In this document: positions 1 to 64,000 of the stretch, piece by piece
Numbering within the stretch: position 1 is the stretch's first letter
Layout: every line of letters begins with the position of its first letter
NCBI RefSeq assembly: GCF_004959855.1
Contig: NZ_SPNT01000006.1
Span: 248,001-312,000 of the forward strand
Direction: 5' to 3'
Source of the DNA: Nitratireductor sp. XY-223
GTDB lineage: Bacteria; Pseudomonadota; Alphaproteobacteria; Rhizobiales; Rhizobiaceae
Length of the DNA: 64,000 bases
Position numbers and translations under genes: made by a program
The notes under the pieces: model-generated
What the model saw: the letters and a program-made list of their open reading frames with translations, nothing else
Told to the model about the DNA's origin: nothing
Databases searched by the model: none

Positions 1-1
1 T

Positions 2-1237
2 GCGCGCTGGATGTCCGACGGTACCGCCGTCTACTATGCGCTGAACCTCGATTATATGGTGACGCCCTTCGGATTGTGGTTCCGCCAGTTCGAGCCGCTG
101 CTGAAGATCTTGACCTATTACGTGTTCTGGCTGGAACTGGTCGGACCGATCCTGATCTTCTCACCGTTCTTCCACCGGACCCTGCGTGTCATTCTGATGT
201 GCGCTTTCATCACAATGCATCTGGGCTTCATGTTGTGCCTGGAGATCGGGCTTTTCCCTGTCATCTCGATCATCATGAACCTGACTTTTCTGCCCGGTCG
301 GACCTGGGACCGGTTGGCGGAACGGGCAGCGCGGCGGCGACCCGCGCGATTGGCGGTCTGGTATGATCGCGAATGCATGTTTTGTCTGAAGGCCTGCCGG
401 GCTCTGCGGATGTTCCTTTTCCTGGGTGATACGCCGATCAGACCGGCACAGGACGACCCCAAGGCGGGTCCGTTGCTTGCGGAAAGCAATTCCTGGGTTG
501 TGACATGCGATGGCGAAACTGGCCTGAAATGGAATGCCATGCGCCTGCTGGTTCGCGGCTCGCCGGTGTTTGGGCCCCTTGCTTTCGTGATGGGAGCACG
601 GCCTGTCGTGTGGCTGGGAGACCGGTCCTACGATTGCGTTGCCGCCAACCGCGTTCGGCTTGCGAGTATCTCGGACCGGCTGCTGCCCTGGCGGCCGATA
701 CCGCTGCGTGCCGGCTGGATGACCAACGGACTTGCCGGCTTGTTCCTGGTTTTCGTTACAATTCAGAACGTCTCGACCCTTCCGGCAGCAAAATGGACGT
801 TGCCGGACAGCTTCGTCATCACGCGCCAGGCACTTGGCCTTTACCAGTTCTGGACAATGTTCGCACCGCACCCCGAACTGACGAGTCCGTGGCCGGTTAT
901 TGAGGGAAAACTGACGGACGGGACTACCGTCGATGTCTATGGCGGAAGGGTCGGAAATGCCGACAGATCAAGACCGGATGTCGTCTCCGAAGTCTATGGG
1001 AATTACCGTTGGCGCAAGTTCTTGTCCAATCTCGAAGACCAGTCCTATTTTTCGGCCCGGCAGTTTCTTGCCCTGAACTACGCTCGCTATTTGTGCAGGG
1101 CCTGGAATAAGTCCCACCCAGGTGGTTCGGAACTCGCGACATTCACTATTGTTTTTAAGGTGGAATTCACGCCTCCACCGGACGTCCCCCGGGTTGTTCA
1201 GGAAAGGGACGTGTGGTTGCATGATTGTTTCGGCTAA
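2..1237 (+). CDS. HTTM-DCC1 fusion membrane thiol oxidoreductase (5' truncated)
   Basis: The reading frame is already open at base 2, so the N-terminus lies outside the window; 411 codons are visible. Roughly the first 105 residues hold several hydrophobic helices and resemble the second half of an HTTM (vitamin K carboxylase-like transmembrane) domain, including the typical start DGTAVYYALN. From about residue 118 a thioredoxin-fold DCC1/DUF393 domain follows, marked by VWYDRECMFCLKAC with the D-x-x-C-x-x-C signature. One more hydrophobic helix lies near residue 245 (GLAGLFLVFVTIQNV), then a soluble tail. The HTTM-DCC combination is known in bacteria, but its substrate is not established. 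A membrane-bound disulfide or thiol redox role is inferred from the CxxC pair. No obvious operon partner is visible downstream. Confidence 0.75.
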   Translation, partial: ARWMSDGTAVYYALNLDYMVTPFGLWFRQFEPLLKILTYYVFWLELVGPILIFSPFFHRTLRVILMCAFITMHLGFMLCLEIGLFPVISIIMNLTFLPGRTWDRLAERAARRRPARLAVWYDRECMFCLKACRALRMFLFLGDTPIRPAQDDPKAGPLLAESNSWVVTCDGETGLKWNAMRLLVRGSPVFGPLAFVMGARPVVWLGDRSYDCVAANRVRLASISDRLLPWRPIPLRAGWMTNGLAGLFLVFVTIQNVSTLPAAKWTLPDSFVITRQALGLYQFWTMFAPHPELTSPWPVIEGKLTDGTTVDVYGGRVGNADRSRPDVVSEVYGNYRWRKFLSNLEDQSYFSARQFLALNYARYLCRAWNKSHPGGSELATFTIVFKVEFTPPPDVPRVVQERDVWLHDCFG

Positions 1238-1337
1238 TACTTGAGATTGGTTGCCGTCAACTTTACGTAAATCAACAAATTCAATTAATTATTAGCTTAG
1301 ATACTCCATCCTGCGTCCCAGGTTAGGGGGTAGTGAC

Positions 1338-2153
1338 ATGGCAATTACACAAACTATACGCCAATTCCCAAAGGCGTTTGCTTTGTCTGCTGTGCTTGTA
1401 TTTGGCTTCATGGCGGCTGCGTTTGCGGGCGACTGGGTCGTGTCCAAGGTCAGCAGACCAGCCTATTACACGATTGACAGCGAGAACTGGCATCCGATTA
1501 CCCGCGGCATGCAGATACCGGAAGCAAGCTGGATACACACGGGCCGGCGCGGCCGGGTGCAGCTCAGCCGCGGCGAGGAGATGATCCTCTACCGGCCCAA
1601 CACGCTTGCAGCGCTGATCAGCCATGGCAGGCACGGGCAGAAGACAGAGCTTCGCCAACAATTCGGCAGCCTGCTGCTTGATGTTGAAACTCGGAACAAG
1701 AAACACCTGCGCGTCAAAACGCCTTTCCTGGCGGCCGTCGTGAAAGGCACACGGTTTACGGTAAAGGTCAACCAGCATGCGGCGGAAGTCTCGGTTCAGC
1801 GTGGTGTCGTCGGAGTGACGGCGAACAGTGGCGGCGAGACCCTGGATGTCGGCGCCGGCCAGAGCGCCAGCGTCTCCGGTGCAGCCGCAACAGACGTATC
1901 CGTGAGTAAAACCAATGAATCCGTTCTAGCGGCAATCTTCGGCAACCTTGCTTCCGTTGGAAATGCCAACGGAAACGGCAACGGTAGCAGCAATGGAAAT
2001 GCCAACGGAAACGGAAACGGGAACGGAAACGGCAACGGAAACGGGAACGGAAACGGCAACGGCAACGGGAACGGCAACGGAAACGGGAACGGAAACGGCA
2101 ACGGGAACGGAAACGGGAACGGAAACGGCAACGGCAACGGCAACGGCGGCTAG
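1338..2153 (+). CDS. FecR-domain exported protein with Asn-Gly repeat tail
   Basis: A 271-residue protein. Residues 1-31 form a signal peptide (hydrophobic core ALSAVLVFGFMAAAFA, likely cut after AFA). Residues about 35-185 are a FecR domain: an early SxVSRPAYYT segment, GRRGRVQLSRGEEMILYRPN, then a VKTPFLAAVVKGTRFTVKV core, which is the conserved TPxxxxxVRGTxF-type motif. From about residue 209 to the end the protein is almost pure Asn-Gly dipeptide with two short SSNGNA/NGNA interruptions, encoded by a GGNAAC hexanucleotide repeat. FecR domains sit in the periplasm; outside siderophore systems they often neighbour CHASE2-domain sensors, as here (next gene 35 bp downstream at the ATG). I infer a periplasmic ligand or scaffold for that sensor. 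The low-complexity tail has no assignable function. Confidence 0.8.
   Translation: MAITQTIRQFPKAFALSAVLVFGFMAAAFAGDWVVSKVSRPAYYTIDSENWHPITRGMQIPEASWIHTGRRGRVQLSRGEEMILYRPNTLAALISHGRHGQKTELRQQFGSLLLDVETRNKKHLRVKTPFLAAVVKGTRFTVKVNQHAAEVSVQRGVVGVTANSGGETLDVGAGQSASVSGAAATDVSVSKTNESVLAAIFGNLASVGNANGNGNGSSNGNANGNGNGNGNGNGNGNGNGNGNGNGNGNGNGNGNGNGNGNGNGNGNGNGG
1963..2150 (+). repeat. GGNAAC hexanucleotide tandem repeat (in-frame)
   Basis: About 30 near-perfect copies of a GGNAAC hexamer (mostly GGAAAC, GGGAAC, GGCAAC) run in frame at the 3' end of the FecR-domain gene and encode the Asn-Gly tail. The third position varies while the amino acids do not. Such an array can change length by slippage in 6-bp steps without breaking the frame. 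Confidence 0.9.
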
Positions 2154-2188
2154 TTCCAGTCGCCAGGGGACAATTGCAGACGGTGATC

Positions 2189-4993
2189 ATGAACATCACG
2201 CCCAACACCGCGCGGGTCGCCGCGCAGGCGGTCCTGTGTCTGGGCGTGATCTGGCTCCAGACACTGGGAGCTTTCAATGGTGCGCAGCACAGCATCGATG
2301 AAATACGAGCGCAATTCGCTACGAGAACGGCGACCGGCGACATTGCGTTTGTCGCTATTGATCACGGGAGCCTGAGCCAGATTGGTGTGTGGCCGTGGCC
2401 GCGATCGGTTCACGCCCGCCTGATCGACAAACTTGTCGAAGCCGAAGTCGCTGATATCGTGTTTGATGTCGATTTCAGCAGCCGCTCCTCTCCACAGGAA
2501 GACAAGCGGCTGCTGGATGCGTTACGGGATGCTGGCGGGTCCGTGGTATTCCCGACGTTTGCGCAGCCCGACACGGTCGCCTCCGGCGCAGCCCGACTTG
2601 TTCGCTCGCTGCCCAATGAACTGTTCCGGGACGATACCTGGCTCGCCAGTGTACAGGTAGTGCCCGATGCGGATGGCGCGGTTCGCAGATACGCTTTCGG
2701 AACCCGTGTGGACGGTGAAATCATTCCCTCTGCGGCGGCGATCCTGGCCGGCATACCACAACTAGCGACCGGTTATTTCGGAATTGATTTCTCGATCGAC
2801 CCGAATAGCGTTCCCACCTATTCCGTTGTCGATCTCCTGTCCGGCGACATCCCGGCTGGTGCATTGCGTGACAAATCCGTGATCGTCGGCGCGCATGCGA
2901 TCGAACTCAGGGACACGTTCGCCGTTCCGGTCCATACGCTGATATCCGGTCCGTTGCTGCAGGTCCTGGCGGCGGAAACGCTGGTTCAGAACCGTATTCT
3001 GATACCGACGGGACAATGGCTGAACGGTGCGCTTGTAGTGCTCATTCTGGCCGCCGCGCTCCTGACCGCGCGTCTCGGCCTGCCCATGCGCCTGTTTGTT
3101 CTTGCGGCACTTTCCGCACTGATTGAGGGGGGTGGTGTCCTACTGCAGATGGATTCCGGGATTTTGCTGGCGACGGCACAGGTTCATGCCGCCGTAGCCG
3201 GGCTTGCACTGCTGGCCGTTGCGAGCGAAATCAACGTCACGTCGCTCCTTCTGCGCCTGTCCCGCATGGAGAGCCTTAATACAAAGCGCGTACTCAGCCA
3301 GGTCTTCTCGGACAGCGCAGACGGTTTTCTTGTCGTGGATGGCGAAGGACGTGTTCTCGAGATCAATGAGAATTTTCGTGTGCTTTTTGGCATTGGCCAT
3401 GGAAAGCACGAGGAAGAGCATATCGTCGATGCGCTCCCCGACCCGATGGCACGCGACCTGAAAATGACGCTTGCGCATACGGGTGAGAGGCATGTCACGG
3501 GAGAAATTGAATTTGAGGTCCGTGATAGCAAAACCGAAGGCAGGCGGGTTGTCGATTACACCATCACACTTTCAAAAGTGACTGGACCCGGAGAATCGGA
3601 AAAAGACGGCGAATGTCCGATTATCGCGTCGGTCGCGGCACGGGATGTCAGTGTTGAGAGGGCGCAACGAAAAGAGCTCGAGTATCTTTCGCGATATGAC
3701 GACCTGACAGGGGCTATGCGCCGGCGCGCATATGTTGAGAATCTCGACCGGCATCTTGAGACACTGAGCGGTCACGGTCGCAAGGTTACCGTTGTTGTGG
3801 TCAACATTCACCGCTTCAAGGCGCTGAACGGAACACTGGGCCGTTCAATCGGCGACGCCCTGCTTCAGGCCGTGGCAAGGAGATTGGCTGATATCGATCT
3901 GCCGGTTTCGCCGGCGTCGCGCCTGGATGCCGATACATTTGCTTTTCACAATGATTCGGAACTCAGCAAATCAGGCGGTCGATACCTGGCGGACGCGGTT
4001 ATTCGCGAATTGAGCAAGCCGTACAACTTGAGCGGTATGCAGGTCTCGGCCGATTTCTATGCCGGCCTTTCCGAGGCGGTTGACCTCCCGTCGCAGACTG
4101 CTGACGATCTCATAAGCAATGCCGAACTGGCATTGGACACGGCCCGCAGGCAAGGCGGCGGCGGTATCGCCTATTACGATCCCACGCACGCACAGCAGTT
4201 GCAGCGTGCGCGGCTGATCGAGCGGGAAATGCAGAATGCATTGAAAAGCGGCAAAGATCAGTTTCATGTGGCCTATCAGCCGCAGGTGCACACGAAGGAC
4301 CGCACACCCGCTGGCGCGGAAGCGCTTTTGCGCTGGACGCACCCCTATTTGGGCGTGATATCGCCAGGGGAGTTTATCGAAATCGCAGAAGCGAACGGCA
4401 TCATCGTCCAACTCGGGCGGTGGATCCTGAACGAAGCGTGCAGGGAGGCTCGCAACTGGCCGGATGATGTCACGGTTTCCGTCAATGTGTCCGCGACCCA
4501 GCTTTTGCGGGGCGGTGTCGTCAACGATGTGCGCGAAGCTCTGGCCGACAGTGGTCTGCCGCCGAAACGCCTAGAGCTTGAGATCACCGAGTCGAACTTC
4601 CTGACGGCGACAAAGGATCTGCTTTCCCAGTTAGAGGAATTGAAGGCGCTCGGTGTATCCCTGGCGCTTGACGATTTTGGAACAGGCTACTCCTCGCTCG
4701 GTTATGTCGCGAGCTTTCCTGTCGACAAGATCAAAGTCGATCAGATGTTCATGCGGGGTTTGCCGCAGTCGGCAAGAGACCAATCCGTTATCTTCGCGGC
4801 ACAGGTGCTGGGTGAGGGGCTCGGTATGGAAGTCCTGTGCGAAGGTGTTGAAACGGAAGAACAGTATCAGCTGGTGCGCAGCATCGGCTGCCATAAGATT
4901 CAGGGATACTATTTCGGCAAACCGCAATCGGCGGCGGAAATCCGCAACTGGTTTGAAGATCGCGGCGTTCCCGCAATCAAGGACGCGGTGTAG
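2189..4993 (+). CDS. CHASE2-PAS-GGDEF-EAL protein, probable c-di-GMP phosphodiesterase
   Basis: From the ATG at 2189 the protein has 934 residues; in-frame GTG 2183 and TTG 2174 lie closer to an AGGGGA at 2165-2170, so the start is uncertain. Order of domains: an N-terminal membrane helix; a periplasmic CHASE2 domain to about residue 270 (IDEIRAQFATRTATGDIAFVAID, VFDVDFSSRS); three membrane helices (280-345); a PAS domain (FSDSADGFLVVDGEGRVLEINE, about 370-400); GGDEF (about 500-660); EAL (about 690-920). The GGDEF site is degenerate: the metal Asp segment reads VVVNIHRF and the signature reads DADTF, so cyclase activity is unlikely. The EAL site looks complete: EALLRW, NVSATQ, EITES, DDFGTGYSS, KIKVD, CEGVET, QGYYFGKP. 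I infer membrane-sensed c-di-GMP hydrolysis, with the upstream FecR protein as a likely periplasmic partner. Confidence 0.9.
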   Translation: MNITPNTARVAAQAVLCLGVIWLQTLGAFNGAQHSIDEIRAQFATRTATGDIAFVAIDHGSLSQIGVWPWPRSVHARLIDKLVEAEVADIVFDVDFSSRSSPQEDKRLLDALRDAGGSVVFPTFAQPDTVASGAARLVRSLPNELFRDDTWLASVQVVPDADGAVRRYAFGTRVDGEIIPSAAAILAGIPQLATGYFGIDFSIDPNSVPTYSVVDLLSGDIPAGALRDKSVIVGAHAIELRDTFAVPVHTLISGPLLQVLAAETLVQNRILIPTGQWLNGALVVLILAAALLTARLGLPMRLFVLAALSALIEGGGVLLQMDSGILLATAQVHAAVAGLALLAVASEINVTSLLLRLSRMESLNTKRVLSQVFSDSADGFLVVDGEGRVLEINENFRVLFGIGHGKHEEEHIVDALPDPMARDLKMTLAHTGERHVTGEIEFEVRDSKTEGRRVVDYTITLSKVTGPGESEKDGECPIIASVAARDVSVERAQRKELEYLSRYDDLTGAMRRRAYVENLDRHLETLSGHGRKVTVVVVNIHRFKALNGTLGRSIGDALLQAVARRLADIDLPVSPASRLDADTFAFHNDSELSKSGGRYLADAVIRELSKPYNLSGMQVSADFYAGLSEAVDLPSQTADDLISNAELALDTARRQGGGGIAYYDPTHAQQLQRARLIEREMQNALKSGKDQFHVAYQPQVHTKDRTPAGAEALLRWTHPYLGVISPGEFIEIAEANGIIVQLGRWILNEACREARNWPDDVTVSVNVSATQLLRGGVVNDVREALADSGLPPKRLELEITESNFLTATKDLLSQLEELKALGVSLALDDFGTGYSSLGYVASFPVDKIKVDQMFMRGLPQSARDQSVIFAAQVLGEGLGMEVLCEGVETEEQYQLVRSIGCHKIQGYYFGKPQSAAEIRNWFEDRGVPAIKDAV

Positions 4994-5019
4994 CGCTTCG
5001 GGTGTGACCAGCAGCTATT

Positions 5020-6177
5020 TCATGGCTTGGGGATTTGCGTCGGCATGATCTCGGCGACGAAGTTGCGCTTGCCGTTGGCGATTTCGAGGATCGTCACGGA
5101 TTTTTTCGGCACGTGGTCACCGCCGACGAAACTGATCGTGCCGGTCACGCCTTCGTAGTTCTCGATGGTGCCGAGCGCCTCAAGCAGTTTGTCCGGCTCG
5201 GACGAGCCGGCCTTTTCGACCGCCGCGATCAACAGGCCGACCGTGTCGTAGCCGAGCCCAGCAAAGCCGTCCGGCACAGCGCCGTCATGGGCGGCGGCAT
5301 AGGCGTCGGCGAATGTACGGGCGTGCGCAGACGGATTGTCGCCGCCAAAGAAGGCATGGGTGGTGAAGTAGATGTCCTTGAGGGACGGGTCGGCGCCCCA
5401 GACCGAATCACCGTCATATCCGTCGCCGCCGAGGATCGGCTGCTCGAAGCCGTTCTCACGCAGTGTCCTGGCAAATGAAAGGGCGCCGGCCGGCGTTTCC
5501 GCGGCGACAAAAATGATGTCGGCCGCGGCGGCACGGATCATTGCATTGGCAAACTTTTCGGCACCCTGGAACTTGATCGCCGAGGTGACCTTGCCGCCAA
5601 GCGCCTCGAAACTGCGACTGAAATACTCCTGGAGAAGCCGAGTGTAGGTGTGGCTGGAGTCGTAGAGGACGGTGACCGAACGCGCCTTCAGCGTGTCATA
5701 GGCGAATTGCGCGGCGGCCGCCGCCTGCACATTGTCGCCGAAACAGGCGAGGAACAGGAACTCCGGCACCTGCAGCGGCAGCTGCGGGGACGTTGCGCCC
5801 GATGTGACGAAAACGCGGCCCGCCCGGGCGGACACCTCGCCGGCGGCGCGCGCCTGGTCGCTGCTCGAAAGGCCGAACAGGGCGGGCACATCCGGTGCTT
5901 CCGCCAGGATTTCGTCGGCGGCCGCGGCGGCGCCCTCCGGACTGCCGCTCGCATCCTTGATGATCAGTTCGACGGGCCGGCTGAGAATGCCGCCCTTGCC
6001 GTTGACCTGGTCCACGTACAGTTTCGCGCCGCGCGAGGAGGGGATGCCATAGGTGCTCCAGTCGCCCGTCAGGTTGTAGACGGCACCGAAGCGGATCGGC
6101 CCCTGCATCGCGGAAGACGACACGGCTATGAAAAGGCCAGCGGCGATGAATAGAGCGGCAAAACCGGCAAAGCGCAT
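5020..6177 (-). CDS. Periplasmic binding protein, branched-chain amino acid ABC type
   Basis: A 385-residue type I periplasmic binding protein (Peripla_BP_6/LivJ-like). The N-terminus MRFAGFAALFIAAGLFIAVSSSA is a signal peptide. The mature part opens with IRFGAVYNLTGDWSTYG, then GAKLYVDQVNGKGGILSRPVELIIKDASG, the usual family opening, and contains FVTSGATSP and the hinge-region GYDGDSVWG. The ATG at 6177 is preferred over a TTG at 6183 because AGGGA lies about 8 nt before the ATG. No permease or ATPase genes adjoin it, so it is an orphan binding component; its ligand cannot be told from sequence. A perfect CACAACG-GAG-CGTTGTG palindrome lies 32 bp upstream of the start. Confidence 0.88.
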   Translation of the reverse strand: MRFAGFAALFIAAGLFIAVSSSAMQGPIRFGAVYNLTGDWSTYGIPSSRGAKLYVDQVNGKGGILSRPVELIIKDASGSPEGAAAAADEILAEAPDVPALFGLSSSDQARAAGEVSARAGRVFVTSGATSPQLPLQVPEFLFLACFGDNVQAAAAAQFAYDTLKARSVTVLYDSSHTYTRLLQEYFSRSFEALGGKVTSAIKFQGAEKFANAMIRAAAADIIFVAAETPAGALSFARTLRENGFEQPILGGDGYDGDSVWGADPSLKDIYFTTHAFFGGDNPSAHARTFADAYAAAHDGAVPDGFAGLGYDTVGLLIAAVEKAGSSEPDKLLEALGTIENYEGVTGTISFVGGDHVPKKSVTILEIANGKRNFVAEIMPTQIPKP

Positions 6178-6209
6178 CGACAAATCCCTGTCCTGACGGG
6201 TGATCTAAT

Positions 6210-6226
6210 CACAACGGAGCGTTGTG
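6210..6226. promoter_or_regulatory. 17-bp palindrome before the orphan binding-protein gene
   Basis: CACAACG and CGTTGTG arms are perfectly inverted around GAG, 33-49 bp upstream of the ATG at 6177 (minus strand). This is a typical position for an operator or a 5' UTR hairpin. No regulator gene is adjacent, so the binder is unknown. Confidence 0.4.
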
Positions 6227-6295
6227 CAGCAACACTATGACCGCCTTGTGTCGGCACAAATGAAGGGGTTCGAGTCCCCGAGGGCCAGGGACTGG

Positions 6296-7207
6296 CTATG
6301 GCCAGCGCACGGCGGGCGGCATGGACGACAGGATCGATTCGACATTGCCGCCGGTCTTGAGGCCGAAGATCGTGCCGCGGTCGTAGAGCAGGTTGAACTC
6401 GACATAGCGGCCGCGCCGGATCAGTTGCTCGTTTCGGTCGTTCTCGTCCCAATGGGTGTTGAAGTTGCGCCGCACGAGCTTCGGATAGGCAACCGTGAAG
6501 GCGCGCCCGACATCCTGCACGAAGGCAAAATCGGCGTCCCAGCCGCCATCGGCGTCACGGGAGCGCAGCCAGTCGAAGAATATGCCGCCGACGCCGCGCG
6601 GCTCGTCGCGGTGCTTGAGGAAAAAATAGTCGTCGCACCATTTCTTGTAACGCGGGTAGTCGGCGACGCCGTGGCGTGTGCAGGCGACCTCCATGGCCTT
6701 GTGGAAGAGCTGGGTGTCGGGATCGTCCTGAAGGCGCCGGCGATCGAGAACAGGTGTCAGATCGGCGCCGCCGCCGAACCATTGCGTGGACGTGACCACC
6801 ATGCGGGTGTTCATGTGCACGGCCGGGACGTTCGGATTGACCGGATGGGCGATCAGCGAGATGCCCGATGCCCAGAAACGCGGATCGATCTCCGCGCCCG
6901 GAATCTGCTGGCGGAATTCTGAGGAGAACTCGCCATGTACGGTCGAGGTGTGAACGCCGACCTTCTCGAAGACGCGGCCGCCCATCATCGACATCGTGCC
7001 GCCGCCGCCCTTGCCTTCCTCGCGCAGCCAGTCGGTGCGGACGAACCGGCCCGGCGGATCGTCGGCGAGCGGACCGGTAACCTCGTCCTCGAGCTGCTCG
7101 AAGGTCGAGCAGATGGCGTCGCGAAGCGTCTCGAACCAGATGCGCGCCTTGCCTTTTTTTTCTTCCAGCTCAGCCGGATGCCCGAGTGGAAGGTTCGGCC
7201 TTTCCAT
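6296..7207 (-). CDS. hemF: Oxygen-dependent coproporphyrinogen III oxidase
   Basis: 303 residues, the usual HemF length. It decarboxylates and oxidises coproporphyrinogen III to protoporphyrinogen IX with O2 during heme synthesis. Family hallmarks are visible: [76 protein letters not shown], and the C-terminal [39 protein letters not shown] lies about 10 nt before the ATG. It is followed after 118 bp by the orphan binding protein, which probably has its own promoter. No FixK/FNR box (TTGAT-N4-ATCAA) is visible upstream; a TACAC-N5-GTGTA palindrome lies at 7285. Confidence 0.97.
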
Positions 7208-7284
7208 CTACAAATGTCCCCAGTTTGTCCCCGGCTCTCCTTAGCAGGTCCAACAATCCGACACCATAGATATGGCGGTTAAAT

Positions 7285-7299
7285 TACACAGTTAGTGTA
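7285..7299. promoter_or_regulatory. TACAC-N5-GTGTA palindrome in the hemF / 7376 divergent region
   Basis: A perfect 5-bp inverted repeat around AGTTA sits in the 168-bp region between the divergent hemF (start 7207) and the small gene at 7376. It may be an operator serving either direction. The arms are short, so chance is not excluded. Confidence 0.25.
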
Positions 7300-7375
7300 G
7301 CGCGTGTTTTGTTGCGTATACACGGACTCGCCAAGCGGCCGGTTCGACCCTATTATCGGGGTTAGGGTGCTGTAT

Positions 7376-7636
7376 ATGAAGCGAGTTCCTAAAGTTCCGC
7401 CCATGGAGGGGCTGCGCCGCCAGATCCGCAAAAGCCGGTCTGAAAAGGGCAAGTCGGGCAGCGATTCGTTCATCCGCGAGACCTTTCGGCTGCCGCGCAC
7501 CGCCGCCCGCGCCAAGGCGCAGGAATGGTTCCGTTCGTGGCCCAAGGCGGCCTACTGGACGGAGGTCGAAAGCTGGCGCCAACTGCCGGGCGACGAGATC
7601 GAATTCACCATGCGGCGGCTGCCGAGCGCCGATTGA
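7376..7636 (+). CDS. Conserved hypothetical small basic protein
   Basis: 86 residues from the ATG at 7376 (MKRVPKVPPMEGLRRQIRKSRSEKGKSGSDSF). The N-terminal third is very rich in Arg/Lys, followed by RLPRTAARAKAQEWFRSWPKAAYWTEVESWRQLPGDEIEFTMRRLPSAD with several Trp residues. There is no signal peptide or membrane segment. It converges on trmL with a 15-bp gap and diverges from hemF. I do not recognise a functional family; the clear codon structure and tight fit between neighbours make it a likely real gene. Confidence 0.65.
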   Translation: MKRVPKVPPMEGLRRQIRKSRSEKGKSGSDSFIRETFRLPRTAARAKAQEWFRSWPKAAYWTEVESWRQLPGDEIEFTMRRLPSAD

Positions 7637-7651
7637 ACGGATCGGCTCTTC

Positions 7652-8116
7652 CTATATCAGTTCGAGCTGCCGGATCGCCTCGCCTGCGATCAGCGCGGCC
7701 GAGACCGCCAGGTTGAGCGAACGACGGCCTTCCACCATCGGAACCACCAGCCGCTCGTCCGCCTCCTTGTGGACCTGGTCGGGGACACCGGAACTCTCGC
7801 GCCCGAAAAGCAGCACGTCGCCGGGCAGGAACGCGAATCGCCGGTAGGACTGTTCGGCCTTCGTCGTCGCCAGGATCAACCTGCGGTCCTGCGAATGCCG
7901 CCACTCCAGGAAGCGCCTCCAGCTCTGGTGCCGGGTGAGGGCCGCCTGCTCGAGGTAGTCCATGCCGGCCCGTTTGAGGGCGCGGTCGGACATGTCGAAG
8001 CCGGCCGGCTCGATCACGTCGACAGCAATGCCCAGGCAGGCGGCCATGCGCAATATGGTTCCCGTGTTGCCGGGTATATCGGGCTGGAAGAGCGCAATTC
8101 TGAGATCGTATTTCAT
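7652..8116 (-). CDS. trmL: tRNA (cytidine/uridine-2'-O-)-methyltransferase TrmL
   Basis: 154 residues from the ATG at 8116, the standard TrmL size. It is a SPOUT-class enzyme that 2'-O-methylates the wobble base 34 of tRNA-Leu isoacceptors using SAM. Signature segments: ALFQPDIPGNTGTILRMAACLG (motif 1), LLFGRESSGVPDQVHK (motif 2) and VPMVEGRRSLNLAVSAALIAGEA (motif 3, the knot region). A longer in-frame upstream extension to 8185 has no family resemblance and was not used. Confidence 0.95.
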   Translation of the reverse strand: MKYDLRIALFQPDIPGNTGTILRMAACLGIAVDVIEPAGFDMSDRALKRAGMDYLEQAALTRHQSWRRFLEWRHSQDRRLILATTKAEQSYRRFAFLPGDVLLFGRESSGVPDQVHKEADERLVVPMVEGRRSLNLAVSAALIAGEAIRQLELI

Positions 8117-8582
8117 GACCATTCTCTTAATCGACGGTTCATGAAACGCAAATCCGCCTCCGCCACCGTGGCCAATCTGCAACACAATGCGTTGTTGGAG
8201 GATTCCGATTGCACTGACCGCACATCGACGGTGGAATTCGAAGTCGAATCGATATAAACGGTTGCACCGTGGACCGAATTCTAAAGAGGAGGGGTCAATG
8301 ATAGATCAGTTTCGACATCTCCTTCCACCGGCGCGAATGCCGCGCGGTGGCAGCATTGCGGTCCGGTTGCGTGTTTCCCTGAACTGAGCGCAAACCGAAT
8401 CTCAAAAAATCGCTGATCCAGGCATCCGAGGCGCATCGTCACGCCCGGTCCGGATCGATTCCCATCGGGCAGCGACCGTTCGCTTTACGATTTCATTGCG
8501 CCATATGAATGCCGAGGCTTTCGGGTTCACTCAACGGCCCCCGCGCAAAGCGATCTCCGCCCAGTTTCAAAGAGGCTGACTC
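8117..8582. other. Intergenic region between trmL and the first ABC exporter
   Basis: This 466-bp gap separates the divergent trmL (start 8116) and the exporter at 8583. It holds one small ORF with a very good ribosome binding site (8298-8387, listed separately). Apart from that I see no strong hairpin, tRNA or repeat. Promoters for both flanking genes are presumably here but cannot be fixed by eye. Confidence 0.6.
8298..8387 (+). CDS. Possible 29-residue small protein or leader peptide
   Basis: The ORF begins MIDQFRHLLPPARMPRGG and is preceded by AAAGAGGAGGGGTCA, a strong Shine-Dalgarno with suitable spacing to the ATG at 8298. It lies 195 bp upstream of the ABC exporter. The peptide is basic, with no membrane segment. 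The ribosome binding site is the only positive evidence; conservation is unknown. Confidence 0.35.
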   Translation: MIDQFRHLLPPARMPRGGSIAVRLRVSLN

Positions 8583-10442
8583 ATGTTTGGCTGGTTTGAA
8601 AGACGACTGAATCCCTATCCCGCGGCACCCTCAGGGCAGCCGCCGCAGAAAATGCTGGCGTTTTGCTGGCACTATTCCAAGGAAGCTGCCCCGTGGCTGG
8701 CGGTGATGTCGGTTCTGACCGCACTGATCGCGATCGGCGAGGTTTTCCTGTTCGCCTTCCTCGGCGATATCGTCAACTGGCTGTCGCATTCTTCGCGCGA
8801 GACCTTCCTCGCCGAGGAGGGGACGCGGCTGTTTTGGATGGGCGCGCTGGTGCTGGTCGGGCTGCCGCTGGTGGTCTGGCTGCAATCGTTCCTGATGCAC
8901 CAGACACTGCTCGGCAACTATCCGATGATCGGCCGGTGGCAGATGCACCGCTATCTGCTGCGTCACAGCCTGTCGTTCTTTGCCGACGAATTCGCCGGCC
9001 GCGTCGCGACACGGGTCATGCAGACCTCGCTCGCGGTGCGCGAGGCGGTGATGAAGGTGCTCGACGTGCTCGTCTTCGTCGTCGTCTTCTTCATCACCAT
9101 GCTGATCATGGTCGCGGCCACCGACATCCGCCTGGCGATACCGCTCGTCGTTTGGAGTGCCGTCTATGTCGGCATGGTCATCTACTTCGTGCCGCGCATG
9201 AAGCGCATCTCGCGCGAACAGGCCGATGCACGCTCGATGATGACCGGCCGCGTGGTCGACAGCTACACGAACATCGCGACCGTGAAGCTGTTCTCCCATG
9301 CCGGGCGGGAAGAGGGTTATGCGCAGTCCGCCATGTCCGACTTCCTGGAGACCGTCTACCGCCAGATGCGGCTGGTGACGCTGTTCCACGGCATCGTCTA
9401 CACGAACAATGCACTGCTGCTGTTCGTCTTGGCCACAATGTCGATCAATTTCTGGCTGGCCGATGCCGTCTCCGTCGGCGCGATCGCCGCGTCCATGGCG
9501 CTGGCGCTCCGGGTGTCGAGCATGTCGCACTGGATCATGTGGGAGGTTTCGGCGCTGTTCGAGAATATCGGCGTCGTCATCGACGGCATGTCCATGCTGT
9601 CGAAGGGGCACGAGGTGACCGATGCGCGACCCGAGACCTTGCTGGAAGCGTCGAAGGGAAAGATCGACTTCGAGCACATCCGCTTCCACTACGGCAAGGA
9701 CGGCGGCGTTATCAACGATCTGTCGCTGACCATCGAGCCGGGCGAGAAGATCGGGCTTGTCGGCCGGTCCGGCGCCGGCAAGACGACGCTGACAAATGTG
9801 CTGCTGCGGTTCTACGATCTGGAAGCCGGCCGTATCCTGATCGACGGACAGGACATTTGCGGCGTGACGCAGGACAGCCTGCGCGCCAAGATCGGCGTCG
9901 TCACGCAGGACACCTCGCTGCTGCACCGGTCGATCCGCGACAATATCGGCTACAGCAAGCCGGATGCGACCGATGCGGAGATCATCGACGCGGCAAAGCG
10001 CGCCAACGCCTGGGACTTCGTTCCCGAACTCTTGGACCAGAAAGGGCGGACCGGTCTCGACGCCCATGTGGGCGAGCGCGGCGTCAAGCTGTCCGGCGGT
10101 CAGCGCCAGCGCATCGCCATCGCGCGGGTGTTCCTGAAGGACGCGCCGATCCTGGTTCTGGACGAGGCGACATCGGCGCTCGATTCGGAGGTCGAGGCGG
10201 CGATCCAGGAAAACCTGTTCGCCCTGATGGAAGGCAAGACGGTGATCGCCATCGCCCACCGCCTGTCGACCATTGCCGAGATGGACCGGCTCGTGGTGCT
10301 CGATGCCGGCGATATCGTGCAGACCGGCACCCATGCCGAGTTGGTCCGCGACAAGGGCCTTTACGCGGATCTCTGGTCGCGGCAGTCGGGCGGCTTCATC
10401 GACAGCGAACCGGAGGGCGAGGACGCCGCGGCCGCCGAGTAA
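8583..10442 (+). CDS. MsbA-type ABC exporter (fused permease-ATPase)
   Basis: 619 residues. Residues about 30-330 form a six-helix type IV exporter domain and residues about 355-600 the nucleotide-binding domain. Visible motifs: Walker A GRSGAGKTT (about 394), Q-loop VVTQDTSLLHRS, signature LSGGQRQRIAIARV (about 503), Walker B ILVLDEATSALD (about 522) and switch AHRLST (about 557), so the ATPase site is complete. It would work as a homodimer or pair with the very similar exporter at 13031; both carry GLDAHVGERGVKLSGGQRQ and nearly identical C-terminal halves. The substrate is unknown; lipid or drug export is the family theme. An MscS channel lies between the two exporters. The C-terminal GEDAAAAE tail is low-complexity. 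Confidence 0.92.
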   Translation: MFGWFERRLNPYPAAPSGQPPQKMLAFCWHYSKEAAPWLAVMSVLTALIAIGEVFLFAFLGDIVNWLSHSSRETFLAEEGTRLFWMGALVLVGLPLVVWLQSFLMHQTLLGNYPMIGRWQMHRYLLRHSLSFFADEFAGRVATRVMQTSLAVREAVMKVLDVLVFVVVFFITMLIMVAATDIRLAIPLVVWSAVYVGMVIYFVPRMKRISREQADARSMMTGRVVDSYTNIATVKLFSHAGREEGYAQSAMSDFLETVYRQMRLVTLFHGIVYTNNALLLFVLATMSINFWLADAVSVGAIAASMALALRVSSMSHWIMWEVSALFENIGVVIDGMSMLSKGHEVTDARPETLLEASKGKIDFEHIRFHYGKDGGVINDLSLTIEPGEKIGLVGRSGAGKTTLTNVLLRFYDLEAGRILIDGQDICGVTQDSLRAKIGVVTQDTSLLHRSIRDNIGYSKPDATDAEIIDAAKRANAWDFVPELLDQKGRTGLDAHVGERGVKLSGGQRQRIAIARVFLKDAPILVLDEATSALDSEVEAAIQENLFALMEGKTVIAIAHRLSTIAEMDRLVVLDAGDIVQTGTHAELVRDKGLYADLWSRQSGGFIDSEPEGEDAAAAE

Positions 10443-10462
10443 CCGGCAGGGCACTGCCAGAT

Positions 10463-10493
10463 TTCCACCCCGGTAAGATTGTCCGGGGTGGAA
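10463..10493 (+). terminator. Strong hairpin after the ABC exporter (no U-tract)
   Basis: TTCCACCCCGG and CCGGGGTGGAA are perfect 11-bp complements around a 9-nt loop, 20 bp past the exporter stop codon. The following bases (TCGCCGG) are not a U-tract, so it is a poor Rho-independent terminator. It could stabilise the mRNA 3' end or lower expression of the downstream mscS-like gene. Confidence 0.4.
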
Positions 10494-10623
10494 TCGCCGG
10501 TTTGCCGCCGATCGACGCCACACTCCCCGATATTGGTCTGGCGGTTTGCGGGTTCCCTGTTTGCGGGTATGAATGGGGTCCGGGGCAGTCAATTGGGGGA
10601 GCGGTCTGACCGCAAACGATGGT

Positions 10624-12939
10624 ATGGCGAATAGTTCAGTCTCGATCCTGAGGTTTATCATCCTGGCGCTTGCCCTGGTATTCGGCACCGCCGGGGCCAG
10701 CGCCCAGATGGGCCTGACGACCCTTTCGGATAGTTCGGAAGGCGAAGAAACCACCACGGTCGAGATGCCGGAAAACCTGACCCCCGAAACCGTGCGCGAA
10801 CTGGTCTCGCGGCTGAGCGATCAGCAGGTGCGGGAGTTGCTGCTCCAGCGCCTCGATGCGGTTGCCAATCAATCCTCTGTTCCGCAGGAATCGGAGGGGC
10901 GGGCGGCTCTTGACTTCCTGGGCGAGAGTTTCGTCCTGGTGGGCCTCCTACTGGCGGATATCGTGATGGATCTGCCGCGGGTTTTCACCGGGATGCACCA
11001 GGCGGTCGGCTCCTTTGCGGAACCACGCGGCCTCAATGGTGTGCTGACCATGTTCGCCATGATGGCGGTGGCGATCGCGGTGGGGCTGGTCGTCGAAATA
11101 ATCGTCACCCGCCTGGCCACGAAATGGCGCCGGCAGATCGAGGAGGCCAAGGCCCCGGAGGGGCTTAAGGAAACACTTGAAGTATTGGGAAAAAGGCTGA
11201 TTCTTGAACTGGTTGGCCTGTTTGCTTTCTTCATCGTCACGCGCATTATGATCGAGCTTCTCGTGCCGGCCGAGGACCGGCAGCTGGTGCCGGTCCTGAT
11301 GGTCAACCTGGTTGTCGTGCCGCGCCTGTTTGCGGCGATATCGCGCTTCCTGCTGGCGCCCAGCCGTCCGGAGTTCCGGCTGGTGCAGACGGACGACTGG
11401 ACAGCGAGATTCCTGTTCAGGAACCAGCTCTACATCGTCGTTCTCGCCGGCGTGTCCATCGTCACATTCAAATTTCAGATGATGCACGGCGTTTCCCTCG
11501 ACGATGCCACGGTCAGCTTCTGGCTTGAAGTGGCGATATTCGTCTGGATCGCCTATGTGCTCTATCGAGCGCGCCACGGTTTGACCTCGATGCTCATCGG
11601 TGCCGAGGAAAACGAGGTCACACCGACCGAAAAGATCGTTGCGCAGGCCTATCCCTGGTTCGCGGTCGTCCTCGTTCTGCTGACCTGGGTGCTGGTCCAG
11701 ATGATCATCGCGCAGGGCCGCTTCGATCTCCTGAGCGACGCCCAGCATTACACAACCCTCGGATTGCTGCTCGCCATTCCCGTGCTCGACACATTGGTCA
11801 GGGGTCTCGTGCGGCATCTCGTGCCGCCGATGCGCGGCCAGGGCATCGTCGCCGAGGCGGCCTACCAGTCAACGAAGCGCAGCTATGTGCGCATCGGTAG
11901 GGCGGTCGTGATCGTCGCGACCATTGTCGTTCTGGCGGATATCTGGCAGATCGATTTCACCGACCTCGCGCATGCGAATCTGGGTGCCCGCATCGCGGCG
12001 AATTTTGTCGAAATCCTGTTCATACTCGCCTGCGGTTACCTGATCTGGGAACTGGTGTCGCTGTGGCTCAACCGCAAACTGGCGGACGAACAGACGGCCG
12101 CCGGCATCGATCTGGAGGCCGAGGAGCCTGGCGGCGGGGAGGGCGGCGGCGTCGGCGGCTCGCGCCTTTCGACCGTATTGCCGCTGATCAAGGTGGCGTC
12201 GCAAGTCGCGATCATCACGCTGACGGTGCTGATCGTGCTCGGAAATCTCGGCGTCGACATCACACCGCTGCTCGCCGGTGCCGGTATCATCGGCCTGGCG
12301 ATCGGTTTCGGTGCGCAGACGCTGGTGCGCGATATCGTGTCGGGCCTGTTCTTCCTGTTCGACGATGCGTTCCGCGTTGGCGAATATCTGGAAATCGACG
12401 GCACGGTCGGCACCGTCGAGCGGATTTCGATCCGTTCGCTGCAGCTGCGCCATCACCAGGGTCCGGTCCACACCATTCCCTATGGCGAGATCCCGAAAGT
12501 GACCAACAATTCGCGCGACTGGGTGATCGTGAAACTCAAGTTCACCGTGCCCTTCGATACCGATGTCAACAAGGTCAAGAAGCTGTTCAAGCAGATCGGC
12601 AAGGACATCATGGAGGCGCCCTACGCCGAGGACATCATCCAGACCTTCAAGTCGCAGGGTGTCTATGACGTCAACGATGTCGGCATTATCGTGCGCGGCA
12701 AATTCATGGCCAAGCCCGGAAAACAGTGGATGATCCGCAAGGATGTCTACGCCCGGGTGCAGAAGATCTTCGCCGAGAACGGCATCGAGTTCGCGCGGCG
12801 CGAAGTCCGGGTCAAGATGCCCGATGCGGAGGAGGGGCAGGACAGCACCGGCACAACCGGCGCCGCCGCGGCGGCCCAGGCTGCAATCCAGGAACAGGTG
12901 GAGCAGGAAATGGAGGCGTCGACCGGAAAGCCGGGCTGA
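10624..12939 (+). CDS. Large mechanosensitive ion channel of the MscS family
   Basis: 771 residues from the ATG at 10624, which starts directly at a signal peptide (MANSSVSILRFIILALALVFG, cleavage near ASA); an ATG at 10573 in frame would bury it. A periplasmic region rich in Glu follows, then about ten membrane helices. The MscS core is at residues about 530-720: LLAGAGIIGLAIGFGAQTLVRDIVSGLFFLFDDAFRVGEYLEIDG matches TM3 and the beta-domain entry. The cytoplasmic cage follows (GTVERISIRSLQLRHHQGPVHTIPYGEI). The C-terminus is Ala/Gln/Glu-rich. It opens under membrane tension to release solutes during hypo-osmotic shock. It sits between two paralogous ABC exporters on the same strand. Confidence 0.9.
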   Translation: MANSSVSILRFIILALALVFGTAGASAQMGLTTLSDSSEGEETTTVEMPENLTPETVRELVSRLSDQQVRELLLQRLDAVANQSSVPQESEGRAALDFLGESFVLVGLLLADIVMDLPRVFTGMHQAVGSFAEPRGLNGVLTMFAMMAVAIAVGLVVEIIVTRLATKWRRQIEEAKAPEGLKETLEVLGKRLILELVGLFAFFIVTRIMIELLVPAEDRQLVPVLMVNLVVVPRLFAAISRFLLAPSRPEFRLVQTDDWTARFLFRNQLYIVVLAGVSIVTFKFQMMHGVSLDDATVSFWLEVAIFVWIAYVLYRARHGLTSMLIGAEENEVTPTEKIVAQAYPWFAVVLVLLTWVLVQMIIAQGRFDLLSDAQHYTTLGLLLAIPVLDTLVRGLVRHLVPPMRGQGIVAEAAYQSTKRSYVRIGRAVVIVATIVVLADIWQIDFTDLAHANLGARIAANFVEILFILACGYLIWELVSLWLNRKLADEQTAAGIDLEAEEPGGGEGGGVGGSRLSTVLPLIKVASQVAIITLTVLIVLGNLGVDITPLLAGAGIIGLAIGFGAQTLVRDIVSGLFFLFDDAFRVGEYLEIDGTVGTVERISIRSLQLRHHQGPVHTIPYGEIPKVTNNSRDWVIVKLKFTVPFDTDVNKVKKLFKQIGKDIMEAPYAEDIIQTFKSQGVYDVNDVGIIVRGKFMAKPGKQWMIRKDVYARVQKIFAENGIEFARREVRVKMPDAEEGQDSTGTTGAAAAAQAAIQEQVEQEMEASTGKPG

Positions 12940-13030
12940 CCGCCCAAGCCAGGTCTGCGAGGCCGGCGAGTAACGGCTTTGTGGAAATGAACCATTGTGG
13001 CCCACGCGGTGCGGGCCTATTTTCCACGCC

Positions 13031-14902
13031 ATGGTCGTTCGCCGTTTATTTTCCCTGTTCGAACGCTGGATCGATCCGTTCGCAAACCAGCGCTGGCCGC
13101 AGCCGGGCTCCGGAGCGGTCGGGTTCCTGTGGCAGTTCGTGCGCCAGGCCAAATGGCCGTTTGTCGCCATGCTCGCGCTCGGCGGCGCGGTGGCGCTGCT
13201 GGAAGTGGCACTATTCTATTTCGTCGGGCGGCTGGTCGACCTGCTTGAAAGCGCCGATCCGCAAGCAGGCTGGCAGGGACTGTCCGATCAGCACGGCCCG
13301 GAACTCGTTTTCATGCTGCTGGTCGTGCTCGTCGGGCGATTCGTCGTCGCGCCGCTGGTGACACTGGTCGAAGAGCAGACCGTGGTGCCCGGATTCTTCA
13401 ACCTGGTGCGCTGGCAGGCCTATTCGCGCATTTCCCGCCAGAGCCTTTCCTTCTTCCAGGACGATTTCGCCGGCCGGGTGGTGGCCAAAGTCTGGCAATC
13501 GGGCCAGGCGGTGGGCGATTTCATGGTCTCGCTGCTGCAGGTGGTGTGGTTCATCGCCATCTACGCGGTGACGACACTGGTGCTGGTGGCTCAGCTCGAC
13601 TGGCGGCTCGCCGCGGTCGTGGCGCTGTGGATCGCCGCATTCGCGGTCGTTGCCCGGCATTTCGTGCCGCGCATCAGGCACATGTCCAAGACGACCGCCG
13701 AAGCGGCTTCGATGCTGAACGGCCGGCTGGTCGACAGCTATTCCAACATCCAGACGCTGAAACTGTTCGGGCGCGAAGACGAGAACGACCGCTATATCAA
13801 GGAAGGCTTCGACCAGTTCATCGCCGCGGTCATTCCGTTTACCCGCAACCTGACGGGCGTTCGGGTGTCGCTGGCCGTCCTGTCGGGGATCATGATCTGC
13901 ACGATCGCCTATATTTCCATCGACCTGTGGCTGCGCGGGCAGATCAGCGTCGGGGCGGTCGCCTTCACCCTGTCGCTGGTGCTGCGCCTCAGCCTGCTCC
14001 TGGGACGCATGATGACGCAGCTCAACGGCCTGATGCGCAATTACGGCACCATCCAGAATTCGATGGAGATGCTCAACAAGCCTATCCTGCTCCGGGACAG
14101 GCCGGATGCCGGTGAGCTGCAGGTGACGCAAAGCCGCATACACTTCGAGAATGTCTGCTTCCGCTACAGTGGCCGCAGCGCGGTGATCGACGATGTGTCC
14201 CTGACCGTGGAACCCGGACAGAAGGTCGGGCTTGTAGGACTTTCCGGGGCCGGAAAATCGACGCTGGTCAATCTGCTGTTGCGGTTCTTCGACCTGGAAT
14301 CCGGACGGATCACCATTGACGGACAGGACATCGCGGCGGTGACCCAGAGCTCCCTGCGCGCCCAGATCAGCGTGGTGACGCAGGATACCTCCCTGATGCA
14401 CCGGTCGGTGCGCGACAACATCGTCCTGGGCCGCATCGGAGCGCAGGAGCAGGATATCGTCCGGGCCGCCGAGCGGGCTGAGGCCTGGCATTTCATCAAG
14501 GACCTGCGCGACCAGCACGGCAGGACAGGTCTTGACGCCCATGTCGGCGAACGCGGGGTCAAGCTCTCCGGCGGCCAACGCCAGCGCATCGCCATTGCCC
14601 GCGTCATGCTGAAAAACGCGCCCATTCTGGTACTTGACGAGGCGACGTCGGCGCTCGATTCCGAGATCGAAGCGGCAATCCAGGAAAACCTCACCAAACT
14701 GATGGAAGGCAAGACGGTCATCGCCATTGCCCACAGGCTGTCGACCATTGCCCGCATGAACCGTCTCATCGTCATGCACGACGGCCGCATCGTCGAGGAC
14801 GGAAGCCATCACGAGCTGCTGGAACGCAACGGACTTTATGCCCGTCTTTGGGCGCGCCAGTCGGGCGGCTTTATCAGCAATTCCATGGTCGCGCAGCGGT
14901 AA
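13031..14902 (+). CDS. MsbA-type ABC exporter, paralogue of the 8583 gene
   Basis: 623 residues from the ATG at 13031; a TTG-initiated extension to 12995 looks unlikely. The layout matches its paralogue: exporter transmembrane domain about 30-335, then an ATPase with Walker A GLSGAGKSTL (about 402), LSGGQRQRIAIARV (about 512), ILVLDEATSALD (about 532) and AHRLST. Both proteins share the N-terminal FERR/FERW opening, SLSFF-x-D-x-FAGRV in the membrane domain, and near-identical nucleotide-binding domains, so they arose by duplication and could form a heterodimer. Both ATPase sites look intact, unlike classical degenerate heterodimers. The substrate is unknown. Confidence 0.92.
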   Translation: MVVRRLFSLFERWIDPFANQRWPQPGSGAVGFLWQFVRQAKWPFVAMLALGGAVALLEVALFYFVGRLVDLLESADPQAGWQGLSDQHGPELVFMLLVVLVGRFVVAPLVTLVEEQTVVPGFFNLVRWQAYSRISRQSLSFFQDDFAGRVVAKVWQSGQAVGDFMVSLLQVVWFIAIYAVTTLVLVAQLDWRLAAVVALWIAAFAVVARHFVPRIRHMSKTTAEAASMLNGRLVDSYSNIQTLKLFGREDENDRYIKEGFDQFIAAVIPFTRNLTGVRVSLAVLSGIMICTIAYISIDLWLRGQISVGAVAFTLSLVLRLSLLLGRMMTQLNGLMRNYGTIQNSMEMLNKPILLRDRPDAGELQVTQSRIHFENVCFRYSGRSAVIDDVSLTVEPGQKVGLVGLSGAGKSTLVNLLLRFFDLESGRITIDGQDIAAVTQSSLRAQISVVTQDTSLMHRSVRDNIVLGRIGAQEQDIVRAAERAEAWHFIKDLRDQHGRTGLDAHVGERGVKLSGGQRQRIAIARVMLKNAPILVLDEATSALDSEIEAAIQENLTKLMEGKTVIAIAHRLSTIARMNRLIVMHDGRIVEDGSHHELLERNGLYARLWARQSGGFISNSMVAQR

Positions 14903-15098
14903 TTCCGGTCGCCGTGTCGTCTTCATCCCGCAAAAACTTGCGGCAATGTGCCTCTGGTCAGTGAAGCAGGCTGGACATATTCTAAGAAGCAGCCTAGAAA
15001 CCGGCCAATTAAGGGGACTCTGCCGTGTCTGAGGGGTTGCGGAAAACGCGGCGGTCTGTCCCCGTGCAAATGAGTATGCGCAGAGGATGGTTAATACC

Positions 15099-15665
15099 GT
15101 GAGCGAACACGATACAACTGCCGAGCCGACCCGCCGCGATTTCCTTTATCTGACAACCGGCATGGCCGGCGTCATCGGAGCCGGCGCACTGGCATGGCCT
15201 TTCATCGACCAGATGCGGCCCGATGCCACAACGCTCGCCCTTTCAACCATCGAAGTCGACGTCTCGAGCCTCGAAGAAGGCATGTCGATCACGGTCAAAT
15301 GGCGCGGCAAAGCGGTGTTTATCCGCAACCGCACCGAGAAGGAAATCGAGGAAGCGAGCGTCGTTCCGCTCGAGGACCTCAAGGACCAGGCCGCGCGCAA
15401 CGCGAATCTCGCACCGGACGCGCCGGCGCTCGATATCGACCGCTCGGCGGGCGAAGGCCGGGAAAACTGGATCGTCATGGTTGGCGTGTGCACCCATCTG
15501 GGCTGCGTTCCGCTCGGCCAGGCCGGCGATTATGGCGGTTGGTTCTGCCCGTGCCACGGTTCGCACTACGACACCGCAGGCCGGATCCGCACCGGTCCGG
15601 CACCGGAGAACCTGGCGATTCCGCCGTTCGAGTTCATCTCCGATACAAGAATCAAGATCGGCTAA
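15099..15665 (+). CDS. petA: Ubiquinol-cytochrome c reductase Rieske iron-sulfur subunit
   Basis: 188 residues from the GTG at 15099, which gives the rhizobial opening [18 protein letters not shown]; an ATG at 15087 abuts the AGAGG and is less likely. [14 protein letters not shown] is a twin-arginine signal-anchor, consistent with Tat export of the folded 2Fe-2S protein. The cluster ligands are in CTHLGC and CPCHGSHYD, including the two disulfide cysteines. It transfers electrons from ubiquinol at the Qo site of cytochrome b to cytochrome c1. First gene of petABC; petB follows 15 bp later. Confidence 0.98.
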
Positions 15666-15680
15666 GCAGGGGACTGTTCC

Positions 15681-16976
15681 ATGAGTGGTGGACATTCAAC
15701 ATACGAACCGAAAACCGGTTTTGAGAAATGGGTCGATTCACGCCTGCCGCTTCCGCGGCTGGTGTATGATTCCTTCGTCGCCTATCCGACGCCGCGCAAC
15801 CTGAATTACGCCTATACGTTCGGCGCGATCCTGTCCGTGATGCTGGTCGCTCAGATCCTGACCGGGATCGTGCTGGCGATGCACTATGTGTCGTCGACTG
15901 CCGGCGCCTTCACGTCCGTCGAGAACATCATGCGCGACGTCAATTCGGGCTGGCTGCTGCGCTACATGCATTCCAACGGCGCGTCGTTCTTCTTCATTGC
16001 GGTCTACATCCACATTTTCCGCGGCATGTATTACGGCTCCTACAAGGCGCCGCGCGAGATCCTGTGGATCCTCGGCGTGATCATCTACCTGCTGATGATG
16101 GCGACCGGCTTCATGGGCTACGTGCTGCCCTGGGGCCAGATGTCCTTCTGGGGCGCCACCGTTATCACCGGTTTCTTCAGCGCCTTCCCGCTGATCGGCG
16201 AGCCGGTGCAGCAATGGCTTCTGGGCGGTTTTGCCGTCGACAATCCGACGCTCAACCGGTTCTTCTCGCTGCACTATCTGCTGCCGTTCATGATCGCAGG
16301 CGTTGTGGTCCTGCACGTATGGGCGCTGCATGTGACCGGCCAGACGAACCCGACCGGCGTCGAGGTCAAGTCGAAGACAGACACGGTTCCGTTCACGCCC
16401 TATGCGACGATCAAGGACGCCTTTGCCACCATGGTGTTCCTGCTGGTCTTCGCCTATTTCATCTTCTACCTGCCGAACTATCTCGGCCACCCCGACAACT
16501 ATATCGAGGCCAATCCGCTGGTCACGCCCGCACACATCGTGCCGGAATGGTACTACCTGCCGTTCTACGCGATCCTGCGGGCGATCACCTTCAACATCGG
16601 CCCGATCGATTCGAAGCTCGGCGGCGTGCTTGCCATGTTCGCCTCGATCCTGATCCTCTTCCTGTTGCCCTGGCTCGACACCTCCAAGGTGCGCTCGGCG
16701 GTCTACCGGCCCTGGTTCAAAATGTTCTTCTGGCTGTTCGTTGCCAATTGCATCTTCCTCGGCTGGCTCGGCTCCAAGCCGGCGGAGGGTGCCTATGTCG
16801 CTATGGCACAGCTCGGGACGGCCTATTACTTCCTCTTCTTCTTCCCGATTCTGCCGCTGCTCGGCCTTGTCGAGAAACCCCGGCAGGTGCCCAATTCGAT
16901 AACCGAAGCTGTGCTTGATAAGAATGGCGGCGGCAAGCCGGAAACGGCAACCGCCGCGCCGGAAGACCGCGGTTAG
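15681..16976 (+). CDS. petB: Cytochrome b subunit of the bc1 complex
   Basis: 431 residues, a normal alphaproteobacterial length. It is the membrane core carrying hemes bL and bH and both quinone sites. Visible hallmarks: [26 protein letters not shown] (heme His region), [25 protein letters not shown] (Qo region), [23 protein letters not shown] (second His pair) and [15 protein letters not shown], the PEWY motif of the Qo site. The gene is a free-standing cytochrome b, not fused to cytochrome c1. It follows petA by 15 bp and precedes petC by 26 bp. Confidence 0.98.
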
Positions 16977-17002
16977 AGAAGCGTCAGAAAGGTACAGATA
17001 AG

Positions 17003-17839
17003 ATGAAAAAACTCGTCTCGACACTTCTGTCGCTGATCGTGGCCGCAAGCTTCGGCACCGGTGCTGTCCTGGCCGCCGGCGACAGCGAGCACAGCAAGGC
17101 GCCTGAAGAGCAGAAATGGTCCTTTTCCGGCCCGTTCGGCCTCTACGACAAGGGGCAGCTGCAACGCGGCCTGAAAGTCTATGTCGAGGTCTGCGCGGCC
17201 TGCCACGGGCTCGATCGCATTGCCTTCCGCAACTTCACCGAGCTCGGCTACAGCGAGGACCAGGTGAAGACGCTGGCTTCCGAATACGATGTAACGGACG
17301 GGCCGAACGAAGAAGGCGAAATGTTCGAGCGCCCGGCGATCCTGGCGGACTATTTCCCCAACCCGTTCCCCAATGTCGAGGCCGCTGCCTACGCCAATAA
17401 CGGCGCCGCGCCGCCGGACCTTTCGCTGATCGCCAAGGCGCGCGCGGCGACCCGCGGATTTCCGCAGTTCGTCTTCGATATTTTCACCATGTATACCGAG
17501 GGCGGGCCGGACTATCTCTACTCACTGCTGACCGGTTACGAGGAAGCGCCGCACGACGTGGAGATCACGGAGGGCACCTACTACAACCCGTATTTCCTGA
17601 GCGGCCTGTCGCTGGCCATGGCGCCGCCGCTGTCGGACGAAATCGTCACCTATGACGATGGCGCGCCGGAGACGGTGGACCAGTATGCCAAGGACGTCTC
17701 GGCCTTCCTGATGTGGGCGGCCGAACCGAAGCTGGAACAGCGCAAGTCGCTCGGCTTCAAGGTCCTGGTCTTCATCCTGGTCTTCTGCTGCCTTCTTTAC
17801 CTCAGCAAGAAATCGGTCTGGTCGCGCGTCGACCATTGA
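17003..17839 (+). CDS. petC: Cytochrome c1 subunit of the bc1 complex
   Basis: 278 residues. An N-terminal Sec signal (MKKLVSTLLSLIVAASFGTGAVLAAG) is followed by the heme-binding CAACHG at about residue 63 and by the family region FPNVEAAAYANNGAAPPDLSLIAKAR. A methionine ligand is likely in the SLAMAPPLSDEIV segment. A C-terminal membrane anchor (LGFKVLVFILVFCCLLYLSKKSVWSRV) holds it on the periplasmic face. It passes electrons to soluble or membrane cytochrome c. Last gene of petABC; a good terminator follows at 17869. Confidence 0.97.
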   Translation: MKKLVSTLLSLIVAASFGTGAVLAAGDSEHSKAPEEQKWSFSGPFGLYDKGQLQRGLKVYVEVCAACHGLDRIAFRNFTELGYSEDQVKTLASEYDVTDGPNEEGEMFERPAILADYFPNPFPNVEAAAYANNGAAPPDLSLIAKARAATRGFPQFVFDIFTMYTEGGPDYLYSLLTGYEEAPHDVEITEGTYYNPYFLSGLSLAMAPPLSDEIVTYDDGAPETVDQYAKDVSAFLMWAAEPKLEQRKSLGFKVLVFILVFCCLLYLSKKSVWSRVDH

Positions 17840-17868
17840 CCTTGGCGTCATAACAGATAGAACTTCCT

Positions 17869-17891
17869 AAGGCGGCCTTGAGCCGCCTTTT
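17869..17891 (+). terminator. Rho-independent terminator of petABC
   Basis: AAGGCGGC and GCCGCCTT form an 8-bp stem around CTTGA, ending in TTTT, 29 bp after the petC stop codon. It separates petABC from apt. Confidence 0.8.
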
Positions 17892-17937
17892 GCATGTCCG
17901 GCGGCGTCGCCGGAAAACAGGCATGGGGGAAAGCGCG

Positions 17938-18489
17938 ATGATGGTTGATCAAACGCTGAAGGAAACCTTGCTGGATTCCATCCGAACCATACCGGACTAC
18001 CCGAAACCGGGCATCATGTTCCGCGACATCACGACGCTGCTCGGCAATCCGAAGGCCTTCCGGCGATCCGTCGACGAGCTGGTACATCCCTATGCGGGCA
18101 CCAAGATCGACCAGATCGCCGGCATCGAGGCGCGCGGCTTCATCCTTGGCGGCGCCGTCGCCCACCAGCTTTCCGCCGGCTTCGTGCCGATCCGCAAGAA
18201 GGGCAAGCTTCCCTACGAAACCGTACGGATCGCGTACAGTCTCGAATACGGCGTCGACGAGATGGAAATGCACAAGGACGCCGTTTCCGAGGGCGAGAAG
18301 GTTATTCTTGTCGACGACCTCATTGCCACCGGGGGTACGGCCGAGGGCGCCGTCAAGCTCCTGAGGCGCATGGGCGCGGACATCGTCGCCGCCTGTTTTG
18401 TCATCGACCTGCCGGATCTCGGCGGTCGCCAGAAACTCGAGGACCTCGGCGTGACGGTGCGCACCCTGGTCGAGTTCGAGGGCGACTAA
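17938..18489 (+). CDS. apt: Adenine phosphoribosyltransferase
   Basis: 183 residues from the ATG at 17938, which has GGGGAAAG about 7 nt upstream. It converts adenine and PRPP into AMP (purine salvage). Motifs: the opening [44 protein letters not shown] (flexible loop) and the PRPP-binding [18 protein letters not shown]. It lies just after the petABC terminator and so needs its own promoter or read-through. Confidence 0.97.
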
Positions 18490-18630
18490 CGATTCGACCG
18501 GGCCGAACGCCCGTAACGGAATCGGCCACCCTTGCCGGCCGTTCGAATTTCCCTATTTGCGACCCGTGCAGGGCATGAGCATTTTTGCCCGTCGATCCTG
18601 CATGCGGAAGATTGGCTGGTGAAGGGGCGC

Positions 18631-19194
18631 ATGCTCTGGTTGTTCAGCGCCATTGAAGAACTGGCTCCGGTCCTGGTGTTCTTTCTGGTGCAGCAATATT
18701 TCGGCTTTGCCGCCGGGCTGGTGGCGATGACGCTGCTGGTGGTCTTGCTCCTTGCTTTGTCATTCGGGCTGGGAAGGGCGGTGCCGCGTTTCGCGGTGAT
18801 CAGCACGGCCGTGTTCCTGCTCTTTTCGGTCCCGAGCATCCTGACCGGGGACAGTGCCTATTTTCAGGTCTCCGATACGATCCTCGACGGCATCTTCGCG
18901 GTCCTGCTTCTCGGGAGCTGGGCGCTTCGCTTGCCGCTGCTGAAATTCCTGTTTGAGCGCGTCTTCGCCATTACCGACGAGGCGTGGCGAATCTTATCCC
19001 TGCGGTGGGGCCTGCTGTTCCTTGTGCTCGCCTTCCTCAACGAGTTCTTCCGGCAGGGATTTTCCGTGGATGTATGGGCCCAATTCAAGCTCATCTCCAC
19101 CATCGCCATACTCGCCTTCGGCTGTTACCAGTTCACGCTCTCGGCCCGCATGCGGATCCGGGGTGAATCCAACCGGCTCGGCTTGCGGATATAA
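18631..19194 (+). CDS. yciB: YciB/IspZ-family inner membrane protein
   Basis: 187 residues from the ATG at 18631. It has five or six membrane helices. Family-like features are ELAPVLVFFLVQQYFGFAAGL near the start (compare FLPLVVFF in YciB) and the later RWGLLFLVLAFLNEFFRQ...WAQFKLISTIAILAF, which matches the NIYIAF...WVNFKVFGLT region of YciB. YciB has been linked to septation and envelope integrity, but its exact function is unsettled. An upstream GTG at 18619 is a possible alternative start. Confidence 0.7.
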   Translation: MLWLFSAIEELAPVLVFFLVQQYFGFAAGLVAMTLLVVLLLALSFGLGRAVPRFAVISTAVFLLFSVPSILTGDSAYFQVSDTILDGIFAVLLLGSWALRLPLLKFLFERVFAITDEAWRILSLRWGLLFLVLAFLNEFFRQGFSVDVWAQFKLISTIAILAFGCYQFTLSARMRIRGESNRLGLRI

Positions 19195-19244
19195 CTTCAA
19201 GGCATGATTCGCAGACGAGATTGCCGAAGACGGTCGGAAAACAA

Positions 19245-19835
19245 CTATTTTCCTTGCCAGCTCATGGACTCGCGGGTCCAGTTGAAGCGTTTCTGTACAA
19301 GGCCGAGATTGTGCGGGAAGGTGGGTTTTGCGGCCTGTTGAGCCATTTTGCCCGCTCTCCTGCGCCTCCGGATTTCGGCCTGCAGACCCTCGCGGCCGCG
19401 GCGCATCGCCCAGCGGTGATTTGCCGTGAAAACCGGCTTGAACAGCCTGATCAGACTGCGGATATAGGGTTGATAAACCGATGTGCGCCAGCGAATACGC
19501 ACAAGCGTGCGTTCTCCCGCCCCGCACAACCTGATGTCGCCCCGTCCGTCGAAATCACCCCATGTGAAAATGCGCATCTCGCGCCTTTCGTCCAGGCGAT
19601 CGATACGTGCCGTGAATTGAAACGTGTGCGGCAGCAGGCCCTTGGTATAGAAGCGCGCTGTCAGGCCAACCTTGTTGCGATCGCCTGCGGAAATGAGTTC
19701 GCCGCGCATGAAAACGGGCGACCACCATCTGGTGAGCGACATGGGATCGTCAAGGATGTCGAGGATCTCGTCCTCTCGCGCATCGAGCATCCATTCCGAT
19801 TCTATATCAAATGCAATCGAACTTTCCTGCCCCAT
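19245..19835 (-). CDS. SRPBCC-fold (polyketide cyclase-like) protein
   Basis: 196 residues from the ATG at 19835, chosen because GAGGA lies 9 nt upstream; an ATG at 19844 has none. The pattern IAFDIESEWMLDAREDEILDILDDPMSLTRWWSPVF, ending later in LVRIRWRTSVYQPYIRSLIRLFKPVFTANHRWAMRRGREGLQ, is that of START/SRPBCC ligand-binding proteins acting on hydrophobic compounds. The basic C-terminal tail (RRRRRAGKMAQQAAK) is unusual. It is divergent from the Att-like ABC operon, with two tandem palindromes between them. The ligand is unknown. Confidence 0.7.
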   Translation of the reverse strand: MGQESSIAFDIESEWMLDAREDEILDILDDPMSLTRWWSPVFMRGELISAGDRNKVGLTARFYTKGLLPHTFQFTARIDRLDERREMRIFTWGDFDGRGDIRLCGAGERTLVRIRWRTSVYQPYIRSLIRLFKPVFTANHRWAMRRGREGLQAEIRRRRRAGKMAQQAAKPTFPHNLGLVQKRFNWTRESMSWQGK

Positions 19836-20069
19836 CGATGCCATTCCTCGCAGCAACCGGAAGTGCGGCCTGGCCTTTCGCACCAACCGGCCTCGTTCTG
19901 CCCTCTGTTTCCAATGTAACGTCGCAATCGATTTTCTTTTAAATCGCGAATTGTTGCTTCCCGCAACAAGCAAAAAACCGGCGCTTGCGATCCGTTTTGC
20001 CGAAAGTCTGGCGCAGAACAGCAATCCTGCCCCTTCGGCTGCAGTATATGTTGCCGGGTCTCATCGACC

Positions 20070-20109
20070 AATACGCACAGATGCGTATTGTCGTACGCAC
20101 GGTTGCGTA
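20070..20109. promoter_or_regulatory. Two tandem palindromic operator sites
   Basis: AATACGCA-CAGA-TGCGTATT (20070-20089) and TACGCA-CGGT-TGCGTA (20094-20109) are two perfect inverted repeats with the same core TACGCA-N4-TGCGTA. Their centres are 22 bp apart, about two helical turns, so two dimers would bind the same DNA face. They lie 86 bp before the ABC ATPase start and 234 bp before the divergent SRPBCC gene. No regulator gene is adjacent. Confidence 0.65.
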
Positions 20110-20195
20110 TGTCCCGGCGATCCTGGCGCGACCGGGCATTTTCATCCGGGCCGCAAACCCTATAATCCAAACCAAAATCCAACACCGGGTCCGCC

Positions 20196-20852
20196 ATGCT
20201 GCTTGCCCTGCGCGATGTCAGGAAATCGTTCAATACCGAGGGAGGCCCGCTTGAAGTCCTCAAAGGCGTATCATTCGAGCTCGATGCCGGGCAACATCTG
20301 GCGCTGACCGGAGAGTCGGGCTCCGGCAAAAGCACGCTTTTGCACCTGATCGCGGGTCTGGACATGCCCGACAGCGGCGAGGTCAAACTGGCGGGAGCCG
20401 ATATTGCCCGCATGGACGATCCTCAGCTCGCCGCGGTCCGGCGTGGAAAGATCGGGCTGGTTTTCCAGCAGTTCAACCTCATTCCTTCGATGACGGTTGC
20501 CCAGAACCTTTCCTTCCATGCCCGGCTGGCCGGCAGGCTCGATTCCGAATGGAACGCGCGGCTGACCGAGCGGCTCGGCCTCACCGAATGCCTCGGACGT
20601 TATCCCGAACAGCTTTCCGGCGGGCAGCAGCAGCGGGTTGCGATCGGCCGCACACTTGCCGCCAGGCCGGGGCTGATCCTCGCCGACGAGCCGACCGGCA
20701 ATCTCGACGAGGACACGGGCGATGTGGTCATCGAGCTGATGCTGGAGCTTGTGAGCGACGTGAATGCCGGCTTCATACTCGTTACCCATTCGACCCGCCT
20801 TGCCGGATTTCTGCAGCGGCGCCTGCACCTGACGCACGGTCGGCTTCAATGA
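20196..20852 (+). CDS. ABC transporter ATPase, LolD/AttE-like
   Basis: 218 residues, a single nucleotide-binding domain of the MacB/LolD type. Motifs: Walker [11 protein letters not shown]-loop [17 protein letters not shown], signature [16 protein letters not shown], Walker [13 protein letters not shown] and switch VTHS. It overlaps the permease gene by 4 bp (ATGA), so translation is coupled. With the FtsX-type permease and the secreted AttH-like protein it forms an AttEFGH-type set, in which the transporter probably drives mechanotransmission or lipid/lipoprotein handling at the inner membrane. The substrate is not established. Confidence 0.9.
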
Positions 20853-23251
20853 TCGCCGCGGGATTCGCAGCCCTTTTGTCGCACTGGCGCTACCGGCCGC
20901 TGCAGCTTGCGATCCTGATCTGCGGACTGGCGCTGGCGACGGGCCTGTGGACGGGCGTGCAGGCGATCAACAGCGAGGCGCGGTCGAGTTACAGCCGGGC
21001 AGCGTCCGTTCTTGGGCAGGACACGTTGCAGCAACTGCAGTCCGAAAGCGGCGGACCGATCGCCGCAGAGCGCTTCGTCGCATTAAGGCGCGCCGGCTGG
21101 TTGGTCTCCCCCGTCGTCGAAGGAACCCTGCGCCTGGGGCGGACCCGCGTGCGGGTGATGGGTATAGACGTCTTTACCCTGCCGCGGGGGGCCGCTCCGC
21201 TCGGGCTTTCGGGCGGCGGCGACGTTGCCGGCTTCGTCGCGGTCGACGGCCTCATCCTCGTCCACCCCGAAACCGCCGCGGCGCTTGGCGACAGCGGCCT
21301 CAATCTGCGCACTTCGCTGCAAGTGGCGCCGGGGACGCTGATGGCCGATATCCCGACCGCGTGGTCGTTGCTCAAGCGGCACGATTTCGACTACATGCTG
21401 CTGGCACCGGACCAGCCCGCCGGACTTGCGCCGCTTTCCGAAATCGCCCCCGACCTGCGGCGTGTTCAACCGGACCCGCAGGGGGACATTGCCCGGCTGA
21501 CGGACAGTTTTCACCTCAACCTGACCGCCTTCGGCTTTTTGTCATTTGCCGTTGGGCTGTTCATCGTCCATGCAACCATCGGCCTTGCCTTCGAGCAGCG
21601 GCGCGCCGTGATCCGCACGCTGCGGGCGCTGGGAATGCCCAACCGCGCCATCGTCCAGCTGTTGCTTGCCGAAACCGTTTTGCTGGCGTTGATCGCCGGC
21701 CTGCTCGGCGTGGTGCTCGGCTACGGCATCGCGGCGATGCTGCTGCCGGACGTCGCGGCGACCCTTGCCGGCCTCTACGGTGCATCCGTGCCCGGATCGC
21801 TCACCTTGCGACCGGACTGGATACTGACCGGCCTGGCGATTGCCTTCGCCGGCGCCTTTCTCGCTGTCGGGCAGGGCCTGTGGCGCATCGCGCGCCTGCC
21901 GCTCCTCGCGCCAGCCCAACCCCGTGCCTGGGCAATGGCAAGCCGGAGGAACGTCGGTTGGACCGCGCTGAGCGGAGCGGTCCTTCTGCTGGCGGCGCTG
22001 GTATTGGCCTGGTTCGGGCGCGGTCTGGCGTCGGGCTTCCTAACGCTCGGTGCGTTGCTTCTCGGCGCCGGGTTGCTGTTGCCCGGGTTTCTGACCCTGG
22101 TTCTCGGGCTCGGTGCACGCACATCCCGCTCGGCGATGGCCGAGTGGGTGTGGGCGGACATGCGACAGCAGGTGCCGGGCCTGTCGCTGGCGCTGATTGC
22201 GCTGATGATCGCACTGGCCGCAAATGTCGGCGTCAGCACCATGGTTGCATCGTTCCGGTACACCTTTACGGGCTGGCTCGACCAGCGCCTCGCTTCCGAG
22301 CTTTATGTTTCGGCCGGCGATGAAGCCGAGGCCGAGGCGTTGCGGGCGTTTCTTGCCGAACGCGCGGATGCGGTGCTGCCGATCCGGACGATCGAGATCG
22401 AAATCGGCGGGACGCCGGTATTTCTCTACGGCATTGCCGATCATGCCACCTACCGGGATCACTGGCCGCTGCTGGAAAGCACGGGGGACGTCTGGGACCG
22501 GGTGGCCGCGGGCAATGGCGCATTGATCAACGAACAGCTGTTCCGGCGCGGCGGCTTCCGATTGGGCAATCGTGTCCGGATAGCGCCGGACTGGACGGAG
22601 GAGGTCGTCGGAATCTATTCCGACTACGGCAATCCGACCGGACAGATGATCGTCAACCATGACCGGTTCATGGATTATTTTCCGGACGTTCCGAAACTGC
22701 GCCATGCCGTCCGCGTGCCACCGGAAGATGCCGATATGCTGGCCGATGCGCTGGTCCGCGAATTTGGTCTGTCCCCCGGCAATATTCTCAACCAGGCCGA
22801 CCTGAAGCGGTTTTCGTTGCGTGTGTTCGACCGTACATTCGTGGTCACGGGCGCGCTCAACACGCTGACGCTCGGCATTGCCACGTTCGCCATTCTCGCC
22901 AATCTGCTGACGCTGTCCTCTATGCGGCTGATGCAGCTTGCGCCGGTCTGGGCAGTCGGCACGACGCGGGCCCGGCTCGCCCAGCTTGAATTGCTCCGAA
23001 CGCTCGGCCTTGCGGTTCTGACCTGGCTCCTGGCGCTGCCCGTCGGGCTGCTGCTTGCATGGGTGTTGCTGGCCGTCGTCAATGTCGAGGCGTTCGGCTG
23101 GCGCCTTCCGATGCACCTGTTTCCTGTCGACTGGTTCCGGCTCCTGGTGCTGGCGGTTTTGGCGGCTGGTATCGCGGCAGCCATCCCGGCGTGGCGCCTT
23201 GCGCGGGCCCAGCCCGCCAACTTTCTCAAGGTCTTCGTCCATGAACGCTAA
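20849..23251 (+). CDS. FtsX-type ABC permease (fused AttF/AttG-like)
   Basis: 800 residues starting at the ATG at 20849, which overlaps the ATPase stop. An N-terminal helix (PLQLAILICGLALATGLWTGVQAINSEA) and a periplasmic domain come first, then helices at about residues 225-340 with FtsX-like GLAFEQRRAVIRTLRALGMPNRAIVQLLLAETVLLALIAGLLGV. A second half follows with DMRQQVPGLSLALIALMIALAANVGVSTMV, another periplasmic domain, and C-terminal helices resembling FtsX again. Two permease units in one chain explain the length. It acts with the upstream ATPase and the AttH-like protein that follows with an 11-bp overlap. Confidence 0.88.
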   Translation: MIAAGFAALLSHWRYRPLQLAILICGLALATGLWTGVQAINSEARSSYSRAASVLGQDTLQQLQSESGGPIAAERFVALRRAGWLVSPVVEGTLRLGRTRVRVMGIDVFTLPRGAAPLGLSGGGDVAGFVAVDGLILVHPETAAALGDSGLNLRTSLQVAPGTLMADIPTAWSLLKRHDFDYMLLAPDQPAGLAPLSEIAPDLRRVQPDPQGDIARLTDSFHLNLTAFGFLSFAVGLFIVHATIGLAFEQRRAVIRTLRALGMPNRAIVQLLLAETVLLALIAGLLGVVLGYGIAAMLLPDVAATLAGLYGASVPGSLTLRPDWILTGLAIAFAGAFLAVGQGLWRIARLPLLAPAQPRAWAMASRRNVGWTALSGAVLLLAALVLAWFGRGLASGFLTLGALLLGAGLLLPGFLTLVLGLGARTSRSAMAEWVWADMRQQVPGLSLALIALMIALAANVGVSTMVASFRYTFTGWLDQRLASELYVSAGDEAEAEALRAFLAERADAVLPIRTIEIEIGGTPVFLYGIADHATYRDHWPLLESTGDVWDRVAAGNGALINEQLFRRGGFRLGNRVRIAPDWTEEVVGIYSDYGNPTGQMIVNHDRFMDYFPDVPKLRHAVRVPPEDADMLADALVREFGLSPGNILNQADLKRFSLRVFDRTFVVTGALNTLTLGIATFAILANLLTLSSMRLMQLAPVWAVGTTRARLAQLELLRTLGLAVLTWLLALPVGLLLAWVLLAVVNVEAFGWRLPMHLFPVDWFRLLVLAVLAAGIAAAIPAWRLARAQPANFLKVFVHER

Positions 23252-24302
23252 GCTCCTCGCACTGCCGCTTGTCCTGTTGACCTACGGTGCGCTTGCACAG
23301 GGCTTTGCAGGTCTTGGAACGGATGCGGAGGGATTCTCGGTGCCTGAAGCAGGGCGGGAACTGTCCTTTCCGCGCGATCACGGGCCACATCCCGATTTTC
23401 GCATCGAATGGTGGTACCTGACCGCCAATCTGAAAGGCGAAAACGGCGCCGATTACGGGCTGCAATGGACGTTGTTCCGCTCCGCCCTGCGGCCGGAGGC
23501 GGGTGAAGGCTGGTCCGCGTCCCAGACATGGATGGCGCACGCCGCCGTGACGACGGACAATAGCCATTTTTCAACCGAACGCTTTGCCCGTGGCGGTATC
23601 GGACAGGCCGGCGTAAGGGCCGAGCCGTTCTCGGCTTGGATCGATGACTGGCGGATGACCAGCCGGGCGGCACCCGGCGAAGACCCGCTCGCGGCGCTTG
23701 AGGTTTTCGCGCGGGGTCCGGACTTTACCTATGACATCGCATTGACCGCGTCGGGTCCGCTGGTTCTGCATGGCGAAAACGGCTTCTCGGTCAAATCGGC
23801 GTCCGGTCAGGCGAGCCACTATTATTCGCAGCCCTTCTACTCGGTCAGGGGCACGATCGACCTGCCGACCGGCCGGCTTCAGGTCAGCGGCCAGGCCTGG
23901 CTCGACCGCGAGTGGTCATCGCAACCGCTCGACCCGGACCAGACAGGCTGGGACTGGCTTTCACTGCATTTCGATGACGGCGCGAAACTGATGGGATTCC
24001 GGCTGCGCAGCCGCAGTGCCGAGGCCTTCACCTCGGCCACCTGGATCGGTCCGAACGGAAAAACCACCTCCTATGGCGACGGTGCGCTGAAGATGACGCC
24101 GGGGCGGCTGCAGAAGGTGGCGGGCCGCGAAGTGCCCGTCGAATGGCGGCTGCAACTTGCCGAGCACGATCTCGATATCACCGTCGAAGCCATCAATCCG
24201 AATAGCTGGATGCACACACTGGTTCCCTATTGGGAAGGACCCGTCACGGCGCAGGGCAGCCGCAACGGCCGGGGTTATCTCGAGATGACCGGCTATGAAT
24301 GA
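23241..24302 (+). CDS. AttH/CrtC-like secreted lipocalin-family protein
   Basis: 353 residues from the ATG at 23241, overlapping the permease by 11 bp. It has a signal peptide (MNAKLLALPLVLLTYGALAQ) and the family opening FPRDHGPHPDFRIEWWYLTANLKGENGADYGLQWTLFR. The double lipocalin-like fold is shared by AttH and carotenoid hydratase CrtC. WLDREWSSQPLDPDQTGWDWLSLHFDDG is the conserved core. Since it lies in an ABC operon and no carotenoid genes are nearby, AttH-type function is preferred over hydratase activity. A role in envelope lipid handling is inference. Confidence 0.85.
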   Translation: MNAKLLALPLVLLTYGALAQGFAGLGTDAEGFSVPEAGRELSFPRDHGPHPDFRIEWWYLTANLKGENGADYGLQWTLFRSALRPEAGEGWSASQTWMAHAAVTTDNSHFSTERFARGGIGQAGVRAEPFSAWIDDWRMTSRAAPGEDPLAALEVFARGPDFTYDIALTASGPLVLHGENGFSVKSASGQASHYYSQPFYSVRGTIDLPTGRLQVSGQAWLDREWSSQPLDPDQTGWDWLSLHFDDGAKLMGFRLRSRSAEAFTSATWIGPNGKTTSYGDGALKMTPGRLQKVAGREVPVEWRLQLAEHDLDITVEAINPNSWMHTLVPYWEGPVTAQGSRNGRGYLEMTGYE

Positions 24303-24403
24303 CGCCACGACGGTCCCAGTGGGTCGTTTTGACGCGTTGTCCGTTGACGGCCGTGTCCTATCTCCGGGTTAAACCCATATGAGCCAATCCGGTGCCGACA
24401 AAG

Positions 24404-24892
24404 ATGTTTGGAACCATGAATGCCGGACCCGAGGTCAAGGCCTCGGCTCTGCCGAGCGAAAGCCACTTGCACGGCCACATGGCGCGCGGCGATTTCCTTG
24501 ATTGCTACAGTGTCGAATCCGCAATGACGCCGAGGCAGGCTGCCGAAATCATAACCGAATTTCCGGGATGGGCCCGGTTTCTCGTTCTCGTGCGACGCGT
24601 CGTGACAGCACCCTTCGGATTGTCCAATGACGGACCGCAGGCGCGCGACAAAATCGGTCCATTCCCGGTGGAAGCGGAAACGGAATCGGAACTGATCGCC
24701 GGGTTAAACGACAAGCACCTCGATTTCCGCGTATCGGTTTTTTCCGACGGCGGCCGTGTCTCGCTGGCGACCTGGGTGCATCCGCACAATATCGGCGGCC
24801 GGCTTTACCTTGCGGTCATCCTGCCGTTTCACATCCTGATTGCCCGGAACGCGCTGGCGCGCGTTGGGTCAACGTCAAAGCCGCAAATCTGA
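24404..24892 (+). CDS. DUF2867-family protein
   Basis: 162 residues from the ATG at 24404; GTG 24392 and ATG 24416 are alternative in-frame starts and none has a strong ribosome binding site. Features: AMTPRQAAEIITEFPGWARFLVLVRRVVTAPFGL, then DKIGPFPVEAETESELIAGLNDKHLDFRVSVFSDGGRVSLATWVHPHNIGGRLYLAVILPFHILIARNAL, the DUF2867 pattern. Function unknown. The C-terminal VILPFHILIARNAL is hydrophobic, suggesting membrane association. It converges on the MaoC pair with a 7-bp gap. Confidence 0.7.
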   Translation: MFGTMNAGPEVKASALPSESHLHGHMARGDFLDCYSVESAMTPRQAAEIITEFPGWARFLVLVRRVVTAPFGLSNDGPQARDKIGPFPVEAETESELIAGLNDKHLDFRVSVFSDGGRVSLATWVHPHNIGGRLYLAVILPFHILIARNALARVGSTSKPQI

Positions 24893-24899
24893 TCTCGAT

Positions 24900-25367
24900 C
24901 TAGATTCGCACCAGCACCGCGCTGTCGAAGGCGATCACCTCATCGCCGTCCTGGTTGAAGCCCTCGGATTTCAGCTCGACGATGCCCCATTCGGGCTTTG
25001 TCTTGCGCTGCCTGGCCGACAGGAAGGTGTTGAAGTACCGGATCGTGTCGCCGGCATAGACGGGCCTCAGCCATTTCAGGTTGCGGAAGCCGGGGGAGGG
25101 GCCCATGACCGGTACCTGCCTGCCTGCGGCCTTCAGGTCTGCCAGCCAGCGGTCGCGGTATTCGATGTTCTTCTTCATCCACACCGCCGTCGTGTGCCAG
25201 CCCGAGGCGCACAGGGCGCCAAGCAACGAATGTCGGGCCGCCTCTTCGTCCAGATGGAAGGGCTGCGGATCGAATTTTTTTGCAAATGCGATAATCGCTT
25301 CCGGGGTGAAGGTGTAGGTGCCCAGGTCCGCACGCCGGCCGATTTCGAATGCGTCGAGACCGCTCAT
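24900..25367 (-). CDS. MaoC-like hot-dog dehydratase (second of pair)
   Basis: 155 residues. The hot-dog fold hydratase pattern is clear: FAKKFDPQPFHLDEEAARHSLLGALCASGWHT carries the (R)-hydratase-type catalytic Asp and His (D-P-Q-P-F-H). It overlaps the upstream MaoC gene by 4 bp (ATGA), so the two are co-translated and probably form a heteromer or act in series on acyl-CoA thioesters. The exact substrate is unknown. Confidence 0.85.
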   Translation of the reverse strand: MSGLDAFEIGRRADLGTYTFTPEAIIAFAKKFDPQPFHLDEEAARHSLLGALCASGWHTTAVWMKKNIEYRDRWLADLKAAGRQVPVMGPSPGFRNLKWLRPVYAGDTIRYFNTFLSARQRKTKPEWGIVELKSEGFNQDGDEVIAFDSAVLVRI

Positions 25368-25846
25368 CGGCTTTCCCCTTCGTCCCGACAGGCAAAGAAA
25401 CCGGAGTTCTCCGACGCACAGACCAGCTCGCCGCGCTGGTTGTAGATCTCGTGGCGAAAGGCGACGGCGCCGATACCAGGGCGCGACTCAAGGCGCCTCG
25501 AAGACTGGACCGTTGACGTGCCGCGCAGCGTGTCGCCGGCGAGCACCGGACGCTTCCATTCGCAGCTGTCGACACCCGGCGCGCCCTGGGACGTGGAATT
25601 GCCGATATAACCGTCGATGAACATGCGCATGATCATCGAACAGGTGTGCCAGCCGGAGGCCGACAGGCCGCCAAGGATGCTCGCCTTTCCGGCGGCCTCG
25701 TCGAGATGCATGGGCTGTGGGTCGAATTCGCTGGCAAAGGCGATAATTTCCCCGGCGCTGACCGGATAGGGGCCGAGTTCGAACCGGCTTCCGGGCTTGA
25801 AGTCCTCGAAGGCGAGTTTCTTCGCTGGGTCCTGTTGATTGTTCAT
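25364..25846 (-). CDS. MaoC-like hot-dog dehydratase (first of pair)
   Basis: 160 residues from the ATG at 25846. The frame stays open far upstream to 26743, but that extension is antisense to other genes and lacks coding character. The motif FASEFDPQPMHLDEAAGKASILGGLSASGWHT mirrors its partner and places the hydratase Asp/His. KLAFEDFKPGSRFELGPYPVSAGEIIAFA is the usual opening. Together with the overlapping downstream gene it probably hydrates or dehydrates acyl-CoA thioesters. Confidence 0.87.
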   Translation of the reverse strand: MNNQQDPAKKLAFEDFKPGSRFELGPYPVSAGEIIAFASEFDPQPMHLDEAAGKASILGGLSASGWHTCSMIMRMFIDGYIGNSTSQGAPGVDSCEWKRPVLAGDTLRGTSTVQSSRRLESRPGIGAVAFRHEIYNQRGELVCASENSGFFACRDEGESR

Positions 25847-25884
25847 GGTTGACCTTATGCCGCGATCCGTGCGGTTTGTCAGCC

Positions 25885-26472
25885 TCAAAGTTGCGCGATC
25901 ACGCCGAAATAGAGCGGCGGGCCGAGATATGCGATGACTGCGAGCACCAGCAGCGCGCGGACCCATAGCGCGTGGAAACGCCGCCAAAGGATGAAGCTCA
26001 ACAGGATGCCGATGCCGATCTCGACCAGCGCGAAGAGATTGCCGTTGTGGCTCGGGTTCCAGTAGGAAACCGGCGAACGGAAGCGCCAGTCGGAGAACGG
26101 CCAGAAATGGGCGTGGGCGTCGTTGACATGGACGGGCAGGTCGGTGGCCAGGTGAATGAGCGCGGCGAGGGCGAAGAATGTCAGAAGCGCCGCCGGGCGC
26201 AGCCATCTCGATGCGACAAGGCCGATCAGAAGTACGAGAACATAAAGCGGCGCGGAATTGCCGACGGTGACCGCGTCCGACCAGGGCGGCTGAAAGTAAA
26301 GCTCGGACCACACGGTGCGCTCGGGGACGCCGGCGAATTTCGACCACACAAACAGCGTGTAAATGGCGAGATCGGGCACCAGCGCGCCGGCAATGACCGC
26401 CGTGTTGCGGGCCGGCTCGCCGGGTTTCGCCAGGATGGCGGCGGCCAGCAGCACATGGGTCTGGGTGTTCAT
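25885..26472 (-). CDS. DUF457-like inner membrane metal-dependent hydrolase
   Basis: 195 residues from the ATG at 26472. It opens MNTQTHVLLAAAILAKPG, then GALVPDLAIYTLFVWS, and later HLATDLPVHVNDAHAHFWPFSDWRFRSPVSYW. The placement of His, an Asp after a proline, and an HxxxD motif between membrane helices is that of YdjM/DUF457 proteins. About five membrane helices are visible. Some databases label rhizobial relatives cobalamin biosynthesis protein CobQ, but nothing here resembles CobQ. The substrate is unknown. Confidence 0.6.
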   Translation of the reverse strand: MNTQTHVLLAAAILAKPGEPARNTAVIAGALVPDLAIYTLFVWSKFAGVPERTVWSELYFQPPWSDAVTVGNSAPLYVLVLLIGLVASRWLRPAALLTFFALAALIHLATDLPVHVNDAHAHFWPFSDWRFRSPVSYWNPSHNGNLFALVEIGIGILLSFILWRRFHALWVRALLVLAVIAYLGPPLYFGVIAQL

Positions 26473-26526
26473 GGATGGCAACATTGCAACGCCGGTGCTG
26501 GCGTTGCAACAGGTGTTGACGCGACT

Positions 26527-27630
26527 TTACGTGTTGAACTTGAAGAGCATCACGTCGCCGTCCTGGACGACATATTCCTTGCCCTCGTCGCGGGCCTTTC
26601 CGGCGTCGCGGGCGCCGACCTCGCCGCCATAGGCGACAAAATCGTCGTAGGCGATGGTCTGGGCGCGAATGAAGCCGCGCTCGAAATCGGTGTGGATGAC
26701 ACCGGCCGACTGCGGCGCCTTGGCACCGCGCTTGACGGTCCACGCGCGCGCTTCCTTCGGGCCTGCGGTGAAGAAGGTGATCAGGTCGAGCAACGTGTAT
26801 CCGGCGCGGATCAGTCGGTCGAGGCCGGGCTCCTCAAGGCCCAGTTCCGACAGGAACTCGGTCGCTTCCTCGGAATCGAGCTGTGCGAGCTGGGACTCGA
26901 TTTCCGCCGAAATGATGACGATCTGTGCGTTCTGCTCGGCGGCCATGCGGGCGACCGCCTCGGTCTGCCCGTTGCCGCCGGCCGCATGCGCCTCGTCGAC
27001 ATTGCACACGTAAAGTACCGGCTTGGAGGTCAGAAGATTGAGTGATTGAAGCAGCCGCAGATCCTCAGCCGCGATGCCGTCGAGCAGCAGGCGCACCGGC
27101 TTGCCGTTCTGCAGCAGTTCGAGGGCCTTTTCCATCATCGGCAGGATGAGAAGCGCGTCCTTTTCCCTGCCGGTCGCGCGCTTGCGCGTCTGCTCGGTGC
27201 GCCGTTCCAGGCTTTCGAGGTCGGCGAGCATCAGTTCGGTTTCGATCGTATCGGCATCGGCGACCGGATCGATCCTGCCCTCGACATGGGTGATGTCGTC
27301 ATCGTCGAAACAGCGCAGCACGTGAACGATCGCATCAACCTCGCGGATATTGGCGAGGAACTGGTTGCCGAGGCCCTCGCCCTTGGAGGCGCCGCGCACG
27401 AGGCCGGCAATATCCACAAAGGAGATCCGGGTCGGAATGACCTCTTTCGATTTGGCGATCTCGGCGATGGCACGGAGGCGCGCATCGGGAACCGCGACCT
27501 CGCCCGTATTGGGCTCGATCGTGCAGAACGGATAATTGGCGGCCTGGGCAGCGGCCGTCTTGGTCAGGGCGTTGAACAGTGTGGACTTGCCCACATTGGG
27601 CAGGCCGACGATGCCGCATTTGAAACCCAT
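26527..27630 (-). CDS. ychF: Redox-regulated OBG-type ATPase YchF
   Basis: 367 residues, standard for YchF. Motifs: [23 protein letters not shown] (G1), the altered G4 giving ATP preference (LYVCNVDE), [38 protein letters not shown] (G3 region) and a C-terminal TGS domain ([23 protein letters not shown]). It binds ribosomes and is linked to oxidative-stress and translation quality control. It follows pth with a 3-bp gap, a conserved alphaproteobacterial arrangement with rplY. Confidence 0.97.
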
Positions 27631-27633
27631 TTC

Positions 27634-28347
27634 CTATTCCTTGTTACCGAAGAGTTTTTTCAGCATATCCGCCATCGGTCCCGTCTTCGGAGCCTCGGCC
27701 GGCGCGTTTTGCCGCGCGGCGCGAATATGCGACTGGCCCTTTTGCGGTTTCGCCTTGGCCTTGCCGTCCTGCCGGGTCCCGTTTCCGAGCGCCACCGCGA
27801 TCTTGTTCAAGAATCCCGATTCATCCCCGGTGACGAGCATCGGAAAATTGTCGGCGACAGCGTCCAGCAGTTGCTCGACCCACTCACCGTCGGCCTTGGC
27901 GAAATCGCCGAGCACATGGCTGTTGACGCGTTCCTTGTGGCCGGGATGGCCGATGCCGAGCCGCAGGCGCCGGTAATCCTTGCCGCAGTGGGAGTCGATG
28001 GACCTGATACCGTTGTGGCCGCCATGGCCGCCGCCAGTCTTGATCCGCACCTTGCCGGGCTGCAGGTCCAGCTCATCGTAAATGACAATGAGATCCGACG
28101 GCGTCAGCTTGTAGAACCGCATCGCTTCGCCGACGCTCTCGCCCGAGAGGTTCATATAGGTCTGCGGCTTGATGAGAAGCACCTTTTCGCCGGCCAATTG
28201 ACCCTCGGCGATCTCGCCGCGGAACTTTTTCGACCAGTTCGAAAAGGAATGGCGGCGGGCAATCGCGTCCGCCGCCATGTAACCGATATTGTGGCGATTC
28301 TTGGCATGACGGGAGCCGGGGTTGCCAAGGCCTGCGACGAGCAGCAT
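27634..28347 (-). CDS. pth: Peptidyl-tRNA hydrolase
   Basis: 237 residues from the ATG at 28347 (a GTG two codons earlier is possible). It releases peptides from prematurely dropped peptidyl-tRNA. Motifs: [26 protein letters not shown] with the catalytic His, [43 protein letters not shown] and [12 protein letters not shown]. The C-terminal about 45 residues ([25 protein letters not shown]) are an extension common in rhizobia. It is the middle gene of rplY-pth-ychF. Confidence 0.97.
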
Positions 28348-28380
28348 TTGCACCGGTCTCCGTAATGCGGCAGGCGGCGA

Positions 28381-29067
28381 TTATTCCTCGCCGTCGCCTC
28401 CTTCGGCAGCCTCTTCGCCGTCGCCTTCGCCTTCGACGCCCTCTTCGCCTTCGCCCTCGAGCGCCTCTTCGCCTTCCTGTTCCTCTTCTTCCTCACTCTT
28501 GAGGCCGGCAGGTGCAGCGATTGTCGCGATGGTGAAGTCGCGGTCGGTGATCGTCAGTTCGACATCGTCGGGCAGGGTGATGTTCGAGATGTGGATGCCG
28601 TCACCAAGATCAAGGTCAGTCAGGTCGCCGATGAAGTTCTCCGGAATGTTGTTGGCCGGGCAGACAACTTCGACCGCGTGACGGACGACGTTGAGAACGC
28701 CACCGCGCTTGAGACCGGGCGACTCTTCCTCGTTGATGAACTGCATCGGCACTTCGACGGTGACAACAGTGTCCTTCGAAATGCGCAGGAAATCGACATG
28801 CATGGTGAAATCGCGGACCGGATCGAGCTGATAGTCCTTCGGCAGGACCTGGATCTTCTTGCCGTCGATATCGATCGTGGCGATGGTGGTCAGAAAGCCA
28901 CCGCTGTGGATCTTCATCGTCACTTCCTTGTAGGGAAGGGCGATGGAAACCGGGGGTTCCTTGCCGCCGTAGATAACAGCGGGAATCTTACCGTTGCGGC
29001 GAAGTTCGCGGGCGGACCCCTTACCAACCCGATCGCGCGCCTCGGCAACGAGCTCATAATTGCTCAT
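28381..29067 (-). CDS. rplY: Ribosomal protein bL25, CTC-type with acidic tail
   Basis: 228 residues from the ATG at 29067. The N-terminal domain ([36 protein letters not shown]) binds 5S rRNA; a second beta domain ([40 protein letters not shown]) makes it the long TL5/CTC form. The last about 40 residues are almost entirely Glu, Gly and Ala ([19 protein letters not shown]), an acidic tail usual in rhizobia. It heads the rplY-pth-ychF operon. Confidence 0.96.
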
Positions 29068-29225
29068 GGCTTGTCCTTTCGAGGTACATCTGGAGTGTTT
29101 CCCGGACACTTTTACTGTCCGCAAAAACATCGAGCGGCCACAGGCCGCCCCGTCCGCGTTGCCTCCAAGGGTGTCTACGCGGACGCGCGCTATATAGCGG
29201 AGGGTTTTGTGCGATGCAAGCGCAA

Positions 29226-29248
29226 AGCGGCGCCGAAAAGGCGCCGCT
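29226..29248 (-). terminator. Hairpin after the YHS gene
   Basis: AGCGGCGCC and GGCGCCGCT form a perfect 9-bp stem with a 5-nt loop, 60 bp past the YHS stop codon. On the minus strand it is followed only by TTGCGC, so it is at best a weak terminator between the YHS gene and rplY. Confidence 0.45.
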
Positions 29249-29307
29249 CGCTTTGGTCCGGGCGGAGGGAGGAACACCGCGGACCGTGTTGTGCCGGTGA
29301 GGACCGT

Positions 29308-29787
29308 TTACTGCGTCTGCAGTTCCTCGGGAGTCTTGTCCGAGATCGTGTCCCACTTCTCGTTGGCCGCGGTGATCAGGTTGGCGCGGTCGGCTTCCCA
29401 GCGCTCCTGGATGCCGGGTGCCAGGTTCAGGTAAAGCTTGTTGTCGACAATGCGCCACAGTTCGGGATCGCCGTCGAACTTGAAGCCCATCGCCGTGCCG
29501 AAAGCGCAGTAGCCGCCATAGGCAGGCGCATAGGCATCCGGATTGGCGACGAAGAGCGCCTTGTTCTCTTCATTTGCGAAGCGGTAGGTGGCGCCGTTGT
29601 GCTCGGCGGTGATCTGGAAGTCGCCCGGTGTCGGCGCGCCTTTTGTGAAATAGGCAACCGGGTCATAGCCGCGCAGGGCAAGGCCCGTCGTGGTGGCGTT
29701 GACGTCGACGCCTGCGGCGAGCGCGGATGTCAGGAGCGCGGCGGAAAGGGCGACGCCGGCCAGGGTGGTTTTCAGGACTTTGAACAT
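29308..29787 (-). CDS. Exported YHS-domain protein
   Basis: 159 residues from the ATG at 29787, preceded by GAGGAGATCGAC. The signal peptide is MFKVLKTTLAGVALSAALLTSALAA. The YHS region reads LALRGYDPVAYFTKGAPTPGDFQITAEHNGATYRFANEENKALFVANPDAYAPAYGGYCAFG, with conserved Tyr, Phe and Cys and a likely metal or redox role; the family is often annotated as YHS-domain (seleno)protein. It is divergent from a TetR-type regulator, with a palindrome inside its probable promoter. Its function is not established experimentally, to my knowledge. Confidence 0.85.
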   Translation of the reverse strand: MFKVLKTTLAGVALSAALLTSALAAGVDVNATTTGLALRGYDPVAYFTKGAPTPGDFQITAEHNGATYRFANEENKALFVANPDAYAPAYGGYCAFGTAMGFKFDGDPELWRIVDNKLYLNLAPGIQERWEADRANLITAANEKWDTISDKTPEELQTQ

Positions 29788-29913
29788 GTCGATCTCCTCG
29801 GTTCGTGGTTTTCGGCGGGTTCGAAACCGGCATCGGCGGATCGCCGCCAAGGCCGGTTTCGGGACCGGAAAGGGTTGGACGGGTTCCGGCTGAGGGGAGT
29901 TGTATAATTAGGA

Positions 29914-29923
29914 ACCAATTGGT
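29914..29923. promoter_or_regulatory. ACCAATTGGT operator in the YHS promoter
   Basis: A perfect 10-bp palindrome lies between a possible minus-strand -35 (TTGTAC or TTTTGT) and -10 (TATACA) leading to the YHS gene. The adjacent divergent TetR-family gene starts 105 bp away. Position and symmetry suggest the TetR protein represses YHS, and possibly itself, from this site. Confidence 0.5.
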
Positions 29924-30028
29924 ACAAAACAAATGAATGTGAGCGGAACTTGATTGAAAAATCGTGCTGCGCTCTTATGACTGATAGAAAGCCCTAATTA
30001 CGACAGGTAACAGCAGAACTGCGCGACC

Positions 30029-30610
30029 ATGGCCCGCCCACGTGAATTCGACATGGACACCGCCGTAGACGGCGCAATGCAGATATTCTGGCGGCTGGGA
30101 TATGCGGCGACCAACCTGCCCGAGCTGCTGCATGCGATGGGCGTCTCCAGGGGATCCTTCTACAAGGCGTTCGGAGACAAGCACTCAGCCTATCTCGCGG
30201 CGCTTGACCACTATGACCGTACCTGTATCGGTTCCGCCGTCAAACTGTTGTGCGACCGCTCGATCGGCGACGGTGCGGCGCGCATCTTGCGCCTTTTCGA
30301 GCAGACCGGATGCGGCGAGAGCGTCGCGCCGCGCGGATGTTTCGTCTGCAATGCCATGGTTGAACTCGGGCCGCACGATCCTGCCGTGGCAAAGAAGACG
30401 GCCGCCATGTCGAACAGGTTGCAGGCGGCAATCTACGATGCGCTCGGCGATGTCCCGGGACTCAACCCGTATGACACGGAATCCAGGCATCGCAAGGCGG
30501 CGATTATCACGAGGCTCTATCTCGGCGCTCAGGCCATGAGCAAGACGGGCGACCGCAACGCCGACTGGAAAAACCTGCTCGGCGAGTTGCTCAACCGCCG
30601 GATCGCCTGA
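30029..30610 (+). CDS. TetR/AcrR family transcriptional regulator
   Basis: 193 residues. The N-terminal helix-turn-helix reads MARPREFDMDTAVDGAMQIFWRLGYAATNLPELLHAMGVSRGSFYKAFGDKHSAYLAALDHY. The ligand-binding part contains APRGCFVCNAMVELGPHDPAV, a common segment in this subfamily but with a C-x-x-C pair here, so redox or electrophile sensing is possible. It is divergent from the YHS gene and convergent with prs (3-bp gap). Likely target: the palindrome at 29914. Confidence 0.9.
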   Translation: MARPREFDMDTAVDGAMQIFWRLGYAATNLPELLHAMGVSRGSFYKAFGDKHSAYLAALDHYDRTCIGSAVKLLCDRSIGDGAARILRLFEQTGCGESVAPRGCFVCNAMVELGPHDPAVAKKTAAMSNRLQAAIYDALGDVPGLNPYDTESRHRKAAIITRLYLGAQAMSKTGDRNADWKNLLGELLNRRIA

Positions 30611-30613
30611 CGA

Positions 30614-31546
30614 TCAGTCGAACAGGCTGGAGACCGATTCCTCCGCAGCCGTCCTGCTGATCGCCTCGCCGATGAGGTTGGCGGTGGTGATGACGCGGAT
30701 GTTGTGGGCGTTCTGAACCGCCGTTGTCGGCTGGATGGAGTCGGTGATCACCAGTTCCGTTAGCTTAGAGGCCGTGACCCGTGCAACCGCGCCGCCGGAC
30801 AGGACGCCGTGCGTGATATAGGCGGTGACGCTCGTCGCATTGTTTTCCAGCAGGGCCTCCGCCGCATTGCAGAGCGTGCCGCCGGAATCGACGATATCGT
30901 CGATCAGGATGCAGTCCTTGCCGGAAACATCGCCGATAACGTTCATGACTTCCGACTCGCCCGGCCGGTCACGGCGCTTGTCGACGATCGCAAGAAGCGA
31001 ATCGAGCCGTTTTGCCAGGGCACGCGCGCGCACAACGCCGCCGGTGTCGGGCGAGACGACCATGATGTTCGAGACGTCGTAGTTTTCCTTGATGTCGCGG
31101 GCGAGAATCGGGACTGCGAAGAGATTGTCCGTCGGGATGTCAAAGAATCCCTGGATCTGGCCGGCATGCAGGTCGAGCGTCAAAACGCGGTTGGCTCCGG
31201 CCTCGGTGATCAGGTTGGCGACCAGCTTGGCCGAAATCGGCGTGCGCGCGCCGGGCTTGCGGTCCTGTCGCGCATAGCCGAAATAGGGAAGCACCGCGGT
31301 GATGCGCCTGGCCGATGCGCGCCGGGCCGCATCCGTCATGATCAGCAGTTCCATCAGGTGGTCGTTCGCAGGGTATGCGGTCGACTGGATTATGAAGACG
31401 TCCTCGCCGCGAACATTCTCCTTGATCTCGACAAAAATCTCCTGGTCGGCGAACCGCCTGACCGTCGCGTTGCCGAGAGGAATGTTGAGATAATTGCAGA
31501 TGGCTTCTGCGAGGACCCTGTTCGAATTGCCCGAAAAAAGCTTCAT
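30614..31546 (-). CDS. prs: Ribose-phosphate pyrophosphokinase
   Basis: 310 residues from the ATG at 31546. It makes PRPP from ribose 5-phosphate and ATP, feeding purine, pyrimidine, His and Trp synthesis. Motifs: [93 protein letters not shown] and the PRPP site [17 protein letters not shown]. Class I bacterial enzyme. The lipoprotein gene lies 134 bp upstream on the same strand. Confidence 0.98.
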
Positions 31547-31680
31547 GGCGCGCTGCCTGTGCTGGTACCCCGATGGCCGGCGTTTTAGCGGTCCCGCGCA
31601 CGATTGCAAGGGCGATCCGGTTCATTCGTGAATTTTACCCAGAAATCAGCGACTTCTTGTGCGCTCCGGCACCGCGGCGG

Positions 31681-32325
31681 CTATCCGCCGGAACCGGGCT
31701 GGATGCTCCAGGCGACATAGTCGGCGATGGTGCGGGCGGCTATCGCCTCCATCGTGGCGTCCTGGACGACGTCCCACGGATCCGCCGCCGTGCCCTGCGC
31801 GACCTCCTGGCCGCGTATACGGTGGAGACGGGTGCCGCTGCGGTCGAGAACGTCCCAGACGAAGGCGACGGTCGTCTTGTCGCCGTCGGTGAAGGCTGAA
31901 AAGTACCCTTTCAGGATGTGATTGCTGTTGCCGTCGCCGGAATTGAGGATGACCAGGCCGCGGGCGCGGGCCTCCGAGCCGAGCTGCCGCGACAGCGGCT
32001 GCACGGCGCCGACCGGCGCGCCGATGACGGGCGTGAAACTGATGGTCGAGGCGCTGTTCTGCCTTGCAAGGTTTGCCGTCGACGTGGACGGGACCGGCGT
32101 CGAGTTCGTCGTTGTCTGTTCCGTCGGAATGGCCGGCTGGTCGGACCCGATCGGCTCGACCGGCTGGGCCGGATCGTCAGGATTGACAGGAGTCAGCGGG
32201 TCCTGGGTTCCCACATCGGCCTTCGGGCGCAGCCAGGAGGCATCCGTCAGCCCGCTCGTCGTGCAGCCGGCGAGCTGCAGCGCAAACAGGGTAACCAGAA
32301 CTATGCCAACAGTTTTCCTACGCAA
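31681..32325 (-). CDS. Predicted lipoprotein
   Basis: 214 residues. VGIVLVTLFALQLAGC is a lipobox (L-A-G-C), so the mature protein is lipidated, most likely by the Lgt encoded four genes upstream in the same direction. A Pro/Thr/Ser-rich linker (about 45-85) precedes a folded domain with ARGLVILNSGDGNSNHILKGYFSAFTDGDKTTVAFVWDVLDRSGTRLHRIRGQE and DVVQDATMEAIAARTIADYVAW. Relatives occur at this locus in other rhizobia; function unknown. Confidence 0.8.
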   Translation of the reverse strand: MRRKTVGIVLVTLFALQLAGCTTSGLTDASWLRPKADVGTQDPLTPVNPDDPAQPVEPIGSDQPAIPTEQTTTNSTPVPSTSTANLARQNSASTISFTPVIGAPVGAVQPLSRQLGSEARARGLVILNSGDGNSNHILKGYFSAFTDGDKTTVAFVWDVLDRSGTRLHRIRGQEVAQGTAADPWDVVQDATMEAIAARTIADYVAWSIQPGSGG

Positions 32326-32350
32326 GTTACAACCTCTTCCGACCGATCAG

Positions 32351-33514
32351 CTATTTGACAATCAGATCCAGGCTGTGGGCTGAAAGCGCCGCCGGGTCCT
32401 CTTCTGTGGTCAAATAGGTGTGTCCGAGCGTCATGGCTGTGCCGGATTCAGAGTCCATAATAATCATATGCACAAACAATGACATATCCGCCCTGATGTT
32501 TTGTTCGTTTCCGGAAAAGAACATTTCGCGTTCCATCCAGCTTGGCGTGAAACGGGCGCCCAGTGAATAGCCGCACGCATTGAGCCGGTGCCGGGTCAGA
32601 CCACGGTCCTCCATGACCTTCGCATGGGTAGCGAACACATCGCCGAAATTGTGGCCCGGACGCAGAACCTGTTCAATTTCCTCGAGCGCCTCGCGACAAA
32701 CGTCATAGAGTTCGAGATGCCGTTCCGTCGGTTTTCCGATGATGACCGTGCGCATCATGGCGACATGGTAGTGCGCAAAGACACCGGCCCATTCCAGGGT
32801 GAGCTGGTCGTTTTCATCGAGCGTGCGGCGGCCGGACTTGTAGCGGCACAGCAGCGCGTCACGGCCCGAGCCGATGATGAACTCATTGCCGGGATAGTCG
32901 CCGCCTCCGGAAAAGACCGCGCCCTGCATGGCGGCCAGGATGTCGGCTTCGTCGGCACCGGGCTTTATCAGCGGCAGCGCCGCGTCCAGTGCCGCGTCGG
33001 CAAGGCCTGCTGCGGTCTTGATGTGATCGATTTCCGCCGGGCTCTTGATCAGCCGCAGCCGGGAAACCACACCGGATGCGTCAACCAGGTCGCCGAAGGA
33101 CTGCAGCTGGTTGTCGAGCTTGCGGCCATTGGCGCCGGTCAGCCCGTGTGTGTCGTACTCCACGCCGATGCGACAGCCGAGCAGATCCATGTCGTTCAGA
33201 AGGTTTTTCAACTCCATGGTCGGATCGGCATTGGCGCGGTCGGTCCAGACCGAGATGTTCTCGATGATCGATGTATGGCGCGCCTGGCGCAAATCGGCCG
33301 AACGGGTCAGCAAATGCATCGATCCGTCCGACTTAACAATCAATGTCTGGAAGAAACAGAAGCCGAACGTGTCGTATCCGGTCAGCCAATACATGCTTTC
33401 CTGGGCGAAAAGCAGCATGGCGTCGAGCTCGTTGTCCTGCATGGCGTCGAGTAGGCGGCGTTTTCGCCAGCGGAATTCTTCCATGTCAAAGTGCTGGGTC
33501 AATTCATCCTCCAT
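32351..33514 (-). CDS. M24 pita-bread-fold protein, creatinase-like, probably not a metallopeptidase
   Basis: 387 residues from the ATG at 33514 (11-bp overlap with pgeF). The N-terminal creatinase domain contains DAMLLFAQESMYWLTGYDTFGFCFFQTLIV; the C-terminal pita-bread domain contains SRLRLIKSPAEIDHIKTAAGLADAAL. Metal ligands of M24 peptidases appear replaced: the usual D-x10-D segment reads TLEWAGVFAHYHVAMMRT (Glu and Ala), the His motif reads CGYSLG, and the Glu loop reads HMIIMDSESG. It may be a creatinase-like or other non-metal hydrolase. Common label: Xaa-Pro peptidase family protein. Confidence 0.85.
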   Translation of the reverse strand: MEDELTQHFDMEEFRWRKRRLLDAMQDNELDAMLLFAQESMYWLTGYDTFGFCFFQTLIVKSDGSMHLLTRSADLRQARHTSIIENISVWTDRANADPTMELKNLLNDMDLLGCRIGVEYDTHGLTGANGRKLDNQLQSFGDLVDASGVVSRLRLIKSPAEIDHIKTAAGLADAALDAALPLIKPGADEADILAAMQGAVFSGGGDYPGNEFIIGSGRDALLCRYKSGRRTLDENDQLTLEWAGVFAHYHVAMMRTVIIGKPTERHLELYDVCREALEEIEQVLRPGHNFGDVFATHAKVMEDRGLTRHRLNACGYSLGARFTPSWMEREMFFSGNEQNIRADMSLFVHMIIMDSESGTAMTLGHTYLTTEEDPAALSAHSLDLIVK

Positions 33515-34304
33515 CGACAATGCCAATTGCTGAAATCTGGCGCCCGTAGTCGGGCTCGCCGCGGTGGGTGGTGCGGCGGAATGAAAAAAACATGCCCTCA
33601 TCCGCATAGGTGCAGTGACCGCTCGGCTGCGCGGCAATTCCGGCCGCAGCCAGACGGTCGAGGATGAAGGACTGCAGGTCGAAAAAACTGTGGTTTTCTC
33701 GTGTCGAGGGAGTGAAATAAGCGCCGTTGTCCGTGTTTTCCCGAACGAAACGGTCGACGAATTCGGGGCCGACCTCGTAGTTCGGGCCGCTGATGCTCGG
33801 ACCTATGCAGGCGGCGATGCGCTCGCGCCGGGCGCCGCATTGTTCCATTGCGGTAGCGGTGTTCTCGATGATCCCGTTGAAGGCGCCGCGCCAGCCGGCG
33901 TGGGCCGCGGCGACCACGCCCGCCTGCGGATCGGCCATCAGGACGGGACCGCAATCGGCGGTAAGAACGCCGACAAGGATGCCGGGAGCGGCCGTCACCA
34001 TGGCGTCGGCTTTCGGCCGAGCGCCATCATAGGACTTGTCGACGATGACGACGTCGGATGAATGGACCTGGTGCGGCGTCGCCAGCCGCTCCGGCGGAAG
34101 CGGAAACCAGTTGCAGACACGGGTGCGGTTTTCCACAACATGGGCCCGTTCGTCGCCGGAACCCAGTCCGACATTCAGGCCCTCGTAGATGCCCCGGGAT
34201 ACGCCGCCGCGCCGCGTGAAAAACCCGTGGCGGATGTCTGTACCGGCACAGCTTTCGTCCAAAAGCGGGCTGGTGATCGGTTCGGGTCGCTCACGGTCGA
34301 GCAT
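33504..34304 (-). CDS. pgeF: Peptidoglycan editing factor PgeF (laccase-domain)
   Basis: 266 residues from the ATG at 34304, with GAGG 6 nt upstream; a GTG at 34316 is an alternative. Motifs: HGFFTRRGGVSRGIYEGLNVG, VLTADCGPVLMAD, AAHAGWRGAFNGIIENT and ACIGPSISGPNYEVG, with the Zn-binding His and Cys of the YfiH/DUF152 fold. PgeF removes wrongly incorporated L-Ser-containing stem peptides from peptidoglycan precursors; older labels call it polyphenol oxidase or laccase. It lies downstream of midA and lgt on the same strand. Confidence 0.93.
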   Translation of the reverse strand: MLDRERPEPITSPLLDESCAGTDIRHGFFTRRGGVSRGIYEGLNVGLGSGDERAHVVENRTRVCNWFPLPPERLATPHQVHSSDVVIVDKSYDGARPKADAMVTAAPGILVGVLTADCGPVLMADPQAGVVAAAHAGWRGAFNGIIENTATAMEQCGARRERIAACIGPSISGPNYEVGPEFVDRFVRENTDNGAYFTPSTRENHSFFDLQSFILDRLAAAGIAAQPSGHCTYADEGMFFSFRRTTHRGEPDYGRQISAIGIVDGG

Positions 34305-34382
34305 GGCGGGCCTCACGGCTTTTCATCCGGCGGGATGGTGATCAAACTGGACTTGTCTGTCAATCATAGGAATCGAGTGCTT

Positions 34383-35495
34383 TTAAGACAGGCCGCCGGA
34401 CGGGCCGGCGAGGCTGTTGAAAGGTGCGATGGCGACGTCTGCGCCGCTTATGCACAACACTTTGAAAAGGTTACCCATCTGCCCCTGTCCCGTGCCGGCC
34501 AGACGTTCGACCGAGCGGCGTATTTCCTGCTGAACGTCGGGGCTCTTGCCGGCACCGAGCGAACCGGCCCGTTCAAGCAGGCCGAGAGCCAGGAGGAAAC
34601 CGCCCTGGTTCATGGGCGGCCAGACTTTAGCGCCCTCGGCGGCGGCGGCGGTGCCAAGGGCCTGGAAATCCACATGGCTTGTCAGGTCGCATTCTCCCGG
34701 CGCGTCGAGTACGCCGGCATATTCCTGTTTTCTGACCGCCTGCAAGGTGTCGCCATAGCCGCTTTCCAGATGGCCGTAGTCGATAACGAGAGCGGTGCCA
34801 TCGCAGCGTCTCAGGCGTGCGGCAATCTCGGCCATGACGGCTTCGCGCGCCGGTGCGATCTCGAATATGTCGCCGGCAACGGCGTGCCCCGGCAGCGTGT
34901 CGCGATCGATGGTCGCGGCGCCTGCGCAAAAGGCGAGGGCACCGTCGTCGCCGACGGTGACGAGCCGTTCGCGGAAGCCGTCCTCAGTGTTGACAAACTG
35001 GCGGATCGGCAGTGCGTCGAACAGCTCGTTGCAGAAAAGCAGCGTAAAGCCATCCGCGACATCCGTGACCGCGGTATGCCAGTGGCACTTGATTTGAGCG
35101 CCGGCCAGCGTCTCGCGCTGGATTGCCTCAAGCTTCTCGCTGGTCTCGACGAGGTGCGCGGTGGCCGACTGCGCCAGTTCCGGTGCAAGCCTGTCGATGA
35201 CGCGCTGGGCGTCGGCCATCAGTGTTCCGCGTCCGGGGCCGATTTCGACGAGGCGGGTCCCGGCCGGCCGGCCGTGCGCCTTCCAGGCCTCAATCAGGAA
35301 AATGCCGATCAGTTCGCCGAACAGCTGGCTGATCTCCGGCGCCGTGGTGAAATCGCCGGCGGCTCCGAAGGGATCGCGGGTCCGGTAGTAGCCGAATTCG
35401 GGATCGCCGAGACAGGCGGAAAAGTAGTCCGCGACGCTGATCGGACCGGCGGCCGCGATCATGCGTCGCAGTTTCTTTGCAAGCGGTGTCGTCAA
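34383..35495 (-). CDS. MidA/NDUFAF7-like SAM-dependent arginine methyltransferase
   Basis: 370 residues. Motifs: [48 protein letters not shown] (family hallmark), [18 protein letters not shown] (SAM-binding motif I), [16 protein letters not shown] (motif II) and [19 protein letters not shown]. The mitochondrial homologue NDUFAF7 dimethylates an arginine of a complex I subunit during assembly; a similar role here is inference. It overlaps lgt by 4 bp. Confidence 0.9.
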
Positions 35496-36352
35496 TGGCC
35501 GCTACCGCTGTCGCGAACGGGAGTCGCTTGCGCCGGCGGTTTCGCATAGGCCATGGCGATGAGGCCGACCGCAATCATGGGAACCGACAGGATCATGCCC
35601 ATCGTCAGCCACCCTCCGAACAGGTAGCCGATATGGGCGTCCGGCTCGCGGAAGAATTCGACAAGGATGCGGGATGCGCCGTAGCCAAGCAGAAATGCGC
35701 CGCCGACATAGCGCGGGCGCTTGAGCTTGCCGAAGCGGAACATCAGCAGGAAGAGCGCGAAGAACAGCACCGGGCCCTCGAGCACCGCCTCGTAGAGCTG
35801 GCTCGGATGCCGCGGATCGGGACCGCCGGTGGGAAAAACGACCGCCCAGGGAACGTCGCTGACCCGGCCCCAGAGCTCCCCGTTGACGAAATTCGCCAGG
35901 CGCCCGAGGAACAGCCCGATCGGCGCCGAGGCGGCGATGACATCGAACAGGCTCCAGACCGATATGCCCCGGTTGCGGGCGAACAGGATCATGGCGATGA
36001 TCGTGCCCAGGAGCCCGCCATGGAAGGACATGCCTCCCTTCCAGATCTCGAACATGCGCAACGGGTTCTGCAAGAACGCGGCGAAATCGTAGAAAAATAT
36101 GTAGCCGAGCCGGCCGCCGAGGACGATGCCGACCGCCGCCCAGATCAGGAAGTCGTCAATGTCGGCGACGCGCATGGCCGGCTGCCCGTTGAACCAGAGC
36201 CTGTCGGCGCCGGCCAGCGTCCGCGCGTAGCGCCAGCCCAGCAATATGCCCACAACATAGGCAAGGCCGTACCAGTGAACGGCCAACGGGCCGATGGAAA
36301 ACAGCACCGGGTCTATATCGGGAAACGGTAGTGCGGCGTGGACTGGGTTCAT
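35492..36352 (-). CDS. lgt: Prolipoprotein diacylglyceryl transferase
   Basis: 286 residues. An integral membrane enzyme that transfers diacylglycerol from phosphatidylglycerol to the lipobox cysteine. Motifs: [63 protein letters not shown] with the conserved [36 protein letters not shown] and REPD. Seven hydrophobic segments are visible. It heads the lgt-midA-pgeF-M24-lipoprotein run. Confidence 0.97.
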
Positions 36353-36491
36353 GACGGATCCAAAACTGTGTGCGGACGGGCCGGAACATGCCGGTGGCCG
36401 CTCCTGCGGTCAAGGGTTGCGTCGCCCGGCTCGAATCCTTAACTCACTACAATGAAGGATGTTGCGTTACCAGCAAAAGCGAGACAGCAAG

Positions 36492-36806
36492 ATGACCACA
36501 GGCCCCAATCGAATTCTTGATGACTTTGCCAGGCTCATGACGGATGCGGCGGGCGCCGCCCAGGGCCTGCGCGACGAGGTCGAGACGGCGTTGCGCGCCC
36601 AGGCCGAAAGGGTGCTAAACAACATGGATGTCGTCCAGCGCGAGGAATTCGAAGCCGTGCGGGAAATGGCAGCCCGCGCGCGCGACGAGAACGAGGCGCT
36701 TTCGGCACGGATCGACGCCCTTGAAAAACGCGTGGCCGAACTCGGGGGAACCGCGAAACCCAAGCCGACACGCAAAAAAAGCTCCGGCGCCGGCAAAGCT
36801 TCGTAA
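36492..36806 (+). CDS. ubiK: Ubiquinone biosynthesis accessory factor UbiK (BMFP family)
   Basis: 104 residues from the ATG at 36492. The pattern MTTGPNRILDDFARLMTDAAGAAQGLRDEVETALRAQAERVLNNMDVVQREEFEAVREMAARARDENEALSARIDALEKRVAEL is an amphipathic helix plus coiled-coil of the YqiC/UbiK (BMFP) family, ending in a basic KPKPTRKKSS tail. UbiK interacts with UbiJ and lipids to support aerobic ubiquinone synthesis. It is divergent from lgt. Confidence 0.88.
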   Translation: MTTGPNRILDDFARLMTDAAGAAQGLRDEVETALRAQAERVLNNMDVVQREEFEAVREMAARARDENEALSARIDALEKRVAELGGTAKPKPTRKKSSGAGKAS

Positions 36807-37133
36807 CTTTTTTGCCGTAGCCGGCCGCAAAAAAGCCCGATCCGAAAAAACCTTTGCCCAGAATCCCTTAGACTCGGGTTCTGCGGAAATGATTCACCGC
36901 GTATCCACATCGGAATTCAATGCGCCGCCAATTAAGGGGTGGCGCTGTGACTCTGCCGTTATACACTGATTTTAAAAGATGATTCGAAGCGGAATTTGAC
37001 TGCCTTAGTGGGCGAGTAGCAGGCGGTCGGTTTTTAGTTTGTAGAGTGCGTGAGTTGTTTCCGGGTTCAGCGTGGGCGCGGCGAGGATTTATTGCGCCTG
37101 TGAACATTGAGATTCGGGGAGAATAGGTGCGGC
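36807..37133. other. Intergenic region between ubiK and the YbjN gene
   Basis: This 327-bp gap contains three inverted repeats: CTTTTTTGC/GCAAAAAAG (36807-36835), CAGAATCCC/GGGTTCTG (36859-36883, one bulge) and GCGCCGCC/GGTGGCGC (36922-36945, one mismatch). None is followed by a U-tract. The promoter of the YbjN gene is probably here. No ORF with a ribosome binding site stands out. Confidence 0.5.
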
Positions 37134-37634
37134 ATGAGCCTTATTGAATTTGAATATGAACGCGAGCTCAATCCTGTCGACATGATTGAGTACGTCGCGG
37201 CCAACAACGACTGGTCTTTCGAACGGTCGGGCGAAGACGAGATCGCCATGACCGTGGAGGGGCGCTGGTCGGAATACCACGTTTCCTTTTCCTGGATGGA
37301 GGATTTCGAGGCCCTCCATCTGGCGTGTGCGTTCGACATCAAGGTACCGGAGAACCGGGTCAGCGAAGTGGTCACGCTTCTGCACCTGCTCAACGGGCAG
37401 ATCCTGATGGGTCATTTCGACTTCTGGCAGCAGGAGGACGTGGTTATCTTCCGGCAATCGCTGCTCTTGTCGGGTGGCGCCGAGCCCACCAACCAGCAGG
37501 TCGAGGTGCTGTTGTCGAGTGCGCTGGAAACCTGCGAATTGTACTTTCAGGCCTTTCAGTTTGTGATCTGGTCAGGTATGGACGCCAAAAGCGCCACCGA
37601 AACGGTTCTTTTCGAGACCGTCGGAGAGGCCTGA
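37134..37634 (+). CDS. YbjN-domain protein
   Basis: 166 residues from the ATG at 37134. Features: LNPVDMIEYVAANNDWSFERSGEDEIAMTVEGRWSEYHVSFSWMEDFEALHLACAFDIKVPENRVSEVVTLLHLLNGQILMGHFDFWQQEDVVIFRQSLLL, the YbjN/DUF1790 fold related to type III secretion chaperones. Its role is unknown; E. coli YbjN affects stress tolerance and surface traits. It is followed 28 bp later by proC, so co-transcription is likely. Confidence 0.85.
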   Translation: MSLIEFEYERELNPVDMIEYVAANNDWSFERSGEDEIAMTVEGRWSEYHVSFSWMEDFEALHLACAFDIKVPENRVSEVVTLLHLLNGQILMGHFDFWQQEDVVIFRQSLLLSGGAEPTNQQVEVLLSSALETCELYFQAFQFVIWSGMDAKSATETVLFETVGEA

Positions 37635-37662
37635 CAGACACAGACCAGGGAGGTCCGATATC

Positions 37663-38478
37663 ATGACATCCGGTCCCGTCGTCCTTGTGGGCGCCGGCAA
37701 CATGGGTGGTGCGATGATGCGCGGATGGCTCGCGTCCGGAATTGAACCGGGCGCGATCATCGTTGTCGATCCGTCGCCCCCGCCGGCGATGATCGAACTC
37801 CTGAATTCGGAAGGGATCCGCCACTGCCCGGCGGTCCCGGAAGACGTCACGGCCGGAGCGCTGATTGTCGCGGTCAAGCCGCAGTTGATGGGCGTCGTCC
37901 TGCCGGGGCTGAAACCGCTTATCGGGCCGGACACCGTTTGCGTCTCCATCGCCGCCGGAACGAAGATCGGGACGATGACCCGTCATCTCGGCGATGTCGC
38001 GGTGGTGCGGTCGATGCCGAACATGGCGGCGATGATCGGCCGCGGGATCACCGCTGCGGTGGCCAATGAAAAGGTCAGCGACGAACAGCGGTCGTCCGCA
38101 CACGCGCTGCTTCTCGTTACGGGACCGGTCGAATGGGTCGAGACCGAGGACCAGATCGACGCCGTGACGGCCCTCTCGGGCAGTGGCCCGGCCTATATCT
38201 TTCACCTTGTCGAATGCATGGCGGAGGCCGGCCGCAAGGCCGGTCTTGACGCTGATGTGGCGATGCGACTGGCACGCGCGACCGTCGCCGGCGCCGGCGA
38301 ATTGCTGCATCAATCGGATGACGATGCCGCCGCCCTGCGAAAGAGCGTCACGTCCCCCGGCGGCACGACCGCCGCGGCGCTCGATGTTTTGATGCGCGAG
38401 GACGGGCTGCAGGCGCTGTTCGACGAGGCAATCGCGGCGGCAAAGAAACGCGCCCATGAACTGGCGGAACACGGGTGA
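37663..38478 (+). CDS. proC: Pyrroline-5-carboxylate reductase
   Basis: 271 residues. It reduces 1-pyrroline-5-carboxylate to L-proline with NAD(P)H. The Rossmann motif LVGAGNMGGAMMRGWL is at the N-terminus. PNMAAMIGRGITA and the substrate/dimer region ALSGSGPAYIFHLVECMAEAGRKAGL...SPGGTTAAALDVL are typical. GGAGG precedes the ATG at 37663. csaA follows 3 bp later. Confidence 0.97.
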   Translation: MTSGPVVLVGAGNMGGAMMRGWLASGIEPGAIIVVDPSPPPAMIELLNSEGIRHCPAVPEDVTAGALIVAVKPQLMGVVLPGLKPLIGPDTVCVSIAAGTKIGTMTRHLGDVAVVRSMPNMAAMIGRGITAAVANEKVSDEQRSSAHALLLVTGPVEWVETEDQIDAVTALSGSGPAYIFHLVECMAEAGRKAGLDADVAMRLARATVAGAGELLHQSDDDAAALRKSVTSPGGTTAAALDVLMREDGLQALFDEAIAAAKKRAHELAEHG

Positions 38479-38481
38479 AAC

Positions 38482-38823
38482 ATGGCTGACCAAATCGCAT
38501 GGTCGGACTTCGAGAAGGTCGATATTCGCGTCGGCACCATTGTCGAGGCCGAGCCTTTTCCGGAAGCGCGAAAACCGGCGATCAAGCTGAAGGTCGATTT
38601 CGGGCCGGACCTAGGCGTGCGCAAGTCGTCGGCGCAGATAACGAAGCACTACGCGCCGCAGGAGCTGGTCGGCCGCCAGGTGATGGCGGTGGTCAATTTC
38701 CCGCCGCGGCAGATCGGACCGGTCATGTCCGAGGTGCTGGTGCTCGGCTTTCCCGACGATGAGGGGGAGGTGGTGCTCGCCGCTATCGACAAGAAAGTGC
38801 CTGACGGCGGAAGGCTGTACTAG
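38482..38823 (+). CDS. csaA: CsaA-like tRNA-binding domain protein
   Basis: 113 residues, one OB-fold EMAP/tRNA-binding domain: FEKVDIRVGTIVEAEPFPEARKPAIKLKVDFGPDLGVRKSSAQITKHYAPQELVGRQVMAVVNFPPRQIGPVMSEVLVLGF. CsaA was described as a secretion-related chaperone in Bacillus; tRNA-like binding is the structural theme. It is translated with proC (3-bp gap) and overlaps the convergent kinase gene by 4 bp. Confidence 0.92.
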   Translation: MADQIAWSDFEKVDIRVGTIVEAEPFPEARKPAIKLKVDFGPDLGVRKSSAQITKHYAPQELVGRQVMAVVNFPPRQIGPVMSEVLVLGFPDDEGEVVLAAIDKKVPDGGRLY

Positions 38824-40202
38824 GCCGGTACCCGCACGACCGCTCGCAGACCGCCCATCGGGCTGTCGGCAAGCGAGATGTCGCCGCCGTGGCTGCGGGC
38901 GATGTCGAGCGCGATGGAAAGGCCGAGGCCAGTGCCGCCCTTGTCCTGGTTGCGGGATTCGTCGAGACGGAAGAACGGCTTGAAGACATCTTCGCGCAGT
39001 TCGGGCGCAATGCCGGGGCCGTCGTCGTCGATCGTTATCGTCAGCCATCCGGTCCGCACCGTCGCCTCGACTGCGACGGTCTGCGCATGCCGGCAGGCAT
39101 TGGACACAAGGTTGATGACGAGGCGCGAGAAGGCGTTCGGCCGGACCTTGATGAGCGGCAGTCCGTTGAGCTTGCAGGTCAGGTTGCGCCCGTGCACCTG
39201 CGCGTGCTCGTTCAGCTTGTCGAAAAGCTTGTTGAGATCGAGTTCTCCGACATCTTCCTGGGCTTCGCCGCGCGCAAAGGAGAGGTATCCCTCAAGCATC
39301 GACTGCATGTCGTCGATATCGTCGTTGAGGCGGGTGGTCTCGGCCTCGTCTCCAACAAGGGCGAGCTGCAGCCGGAAGCGCGTCAGAATCGTGCGGAGAT
39401 CGTGGCTGACACCGGTCAGCATGGCCGTGCGCTGCTCGATCTGCCGCTCGATGCGTTCGCGCATCCGGATGAAGGCGAGTCCGGCGCGCCGGATCTCGTC
39501 GGCACCGCGCGGGCGGAAATCCTCCGGCATCCTCTGGCCCTTGCCGAAACTCTCGGCGGCATCGGCGAGGCTGAGGATCGGCCGGATCTGGCCGCGCAGG
39601 AAAAGGATCGCGATGATCAGGAGCACCAGGGACGTTCCGACCATCCATAAAAGGAATATGTGCGTGTTGGAGGCGTAAGCCTGGCTGCGGCGCGCAAAGA
39701 CGCGCAGCACCTTGTCGTCCAGCAGGATGCGGATCTCGACAAGGTTGGAATCGCCGACCGTGTCGATCCAGAACGGACGCCGGATCTGGCGGGTGATCTC
39801 CTCGCTGAGGATCGAGTCCAGGATCGAGAAGAAGGGCTTGGAACGCGGCGGCGGCAATGTACCGTCCGGCTCGATGGCGATGTTCAGCTCCAGGCGGTCG
39901 CGCGCCATGCGGGTGATTTCGTCGTAGTTTGCGTCCTGGGGGTAGGTCTCGATGACGTCTATAATGGCGGCGATGTCCCTGGTGACGGCTGTCGACAGGC
40001 GCTGGGTCACCGTCTGCCAGTGGCGCTCCATGAAGACGAACGCGATCACCGACTGCAGGATGACCATCGGCAGGATGATGATCAGCAGCGTGCGGCCGTA
40101 GAGCCCTGTCGGGATACGGCGCGTGAACCAGCGCGTAAAGCGCCGGTAGCCCTTCGGCGGATACCGCTCGTGCTCACGCCTTATGGAGTCAATGGTCGTC
40201 AT
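38820..40202 (-). CDS. EnvZ-type sensor histidine kinase
   Basis: 460 residues. An N-terminal helix (LLIIILPMVILQSVIAFVF), a periplasmic region of about 110 residues, a second helix (IFLLWMVGTSLVLLIIAILF) and a HAMP domain lead to the H-box GVSHDLRTILTRFRLQL. In this box the usual Pro after DLRT is Ile. N-box RLVINLVSNACRHA, G1 DDDGPGIAPELREDVFKPFF and G2 GGTGLGLSIALDIARSHGGDI complete the catalytic domain. It lies downstream of the OmpR-type regulator on the same strand and is its probable partner. The signal is unknown. Confidence 0.93.
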   Translation of the reverse strand: MTTIDSIRREHERYPPKGYRRFTRWFTRRIPTGLYGRTLLIIILPMVILQSVIAFVFMERHWQTVTQRLSTAVTRDIAAIIDVIETYPQDANYDEITRMARDRLELNIAIEPDGTLPPPRSKPFFSILDSILSEEITRQIRRPFWIDTVGDSNLVEIRILLDDKVLRVFARRSQAYASNTHIFLLWMVGTSLVLLIIAILFLRGQIRPILSLADAAESFGKGQRMPEDFRPRGADEIRRAGLAFIRMRERIERQIEQRTAMLTGVSHDLRTILTRFRLQLALVGDEAETTRLNDDIDDMQSMLEGYLSFARGEAQEDVGELDLNKLFDKLNEHAQVHGRNLTCKLNGLPLIKVRPNAFSRLVINLVSNACRHAQTVAVEATVRTGWLTITIDDDGPGIAPELREDVFKPFFRLDESRNQDKGGTGLGLSIALDIARSHGGDISLADSPMGGLRAVVRVPA

Positions 40203-40373
40203 CTGGCATTCCCGTTCACGGCCATCGAGGCACCCCGAAGGGCACCCGGCGGTCCGCGTGCGACCATCTTATAGCAGGGAAACGGGAATTCGACCCGTCA
40301 ATTGCAGGATAAATCCCTGTCCGGTCAGGTAAAAACGTCGCGGCGAAGAAGTTCCGTTCGCAACGGGCCGGCG

Positions 40374-41072
40374 CTATTCGACGCTCAGTCGGTAGCCGAT
40401 GCCGCGCACCGTTTGCAGCCACATTGGATTGGCCGGATCTTCCTCGATCTTGCGCCGCAGCCGGTTGATCTGGACGTCGATCGTGCGCTCGCCGATGTCG
40501 ATGTCCTGGCCGACCAGTTCGTGCCTCGGTATCGTCTCGCCAGGGCGCTGCGCGAACTGCACCATGATTTCCTGCTCGCGGTCGGTCAGCCGCACCACCT
40601 CCGCGCCCTTCTTGAGCTCGCGCCGGGCGAGCCCGAATGTGTAGGGCCCGAACACGATCTGCTCGATCTGCGGGATTTCCAGCGGTCCGCCGCGTTTGAG
40701 GATGTTGTTGATGCGCAGGACAAGCTCGCGCGGATCGAAGGGCTTGGAAAGATAGTCGTCGGCACCGGCCTCAAGTCCCTCGAGGCGGCTGTTTATCTCG
40801 GCAAGCGCCGTCAGCATCAGGATGGGAACGTCGCGCAGCTCGCGCAGCCATTTGGTCAGCGCGACACCGGTTTCGCCCGGCATCATGACGTCGACCACCA
40901 GAAGGTCGAATTCCAGACCGTTGAGCTTGCGCCGGGCCTCGGCGGCGTCGGCGGCGGTCGTCACCCGGAAGCCCTGATCGCTCAAGTAACGGTTCAGCAG
41001 GTCGCGAATGCGCGTATCATCATCAACGACGAGCAGATGCGCAGCATTGTCGGATAGCATTTCTGCCGGCAT
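40374..41072 (-). CDS. petR: OmpR-family response regulator, PetR-like
   Basis: 232 residues; GGAGG lies 4 nt before the ATG at 41072. The receiver (residues 11-125) has VVDDDTRI, phospho-acceptor LLVVDVMMPGETG, MLTAL and YLSKPFD. The C-terminal winged helix contains LTDREQEIMVQFAQRPGETIPRHELVG...RTIDVQINRLRRKIEEDPANPMWLQTVRGIGYRL. In Rhodobacter, petP (MarR type) and petR (OmpR type) lie together near petABC; here MarR, this gene and a kinase follow one another. The PetR name rests on that architecture. Confidence 0.88.
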   Translation of the reverse strand: MPAEMLSDNAAHLLVVDDDTRIRDLLNRYLSDQGFRVTTAADAAEARRKLNGLEFDLLVVDVMMPGETGVALTKWLRELRDVPILMLTALAEINSRLEGLEAGADDYLSKPFDPRELVLRINNILKRGGPLEIPQIEQIVFGPYTFGLARRELKKGAEVVRLTDREQEIMVQFAQRPGETIPRHELVGQDIDIGERTIDVQINRLRRKIEEDPANPMWLQTVRGIGYRLSVE

Positions 41073-41110
41073 GCCGCCTCCTTATGCAATTCTCCAAAAG
41101 CCCTTACGCA

Positions 41111-41593
41111 TCAATCCCGATTAACCATTCCCTGAAGGAACTGCCTGATCAGTTTTTGCCCCTCGGAATCGATACCCCTTAGTGCTTCGGTTATGCGGCG
41201 AGACTGTGGCCGCGCCAGCTCCAGCGCCAATTCCCGGCCCTTGCTGGTCGGATAAAGCCGCCTTTGCCGGCGATCGTTGGGGCCTTCAACCTGGTGTATG
41301 TAGCCGGAATCGATCAACTGTTTCAGGACCCTGGCAAGGCTCTGCTTGGTAATCCTGAGGGTGTCGAGCAGGTCCGCGACCGTCATTCCGGGCTGCCGGT
41401 TGACGAAATGGACGACCCGGTGGTGCGCCCGGCCGAAACCGAAACGTGCCAGTATGGCATCGGGATCGGAGGTGAAATCGCGATAGGCGAAGTACAGCAT
41501 CTCGATGATGTCGAAATCGATGCCATCGCTTTCCGACATGGGGCCCGTGATCGTGTCGGAATCGGGTATTTTTCGTGCCCTTTCGGACGCCAT
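41111..41593 (-). CDS. petP: MarR-family regulator, PetP-like
   Basis: 160 residues from the ATG at 41593, with AAGGGA 9 nt upstream; the frame's longer start at 41632 would overlap the operator. MarR core: YFAYRDFTSDPDAILARFGFGRAHHRVVHFVNRQPGMTVADLLDTLRITKQSLARVLKQLIDSGYIHQVEGPNDRRQRRLYPTSKGRELA, with the DRRQRR wing. It precedes the OmpR-type regulator by 38 bp. A perfect TATGTCA-N7-TGACATA palindrome lies just upstream, consistent with autoregulation and effects on divergent ilvE. Confidence 0.85.
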   Translation of the reverse strand: MASERARKIPDSDTITGPMSESDGIDFDIIEMLYFAYRDFTSDPDAILARFGFGRAHHRVVHFVNRQPGMTVADLLDTLRITKQSLARVLKQLIDSGYIHQVEGPNDRRQRRLYPTSKGRELALELARPQSRRITEALRGIDSEGQKLIRQFLQGMVNRD

Positions 41594-41612
41594 TGCGATA
41601 TTCCCTTTCAAA

Positions 41613-41633
41613 TATGTCAGCCTTGTTGACATA
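41613..41633. promoter_or_regulatory. TATGTCA-N7-TGACATA operator between petP and ilvE
   Basis: A perfect 7-bp inverted repeat around GCCTTGT lies 20 bp before the petP start. The right arm overlaps TTGACA (41626-41631), a good -35 hexamer for rightward transcription toward ilvE. A second palindrome, GCTAT-TG-ATAGC, is at 41641-41652. MarR proteins bind sites of this shape and usually repress their own gene. Confidence 0.6.
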
Positions 41634-41810
41634 AATTGATGCTATTGATAGCCTCAATCCGCGTCAAGGATGTAAAACCCCCTAATTGACACGGTATTGG
41701 CGTTTTGACCGCGGTTTACCGCCCGGCGCTCAATTTCCGGAATTTATCGGGCTTTTCTCATATCCGGCGAATACAACTCGAATGAAGCGCGACGCGCTGG
41801 AGGTAACGCA

Positions 41811-42698
41811 ATGGCATCGGTCCCCTTCGATCAGCTTGAGGGCGAGATTTGGTACAATGGTGAGTTTGTTCCGTGGCAGGATGCGAAGCTGCACGTGCTG
41901 TCGCACGGCCTGCACTATGCGAGCTCCGTGTTCGAAGGCGAGCGGGCTTATGGCGGTGTGATCTTCAAGCTGCGCGAGCATACCGAGCGGTTGCACAAGT
42001 CGGCCAAACTGCTGGGGTTTGAAATTCCCTACAGCGTCGAGGAAATCGACGACGCCTGCAACGAGCTGCTGAAACGCCAGGGTTTCGAGGACGCCTATGT
42101 GCGGCCGGTCGCATGGCGGGGCAGCGAGATGATGGGCGTGTCGGCGCAGCACAACCGGATCAACCTCGCCATCGCCATCTGGCAGTGGCCGTCCTACTTC
42201 AAGCCGGAGGAACGGCTCAAGGGCATCCGTCTCGACATGGCCAAGTACCGCCGCCCGGATCCCAGGACGATCCCGAGCGAATCCAAGGCGGCGGGCCTTT
42301 ACATGATCTGCACGCTGTCCAAGCACGAGGCCGAGAGCAAGGGCTACGCGGATTCGCTGATGCTCGACTGGCGCGGCCGCGTGGCCGAAGCCACGGGCGC
42401 CAACATATTCTTCGTCAAGGACGGCGTTATCCACACGCCGACACCGGACTGTTTCCTCGACGGCATCACGCGGCGCACGGTCATCGATCTCGCCCGGAAA
42501 CGCGGCTACGAGATCGTCGAGCGGGCGATCATGCCGGAGGAGATGGAAGACTTCGAGGAGTGCTTCCTGACCGGCACCGCTGCCGAGGTCACGCCCGTGT
42601 CCGAGATCGGCCCCTACCGGTTTTCCGTCGGAGAAATCACGACGAACCTGGTGAACGACTACATGAAGGCCGTCCAGCCGGTGCGCGAGGCAGCCTGA
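41811..42698 (+). CDS. ilvE: Branched-chain amino acid aminotransferase
   Basis: 295 residues; GGAGGTAACGCA precedes the ATG at 41811. PLP-dependent fold type IV enzyme that transfers amino groups to the 2-oxo acids of Leu, Ile and Val. Motifs: EIWYNGEFVPWQDAKLHVLSHGLHYASSVFEGERAY, VRPVAWRG, the Lys region IPSESKAAGLYMICTLSKHEAESKGYADSLMLDWRGRVAEATGANIFFV and GITRRTVIDLARKRGYEIVER. A terminator follows at 42724. Confidence 0.95.
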   Translation: MASVPFDQLEGEIWYNGEFVPWQDAKLHVLSHGLHYASSVFEGERAYGGVIFKLREHTERLHKSAKLLGFEIPYSVEEIDDACNELLKRQGFEDAYVRPVAWRGSEMMGVSAQHNRINLAIAIWQWPSYFKPEERLKGIRLDMAKYRRPDPRTIPSESKAAGLYMICTLSKHEAESKGYADSLMLDWRGRVAEATGANIFFVKDGVIHTPTPDCFLDGITRRTVIDLARKRGYEIVERAIMPEEMEDFEECFLTGTAAEVTPVSEIGPYRFSVGEITTNLVNDYMKAVQPVREAA

Positions 42699-42723
42699 AT
42701 CAACGTCGCCTCAGAGCATTGAC

Positions 42724-42760
42724 GGGCGCGCGTCGGTCACAGGCGCGCGCCCTTTTGTTT
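42724..42760 (+). terminator. Rho-independent terminator of ilvE
   Basis: GGGCGCGCG and CGCGCGCCC form a 9-bp GC stem around an 11-nt loop, followed by TTTTGTTT, 26 bp after the ilvE stop codon. Confidence 0.85.
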
Positions 42761-42822
42761 GCCAATCCGGCGCCGGGCGTGGCACATAGCCGGTGCGGCT
42801 CCTCTAGTTTCGGAAAAACATC

Positions 42823-43470
42823 ATGGGTCAGATCCAGGCCGGCATCGTTCCGGTCACCGACTTTCAGCAGAATTGCACCATCCTGTTCGACAGCGATACC
42901 AAACGCGGCGTGGTCGTCGATCCGGGCGGCGATGTCGCCGCGATCACGGACGTTCTGGAAAAGAACGGGATCGGAATCGATGCGATCTGGCTGACGCACG
43001 GTCACATCGATCATGCCGGTGGCGCAATGGACCTGAAGGATGCGCTCGGGGTCGAGATCGTCGGGCCGCACAGGGATGACCTGAAGCTGCTGCAGGGGCT
43101 AGAGGACCAGGCAGCGATGTTCGGCCTCGACGGCGCGGTGCGCAACGTCATGCCGGACAAGTGGCTGGAGGAGGGGGAAACGGTTTCCTTCGAAGATCAC
43201 GTGTTCGAGGTCTTTCACTGCCCGGGACACGCGCCCGGCCATGTGATTTTCTTCAACCGCAATGCCGGTTTCGCCCATGTCGGCGACGTGCTCTTCCGCG
43301 GCTCGATCGGACGCACCGACCTGCCGGGCGGCAATCATCAGCAATTGCTGGATTCGATCCGCGACAAGGTGCTGCCATTGGGTGACGAAGTGGGCTTCAT
43401 TTGCGGCCACGGACCCGGCGGACGGATCGGCGAGGAGCGTCTCACCAACCCGTTTCTCAAGGGGATCTGA
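42823..43470 (+). CDS. Metallo-beta-lactamase-fold hydrolase (glyoxalase II-like)
   Basis: 215 residues. Zn ligands are visible in LTHGHIDHAGG (HxHxDH), FHCPGHAPGHVIFF and HVGDVLFRGSIGRTDLPGG, and a final His in FICGHGPGGRIGEER. The pattern is the small MBL group near glyoxalase II/YcbL-type thioester hydrolases; the exact substrate is unknown. It lies between the ilvE terminator and the convergent BA14K gene. Confidence 0.9.
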   Translation: MGQIQAGIVPVTDFQQNCTILFDSDTKRGVVVDPGGDVAAITDVLEKNGIGIDAIWLTHGHIDHAGGAMDLKDALGVEIVGPHRDDLKLLQGLEDQAAMFGLDGAVRNVMPDKWLEEGETVSFEDHVFEVFHCPGHAPGHVIFFNRNAGFAHVGDVLFRGSIGRTDLPGGNHQQLLDSIRDKVLPLGDEVGFICGHGPGGRIGEERLTNPFLKGI

Positions 43471-43482
43471 CCCCGATCCGCA

Positions 43483-43983
43483 TCAGCGCGCGACGCAGAA
43501 GTGGTCGTAGCCGTCATAGCCGCGGAACGTACCCGTTGCCGGATCGAATGAGCGGTAGCGCTGGGCGCAGTACCTGTACCATTCGTCGGTCCACGGCTCG
43601 ATGGTTCCGGACGTGTTCACCGACGATGGCGCCGGCGGATAGTAGTTCGGCGAGTGCGAGTAATCGTTGGGCGCCTGCGGATAATAATCCGGCTGCGGGT
43701 AGTAGTTCGGCCGCGGCGCGGGATTCGGCGGCTCGCTCAGTATCGCTCCGGCGATGATGGCACCGGCGGCAAGGCCGAGAACGCCGAGCAGCAACGCGTC
43801 GTCGTTGTTCTTCTGGATGACAACGGGTCCCCGGTGGCGTTTGTGATGCTTGTGTTTGTGGCCGTTCCAACCACCGTGATGGTGCGGGCGGCCGCGATCG
43901 TGCGCATGGGCCTGCGACAGCGGAGCGGCTGCGACTGCTGCGACGGCAAGTGCGGCGACGAGTACTTTAACTTGCTTTCCCAT
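43483..43983 (-). CDS. BA14K-family secreted protein
   Basis: 166 residues. Signal peptide MGKQVKVLVAALAVAAVAAAPLSQAHA; a His/Lys-rich stretch (HDRGRPHHHGGWNGHKHKHHKRHRG); a Gly/Ala zipper-like hydrophobic segment (LLGVLGLAAGAIIAGAIL); a Pro/Tyr/Asn-rich linker; and the BA14K module WYRYCAQRYRSFDPATGTFRGYDGYDHFC with two Cys. BA14K of Brucella is an immunoreactive protein; lectin-like and envelope roles have been proposed. It shares its first half and its upstream direct repeat with the 97-residue gene at 44153. Confidence 0.88.
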   Translation of the reverse strand: MGKQVKVLVAALAVAAVAAAPLSQAHAHDRGRPHHHGGWNGHKHKHHKRHRGPVVIQKNNDDALLLGVLGLAAGAIIAGAILSEPPNPAPRPNYYPQPDYYPQAPNDYSHSPNYYPPAPSSVNTSGTIEPWTDEWYRYCAQRYRSFDPATGTFRGYDGYDHFCVAR

Positions 43984-44056
43984 CTTCCATGTTCCTCTCG
44001 GTGGCTTGCGATTGGGTTGTGTTCGTAACGCTGGGTCTCAAGCTAGGAAACCCTGC

Positions 44057-44073
44057 CTGAACGCAAGCTGAAC
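44057..44073 (-). promoter_or_regulatory. CTGAAC-N5-CTGAAC direct repeat upstream of BA14K
   Basis: Plus-strand CTGAAC-GCAAG-CTGAAC lies 74 bp before the BA14K start. The 11-bp period is typical of OmpR/PhoB-family response-regulator boxes. A near-identical copy occupies the same relative position before the 97-residue paralogue (44521-44537). On the minus strand a candidate -10 begins 10 bp after the repeat in both. Confidence 0.55.
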
Positions 44074-44097
44074 GGACTGCAAGAGGCGGTAGAATGC

Positions 44098-44130
44098 AAA
44101 AAAGGGCGCCGCGGATTGCTCCGGGCGCCC
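44098..44130 (-). terminator. Rho-independent terminator of the 97-residue secreted protein gene
   Basis: On the minus strand GGGCGCC and GGCGCCC form a stem with a 13-nt loop, followed by TTTTTT, 23 bp past the stop codon at 44153. It separates this gene from the BA14K promoter. Confidence 0.8.
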
Positions 44131-44152
44131 GGCCGAATGCGTATGCCTTCCT

Positions 44153-44446
44153 TTATGAGCCGTTGGCCAGCGCGCCGCCGATGATGGCGCCCGCGGCAAA
44201 GCCGAGCAGACCCATCGCCGCAGCGTTGTTCTTGCCCTTGTGGACGACGACCGGCGGCTTTTTGTAATAGCCGCGCGGATAGTGCACCCTCGGGCCTTTC
44301 TTGTAGTAGCCGGGGCCGCCTTTGTGGACGTGGTGCCGGCCGCTTTCGGGGCCAGGCTTCGGGGCAGCCATGGCGCCGCTGACGGGAACGAGCGCCGTTG
44401 CAACGACGGCCGCGGTTGCGATTGCAGTTTTGGTCAAGATGTTCAT
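44153..44446 (-). CDS. Secreted His/Gly-rich small protein, BA14K N-terminal paralogue
   Basis: 97 residues. Signal peptide MNILTKTAIATAAVVATALVPVSGAMA; a basic His/Tyr/Gly-rich middle (GRHHVHKGGPGYYKKGPRVHYPRGYYKKPPVVVHKGKNN); and a Gly zipper (AAMGLLGFAAGAIIGGALANG). It matches the first half of the neighbouring BA14K protein (VVIQKNND.LLLGVLGLAAGAIIAGAIL) but lacks the Cys-containing BA14K module. Probably an envelope- or membrane-associated protein. Function unknown. Confidence 0.8.
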   Translation of the reverse strand: MNILTKTAIATAAVVATALVPVSGAMAAPKPGPESGRHHVHKGGPGYYKKGPRVHYPRGYYKKPPVVVHKGKNNAAAMGLLGFAAGAIIGGALANGS

Positions 44447-44520
44447 CGTATCCGATCCTGTATCACGTTGATCGAGGGCAGAAGATCCCTCTGTCTGGAT
44501 CGGAAACTATGCTTTGGTCT

Positions 44521-44537
44521 ATGAACGCAAACTGAAT
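44521..44537 (-). promoter_or_regulatory. Second TGAAC-type direct repeat (ATGAAC-N5-CTGAAT)
   Basis: ATGAAC-GCAAA-CTGAAT lies 75 bp before the start of the 97-residue secreted protein, at the same distance and in the same orientation as the copy before BA14K. Shared core: TGAACGCAA(A/G)CTGAA. Confidence 0.5.
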
Positions 44538-44585
44538 GGAAGTCGTTGAGTTATTAAATAAAATTAATGTATGTGTATGCTTCGG

Positions 44586-44610
44586 GTTGCCCGGCCGCCG
44601 ACCGGGCAAC
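44586..44610 (-). terminator. Hairpin after the cold-shock gene
   Basis: GTTGCCCGG and CCGGGCAAC are perfect 9-bp complements around a 7-nt loop, 17 bp past the cold-shock stop codon. No U-tract follows on the minus strand, so it may protect the 3' end rather than terminate. Confidence 0.45.
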
Positions 44611-44626
44611 GCTGACTTCCGGCCAA

Positions 44627-44842
44627 TTACTCGACGATCGTCAGATTAACGGCCTTGGGTCCCTTGCCGCGACGATCCGGTTCGGTCTCGAAGCTCACCT
44701 TCTGGTTCTCCATCAGTGTCTCCAGGCCCGAATCCTTCAAGGCCGAAATGTGTACGAAAATATCAGATTCACCGGTATCCGGCTTGATGAAGCCGAAGCC
44801 CTTATCGGTATTGAAAAACTTTACAGTGCCAGTTTCGGCCAT
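44627..44842 (-). CDS. Cold-shock domain protein (CspA family)
   Basis: 71 residues from the ATG at 44842. The single cold-shock OB fold has RNP1 KGFGFIKPD and RNP2 DIFVHISAL, with GTVKFFNTDKGFGFI at the start. It binds single-stranded RNA/DNA and acts as an RNA chaperone. A 423-bp untranslated region lies upstream, as is common for csp genes whose long leaders fold with temperature. Confidence 0.95.
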   Translation of the reverse strand: MAETGTVKFFNTDKGFGFIKPDTGESDIFVHISALKDSGLETLMENQKVSFETEPDRRGKGPKAVNLTIVE

Positions 44843-45265
44843 TCTGTCAGGTCCTCTGTTGTCCGCCGGCGTCACGCCCGCGCGTCCTCGGTTTCACCCG
44901 TCAAACGGGTGCGGCAGGCAGTTCTCGAAAATTGCGGAAAGGTCCCTGTTATCGTGATCCCTGATGCTCATTCAGCACGTGTTTCGACCACCCGGATTAT
45001 TATGCGTCTCCGGTCCGCATCGCTATCAGTAGGTTTTCCCGTGTTCGCAAATTGCCCGAACGGGCGACACAGTGGGCCAGCCTGAAGAAATAAGCAAGAA
45101 AAAGTTTTGTGACGGTTTCGTATTGCAACTCACAGAATGAAACCGGGCATCCCCCGGGGCAGCGGCGCTTCGAACAGGTCCCGGTTGCCAAAGGTTGAAT
45201 AATATCAAGGTAAAGCCCGCGTTAACGGGACCGGTCGATATGGACGCGTATCGGGCGGGCAGACG
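44843..45265. other. Intergenic region upstream of the cold-shock gene
   Basis: This 423-bp region lies between csp (start 44842) and the DMT exporter (stop 45266), both on the minus strand. It should contain the csp promoter and a long 5' leader. I see short inverted repeats (TTGCCCG-AACGGGCGA near 45053; ACCCGTC-AAACGGGT near 44894) but no convincing ORF with a ribosome binding site. A Cys-rich ORF at 45000-45191 was not accepted. Confidence 0.5.
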
Positions 45266-46165
45266 TCACGACGCTTTCGCCTTTCCGGCGCGCCTACCTG
45301 TGGTTGCGGGTATGATTTCGACGGCAAGTATTGCCGCAAATATAAAAATACATCCCAGGTAACCGATACCGGCAATGCGTTCCGCCAGGAATATCGCGCC
45401 AAAAAGGGCGGCGAAAAGTGCTTCCGAAGACAGGAATATCGCGGCCTGCGCCGAGGTCGTGTATCGCTGGCCGACGGCCTGCAGCGTGAATGCAAGACCG
45501 CTGGAGAACACGCCGGAATAGACGATCTCAGGAGCGGCATCGAGGATCGCCCGGAATTCGATCGGTTCGGTGGCGACCGCGGCGACAAATCCGAGCGCCG
45601 CGCAAACCGCGAACTGCACCGCCGACAGGGTCAGCGGCCGTCCGGTTCGCGTGCCGTAGAGGCCGACGAGCAGAACCTGACAGGCCCAGAAGAAGGCACC
45701 GATGATCACCAGAACGTCGCCGCGGCTCATCGAAACGATGCTGCCGCCGCTCAACAGCCAGATGCCGGCGAAGGCCAGCAGGGCCGCGGGCCAGACAATC
45801 GGGTGCGGCTGCTGGCGCAGCACGCCGACCATGAGAAACGGGACGATGACGACGTAGAGGCCGGTCAGAAAACCGGCATTGGTGACCGTGGTGGTCAACA
45901 GGCCGACCTGCTGGAATGCCATGCCGACCAGGAGCACAATTCCGATCCAGACAAAACCCGTCCAGTCCGAGCGGGACAAGGGAGCCGTCGCATATCTGGA
46001 TTCGCGCAGCGCGAAGGGCAGCACCGAAAGGGTCGCCAGCGCGAAGCGCAGACTGACGAAGAGCATGGGGCCAATGGCGTCCATGGCCGTGCTCTGGGCA
46101 ACGAAGCCCATGCCCCAGACAGCCCCTGCCAGCAACAGCAGCAAATTTGCCTTTGCGCGATTCAT
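45266..46165 (-). CDS. EamA-type DMT exporter
   Basis: 299 residues from the ATG at 46165. Ten membrane helices in two EamA repeats: NLLLLLAGAVWGMGFVAQSTAM...MLFVSLRFALATLSVLPFAL and, in the second half, GDVLVIIGAFFWACQVLLVGLYGTRTG. The family exports amino acids and small metabolites; the substrate is unknown. The Lys/Arg-rich C-terminus (TTGRRAGKAKAS) is cytoplasmic. Confidence 0.9.
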   Translation of the reverse strand: MNRAKANLLLLLAGAVWGMGFVAQSTAMDAIGPMLFVSLRFALATLSVLPFALRESRYATAPLSRSDWTGFVWIGIVLLVGMAFQQVGLLTTTVTNAGFLTGLYVVIVPFLMVGVLRQQPHPIVWPAALLAFAGIWLLSGGSIVSMSRGDVLVIIGAFFWACQVLLVGLYGTRTGRPLTLSAVQFAVCAALGFVAAVATEPIEFRAILDAAPEIVYSGVFSSGLAFTLQAVGQRYTTSAQAAIFLSSEALFAALFGAIFLAERIAGIGYLGCIFIFAAILAVEIIPATTGRRAGKAKAS

Positions 46166-46281
46166 CGGTATTGACCTTGCTCGAAACAGTCCGGACGCGG
46201 ACGTCCGGATCCGGAGACCTGCTCTATCAGCGCATTTTCGCGGCGGCAAGAGGCGGGCGGCAAACGGCGCCGGGGCCGGCG

Positions 46282-46785
46282 CTAGACGTCCTTCAGGTAG
46301 AGCTTCAGACGCTCCAGGTTGGCACCGAAATCGAGGCGGCCGAGCTGGGCGCGCGCATAGGCGATCACGCCGGTGCGACCGTCGTCCATGGAGACCAGCT
46401 CGATGCTGATAAGATCCGGGAACCGCATTGTCGGCGAATAGGTCACGTAGCGCAGGTGCGTGGGATCGTCGCCGTTGTCGACGCGGCGCGCGAGCGGATC
46501 AACCGCCTCGATGCGGCCGGCCAATTTGTCGGCGATGGCCTGCGGCGGCGCATCAAGGGCCGGCAACTCGAGGTCGCAGTTCCCGCGCAGGCCCCCTGTG
46601 CAGGCAAGGGCGTCGTTGGCGGTCGGGCTGCGCCTTATCTCGACAAGGTCGAGCCGACCGCGATCGGGCGAACCAGCGACAAGCAGCCAGCTCCTCTCGC
46701 GACCGTAGACAAGGAACACAAGCGCGGCACAAAGGATGATGGCCGCGACAATCGCGAGCGCGACAAACAGATACTTCAATGACAA
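46282..46785 (-). CDS. DUF1499-family membrane-anchored protein
   Basis: 167 residues from a TTG at 46785 (a second TTG two codons on is possible; no ATG is available). N-terminal membrane helix: YLFVALAIVAAIILCAALVFLVYGRERSW. The body contains RRSPTANDALACTGGLRGNCDL and LRYVTYSPTMRFPDLISIELVSMDDGRTGVIAYARAQLGRLDFGANLERLKLYL, a DUF1499 pattern with the conserved S-x-G-x-x-D-F-G-x-N-x-x-R-like end. Function unknown. It starts 6 bp after the aldose dehydrogenase stop codon, so they are probably co-transcribed. Confidence 0.78.
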   Translation of the reverse strand: MSLKYLFVALAIVAAIILCAALVFLVYGRERSWLLVAGSPDRGRLDLVEIRRSPTANDALACTGGLRGNCDLELPALDAPPQAIADKLAGRIEAVDPLARRVDNGDDPTHLRYVTYSPTMRFPDLISIELVSMDDGRTGVIAYARAQLGRLDFGANLERLKLYLKDV

Positions 46786-46791
46786 CCCCGA

Positions 46792-47925
46792 TTACTGGCG
46801 CGAAATGCGCAGGATAACGCCATCCGAATCATCTGTCAGGACCAGCAGCGCGCCGTCGGGTGCGGCGATCACGTCGCGCATGCGTCCGTAGCGGTCCTGC
46901 AACAGCCGTTCCTCGCCGACAATGTTTCCCGCCGCATCGCGGTCAATACGCACGAGCATCTGGTCCTTCAGAGCCGTCACGAGGAAGTCGCCGTCCCATT
47001 CGGGGAACATGGCGCCGCGATAAACGGCCAAAGCGCCGGGCGCAATGGACGGGTCCCAGTAGTAGATCGGTTGCTGGTAGCCGCTGGCCTCGGTGCCGAT
47101 GCCGATCTTGGCGCCGGAGTAGTGCCGGCCGTAGGATATGACCGGCCAGCCGAAATTGAGGCCGGGTTCGGGACGGTTGATCTCGTCGCCGCCCCGGGCG
47201 CCGTGCTCTACGGTGTAGAGGACGTTGGTCTTGGTGTCGAAATCGATGCCCTGCGCGTTGCGGTGCCCCTTGGACCAGAGTTCCGGCAGCGCATTATCCG
47301 CGTTCGCATAGGGATTATCCGACGGGATCGAGCCGTCGGGATTGATGCGCAGCACGGCACCGGCATGGTCCATCGGGTCCTGGGCCCGGTCGCCGTCGCC
47401 GCGATCGCCGATCGTGAAAAACAGGCTGCCGTCATCGGCCACGGCGATGCGTGAACCGAAATGCCGGCCGCCGCGTGACTTGCGATCCATGGAAAACAGG
47501 ACGGTGACATCGTCGAGACGCGCCTGCGATCCGTTGCGCACCAGGTTTGCCCGTGCCAGGGCCGTGCCCGCGCCGCCCCGGCCGGGCTCGGAATAGGTGA
47601 AATAGATAACGCCGCTGGTATCGAAATCACCGGAAAGCGCCACATCCAGCAGGCCGCCCTGGCCCCCGGTGGCGATCTTCGGCAGCCCGGAAATCGGTGC
47701 GGAGACCTTGCCATCCTTGACGAGCCGCATGCGGCCAGGCCGCTCGGTCACCAGATAGGTGCCGTCGGGCAGCACCGCCACGCCCCAGGGGTGTTCGAGA
47801 CCGGTCGCAACCGTGTCGACATTGATGGCGACCTTGTCGGTGTTGTAGGCGTCCGTGGCGCCGGCCGGCGCCGTCAGGAAAAGAGCGGTCGCAACGGCAA
47901 TGGCCAGACCGGGTTTGCGTGTCAT
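46792..47925 (-). CDS. PQQ-dependent soluble aldose dehydrogenase (YliI/Asd-like)
   Basis: 377 residues. The signal peptide MTRKPGLAIAVATALFLTAPAGA exports it to the periplasm. The six-bladed propeller shows LEHPWGVAVLPDGTYLVTERPGRMRLV, GQGGLLDVAL, HFGSRIAVADDGSLFFTIGDRGD, LWSKGHRNAQGIDFD, VEHGARGGDEIN and the C-terminal RYGRMRDVIAAPDGALLVLTDD. These segments contain the His, Arg and Asp residues that hold PQQ and Ca in relatives. It oxidises sugars; whether this host makes PQQ is not visible here. Confidence 0.88.
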   Translation of the reverse strand: MTRKPGLAIAVATALFLTAPAGATDAYNTDKVAINVDTVATGLEHPWGVAVLPDGTYLVTERPGRMRLVKDGKVSAPISGLPKIATGGQGGLLDVALSGDFDTSGVIYFTYSEPGRGGAGTALARANLVRNGSQARLDDVTVLFSMDRKSRGGRHFGSRIAVADDGSLFFTIGDRGDGDRAQDPMDHAGAVLRINPDGSIPSDNPYANADNALPELWSKGHRNAQGIDFDTKTNVLYTVEHGARGGDEINRPEPGLNFGWPVISYGRHYSGAKIGIGTEASGYQQPIYYWDPSIAPGALAVYRGAMFPEWDGDFLVTALKDQMLVRIDRDAAGNIVGEERLLQDRYGRMRDVIAAPDGALLVLTDDSDGVILRISRQ

Positions 47926-47953
47926 GTTCTGCCTCGTCCTATCTCGATTGAGA

Positions 47954-48190
47954 CTATTGTGGGCGAGAACATAGGGCCTGACCAGATGAGTTAAAGACCG
48001 GGGCAGCCTCGGCCTTGCCCTCCGCTTGGATACATTGCGCCTGGAGCGGCCGGTCGAGCGGTTTTGCCTCTACGACGAGATCGCCGAGCATGACAATGGA
48101 GGCGAAAACGGCAAGCGCGGCCAGATTGAACCTCCAGCGCGCACGCTTGGTTTCACGATTCCGGTCCAGATAGTCGGCGTCGAGTTCCAT
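47954..48190 (-). CDS. Small single-span membrane protein
   Basis: 78 residues from the ATG at 48190, which has a strong GGAGG 8 nt upstream. Sequence: an acidic/basic cytoplasmic head (MELDADYLDRNRETKRARWR), one membrane helix (FNLAALAVFASIVMLGDLVV) and a periplasmic tail with two Cys (QAQCIQAEGK, ALCSRPQ). No family is recognised. It lies upstream of the aldose dehydrogenase (28-bp gap) on the same strand. Confidence 0.6.
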   Translation of the reverse strand: MELDADYLDRNRETKRARWRFNLAALAVFASIVMLGDLVVEAKPLDRPLQAQCIQAEGKAEAAPVFNSSGQALCSRPQ

Positions 48191-48223
48191 GATCTGCCCT
48201 CCGATCCGCATCTCGGTCCTGGT

Positions 48224-48284
48224 GGCACGCCGCGGGCATTGCCGCCGGTCGTGGGGTGGGTGACAGCGGTGCCCGCGGCGTGCC
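48224..48284. repeat. Perfect 15-bp inverted repeat, 31-nt spacer
   Basis: GGCACGCCGCGGGCA (48224-48238) and TGCCCGCGGCGTGCC (48270-48284) are perfect complements separated by 31 nt. It lies between the EAL gene (stop 48434) and the start of the small membrane protein at 48190. No U-tract follows, so it is not a classical terminator; it could be a mobile palindromic element or a strong mRNA structure. Confidence 0.8.
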
Positions 48285-48433
48285 GGTGCCGGTCCAGCCG
48301 GTGGGACGATGAAACAGGCCGAAATGGACGCCAGGGCGACGGAATTTAGGCAGACACGGACATTTGTCGTGTTTAAAGTGTGGCAGGCATTAATTCGCTG
48401 TAAGGTGGCAGCGGTCCGCAGCGAAGATTGCCG

Positions 48434-49240
48434 TCAGGCGGCGCCGCGCCGGAAAAGCTGCGAAAAATCCGTCGGCGCGAGCTGCGGGCGGGCAAGCGCG
48501 TAGCCCTGGACCAGGTCGGCGCCGGCCCCCCAGGCGAGTTCCACCTGGAAATCCTTCTCAAGCCCTTCGATGACGACGGTCGCGCCGTCTCGACGGAAGC
48601 GGGAAACCGCATCCTTTAGCGCGGTAAAGCCGCTTTGGCTGTCCATCAGCCGCGCCACCCATTTGGCATCGAGCTTGATGAAATCCGGGCGGATCAGTTC
48701 AACCCGTCGCGCGTCGGACGACTGGGCACCGAAATCATCAACGGCGATCCTGAAACCGTATTCCCTCAGGCTCTCGACCAGATAGCGCACGCGGTTCGGA
48801 GACAGGGCGGGCTGCTCGGTCATCTCGCAAACGATATGGCGGCTGGCATGGCCACTGGCACCGACATCGGCTTTCAGGCGGCCGACCTGCGCGGCGACCT
48901 GACGGTTGCTCTCGTAGATGCCGGGATCGAAATTGAGAAACAGCAAAACATTTTCCGTCGGTTCAGCGGATGCGTTGATCAGGTGCATTTGCCGGCACAG
49001 CGCGTCGATCGCGATACGCTCCGCCTTGCCGACGCGTGAAAAGAACTCTGCCGGGCCAAAGGGCCGGCCGTTCAGGAAAAGGCGCAGAAGGCCTTCCATG
49101 CCGCGCAGGGCCAGCAAGCCCGAACCGTCGCGGCCGAGGATGGGTTGCAGCGCGGTCTTCAGAACGAACGGCCCGAAGGAACCGCTGCACGTGCCGTCGG
49201 CTTCCGGCAGGATGCGGCCGCTTTCCGTCTTCCCGGCCAT
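48434..49240 (-). CDS. Stand-alone EAL-domain protein
   Basis: 268 residues from the ATG at 49240 (GGGAG upstream), with no signal peptide or membrane helix. The EAL core is shortened and altered: the ExLxR signature reads EGLLR, then LLFLNFDP (Asn), CEMTEQ (E-x-x-E), AVDDFGAQSS (D-D), FIKLDA (Lys) and VVIEGLEK (Glu). Most catalytic residues seem present, so c-di-GMP hydrolysis is possible. ADLVQGYALARPQ matches the loop ending in Q-G-Y. It is divergent from aatA. A c-di-GMP-binding, non-catalytic role is the alternative. Confidence 0.85.
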   Translation of the reverse strand: MAGKTESGRILPEADGTCSGSFGPFVLKTALQPILGRDGSGLLALRGMEGLLRLFLNGRPFGPAEFFSRVGKAERIAIDALCRQMHLINASAEPTENVLLFLNFDPGIYESNRQVAAQVGRLKADVGASGHASRHIVCEMTEQPALSPNRVRYLVESLREYGFRIAVDDFGAQSSDARRVELIRPDFIKLDAKWVARLMDSQSGFTALKDAVSRFRRDGATVVIEGLEKDFQVELAWGAGADLVQGYALARPQLAPTDFSQLFRRGAA

Positions 49241-49317
49241 TTCCGCTCCCAGAGGTCATCTCCTGATACACCGGGCCGCAAAATGCGGTCCCGGCCGGCT
49301 TGAACTTCTCGCCGTGA

Positions 49318-50592
<1,275 letters not shown>

Positions 50593-50696
50593 GGCGGCGC
50601 CGCGATCGCGGGGATGATGCATTGACAGCCCATTTATATAACTTTTATGTTAAATAACTGCTCTGTTAATATAAGCGCACGATGGGAGGAAATGGC

Positions 50697-51008
50697 ATGC
50701 CGAATTTCGTATACGCCTATCATGGCGGCAAGCCTCCGGAATCGCCCGAAGAGGGCGCCAAGGTGATGGCCGCATGGAATGCATGGTTCGAAGCGCTCGG
50801 CGCGGCCGTCGTTGACGGCGGTGCACCGGTCGGCGCGTCCAAAACGGTGTCGTCGGGCGGCGTTAGCGATGGCGGCGGGGCCAATCCGCTGTCCGGCTAT
50901 TCGATCGTCAGTGCCGACAATATCGACGCCGCGGTCGAGATGGCGAAGGGCTGCCCGATCCTCGAAGGCGGCGGCAGTATCGAGGTCGCAGAGGCGATGG
51001 AAATGTAG
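50697..51008 (+). CDS. YCII-related domain protein
   Basis: 103 residues from the ATG at 50697, 7 nt after GGGAGG. The pattern MPNFVYAYHGGKPPESPEEGAKVMAAWNAWFEALGAAVVDGGAPVG...GYSIVSADNIDAAVEMAKGCPILEGGGSIEVAEAMEM is a YCII/dimeric alpha-beta barrel fold. Function unknown. AT-rich sequence upstream (50635-50675) suggests its own promoter, and a terminator follows at 51056. Confidence 0.82.
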   Translation: MPNFVYAYHGGKPPESPEEGAKVMAAWNAWFEALGAAVVDGGAPVGASKTVSSGGVSDGGGANPLSGYSIVSADNIDAAVEMAKGCPILEGGGSIEVAEAMEM

Positions 51009-51055
51009 CCTCCAACACGGCCCGCAAGGCAGGCCAGACCGATCAACAATGAAAG

Positions 51056-51080
51056 CCGGCCGAAGGGCCGGTTTTCTTTT
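51056..51080 (+). terminator. Rho-independent terminator of the YCII gene
   Basis: CCGGCC and GGCCGG form a stem around GAAG, followed by TTTTCTTTT, 47 bp after the YCII stop codon. Confidence 0.85.
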
Positions 51081-51210
51081 GGCTACAACCGGGCCGGCAC
51101 ACCAGATTGTGAAGACGTATGAATTGTGCATCCGGCTCGGCGGATTATGATCTGCGGCCGAACGGACCGTGCAGCGGGGAACCTGCCTGAGCCGTTGCGG
51201 AGGACGAGAA

Positions 51211-52182
51211 TTGGCGCATATCATTCATCGAAAAGACTGGGCAATCAGCGAAAGCCTTGCCACGCCCGAAGAGGTGTTTTTAAGCCGGCGGCAGCTCGTC
51301 AAGGGCTTCGGCATGGCCGGCCTCGGACTTGCGGCGGCAGCGGCGCTGCGGCCCGGCCGGGGTTTGGCGGCGGCGGATCCGACCGCTAATCTTTATCCGG
51401 CCGAACGCAACGAGGCCTACACGATCGACCGGGAACTGACGCCGGAAGACGTCAATTCCATGTACAACAATTTTTACGAATTCGGATCGCACAAGCAGAT
51501 CTGGAGGGCCGCCCAGGCGCTGAAAACCAGCCCGTGGGACATGGAAATCGACGGGCTTGTCGAGCAACCGATGACCATCGGCTTCGAGGACCTGGTGCGC
51601 AAGATACCGCTCGAGGAAAGGCTGTACCGGCACCGCTGCGTCGAGGCGTGGTCGATGACAGTGCCGTGGACCGGATTTGCGCTGGCCGACCTCGTTGCGC
51701 TCGCCAAACCCCTGTCGTCGGCCAAATATGTGCGGTTCGAGACTTTCCTCGATCCGGGCGTCGCGACCGGCCAGAAACAGCGCTGGTATCCGTGGCCCTA
51801 TGTCGAGGGCGTGACGATCGAGGAAGCGGGCAACGACCTGGCGTTCCTGGTAACCGGTGCATACGGCAAGCCGCTGGCCAAACAGTTCGGCGCGCCGATC
51901 CGTCTCGCGCTGCCTTGGAAATACGGTTTCAAGTCGATCAAATCCATCAAACGCATCACCTTCACCGACACACGCCCGGTCAGTTTCTGGGAAGAAGTCG
52001 GACCCGCGGAGTACGGGTTCTGGGCGAATGTCAATCCAGGTGTGCCGCACCCGCGCTGGAGCCAGAAGCAGGAGCGCGTCCTGCACACGGGGCTTTATGT
52101 CCAGACGCAGATGTTCAACGGCTACGGCGACCAGGTCGCGCATCTTTATAAGGACCTGAAGGGCGAGAAGCTCTACATGTAA
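51211..52182 (+). CDS. msrP: Protein-methionine-sulfoxide reductase catalytic subunit MsrP
   Basis: 323 residues from a TTG at 51211, placed 7 nt after GGAGG; this yields the rhizobial opening MAHIIHRKDWAISESLATPEEVFLSRRQLVKGFGMAGLGL with a twin-arginine-type signal (SRRQLVKGFG). The molybdopterin Cys lies in YRHRCVEAWSMTVPWTGFALADLV. LPWKYGFKSIKSIKRITF and QMFNGYGDQVAHLYKDLKG are conserved. It repairs oxidised periplasmic Met residues. Its usual heme partner gene msrQ is not next to it in this window. Confidence 0.95.
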   Translation: MAHIIHRKDWAISESLATPEEVFLSRRQLVKGFGMAGLGLAAAAALRPGRGLAAADPTANLYPAERNEAYTIDRELTPEDVNSMYNNFYEFGSHKQIWRAAQALKTSPWDMEIDGLVEQPMTIGFEDLVRKIPLEERLYRHRCVEAWSMTVPWTGFALADLVALAKPLSSAKYVRFETFLDPGVATGQKQRWYPWPYVEGVTIEEAGNDLAFLVTGAYGKPLAKQFGAPIRLALPWKYGFKSIKSIKRITFTDTRPVSFWEEVGPAEYGFWANVNPGVPHPRWSQKQERVLHTGLYVQTQMFNGYGDQVAHLYKDLKGEKLYM

Positions 52183-52216
52183 AAAAAACGGGCCTCGAGA
52201 TTGCTCTCAGGCCCGT
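52181..52216 (-). terminator. Terminator of the candidate sRNA
   Basis: On the minus strand ACGGGCCT pairs with AGGCCCGT, extended inside by GAGA/TCTC, and is followed by TTTTTTTT (52188-52181). The U-tract is in the correct place only for minus-strand transcription. Confidence 0.9.
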
Positions 52217-52311
52217 AGAATCGGAAGGTTTAAAAACGAAACCTCCAGAGGGGAACACAGCCGGCGAAGATGGTACTGGGAGGAATAGTCCATCCGTGCT
52301 CGCCGGCTCCT
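52181..52311 (-). ncRNA. Candidate small RNA with anti-Shine-Dalgarno loop
   Basis: Between convergent msrP and the cyclase gene, the minus strand carries a complete transcription unit. A promoter at 52316-52344 is followed by three predicted hairpins. Hairpin 1 has a perfect 9-bp stem (52300-52308 with 52259-52267) and an inner stem (ATGGACT with AGTACCAT) that displays the loop ATTCCTCCC, an anti-ribosome-binding-site sequence. Hairpin 2 pairs GGAGGTTT with AAACCTTCC. Hairpin 3 is a terminator with eight U. The size is about 130 nt. This is the layout of rhizobial trans-acting sRNAs, but I cannot match it to a named family. A 28-codon ORF (ATG 52293) overlaps but has a poorly placed ribosome binding site. 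Confidence 0.72.
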
Positions 52312-52315
52312 GCTG

Positions 52316-52344
52316 ATATGTTTACTTAACGTGCGAATTGCAAG
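52316..52344 (-). promoter_or_regulatory. Promoter of the candidate sRNA
   Basis: Minus-strand CTTGCA (52344-52339) and ACATAT (52321-52316) are separated by 17 nt, close to the alphaproteobacterial housekeeping sigma pattern CTTGAC-N17-CTATAT. Predicted start near 52309-52311. Confidence 0.6.
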
Positions 52345-52441
52345 GCAGAGCTGTGCATGGCAGCTATGCAATTTCTGCAAGGCTGCGCAAACGCCCGGAT
52401 TCAAGGCCTTTCACGGATGAGGGCGCGTGGTTTGAATTTTC

Positions 52442-53836
52442 CTAAGCAAGCGTCCAGACCGTGATATTCCGATCCAGACCGCGGATTTCCACGTCGTTGT
52501 GGGGCACCAGGCCGGACACCGCCTGATCTTCGCCGTCGACCTCGCTTCGCACGCGTTCGAGCAGTTCGTCGGTGGCGGCGAGCCTGACCGACAGTCCGCG
52601 CGTCAGCGCCTCGACGCGGCTGGCCACGTTGACCGTGTTCCCAATCACGGCGAATTCGAGGCGGTTCGCGCCGATGTCCCCGAGAACCGCCGGTCCGTAA
52701 TGGAGCCCGAAGCTGGCCCGGATCGGCTGCTCGCCGGCGTTCTCGCGCGCCTTGTTCCATTCGGCAACCGAGGCGATCATGGCGCGCGCGCAGCGCAGCG
52801 CGTTGAACGCGTCCCGGTCGCTTGCAAAGGGCGTTCCGAATGTCGCCATCAGCCCGTCGCCGAGATATTTGTCGAGTGTGCCGTTGTGGCGGAACACCTC
52901 CTGCTCCATGCGCTGGTGGAACTGGCGCAGGGTCACGATGACTTCCTCGGAACTCCTGTCGGCGGCATAGGTCGTGAAGCCGACGATGTCGACGAAGAGG
53001 ACGGCCACGTCCTGCGTTCGGATCTGTTTGAGCGGTTCGTCGTTGTTTGACAGTTCCTCGACCACATTGGGCGAGAAATAGCGGGCCAGATTGGCCCGCT
53101 CGCGCTCGAGTGCCGCGTGGCCCATCAAAAGGTCCCCGTAACGGCGCACGACAAGGGACAAGGTGATCGCGACGATCATGAACACGACGACTTCCTGAAG
53201 CCTGATATAGGCCAGAAAGTTGTTCGGGTTGAGGAACGACGCCAGTTCGAGGTCCGGCTGAAATGCCGCGATGGCCGCTTCTGTCAGGGCAATGTTATCG
53301 CTTGAGACGAACCAGGCGATTGCGAACGCAAGAAGCCACAGAGCCACGGTCAGGGTCCCCATCCAGCGCACGGTCCGCCAGGAATAGGCGAGCGCTCCGC
53401 CCGCGAGCAGGACATAAAAATACAGAAATCCCTCGAAGCGATACTGCATTGCCAGCGGCCATTCGTTGTCGGAAAACGGATTCGGTACGACAAACACAAT
53501 CGTCATCAAGGCCAGGTCGCAGAAAATCAGAAGCAGTTCCGCGCCCGAACGGCCGACCCGGGCAACGCGAAGGTGCACCCACCCGATCAGGCTGAAGACG
53601 ACCAGGAAGGCGCCGTAGTACAAAACCTCAAGATCGAAATTGATGAAGGGAAGCATGATGGCGATCGCCGCCATGGCGATCCAACGCGCCCTGACGGCGA
53701 GCTCGACGCCCTCGCGCTTGTGACGCTCAAGCGCGGCTTCGGCGAATTTGTTGGCGGCGTCATTTGTGTCCGGTGTCTCGTCCGTCGACCCGGATGCCGT
53801 CCCGCCGGGGACAGGTGCTGCGAGGCTGTTTGTCAA
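52442..53836 (-). CDS. Membrane-bound class III adenylate/guanylate cyclase
   Basis: 464 residues from a TTG at 53836, chosen because GGAG lies 7 nt upstream and no ATG/GTG fits; the open frame further upstream is antisense to the btuC-like gene. Residues about 45-235 hold six membrane helices. The catalytic domain (about 270-460) has VAVLFVDIVGFTTYAADRSSEEVI (metal Asp), LDKYLGDGLMATFGTPFAS (Lys for the base, second Asp) and ANRLEFAVIGNTVNVASRVEAL, where the usual GDTVN reads GNTVN. The Lys favours ATP, so cAMP is the likely product. It lies after the B12 uptake operon. Confidence 0.88.
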   Translation of the reverse strand: MTNSLAAPVPGGTASGSTDETPDTNDAANKFAEAALERHKREGVELAVRARWIAMAAIAIMLPFINFDLEVLYYGAFLVVFSLIGWVHLRVARVGRSGAELLLIFCDLALMTIVFVVPNPFSDNEWPLAMQYRFEGFLYFYVLLAGGALAYSWRTVRWMGTLTVALWLLAFAIAWFVSSDNIALTEAAIAAFQPDLELASFLNPNNFLAYIRLQEVVVFMIVAITLSLVVRRYGDLLMGHAALERERANLARYFSPNVVEELSNNDEPLKQIRTQDVAVLFVDIVGFTTYAADRSSEEVIVTLRQFHQRMEQEVFRHNGTLDKYLGDGLMATFGTPFASDRDAFNALRCARAMIASVAEWNKARENAGEQPIRASFGLHYGPAVLGDIGANRLEFAVIGNTVNVASRVEALTRGLSVRLAATDELLERVRSEVDGEDQAVSGLVPHNDVEIRGLDRNITVWTLA

Positions 53837-53876
53837 TATCAGACTCCATGGAAAACGGAACTGATTTCGAAGATAA

Positions 53877-53913
53877 CCGCGCCGCGACGCTATAGGAACC
53901 GGGCGCGGCGCGG
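53877..53913 (-). terminator. GC-rich hairpin after btuC
   Basis: CCGCGCCGCG and CGCGGCGCGG are perfect 10-bp complements with a 17-nt loop, 22 bp past the btuC stop codon. On the minus strand it is followed by TTATCTTCG, a weak U-tract. It may end the B12 operon before the cyclase gene. Confidence 0.5.
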
Positions 53914-53934
53914 CCCATGTGAGCAAGCCCGCGT

Positions 53935-54942
53935 CTAACGCGGCCTTTCCGTCATCAGCAAGGCGAACACGAACACAGCACCCAGCGATGTGGTGATGAC
54001 GCCGACCGGCAGTTCCTGAGGGGCGAGCAGCACCCGCGCCAGCAGATCGGAGGCGGTCAGAAGCGCGCCGCCGATAATGGCCGCGACAACCGACAGGCGC
54101 AGGTGCAGTGCACCGACCAGCGCCCTTGCAATATGCGGCACCATCAGGCCGATAAAGCCGATCACACCGGAAACGGAAACGAAAATGGCGGTTGCGAAGG
54201 CGGCGGCAATGAACGCATTGCGCCGCAATGCGGAAACCGGGACGCCAAGGCTGTTGGCGGTCGCGTCGCCGGCCAGAAGCGCATCGAGTTTTCGATGCGA
54301 CAAAATGGTGAATGCGACGATTGCCGCGGCGCCCAGAAGCACAAGGGGCAGGGTGCTCCAGCGCGCCAGGCCGAGACCGCCCAGCATCCAGAATATGACC
54401 GAATGGGCGGCCCGCTGATCTCCCGAGAAAACAAGAAAATTCGTCAGCGCCGAGAACAGGAACGAAACGGCAAGCCCGGCCAGGATGAGCTTTTCCGGCG
54501 CCGATGTGCGCAGGCGCGCGACAAGTCCGAGCACAATGGCCGTCGCCAGCATGCCGCCGCTGAAGGCCGCAAGCGGCAATGTCCAAAAGCCGAGCACGTC
54601 GCCGGTAACGGTTATGACGAAGACGGCGCCGGTCGCGGCGCCCGAGGAAAGGCCGAACAGAAACGGGTCGGCCAGGTCATTGCGCGTTGCGGTTTGCAAA
54701 ACGACCCCGACGACGCCGAGCCCGGCACCGATCAAAAGCGAAAACAGCGCGCGCGGCAGCCGCAAGTCGAAGACAATGCGATCCATCGCGGACGGTTCGC
54801 CGTCAAGCAGGCCGAAGCCGCGAAGGATCGAGCGCGAGACTTCCGGTAAGGAGATGTCGGCCGAACCGTAGGCGACAGACAAAAGAAGCAGGGCGATCTG
54901 TACGATCGCCCCGATCAGAATGCAGAGCGCGAAGCGGTTCAC
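53935..54942 (-). CDS. btuC: BtuC-type permease of a cobalamin ABC importer
   Basis: 335 residues from a GTG at 54942, one base after the btuF stop codon. FecCD-family permease with about ten helices. Hallmarks: RLPRALFSLLIGAGLGVVGVVLQTATRNDLADPFLFGLSSGAATGAVF, AGLAVSFLFSALTNFLVF and GVIGFIGLMVPHIARALVG with the coupling-helix segment. FecCD permeases carry siderophores, heme or B12; the riboswitch at the head of the operon points to cobalamin (or a precursor). Confidence 0.88.
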   Translation of the reverse strand: MNRFALCILIGAIVQIALLLLSVAYGSADISLPEVSRSILRGFGLLDGEPSAMDRIVFDLRLPRALFSLLIGAGLGVVGVVLQTATRNDLADPFLFGLSSGAATGAVFVITVTGDVLGFWTLPLAAFSGGMLATAIVLGLVARLRTSAPEKLILAGLAVSFLFSALTNFLVFSGDQRAAHSVIFWMLGGLGLARWSTLPLVLLGAAAIVAFTILSHRKLDALLAGDATANSLGVPVSALRRNAFIAAAFATAIFVSVSGVIGFIGLMVPHIARALVGALHLRLSVVAAIIGGALLTASDLLARVLLAPQELPVGVITTSLGAVFVFALLMTERPR

Positions 54943-54943
54943 C

Positions 54944-55891
54944 TCAGAACCGCTCGGGATGCAGGGCTTCGGCTATCTTGCGTATTGCGGCGATGTTTGC
55001 CGGTCCCGGGGTCAGTTCCTCGTAGCGCAGCCCGATCCAGCGGCCGTTCTTGACCGCTTGCGTCTGAGACATGACCGGATGGGCCTGGAGAAAGGCGAAG
55101 GTATCGGCCGCGCCGTTGCCGGTCTGATAGTCCAGCAGGATCAGGAATTCGGGATCGGCCGCCGCAACGGCCTCCCACGACGAGCGGCCCCAGCTCGTGT
55201 CCATGTCGTGGGTGACGTTTTTGCCGCCGGCCGCCGCGATCATCGCATCGGGGATGGCAAAGCGGCCGGCCGTGAACGGCGCGTCCGCCGGACCGTCGAG
55301 AAGAAATACGCGCTTGCCGCCGGCTTTGCCGACCGTGGTCTTTATGTCGGAAAGCTCCTGCCGCCAATCAGATACCAGCTTCTTCGCCCGATCTTCGACA
55401 TGCATGATGCGTCCGAGGCGCAACATGTCCCCGAAAAGGAGTTCCATGCTGGCTTCCGGGCGGTTCTTGTCGAGGTGGACGCAGCTCTCGGTCAGCACCA
55501 GCGTCTTGATCCCGAAAGGCGCCAGCGTGTCGGGCGTCACCTCGCCGCCCGGTTTCATGCCGTAATACCAGCCGGCGAAGAACAGGTCGGGATCGGCCGA
55601 GACAAGATTCTCCACCGTCGGATACTTCGGAGCGAGCTCCGGAATGTCGCCGCGCAGGTCGTCAAAATCCGGGCTCGTCTTGTACCAGCCGGTAATGCCC
55701 GTCAGGCCGACGATACGATCCTGCAGCCCGAGCGCAAAGGCCATGTCGGTCATGTTCATATCGTGCACGACGATCCTCTCGGGTGTCGTCTCGAAAGTGA
55801 GCGAAGCACCGCAGTTCTCGACGGTGACCGGATCTGCCATCGCGGGCAGGGCGATGCACAGCGCGGCACACGAAAGAATGACTGACTTCAT
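54944..55891 (-). CDS. btuF: BtuF-type cobalamin-binding periplasmic protein
   Basis: 315 residues. Signal peptide MKSVILSCAALCIALPAMA. A type III (TroA-like) binding fold: PERIVVHDMNMTDMAFALGLQDRIVGLTGI, YPTVENLVSADPDLFFAGW, KTLVLTESCV and AAADPEFLILLDYQTG. AGAGGAAAAC lies before the ATG at 55891. Second gene of the riboswitch operon, 16 bp after btuD. Iron-siderophore or heme binding would be the alternative if the riboswitch did not control it. Confidence 0.87.
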   Translation of the reverse strand: MKSVILSCAALCIALPAMADPVTVENCGASLTFETTPERIVVHDMNMTDMAFALGLQDRIVGLTGITGWYKTSPDFDDLRGDIPELAPKYPTVENLVSADPDLFFAGWYYGMKPGGEVTPDTLAPFGIKTLVLTESCVHLDKNRPEASMELLFGDMLRLGRIMHVEDRAKKLVSDWRQELSDIKTTVGKAGGKRVFLLDGPADAPFTAGRFAIPDAMIAAAGGKNVTHDMDTSWGRSSWEAVAAADPEFLILLDYQTGNGAADTFAFLQAHPVMSQTQAVKNGRWIGLRYEELTPGPANIAAIRKIAEALHPERF

Positions 55892-55907
55892 ATAGTTTTC
55901 CTCTGGT

Positions 55908-56705
55908 TCAGTGGTTTGCGTTTCGAGAGATCGGGATATCGACGACCGACAATGTCCGTGCCTCGCTCGGATGCCGCACGCGGATGAGGTCCACCGCGAA
56001 CACGTCCCGTATCAGGGACGGCGTCAGCACGTCCTGCGCCGGTCCGAATGCCCGCAAACGGGCCTGTTCGAGGACGGCAACCTGGGTGGCGAATTCCGGA
56101 ATCAGGGCGATCTCGTGGACGATCAGCACGACCGTGATGCCGAGCCCCACGATCAGCGACAGGATTTTGCCCTTGGCATCGGGATCGAGGTGGTTGGTGG
56201 GTTCATCCAGGAACAGCAGCTTGGGATCTTGCGCGATCGCACGCGCAATATGGGCCCTTTGCCTTTCGCCGCCCGAAAGACGGCCGAGCGGTGCGTCCCG
56301 GAACCGCTCAAGTTGCGTCGCCTGCAGGGCTTTCGTTACGGCGGCGCGGTGGTCCTTTTCCGGCAGTTCGCTGCGCAGGGGCAGGCGGCCCAGCGCCACA
56401 TAGTCTTCGAGCCGCAGCCTGCCGTCGGGACTTTCGAGCTGACCGACGAACGCAATGTCTTTGGCGCGTTCGCGCGGCCGCATCTTCGACAGATCGCTGC
56501 CGTTGAGCCGAACCTGACCGGGCGCGAGTTCACCAAGGCCCGAGATCAGCTGCAGCAGCGTGGATTTGCCGGCGCCGTTCGGGCCGGCGATCGCCAGGAT
56601 GCTTCCGCGCGGCACGGCGAAGGAAACATCGTCGATCAGCAGGTCGCCATTGCGTGCGCTGTGGCAAAGGTTCGACACCTCCAGCACGGGAACCGCGGCA
56701 TGCAT
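55908..56705 (-). CDS. btuD: BtuD-type ATPase of a cobalamin ABC importer
   Basis: 265 residues. Motifs: Walker A AGPNGAGKSTLLQLISG, Q-loop AFVGQLESPDGRLRLEDYVALGR, signature LSGGERQRAHIARAIA, Walker B LLFLDEPTNHLD and switch VLIVHE. The C-terminal part (FGPAQDVLTPSLIRDVFAVDLIRV) is typical of FecE/BtuD importers. The ATG at 56705 has no ribosome binding site of its own but overlaps the TGA of an upstream 29-residue ORF (TGATG), so it is probably translated by coupling. Confidence 0.9.
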   Translation of the reverse strand: MHAAVPVLEVSNLCHSARNGDLLIDDVSFAVPRGSILAIAGPNGAGKSTLLQLISGLGELAPGQVRLNGSDLSKMRPRERAKDIAFVGQLESPDGRLRLEDYVALGRLPLRSELPEKDHRAAVTKALQATQLERFRDAPLGRLSGGERQRAHIARAIAQDPKLLFLDEPTNHLDPDAKGKILSLIVGLGITVVLIVHEIALIPEFATQVAVLEQARLRAFGPAQDVLTPSLIRDVFAVDLIRVRHPSEARTLSVVDIPISRNANH

Positions 56706-56794
56706 CAGGCGACTGCCAACGGCAGGCGGCCGGGACCGGTAAATGAGATGAGCCCGTCTTCAGGGTGTCGCGTAAAGTCGCAAGATACTGCCAT
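56705..56794 (-). CDS. Small ORF coupled to btuD
   Basis: 29 residues (starts MAVSCDFTRHPEDGL) from the ATG at 56794, with GGAGG 5 nt upstream. Its stop overlaps the btuD start as TGATG. It looks like a translated leader that hands ribosomes to btuD. It also overlaps the end of another small ORF (56760-56864) in a different frame. Confidence 0.45.
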   Translation of the reverse strand: MAVSCDFTRHPEDGLISFTGPGRLPLAVA

Positions 56795-56864
56795 CGCTGC
56801 CTCCGTCCGAGCCGGATAACGGAAAGCAGGTGTTCGTTCTGTTGATCACGAATTGACGTGTCAT
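56760..56864 (-). CDS. Small ORF after the cobalamin riboswitch
   Basis: 34 residues (starts MTRQFVINRTNTCFPLSG, then GSDGGSDGS) from the ATG at 56864, with GGAGG 5 nt upstream. It is the first translatable ORF after the riboswitch aptamer, so its ribosome binding site is a natural switch target. No family is recognised. Confidence 0.4.
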   Translation of the reverse strand: MTRQFVINRTNTCFPLSGSDGGSDGSILRLYATP

Positions 56865-56894
56865 CGAAGCCTCCGTCCGGGGCACCCCGCCCGG

Positions 56895-57060
56895 CTTGGT
56901 TGATCTCGTGATGGCAGGTTTCCTGACTTGCGGGTCTCTGCTCGGCTGTCCTTCCCGGCTATTGCCAGTGGCTTGTCAGCGTCGCTCTCCGCCTACAGTT
57001 GCGGGGGCAGTCACGGAATTGGCGCCTGATGGCTACACCTGACCGTGTTCCCTTTTACAT
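56895..57060 (-). promoter_or_regulatory. Cobalamin (adenosylcobalamin) riboswitch
   Basis: Read on the minus strand, conserved aptamer pieces occur in order: AAAAGGGAACACGGT (57055-57041), GACTGCCCCCGCAACTGTAG, the B12-box-like GCCACTG near 56972, CCGGGAAGG near 56953, and AAGTCAGGAAACCTGCC near 56922. This is the class I cobalamin riboswitch pattern. It lies upstream of btuD-btuF-btuC, so binding of cobalamin should lower expression of the importer. The sequence just after it (CCAAGCCGGGCGGGG, then GGAGG) offers a ribosome-binding-site-masking hairpin. Confidence 0.92.
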
Positions 57061-57201
57061 TCCGGCGACACGCATGTGTCCCCGGAAACCATCGCGATTC
57101 ATCTAGCAACAGTCTCGTTGCTTCGCAATTGATATTTGTGCGGATGGAAATTCTGCCCGTTGCAGGGCGTTATTGCTACTTGCCGCCGGGACGCGCGGGC
57201 C

Positions 57202-58098
57202 TCAGTACTTCCAGTTGCGCGCCTTGGAGATAAGGAAATCGCGGAAGGCCCTGAGCTTGGCCGAGCCGCGCAGCTCCTCCGGGTAGCAGAAGAACCCGGA
57301 GAAGGAGGGCACGTCCGAATCAATGTCGAGCTGCACAAGGCCGGCATCGTGGCCGACCATGTAGTCGGGCAGCATGGCAATGCCGATGCCGAGCTGTGCC
57401 GCCCGCTTGATCGACGGCATGTTGTTGATCTGCAGATGCGGCGATCGCGGATTGCTCGCCGGCCGGCCGGCCACTTCCAGCCAGTTGACGTCGAGCAGGT
57501 AATTCGGCGCGGGCTCGCCGAAGGTGATGATGCGGTGGGTGTCGAAGTCGCTCACGTGCTCGGGCTTGCCATAGCGGTTGAGATAGGCGGGCGATGCGTA
57601 GACATGCATGTGCACGGTGAACAGCTTGCGCTGGATGAGGTCCGGCTGCTGCGGCTGGCGCAGGCGGATGGCGCAGTCGGCGTGCCGCATGCTGACATCG
57701 AGTTCCTCGTTGTCGAGAAGCAGCTGCACCTCGATATCCGGGTACAGCTCCATGAACTCCTGCATGCGGTCGGTCAGCCAGCCGGAGCCGAGACCCACTG
57801 TCGTCGTGACCCGCAACTTGCCACTTGGATTTTCAGTCGTTTCGGAGAGCCGCACGCGCACGGCTTCGAGCTTGAGCAGCACGTCATGCGCGGTGCGGTA
57901 AAGCAGTTCGCCCTGTTCAGTGAGGATCAGGCCGCGGGCGTGACGGTGGAAAAGCGGAACGCCGATATCCTGCTCCAGCGCGCTGACCTGGCGGGAGATC
58001 GCGGACTGGGACAGATGCAGCTTTTCGGCCGCGTGCGTAAAGGACCCGGCCTCGGCGGCGGCGTGAAAAATGCGCAGTTTATCCCAATCGAGCGGCAT
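57202..58098 (-). CDS. lsrB: LysR-type regulator, LsrB-like
   Basis: 298 residues. HTH: LDWDKLRIFHAAAEAGSFTHAAEKLHLSQSAISRQVSALEQDIGVPLFHRHARGLILTEQGELL. The effector domain contains TVGLGSGWLTDRMQEFMELYPDIEVQLLLDNEELDVSMRHADCAIRLRQP and cysteines in HADCAIRL and GFFCYPEE that could sense redox state. In Sinorhizobium, lsrB lies beside trxB and lrp, controls oxidative-stress and lipopolysaccharide genes, and is needed in symbiosis; the same order here supports the name. It follows trxB with a 27-bp gap. Confidence 0.85.
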   Translation of the reverse strand: MPLDWDKLRIFHAAAEAGSFTHAAEKLHLSQSAISRQVSALEQDIGVPLFHRHARGLILTEQGELLYRTAHDVLLKLEAVRVRLSETTENPSGKLRVTTTVGLGSGWLTDRMQEFMELYPDIEVQLLLDNEELDVSMRHADCAIRLRQPQQPDLIQRKLFTVHMHVYASPAYLNRYGKPEHVSDFDTHRIITFGEPAPNYLLDVNWLEVAGRPASNPRSPHLQINNMPSIKRAAQLGIGIAMLPDYMVGHDAGLVQLDIDSDVPSFSGFFCYPEELRGSAKLRAFRDFLISKARNWKY

Positions 58099-58125
58099 GT
58101 CGGTGTTCCCCTCGCAACGGTCCCG

Positions 58126-59091
58126 TTATTCCGCGGCGTCGGCCATCGGTTCAAGTTCCGCCAGGAACTTCTCGGCCTCGAGCGCCGCCATGCATCCCAT
58201 TCCGGCGGCGGTCACCGCCTGGCGGTAGATGTCGTCGGTGACGTCGCCGGCGGCGTATACGCCATCGACATCCGTCGCCGTCGAATCGGACGCCGTCCAC
58301 AGATAGCCGTTGGACTTCTGCTTGAGCTTGCCTTCAAACAGGGAAACGGACGGCGCGTGTCCGATTGCTATGAACACGCCGTCGGTCGCGTGTTCGGTGA
58401 TCTCGCCGGTCTTGACGTTCTTGAGCCGCACCCCGGTCACCGAAGGCGGCGTCGTGGTCTCGCCGGTGATTTCCTCGAGCTGGCTGTCCCAGACGATGTC
58501 GATGTTTTCCTTGGCCATCAGCCGTTTCTGCAGGATCTTCTCGGCCCGCAATTCGTCGCGGCGGTGCACCAGCGTGACCCGTTCGGCAAGGTTGGACAGG
58601 TACAGCGCTTCCTCGACGGCGGTGTTTCCGCCGCCGATGACCACAACCTTCTTGTTGCGATAGAAGAAGCCGTCGCAGGTGGCGCAGGCCGAGACACCGA
58701 AGCCCATGAAGGTCTGCTCCGATTCGATGCCCAGCCACTTGGCCTGTGCGCCGGTGGCGATGATTAAAGAATCACAGGTGTATTCCTGGCCTGAATCGGT
58801 CTTGATATGGAACGGGCGAACGTCGAGATTCACCTCCGTCACCAGATCGTTGACGATATCGGCGCCGACATTTTCCGCCTGTTTGAGCATCTGCTCCATC
58901 ATCCACGGACCCTGCACGGTCTCGGCGTAGCCCGGATAGTTCTCGACATCCGTCGTGATCGTGAGCTGGCCGCCCTGTTCCAGACCGGCGATCAGCACCG
59001 GTTCGAGCATGGCGCGCGCCGCGTAGATGGCCGCTGTGTATCCGGCAGGTCCCGAGCCGATGATCAGGACACGTGCATGGCGAATCGTCAT
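58126..59091 (-). CDS. trxB: Thioredoxin-disulfide reductase
   Basis: 321 residues. FAD site LIIGSGPAGYTAAIYAARA, redox-active CATCDGFF, NADPH-binding VVVIGGGNTAVEEALYLSNLA, and C-terminal GVYAAGDVTDDIYRQAVTAAGMGCMAALEAEKFL. It reduces thioredoxin with NADPH. It is first in a trxB-lsrB pair and divergent from lrp across 272 bp. Confidence 0.97.
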   Translation of the reverse strand: MTIRHARVLIIGSGPAGYTAAIYAARAMLEPVLIAGLEQGGQLTITTDVENYPGYAETVQGPWMMEQMLKQAENVGADIVNDLVTEVNLDVRPFHIKTDSGQEYTCDSLIIATGAQAKWLGIESEQTFMGFGVSACATCDGFFYRNKKVVVIGGGNTAVEEALYLSNLAERVTLVHRRDELRAEKILQKRLMAKENIDIVWDSQLEEITGETTTPPSVTGVRLKNVKTGEITEHATDGVFIAIGHAPSVSLFEGKLKQKSNGYLWTASDSTATDVDGVYAAGDVTDDIYRQAVTAAGMGCMAALEAEKFLAELEPMADAAE

Positions 59092-59363
59092 AGTCGGTTT
59101 TCCCTGTTGCTCCTGTCGTGTCGGCCTAGATAGGCGTTCGGATACCCGATGCGCAAGGGCCGCAGTGTCGTTTGCCGAATGTACGAATTCGGGTACCGGC
59201 GTTTCAAGGGGACGGCGCGGCTTTCACACAGCTGTCATTTTCGGTGACGCACCGTGAAGCGGGGGCGCTCCTGCGTTCCCGTTTACGAAATATTCTTGCG
59301 TATATGCGCAATATCTGGTCATATCGTGCCGAGCCGGCACAAAGAAACATAAGAGGCAATGCC

Positions 59364-59840
59364 ATGGCCATGCGCGCGGAACTGGACACCATCGATCTTA
59401 AAATACTGCGCGAGCTGCAGGACGACGGACGCATGACGAATGTCGAATTGTCCGAGCGGGTCGGCATTTCCGCGCCGCCGTGTCTGCGGCGCCTGCGCAA
59501 GCTCGAGGAAGCGGGGGTCATCGAGGGCTACCGCGCCATCCTCAATGCGCCGTCGCTGGGATACGATCTCGTCGCCTTCTGCATGATCGGCCTGACACTG
59601 CAGTCGGAGGTCAATCTGCGGGCCTTCGCCGAGAAGACCCTGAGATGGCCGATCGTGCGCCAGTCGTGGATGGTCTCGGGCGAATCGGATTTTCTGCTGC
59701 ATTGCGTTGCGACCGATCTCGCGACGTTTCAGGATTTCGTTATCGACGAACTGACCGCCGCCGACAATGTCGAGACCGTCCGCACGATGCTGACCATCCG
59801 GCAGGTCAAGAATGAAGGGCCGATCGACCTGAGTCGCTAG
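59364..59840 (+). CDS. lrp: Lrp/AsnC-family transcriptional regulator
   Basis: 158 residues from the ATG at 59364, GAGG 9 nt upstream. HTH: LDTIDLKILRELQDDGRMTNVELSERVGISAPPCLRRLRKLEEAGVIEGYRAILN. The C-terminal RAM domain (about 70-150) includes VRQSWMVSGESDFLLHCVATDLATFQDFVIDELTAADNVETVRTMLTIRQVK. It senses amino acids as an oligomer. It is divergent from trxB and convergent with lpsB (4-bp overlap). In rhizobia the gene at this locus has been called lrp or lrp3. Confidence 0.9.
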   Translation: MAMRAELDTIDLKILRELQDDGRMTNVELSERVGISAPPCLRRLRKLEEAGVIEGYRAILNAPSLGYDLVAFCMIGLTLQSEVNLRAFAEKTLRWPIVRQSWMVSGESDFLLHCVATDLATFQDFVIDELTAADNVETVRTMLTIRQVKNEGPIDLSR

Positions 59841-60889
59841 CCCGATTCCCAGAGGGCCTGGTAGACTTTGTGGATGCCTTCGACTTCGCTCTCGATACCG
59901 AAGAGGTCTTCGGCGCGGTGGCGTGCATTGCCGGCCTTGAGGGCGAGTTCCATGGGATTGTCGAGGAGACCGCGCGCTGCCGCGGCGATTTTGGCGGCGT
60001 CCGGTGTGGCAACCAGCGTTCCGGCCCGGTCGTCGCCGATGAAAGACGCGAAGAAACCGGTGTCGCTGGCGACGATCGGCACGCCGCTGGCCATCGCCTC
60101 GAGCGGCGTCATGCCGTATCCCTCGTAGCGCGGCGAGGCGACCAGCAGCGAGAGGCTGCTGACCAGCCGCGGCATCCGGTCCTCCGGGATTTCACCGGTG
60201 AAGAGGATGCGTTGCGAAAGGCCGGCTGCCTCGACGCGCGCCTGCAGTTCGCCGACAAAACCGCGATGCTGCGGGGTCGCCTTGCCGATAACGAGCGCGC
60301 AGGCGTCGGGAAATTCCGGCAGCAGCGCGATCATTGCATTGACGAACACGTCCGTGCCCTTTTCCGGTCGGATGCGCCCGATGGTGGCGATGCCGAAGCG
60401 GCCGGGATAGCCGATGTCCTGCCAGGCCGCGTCGCGATCATTGGCGGGGCAGAAACGCTCGGTATCCACGCCATGGTGGACGACAGCACGGACGTTGGGA
60501 ACCAGCGCGGCCGCTTCCTCGGTCGTCGCGATCACGGCGTCCATGCGGGAGATCAGCCAACGCGGCAAGGCCGAATGGCGGCGCTGGGCCGCGGACGTAA
60601 ACACGATGCGGACCGGCAGCTTGAGTGCGTCGCGCGCCCACAGGGCGGCACGCATCTCGTTGTTGCGGCGAACATGCCAAAGGACGAACGGGCGATCTTC
60701 ACCCGGCGTGCGTGACAGTATGACGGCCCGCCGGATCGAGACCGGGTCGGGGCATCCGGCGAGCGGCCGGCCGACGATCTGCATGCTGTAACGGGCGGCC
60801 TGCCTGCGGGCGACGGCGGCGGCCGTCGCCGAAACACCGGTGAAGTTCCGGTGCAGGTTGGTCACAAACAGTTCCGGTCGATCGGACAT
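59837..60889 (-). CDS. lpsB: Glycosyltransferase family 4, LpsB-like LPS core transferase
   Basis: 350 residues from the ATG at 60889. GT-B fold: N-terminal LFVTNLHRNFTGVSATAAAVARRQAARYSMQIVG (the GVS/T-x-T motif of LpsB), VVHHGVDTERFCP, IATIGRIRPEKGTDVFVNAM, and the donor-site SLLVASPRYEGYGMTPLEAMASGVPIVASDTG (E-x7-E). Location between greA and lrp agrees with lpsB of Sinorhizobium, which adds mannose to the LPS core. The donor sugar here is inferred from that homology. Confidence 0.85.
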   Translation of the reverse strand: MSDRPELFVTNLHRNFTGVSATAAAVARRQAARYSMQIVGRPLAGCPDPVSIRRAVILSRTPGEDRPFVLWHVRRNNEMRAALWARDALKLPVRIVFTSAAQRRHSALPRWLISRMDAVIATTEEAAALVPNVRAVVHHGVDTERFCPANDRDAAWQDIGYPGRFGIATIGRIRPEKGTDVFVNAMIALLPEFPDACALVIGKATPQHRGFVGELQARVEAAGLSQRILFTGEIPEDRMPRLVSSLSLLVASPRYEGYGMTPLEAMASGVPIVASDTGFFASFIGDDRAGTLVATPDAAKIAAAARGLLDNPMELALKAGNARHRAEDLFGIESEVEGIHKVYQALWESG

Positions 60890-60972
60890 GGTCGTCAAAC
60901 CCCGCGGCGCGCGCCGCGAACGCTATCGCGGTACAGAGTGCCGGGCATCCGCTTTAACAGGAATTTTAACGG

Positions 60973-61449
60973 TCAGCCCCAGCGAACTTCGAGGATCTCG
61001 TAGGCTTTCGCTCCGCCGGGGGCGTTGACCTCGATGCTGTCGCCCACCTGCTTGCTGATCAGCGCGCGGGCGATCGGAGAGGACAGCGAAATGCGCCCCT
61101 CGCGGACGTCGGCTTCCTGGTCGCCGACGATCTGGTAGGTCTTTTCCTCGTCCGTGTCCTCGTCGACGAGCTTGACCGTGGCGCCGAACTTCACCGTATC
61201 GCCGGACAGTTTCGCCAGATCGATGACCTCGGCACGGGCCGTCAGGTCCTCCAGTTCGGCAATGCGGCCCTCGTTGTGGCTCTGGGCCTCCTTGGCGGCA
61301 TGATATTCGGCGTTTTCCGACAGGTCGCCATGCGCGCGCGCTTCCGCGATCGCCTCGATGATGCGCGGCCGTTCTTCCTGCTGGCGCCAACGCAATTCCT
61401 CGGTCAACTTGCCAAAGCCGCTTTGGGTCATGGGGACTTTTTCAACCAT
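60973..61449 (-). CDS. greA: Transcription elongation factor GreA
   Basis: 158 residues from the ATG at 61449, preceded by AGAAGGAGAAGGAC. Coiled-coil N-terminus: [50 protein letters not shown], where the D and E of GDLSENAEY form the acidic tip that enters the RNA polymerase channel. The C-terminal FKBP-like domain includes [37 protein letters not shown]. It rescues backtracked polymerase. A Rho-independent terminator sits in its own leader (61501-61541). Confidence 0.97.
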
Positions 61450-61500
61450 GTCCTTCTCCTTCTTTTTGGCATCTTTCGCACCTGGGAGGTGGTGCAAAAG

Positions 61501-61541
61501 CGCAAAAGAAAACGGCTCCCGAACCGGAGGGTTCGGAACCG
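61501..61541 (-). terminator. Terminator/attenuator in the greA leader
   Basis: On the minus strand CGGTTCCGAACC pairs with GGTTCGGGAGCCG (one bulge), followed by TTTTCTTTT. It ends about 52 nt before the greA start codon and begins about 15 nt after a promoter-like sequence. It may attenuate greA or release a short leader RNA; it may also end transcription from the gene at 61685. Confidence 0.75.
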
Positions 61542-61562
61542 CTCAACAACTCAATCGCGCAA

Positions 61563-61592
61563 ACATAGCAGCAAACCGAGCAAATTTGCCAG
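61563..61592 (-). promoter_or_regulatory. Probable greA promoter
   Basis: Minus-strand CTGGCA (61592-61587) and CTATGT (61568-61563) are spaced by 18 nt, close to the alphaproteobacterial sigma-70 pattern. The start would be near 61556, just upstream of the leader terminator. Confidence 0.4.
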
Positions 61593-61684
61593 TTTTTTCG
61601 TCGGTCAGTTAATCTGAAGCCCGCAGCGTCGGGTTCGCCATCGCGCGCATCGTTGACGTGTTGCCGGTGACAGGCGGGCGGCGT

Positions 61685-62338
61685 TTACTTGGTGACCAGC
61701 CAGGCCCGGCTCCAGATCCTGTATATCTCCCAGAAGCTGTTTTCCACGTGAAAGCCGAAAGCCAACGCCTCCTTTGCCCAGTCGCCGTCCCCGCCCGCCG
61801 CTCCGCTCAGCCGCGAGCTGAATGGCCTGCCCGGTTCGTTCCATTTGGCGTCCTGTTCAATGACGAATTCGGTCAGCGCTTGCCGCAACGTCAATGTCTG
61901 TTCGGGCGGAATTCTGTCATCGTCGACTTTGAACAACGACCGCAGAGCGCCGTGTGACACGAATTTAATCTGGTCGACGTAACGGCTTTCGACCGGGTTC
62001 GGAGAACTGGCGGCGAAGACTATGTAATCCTTTGATTCCGGCCGCACGCCCATGGCTGAAAAAACGGCTTCGATGCTGTCCGTATCGGTGGTCTCGAAAT
62101 AGATCGTGCCTCCGCTTGCCTCCTGCAGGGGCGCATTCAAAATGGGGTTGGCCGACGGCTCCTCGGCGCCGTAGAACCGGTCCGGCGCACTGTCGCGCCA
62201 GGGAAAGGCGATCGTCGGCTCTTCAAGCAGAAAGCCTTGCGGTGTGAACGTTCCTTCGTCGCCCGGCAACGGTGAGGCGTCGCTCTTTTCCCAATTGACG
62301 GCGGAGAATTTCAATCCGCCCGGAAACCCTTCATACAT
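61685..62338 (-). CDS. Uncharacterised protein
   Basis: 217 residues from the ATG at 62338 (AGGGGA 9 nt upstream); the frame runs to 62470 but without a better start. No signal peptide or membrane helix. Notable segments: MYEGFPGGLKFSAVNWEKS, PTIAFPWRDSAPDRFYG, GGTIYFETTDTDSIEAVFSAMGVRPESKDYIVFAAS and a C-terminal WAKEALAFGFHVENSFWEIYRIWSRAW rich in aromatic residues. I recognise no family. It is divergent from the membrane protein at 62520. Confidence 0.7.
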   Translation of the reverse strand: MYEGFPGGLKFSAVNWEKSDASPLPGDEGTFTPQGFLLEEPTIAFPWRDSAPDRFYGAEEPSANPILNAPLQEASGGTIYFETTDTDSIEAVFSAMGVRPESKDYIVFAASSPNPVESRYVDQIKFVSHGALRSLFKVDDDRIPPEQTLTLRQALTEFVIEQDAKWNEPGRPFSSRLSGAAGGDGDWAKEALAFGFHVENSFWEIYRIWSRAWLVTK

Positions 62339-62519
62339 TCGCTGATATCCCCTTTGCAGGCGACTTTTCCGCAGTGTCTCATGTTTTGGACCCGGCCGCA
62401 TCGTTGGATGCCGATTTTCGCAAATCGGCGTTCGTTGATAGAGTGCGACAATCGGACGCGCTATGAGCAAGCGGAGCGACGGTTCCGCCGGGGCGCGCTG
62501 AAACCGGAGCTGGGAGGGG

Positions 62520-63581
62520 ATGTCAGATCAGCCGGCAAGTCCGCCACGCAAACGTTCGCTCGTGCGCAAGGCGTTTTTCTTTTTCCTGGCGTTCGCCGTT
62601 TCGCTGGGGATCGGCCGGACGTTCGAATTCCTGACGTCCGAATCGACCTTCGAAGCCGCGCTGCGCCTGCAGCAGGGCTGGTTCAATTCGGTGAGCACCA
62701 TGGCCCCCTTGGCGCTTGCGACAAACTATTTCGGCGATATTTGGGTCCTTGCATCGACCGGGAGGGCGCCGGTCATCGAGGCGCCGGAAATACAGCCGGC
62801 AAGCGCCGAAGACAAACCGGAGCAAACCGAACAGGACGGCACCGTCCAATGCAGGCTGTTACCGCTTTCCGAACAGGTCAAGCCGCAAAGAATGGTAGAT
62901 CCGGTACTGGAGGAAGCGGCAGACACAAGGGATGGCTTGTGCAGCAATCTAAGCCTGAGCCGCAGGTACTGTCTCGATCAACTCGGGTCACCGACTTATG
63001 ATCAATGCGTTGCCGAACAACGGGAAATCCAGGAAAAATTCGAACGGGAATGCGCCGGCTGGGAGGCGGGGATACAGCGGCAGTTAGAGGTGCAGGAGGA
63101 TTTAAGGCGGCGTGCCGCAGAGCATTTGGAGTCCAATCCGCCGCCGCCGGTGAACGATCGCCGCAACATCGGCGAGTTGCTCAGCGCGCCCCTATTTGCC
63201 CTGGTTCTGACCTGGGTGCGTCTCACCGCGGCTGGCGGGATCAGCTACTTCTGGGCCGTGCTTCAACTGGCTGCGGGCCTGATCGGGTTCCTGGCGCTCT
63301 ACGGGCCTTTGTTCGGCGACCGCGAGCGCGGCATCTATCTTCCCCGGGGTATTGGCGGCTGGGCTATCGGCGTGCCGATCGGCACGATCGTCGTCGCCAG
63401 CGCGACTGCGATGATCCTGAAATACCTTATGTTGCTGGGCCTTTACCTGTTTTGCCAGGTAACAAGTTTTGCCGCCTTCTGCTGCGCGGCGACCGGAACC
63501 GTCGGTCTGTGCTGGTACTGGACCACGAAACTGGCCGAGTTCAGCACCGGCGCGGCACTGACACCGAGCGATCCTGATTAG
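62520..63581 (+). CDS. Uncharacterised multi-span membrane protein
   Basis: 353 residues. N-terminal membrane helix ([16 protein letters not shown]), then a long extracytoplasmic part (about 45-215) with five cysteines (QCRLLPL, GLCSNL, RYCLDQL, DQCVAEQ, ERECAGW) and a charged helical stretch ([38 protein letters not shown]). Four or five helices follow ([84 protein letters not shown]). No family is recognised. It overlaps carB by 4 bp tail to tail. Confidence 0.75.
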
Positions 63582-64000
63582 GCCGCAAAATAATCCTGTA
63601 GCGGTTTGACCTCGAGATTGCCGGCGGTCAGCGCGGCAATCGCCTTCGCGGCCGCCAGGGCTCCCGACATCGTGGTGTAGTAGGGGACCTTCTGCATCAG
63701 CGCGGCGCGGCGAAGCGACTTGGAGTCCGACATCGCCTTGGCGCCGGCCGTCGTGTTGATGACCAGCTGGATCTCGCGGTTGCGAATCGCGTCCTCGACG
63801 TGCGGGCGACCTTCCAGGACCTTGTTGATGCGCGATGCCTCGATGCCGTTTTCCTGCAGGAAGCGCGCGGTGCCGCTGGTCGCCATGATGCCGAACCCGC
63901 TGTCACGAAGCATCCTTGCCGCCGGCAGCACGCGTTCCTTGTCATCGTCGCGAACCGAGATGAACACGGTTCCGTCGCGCGGCAGTTCGACGCCGGCGCC
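63578..64000 (-). CDS. carB: Carbamoyl-phosphate synthase large subunit, C-terminal part (truncated by window)
   Basis: Only the last about 140 residues are present; the frame continues past base 64000. It is the C-terminal MGS-like allosteric domain of Car[113 protein letters not shown]. CarB makes carbamoyl phosphate for arginine and pyrimidines; this domain binds UMP/IMP/ornithine in E. coli. greA lies about 2.1 kb further along the same strand. Confidence 0.95.

Follow-up and report, generated by a model that had tools for sequence, protein, structure and literature searches.

A probable single-copy AbcR (ar15) small RNA with a predicted LsrB/VtlR activator box in a Rhizobiaceae bacterium of the genus of Hoeflea poritis

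Locus organization, family and fold of the RNA

The window, i.e., the whole 64-kb stretch of DNA that was analyzed, carries on its minus strand the genes trxB and lsrB and, further downstream, a small RNA (sRNA) gene facing an msrP-like gene (Table 1). A covariance-model search identified the sRNA as a match to Rfam family RF02345 (ar15) at positions 52308-52184 of the minus strand, covering the whole model (1-112 of 112) with 63.1 bits for a curated cut-off of 40 bits. With E = 1.6e-10 in 64 kb, a chance match is excluded. The ar15 family corresponds to AbcR1/AbcR2 (PMC3712013). The original prediction had described the RNA as uncatalogued and had itself proposed an Rfam search, which, by returning this family above its cut-off, proved the description wrong. 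It is well supported that the locus encodes a member of the already known AbcR family, and as an sRNA it is ordinary. Two other identities were rejected, namely BjrC68 (RF02353), which at 23.3 bits stayed under its cut-off of 39 and matched the terminator region only, and an lncRNA family whose match was below threshold. At this RNA, no ar14 (RF02344) match was found among the matches listed up to E 5, a listing from which a single lower ar15-clan match is missing.

Table 1. Features of the abcR region, with positions counted from the first letter of the window.
Feature	Position	Strand	Remarks
msrP-like molybdopterin oxidoreductase	51169..52182	+	PF00174; convergent with the sRNA
AbcR sRNA (ar15)	52181..52308	-	128 nt; +1 placed at 52308 from box spacing and Rfam model start
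Intrinsic terminator hairpin and U8	52181..52216	-	Sequence, fold, covariation
28-codon ORF, rejected as gene	52207..52293	-	Unconserved in the eight genus copies
Hairpin 2	52221..52249	-	Fold and covariation
aSD2 UUCCCCUC	52248..52255	-	Linker after hairpin 1; extended GUGUUCCCCUC, 52258-52248
aSD1 UUCCUCCC	52278..52285	-	Apical loop of hairpin 1 in the predicted fold
-10 element ACATAT	52316..52321	-	4/6 to CTATAT; 17-nt spacer
-35 element CTTGCA	52339..52344	-	4/6 to CTTGAC
VtlR/LsrB activator box GCATAGCTGCCAT	52357..52369	-	Predicted site, -61 to -49; exact match to GCAT-N3-TG-N3-T
lsrB/vtlR ortholog, LysR family	57202..58098	-	298 aa; probable activator; 78% identity to a relative's LsrB
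lsrB RBS GAGGGGAACAC, possible feedback site	58103..58113	-	Perfect complement of AbcR 52258-52248
trxB	58126..59091	-	Begins the block trxB-lsrB-abcR

Among 61 genomes, the own genome included, RF02345 was matched in 34 at E <= 0.001 and in 26 above the cut-off, with exactly one match in each of the eight genomes of the genus. A single abcR copy was found in the own genome (Rfam ar15, E <= 1), to which a broader model (R3) added only one ar14-type RNA; another model (R1) was discarded for its poor structure, resulting from a misaligned hairpin 1. An AbcR2-type sibling, i.e., a second, RpoH1-driven copy without LsrB box, was not found, the sole copy detected being one with the box.

The first base of the activator box, when set at -61, places +1 at 52308, the base where the Rfam match begins, and the length that follows from this probable start agrees with the approximately 130 nt first proposed. 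Hairpin 1 combines a perfect 9-bp stem (AGCCGGCGA/TCGCCGGCT, minus strand) with an inner stem and exposes the apical loop AUUCCUCCC, which includes the anti-Shine-Dalgarno motif aSD1. The UCCUCCC of this motif is invariant in all eight genus copies. The second motif, aSD2, is present in 44 of 48 copies, and its last two bases are weakly paired within hairpin 2 in the predicted fold. The terminator, unlisted by an E. coli-type scan, consists of a GC-rich stem followed by eight T (52188-52181, minus strand). The three hairpins, the loop and the terminator with eight U of the original prediction were correct in sequence and fold. As far as sequence can tell, its picture of a free-standing, trans-acting RNA like those of rhizobia, with a loop complementary to the Shine-Dalgarno sequence, is borne out.

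The 133 nt folded reached a minimum free energy of -56.7 kcal/mol (z = -5.3), none of 200 dinucleotide shuffles being equally stable. When the window fold was laid on the eight genus copies, 93.7% of the cells were paired and two-sided changes occurred at 11 of 40 pairs. The stems, whose conservation had been named early on as a point to check, covary: the covariation score was 0.289 vs 0.163 ± 0.015 in shuffles, of which 0/500 reached it, and slid structures scored 0.045-0.112, a comparison that favors the fold since it was derived from one of the eight aligned sequences. The number of further pair types showed no excess (18 vs 21.4 in shuffles).

These alignments also bear on the idea that the RNA has a dual function and additionally encodes a peptide of 28 codons, which the original prediction had raised. 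Such an ATG-initiated ORF does exist (52293-52207), and its ATG is kept in six of the eight genus copies. However, the start is replaced by ACG in the other two (G002, G005), the frame in the remaining six extends over 28, 20, 20 and 32 codons or stays open (two copies), the 15 nt preceding it contain no SD-like run, and the sequence changes follow the stems. In the comparison of relatives first suggested to weigh loop against codons, the UCCUCCC of the loop is invariant and the frame is not conserved. Judged by its sequence, the ORF is unlikely to encode a conserved peptide, and a dual-function RNA is highly improbable. Equally little can be said for denying it the status of a separate RNA and assigning the sequence to the convergent msrP transcript, as its 3' end or terminator. 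The terminator stem does follow the msrP stop immediately, but both the U8 tract and the promoter belong to the minus strand, the whole RNA is covered by the family match, and some relatives with the RNA have no msrP in the fetched stretch (e.g., L031, L056-L058). An independent AbcR RNA is the preferred reading, the msrP explanation being scarcely credible.

Promoter, activator box and lsrB neighborhood

The promoter of the sRNA, CTTGCA-N17-ACATAT (52344-52316, minus strand), agrees at 8 of 12 positions with the alphaproteobacterial consensus CTTGAC-N17-CTATAT (PMC8844928). The predicted promoter is of alphaproteobacterial type, but calling it near-consensus, as was done originally, was generous, and an E. 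coli-type promoter scan yielded nothing at the sRNA locus. The sequence aacatatc of the -10 region is found in 8/8 genus copies. Upstream lies a predicted VtlR/LsrB box matching the published consensus (PMC7486931) and located where the box of AbcR1 has been described, from -61 to -49 (PMC8844928). Its letters are identical, and it starts at -61, in all eight copies of the genus. More widely, a box at -64 to -58 accompanies 25 of 48 copies (23 of 34 genomes), vs 0.04% in mononucleotide shuffles. Among the eight genomes with several copies, four have the box on one copy and two (G036, G021) on two, and no exactly fitting box was found in G016 and G024. The box is just beyond the coordinates of the original prediction, which missed it along with aSD2 and the lsrB gene.

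The product of lsrB carries the Pfam domains HTH_1 and LysR_substrate and was matched with E 1.2e-166, the next best protein of the own genome reaching E 9.9e-33. LsrB was found in 129 of the 131 family genomes searched. In the window, abcR is 4.9 kb from lsrB on the same strand, and the two genes share contig and strand in 8/8 genus genomes. Their distance is 0.16-0.26 kb in G002, G005 and G006, 4.9 kb in the own genome (G000) and in Hoeflea poritis E7-10 (G007), 8.3-8.4 kb in G003 and G004, and 14.9 kb in G001. In the 31 genomes for which both places are known, the distance from lsrB to an abcR downstream of it and on its strand is at most 1.5 kb in 23 and at most 15 kb in 30. On the far side of abcR, msrP is present in all eight genus genomes, directly adjoining in seven and 1.5 kb off in G001. 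Besides, the own genome has one match to hfq (111.8 bits). A cobalamin riboswitch (57108-56896, minus strand, 113.5 bits) was observed between lsrB and abcR, followed at 52442-56705 on the same strand by an ABC ATPase-like ORF (by motifs) and by Peripla_BP_2, FecCD permease and guanylate-cyclase-domain genes. The FecCD and cyclase genes occupy the same place in Hoeflea poritis.

The window RNA shares with AbcR1 and AbcR2 of Sinorhizobium meliloti, Agrobacterium and Brucella its length, the three hairpins, aSD1 in loop 1 and the terminator, as well as the VtlR/LsrB box at -61 to -49 and an lsrB gene upstream on the same strand. Its aSD2 is the same 8-mer as in S. meliloti AbcR1/2 (PMC8844928). 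Unlike these systems, only one copy was found in the window genome, the B12 riboswitch, transport genes and cyclase gene separate lsrB from abcR, and the neighbor is msrP. In comparison with the Rfam ar15 consensus, the RNA has two extra bases before UUCCCC.

Candidate targets and proposed mode of action

We consider it very likely that, in this Rhizobiaceae member of the Hoeflea poritis genus, the window carries the single AbcR (ar15) sRNA, a positional ortholog of AbcR1 working by the mechanism of its studied relatives. By analogy with these, from which the transcription start, activation by LsrB, the need for Hfq and repression through blocking of ribosome-binding sites are carried over, the LysR-type VtlR/LsrB would bind the box at -61 and drive the sigma-70 promoter. 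The resulting 128-nt RNA, assisted by Hfq, would pair with ribosome-binding sites on mRNAs through aSD1 in loop 1 and aSD2 in the linker. Such pairing may block translation, mainly of the periplasmic binding proteins that serve ABC transporters and, in this genome, TRAP transporters as well. The AbcR family is known to silence nutrient-uptake genes by covering ribosome-binding sites, and in S. meliloti AbcR1 the two motifs aSD1 and aSD2 target independently (PMC8844928); the AbcR motifs M1 CUCCCA and M2 GUUCCC have also been described (PMC5461406).

Starts complementary to aSD1 (GGGAGGAA-N4-11-ATG) occur at 57 places in the own genome vs 6 for the reversed pattern. Periplasmic binding proteins accounted for 11 of the first 30 of these 57 places vs 2 of 30 controls with the SD ACAGGAG (Fisher p 0.010), a comparison flattered by 13 control places that open no 40-codon frame and were counted as misses. 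For two controls (L265, L290) the match lay elsewhere than expected, and one aSD1 protein of 5 aa (L096) was left unscanned and likewise counted as a miss. This control replaced an earlier one that was too rare (4 places). When only proteins with a Pfam hit were considered, binding proteins made up 11/24 in the aSD1 set vs 2/13 in the control (p 0.083). The 11 proteins comprise five DctP (TRAP), two Peripla_BP_4 and one each of NMT1_3, NMT1, Peripla_BP_6 and Bmp. Starts complementary to aSD2 number 16 in the own genome vs 3 for the reversed pattern, and the scan of 10 of these 16 showed no binding protein; the six left aside are frames of <=54 codons.

The aSD1 targets could also be owned or shared by two tandem sRNAs of the ar14 (NfeR1) type on contig C11 of the own genome (L252, 1504-1628 and 1069-1196, both on the minus strand), which scored 120.2 and 93.4 bits for a cut-off of 58.8 and carry CCUCCUCCC. 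NfeR1/ar14 (RF02344) resembles AbcR as an LsrB-activated anti-Shine-Dalgarno sRNA with CCUCCC motifs (PMC10746234). It differs by its three identical aSD motifs (PMC8844928); the window RNA has no ar14 match, and the two ar14 copies are separate in the genome. The main gain from this AbcR ortholog is that a known regulator is now traced to the Hoeflea poritis lineage. It also offers a natural single-copy AbcR system, free of the overlap between AbcR1 and AbcR2 that complicates S. meliloti.

Possible feedback on lsrB and diversity of AbcR-like RNAs

According to the lsrB start, AbcR may in addition silence its own activator, its extended aSD2 pairing with the lsrB ribosome-binding site in a negative feedback loop, a proposal that we put forward tentatively. 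Indeed, the start GAGGGGAACACcgacATG contains an 11-nt perfect complement to AbcR in this genome, and lsrB is one of the 16 genomic places of the form GAGGGGAA-N4-11-ATG. The joint folding of AbcR and lsrB gave a modeled gain of -16.9 kcal/mol. In the other seven genomes of the genus this gain did not go beyond -1.0 to -10.3 kcal/mol, and Hoeflea poritis, the closest relative with an LsrB 98% identical, is without the lsrB site.

The site was then considered across the family. Of the 129 genomes with lsrB, nine that were second of their genus were left off, and the first 100 of the 120 thus kept supplied the lsrB regions. In 17 of these, the own one included, the lsrB start carries the exact 8-mer GAGGGGAA, for 0.03 expected from the remaining sequence, but the other 83 lack it, and these counts ignore kinship, relatives being non-independent samples. 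Elsewhere in the 1.45 Mb (both strands, abcR antisense excluded) the 8-mer occurs 13 times, of which three are before other starts. The usual aSD2 is present in 16 of the 17 genomes with the lsrB site. Duplex energies were compared in 99 genomes, G122 having no assigned lsrB start. In the 82 genomes with the usual aSD2, a class assigned from the pattern near lsrB in 70 and from Rfam matches in 12 (including G019, without exact UUCCCCUC), the mean aSD2 duplex energy was -13.6 at lsrB vs -6.0 at trxB starts (p 5e-15). However, the generic SD of lsrB is also stronger (-8.2 vs -4.9 at trxB), and the mean at lsrB in ten genomes with a changed aSD2 was -11.8, which is no difference (p 0.39). A test of whether the lsrB site follows the aSD2 type came out negative. 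In five genomes without detected AbcR, the mean lsrB energy was -9.4.

A feedback loop between NfeR1 and NtrBC reported for the related sRNA (PMC10746234) makes such loops plausible. Among the matches listed on AbcR, LsrB/VtlR and feedback, and in the parts of PMC8844928, PMC10746234 and PMC12595884 that were covered, an action of AbcR on lsrB was not reported, the S. meliloti target table lying outside this scope. A self-limiting AbcR-LsrB/VtlR loop recurring with gains and losses across Rhizobiaceae is conceivable, though on balance doubtful. LsrB/VtlR regulates oxidative-stress and host-interaction genes (PMC8844928), and if the lsrB site works, it would place this activator under RNA feedback, a testable addition to a well-studied circuit.

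Besides, 11 copies from 10 genomes (L237, L238, L239, L240, L241, L230, L243, L244, L228, L245, L248) form a divergent AbcR class, which keeps aSD1 and has (U)UUCCUCCC in place of UUCCCCUC as aSD2, with an exact VtlR box at -60 to -62 in seven of the 11 copies. Rfam ar15 missed six of these ten genomes at E 0.05 and scored the other four at 24.8-29.9 bits, for the cut-off of 40. In other families of the order, AbcR-like matches of 29.9-34 bits, below the Rfam cut-off, were found at L045, L046 and L030; CCUCCC and UUCCCCUC occur in L045 and L046, the latter also with lsrB, trxB and msrP nearby. An AbcR-like RNA with an altered aSD2 is retained in two small genomes of 1.9 and 1.5 Mb (L222, L242). 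Finally, two contigs of the own genome, C12 and C16 (L287, L291), encode RAMP-superfamily and Cas_GSU0053 proteins, which are signs of CRISPR-Cas systems.
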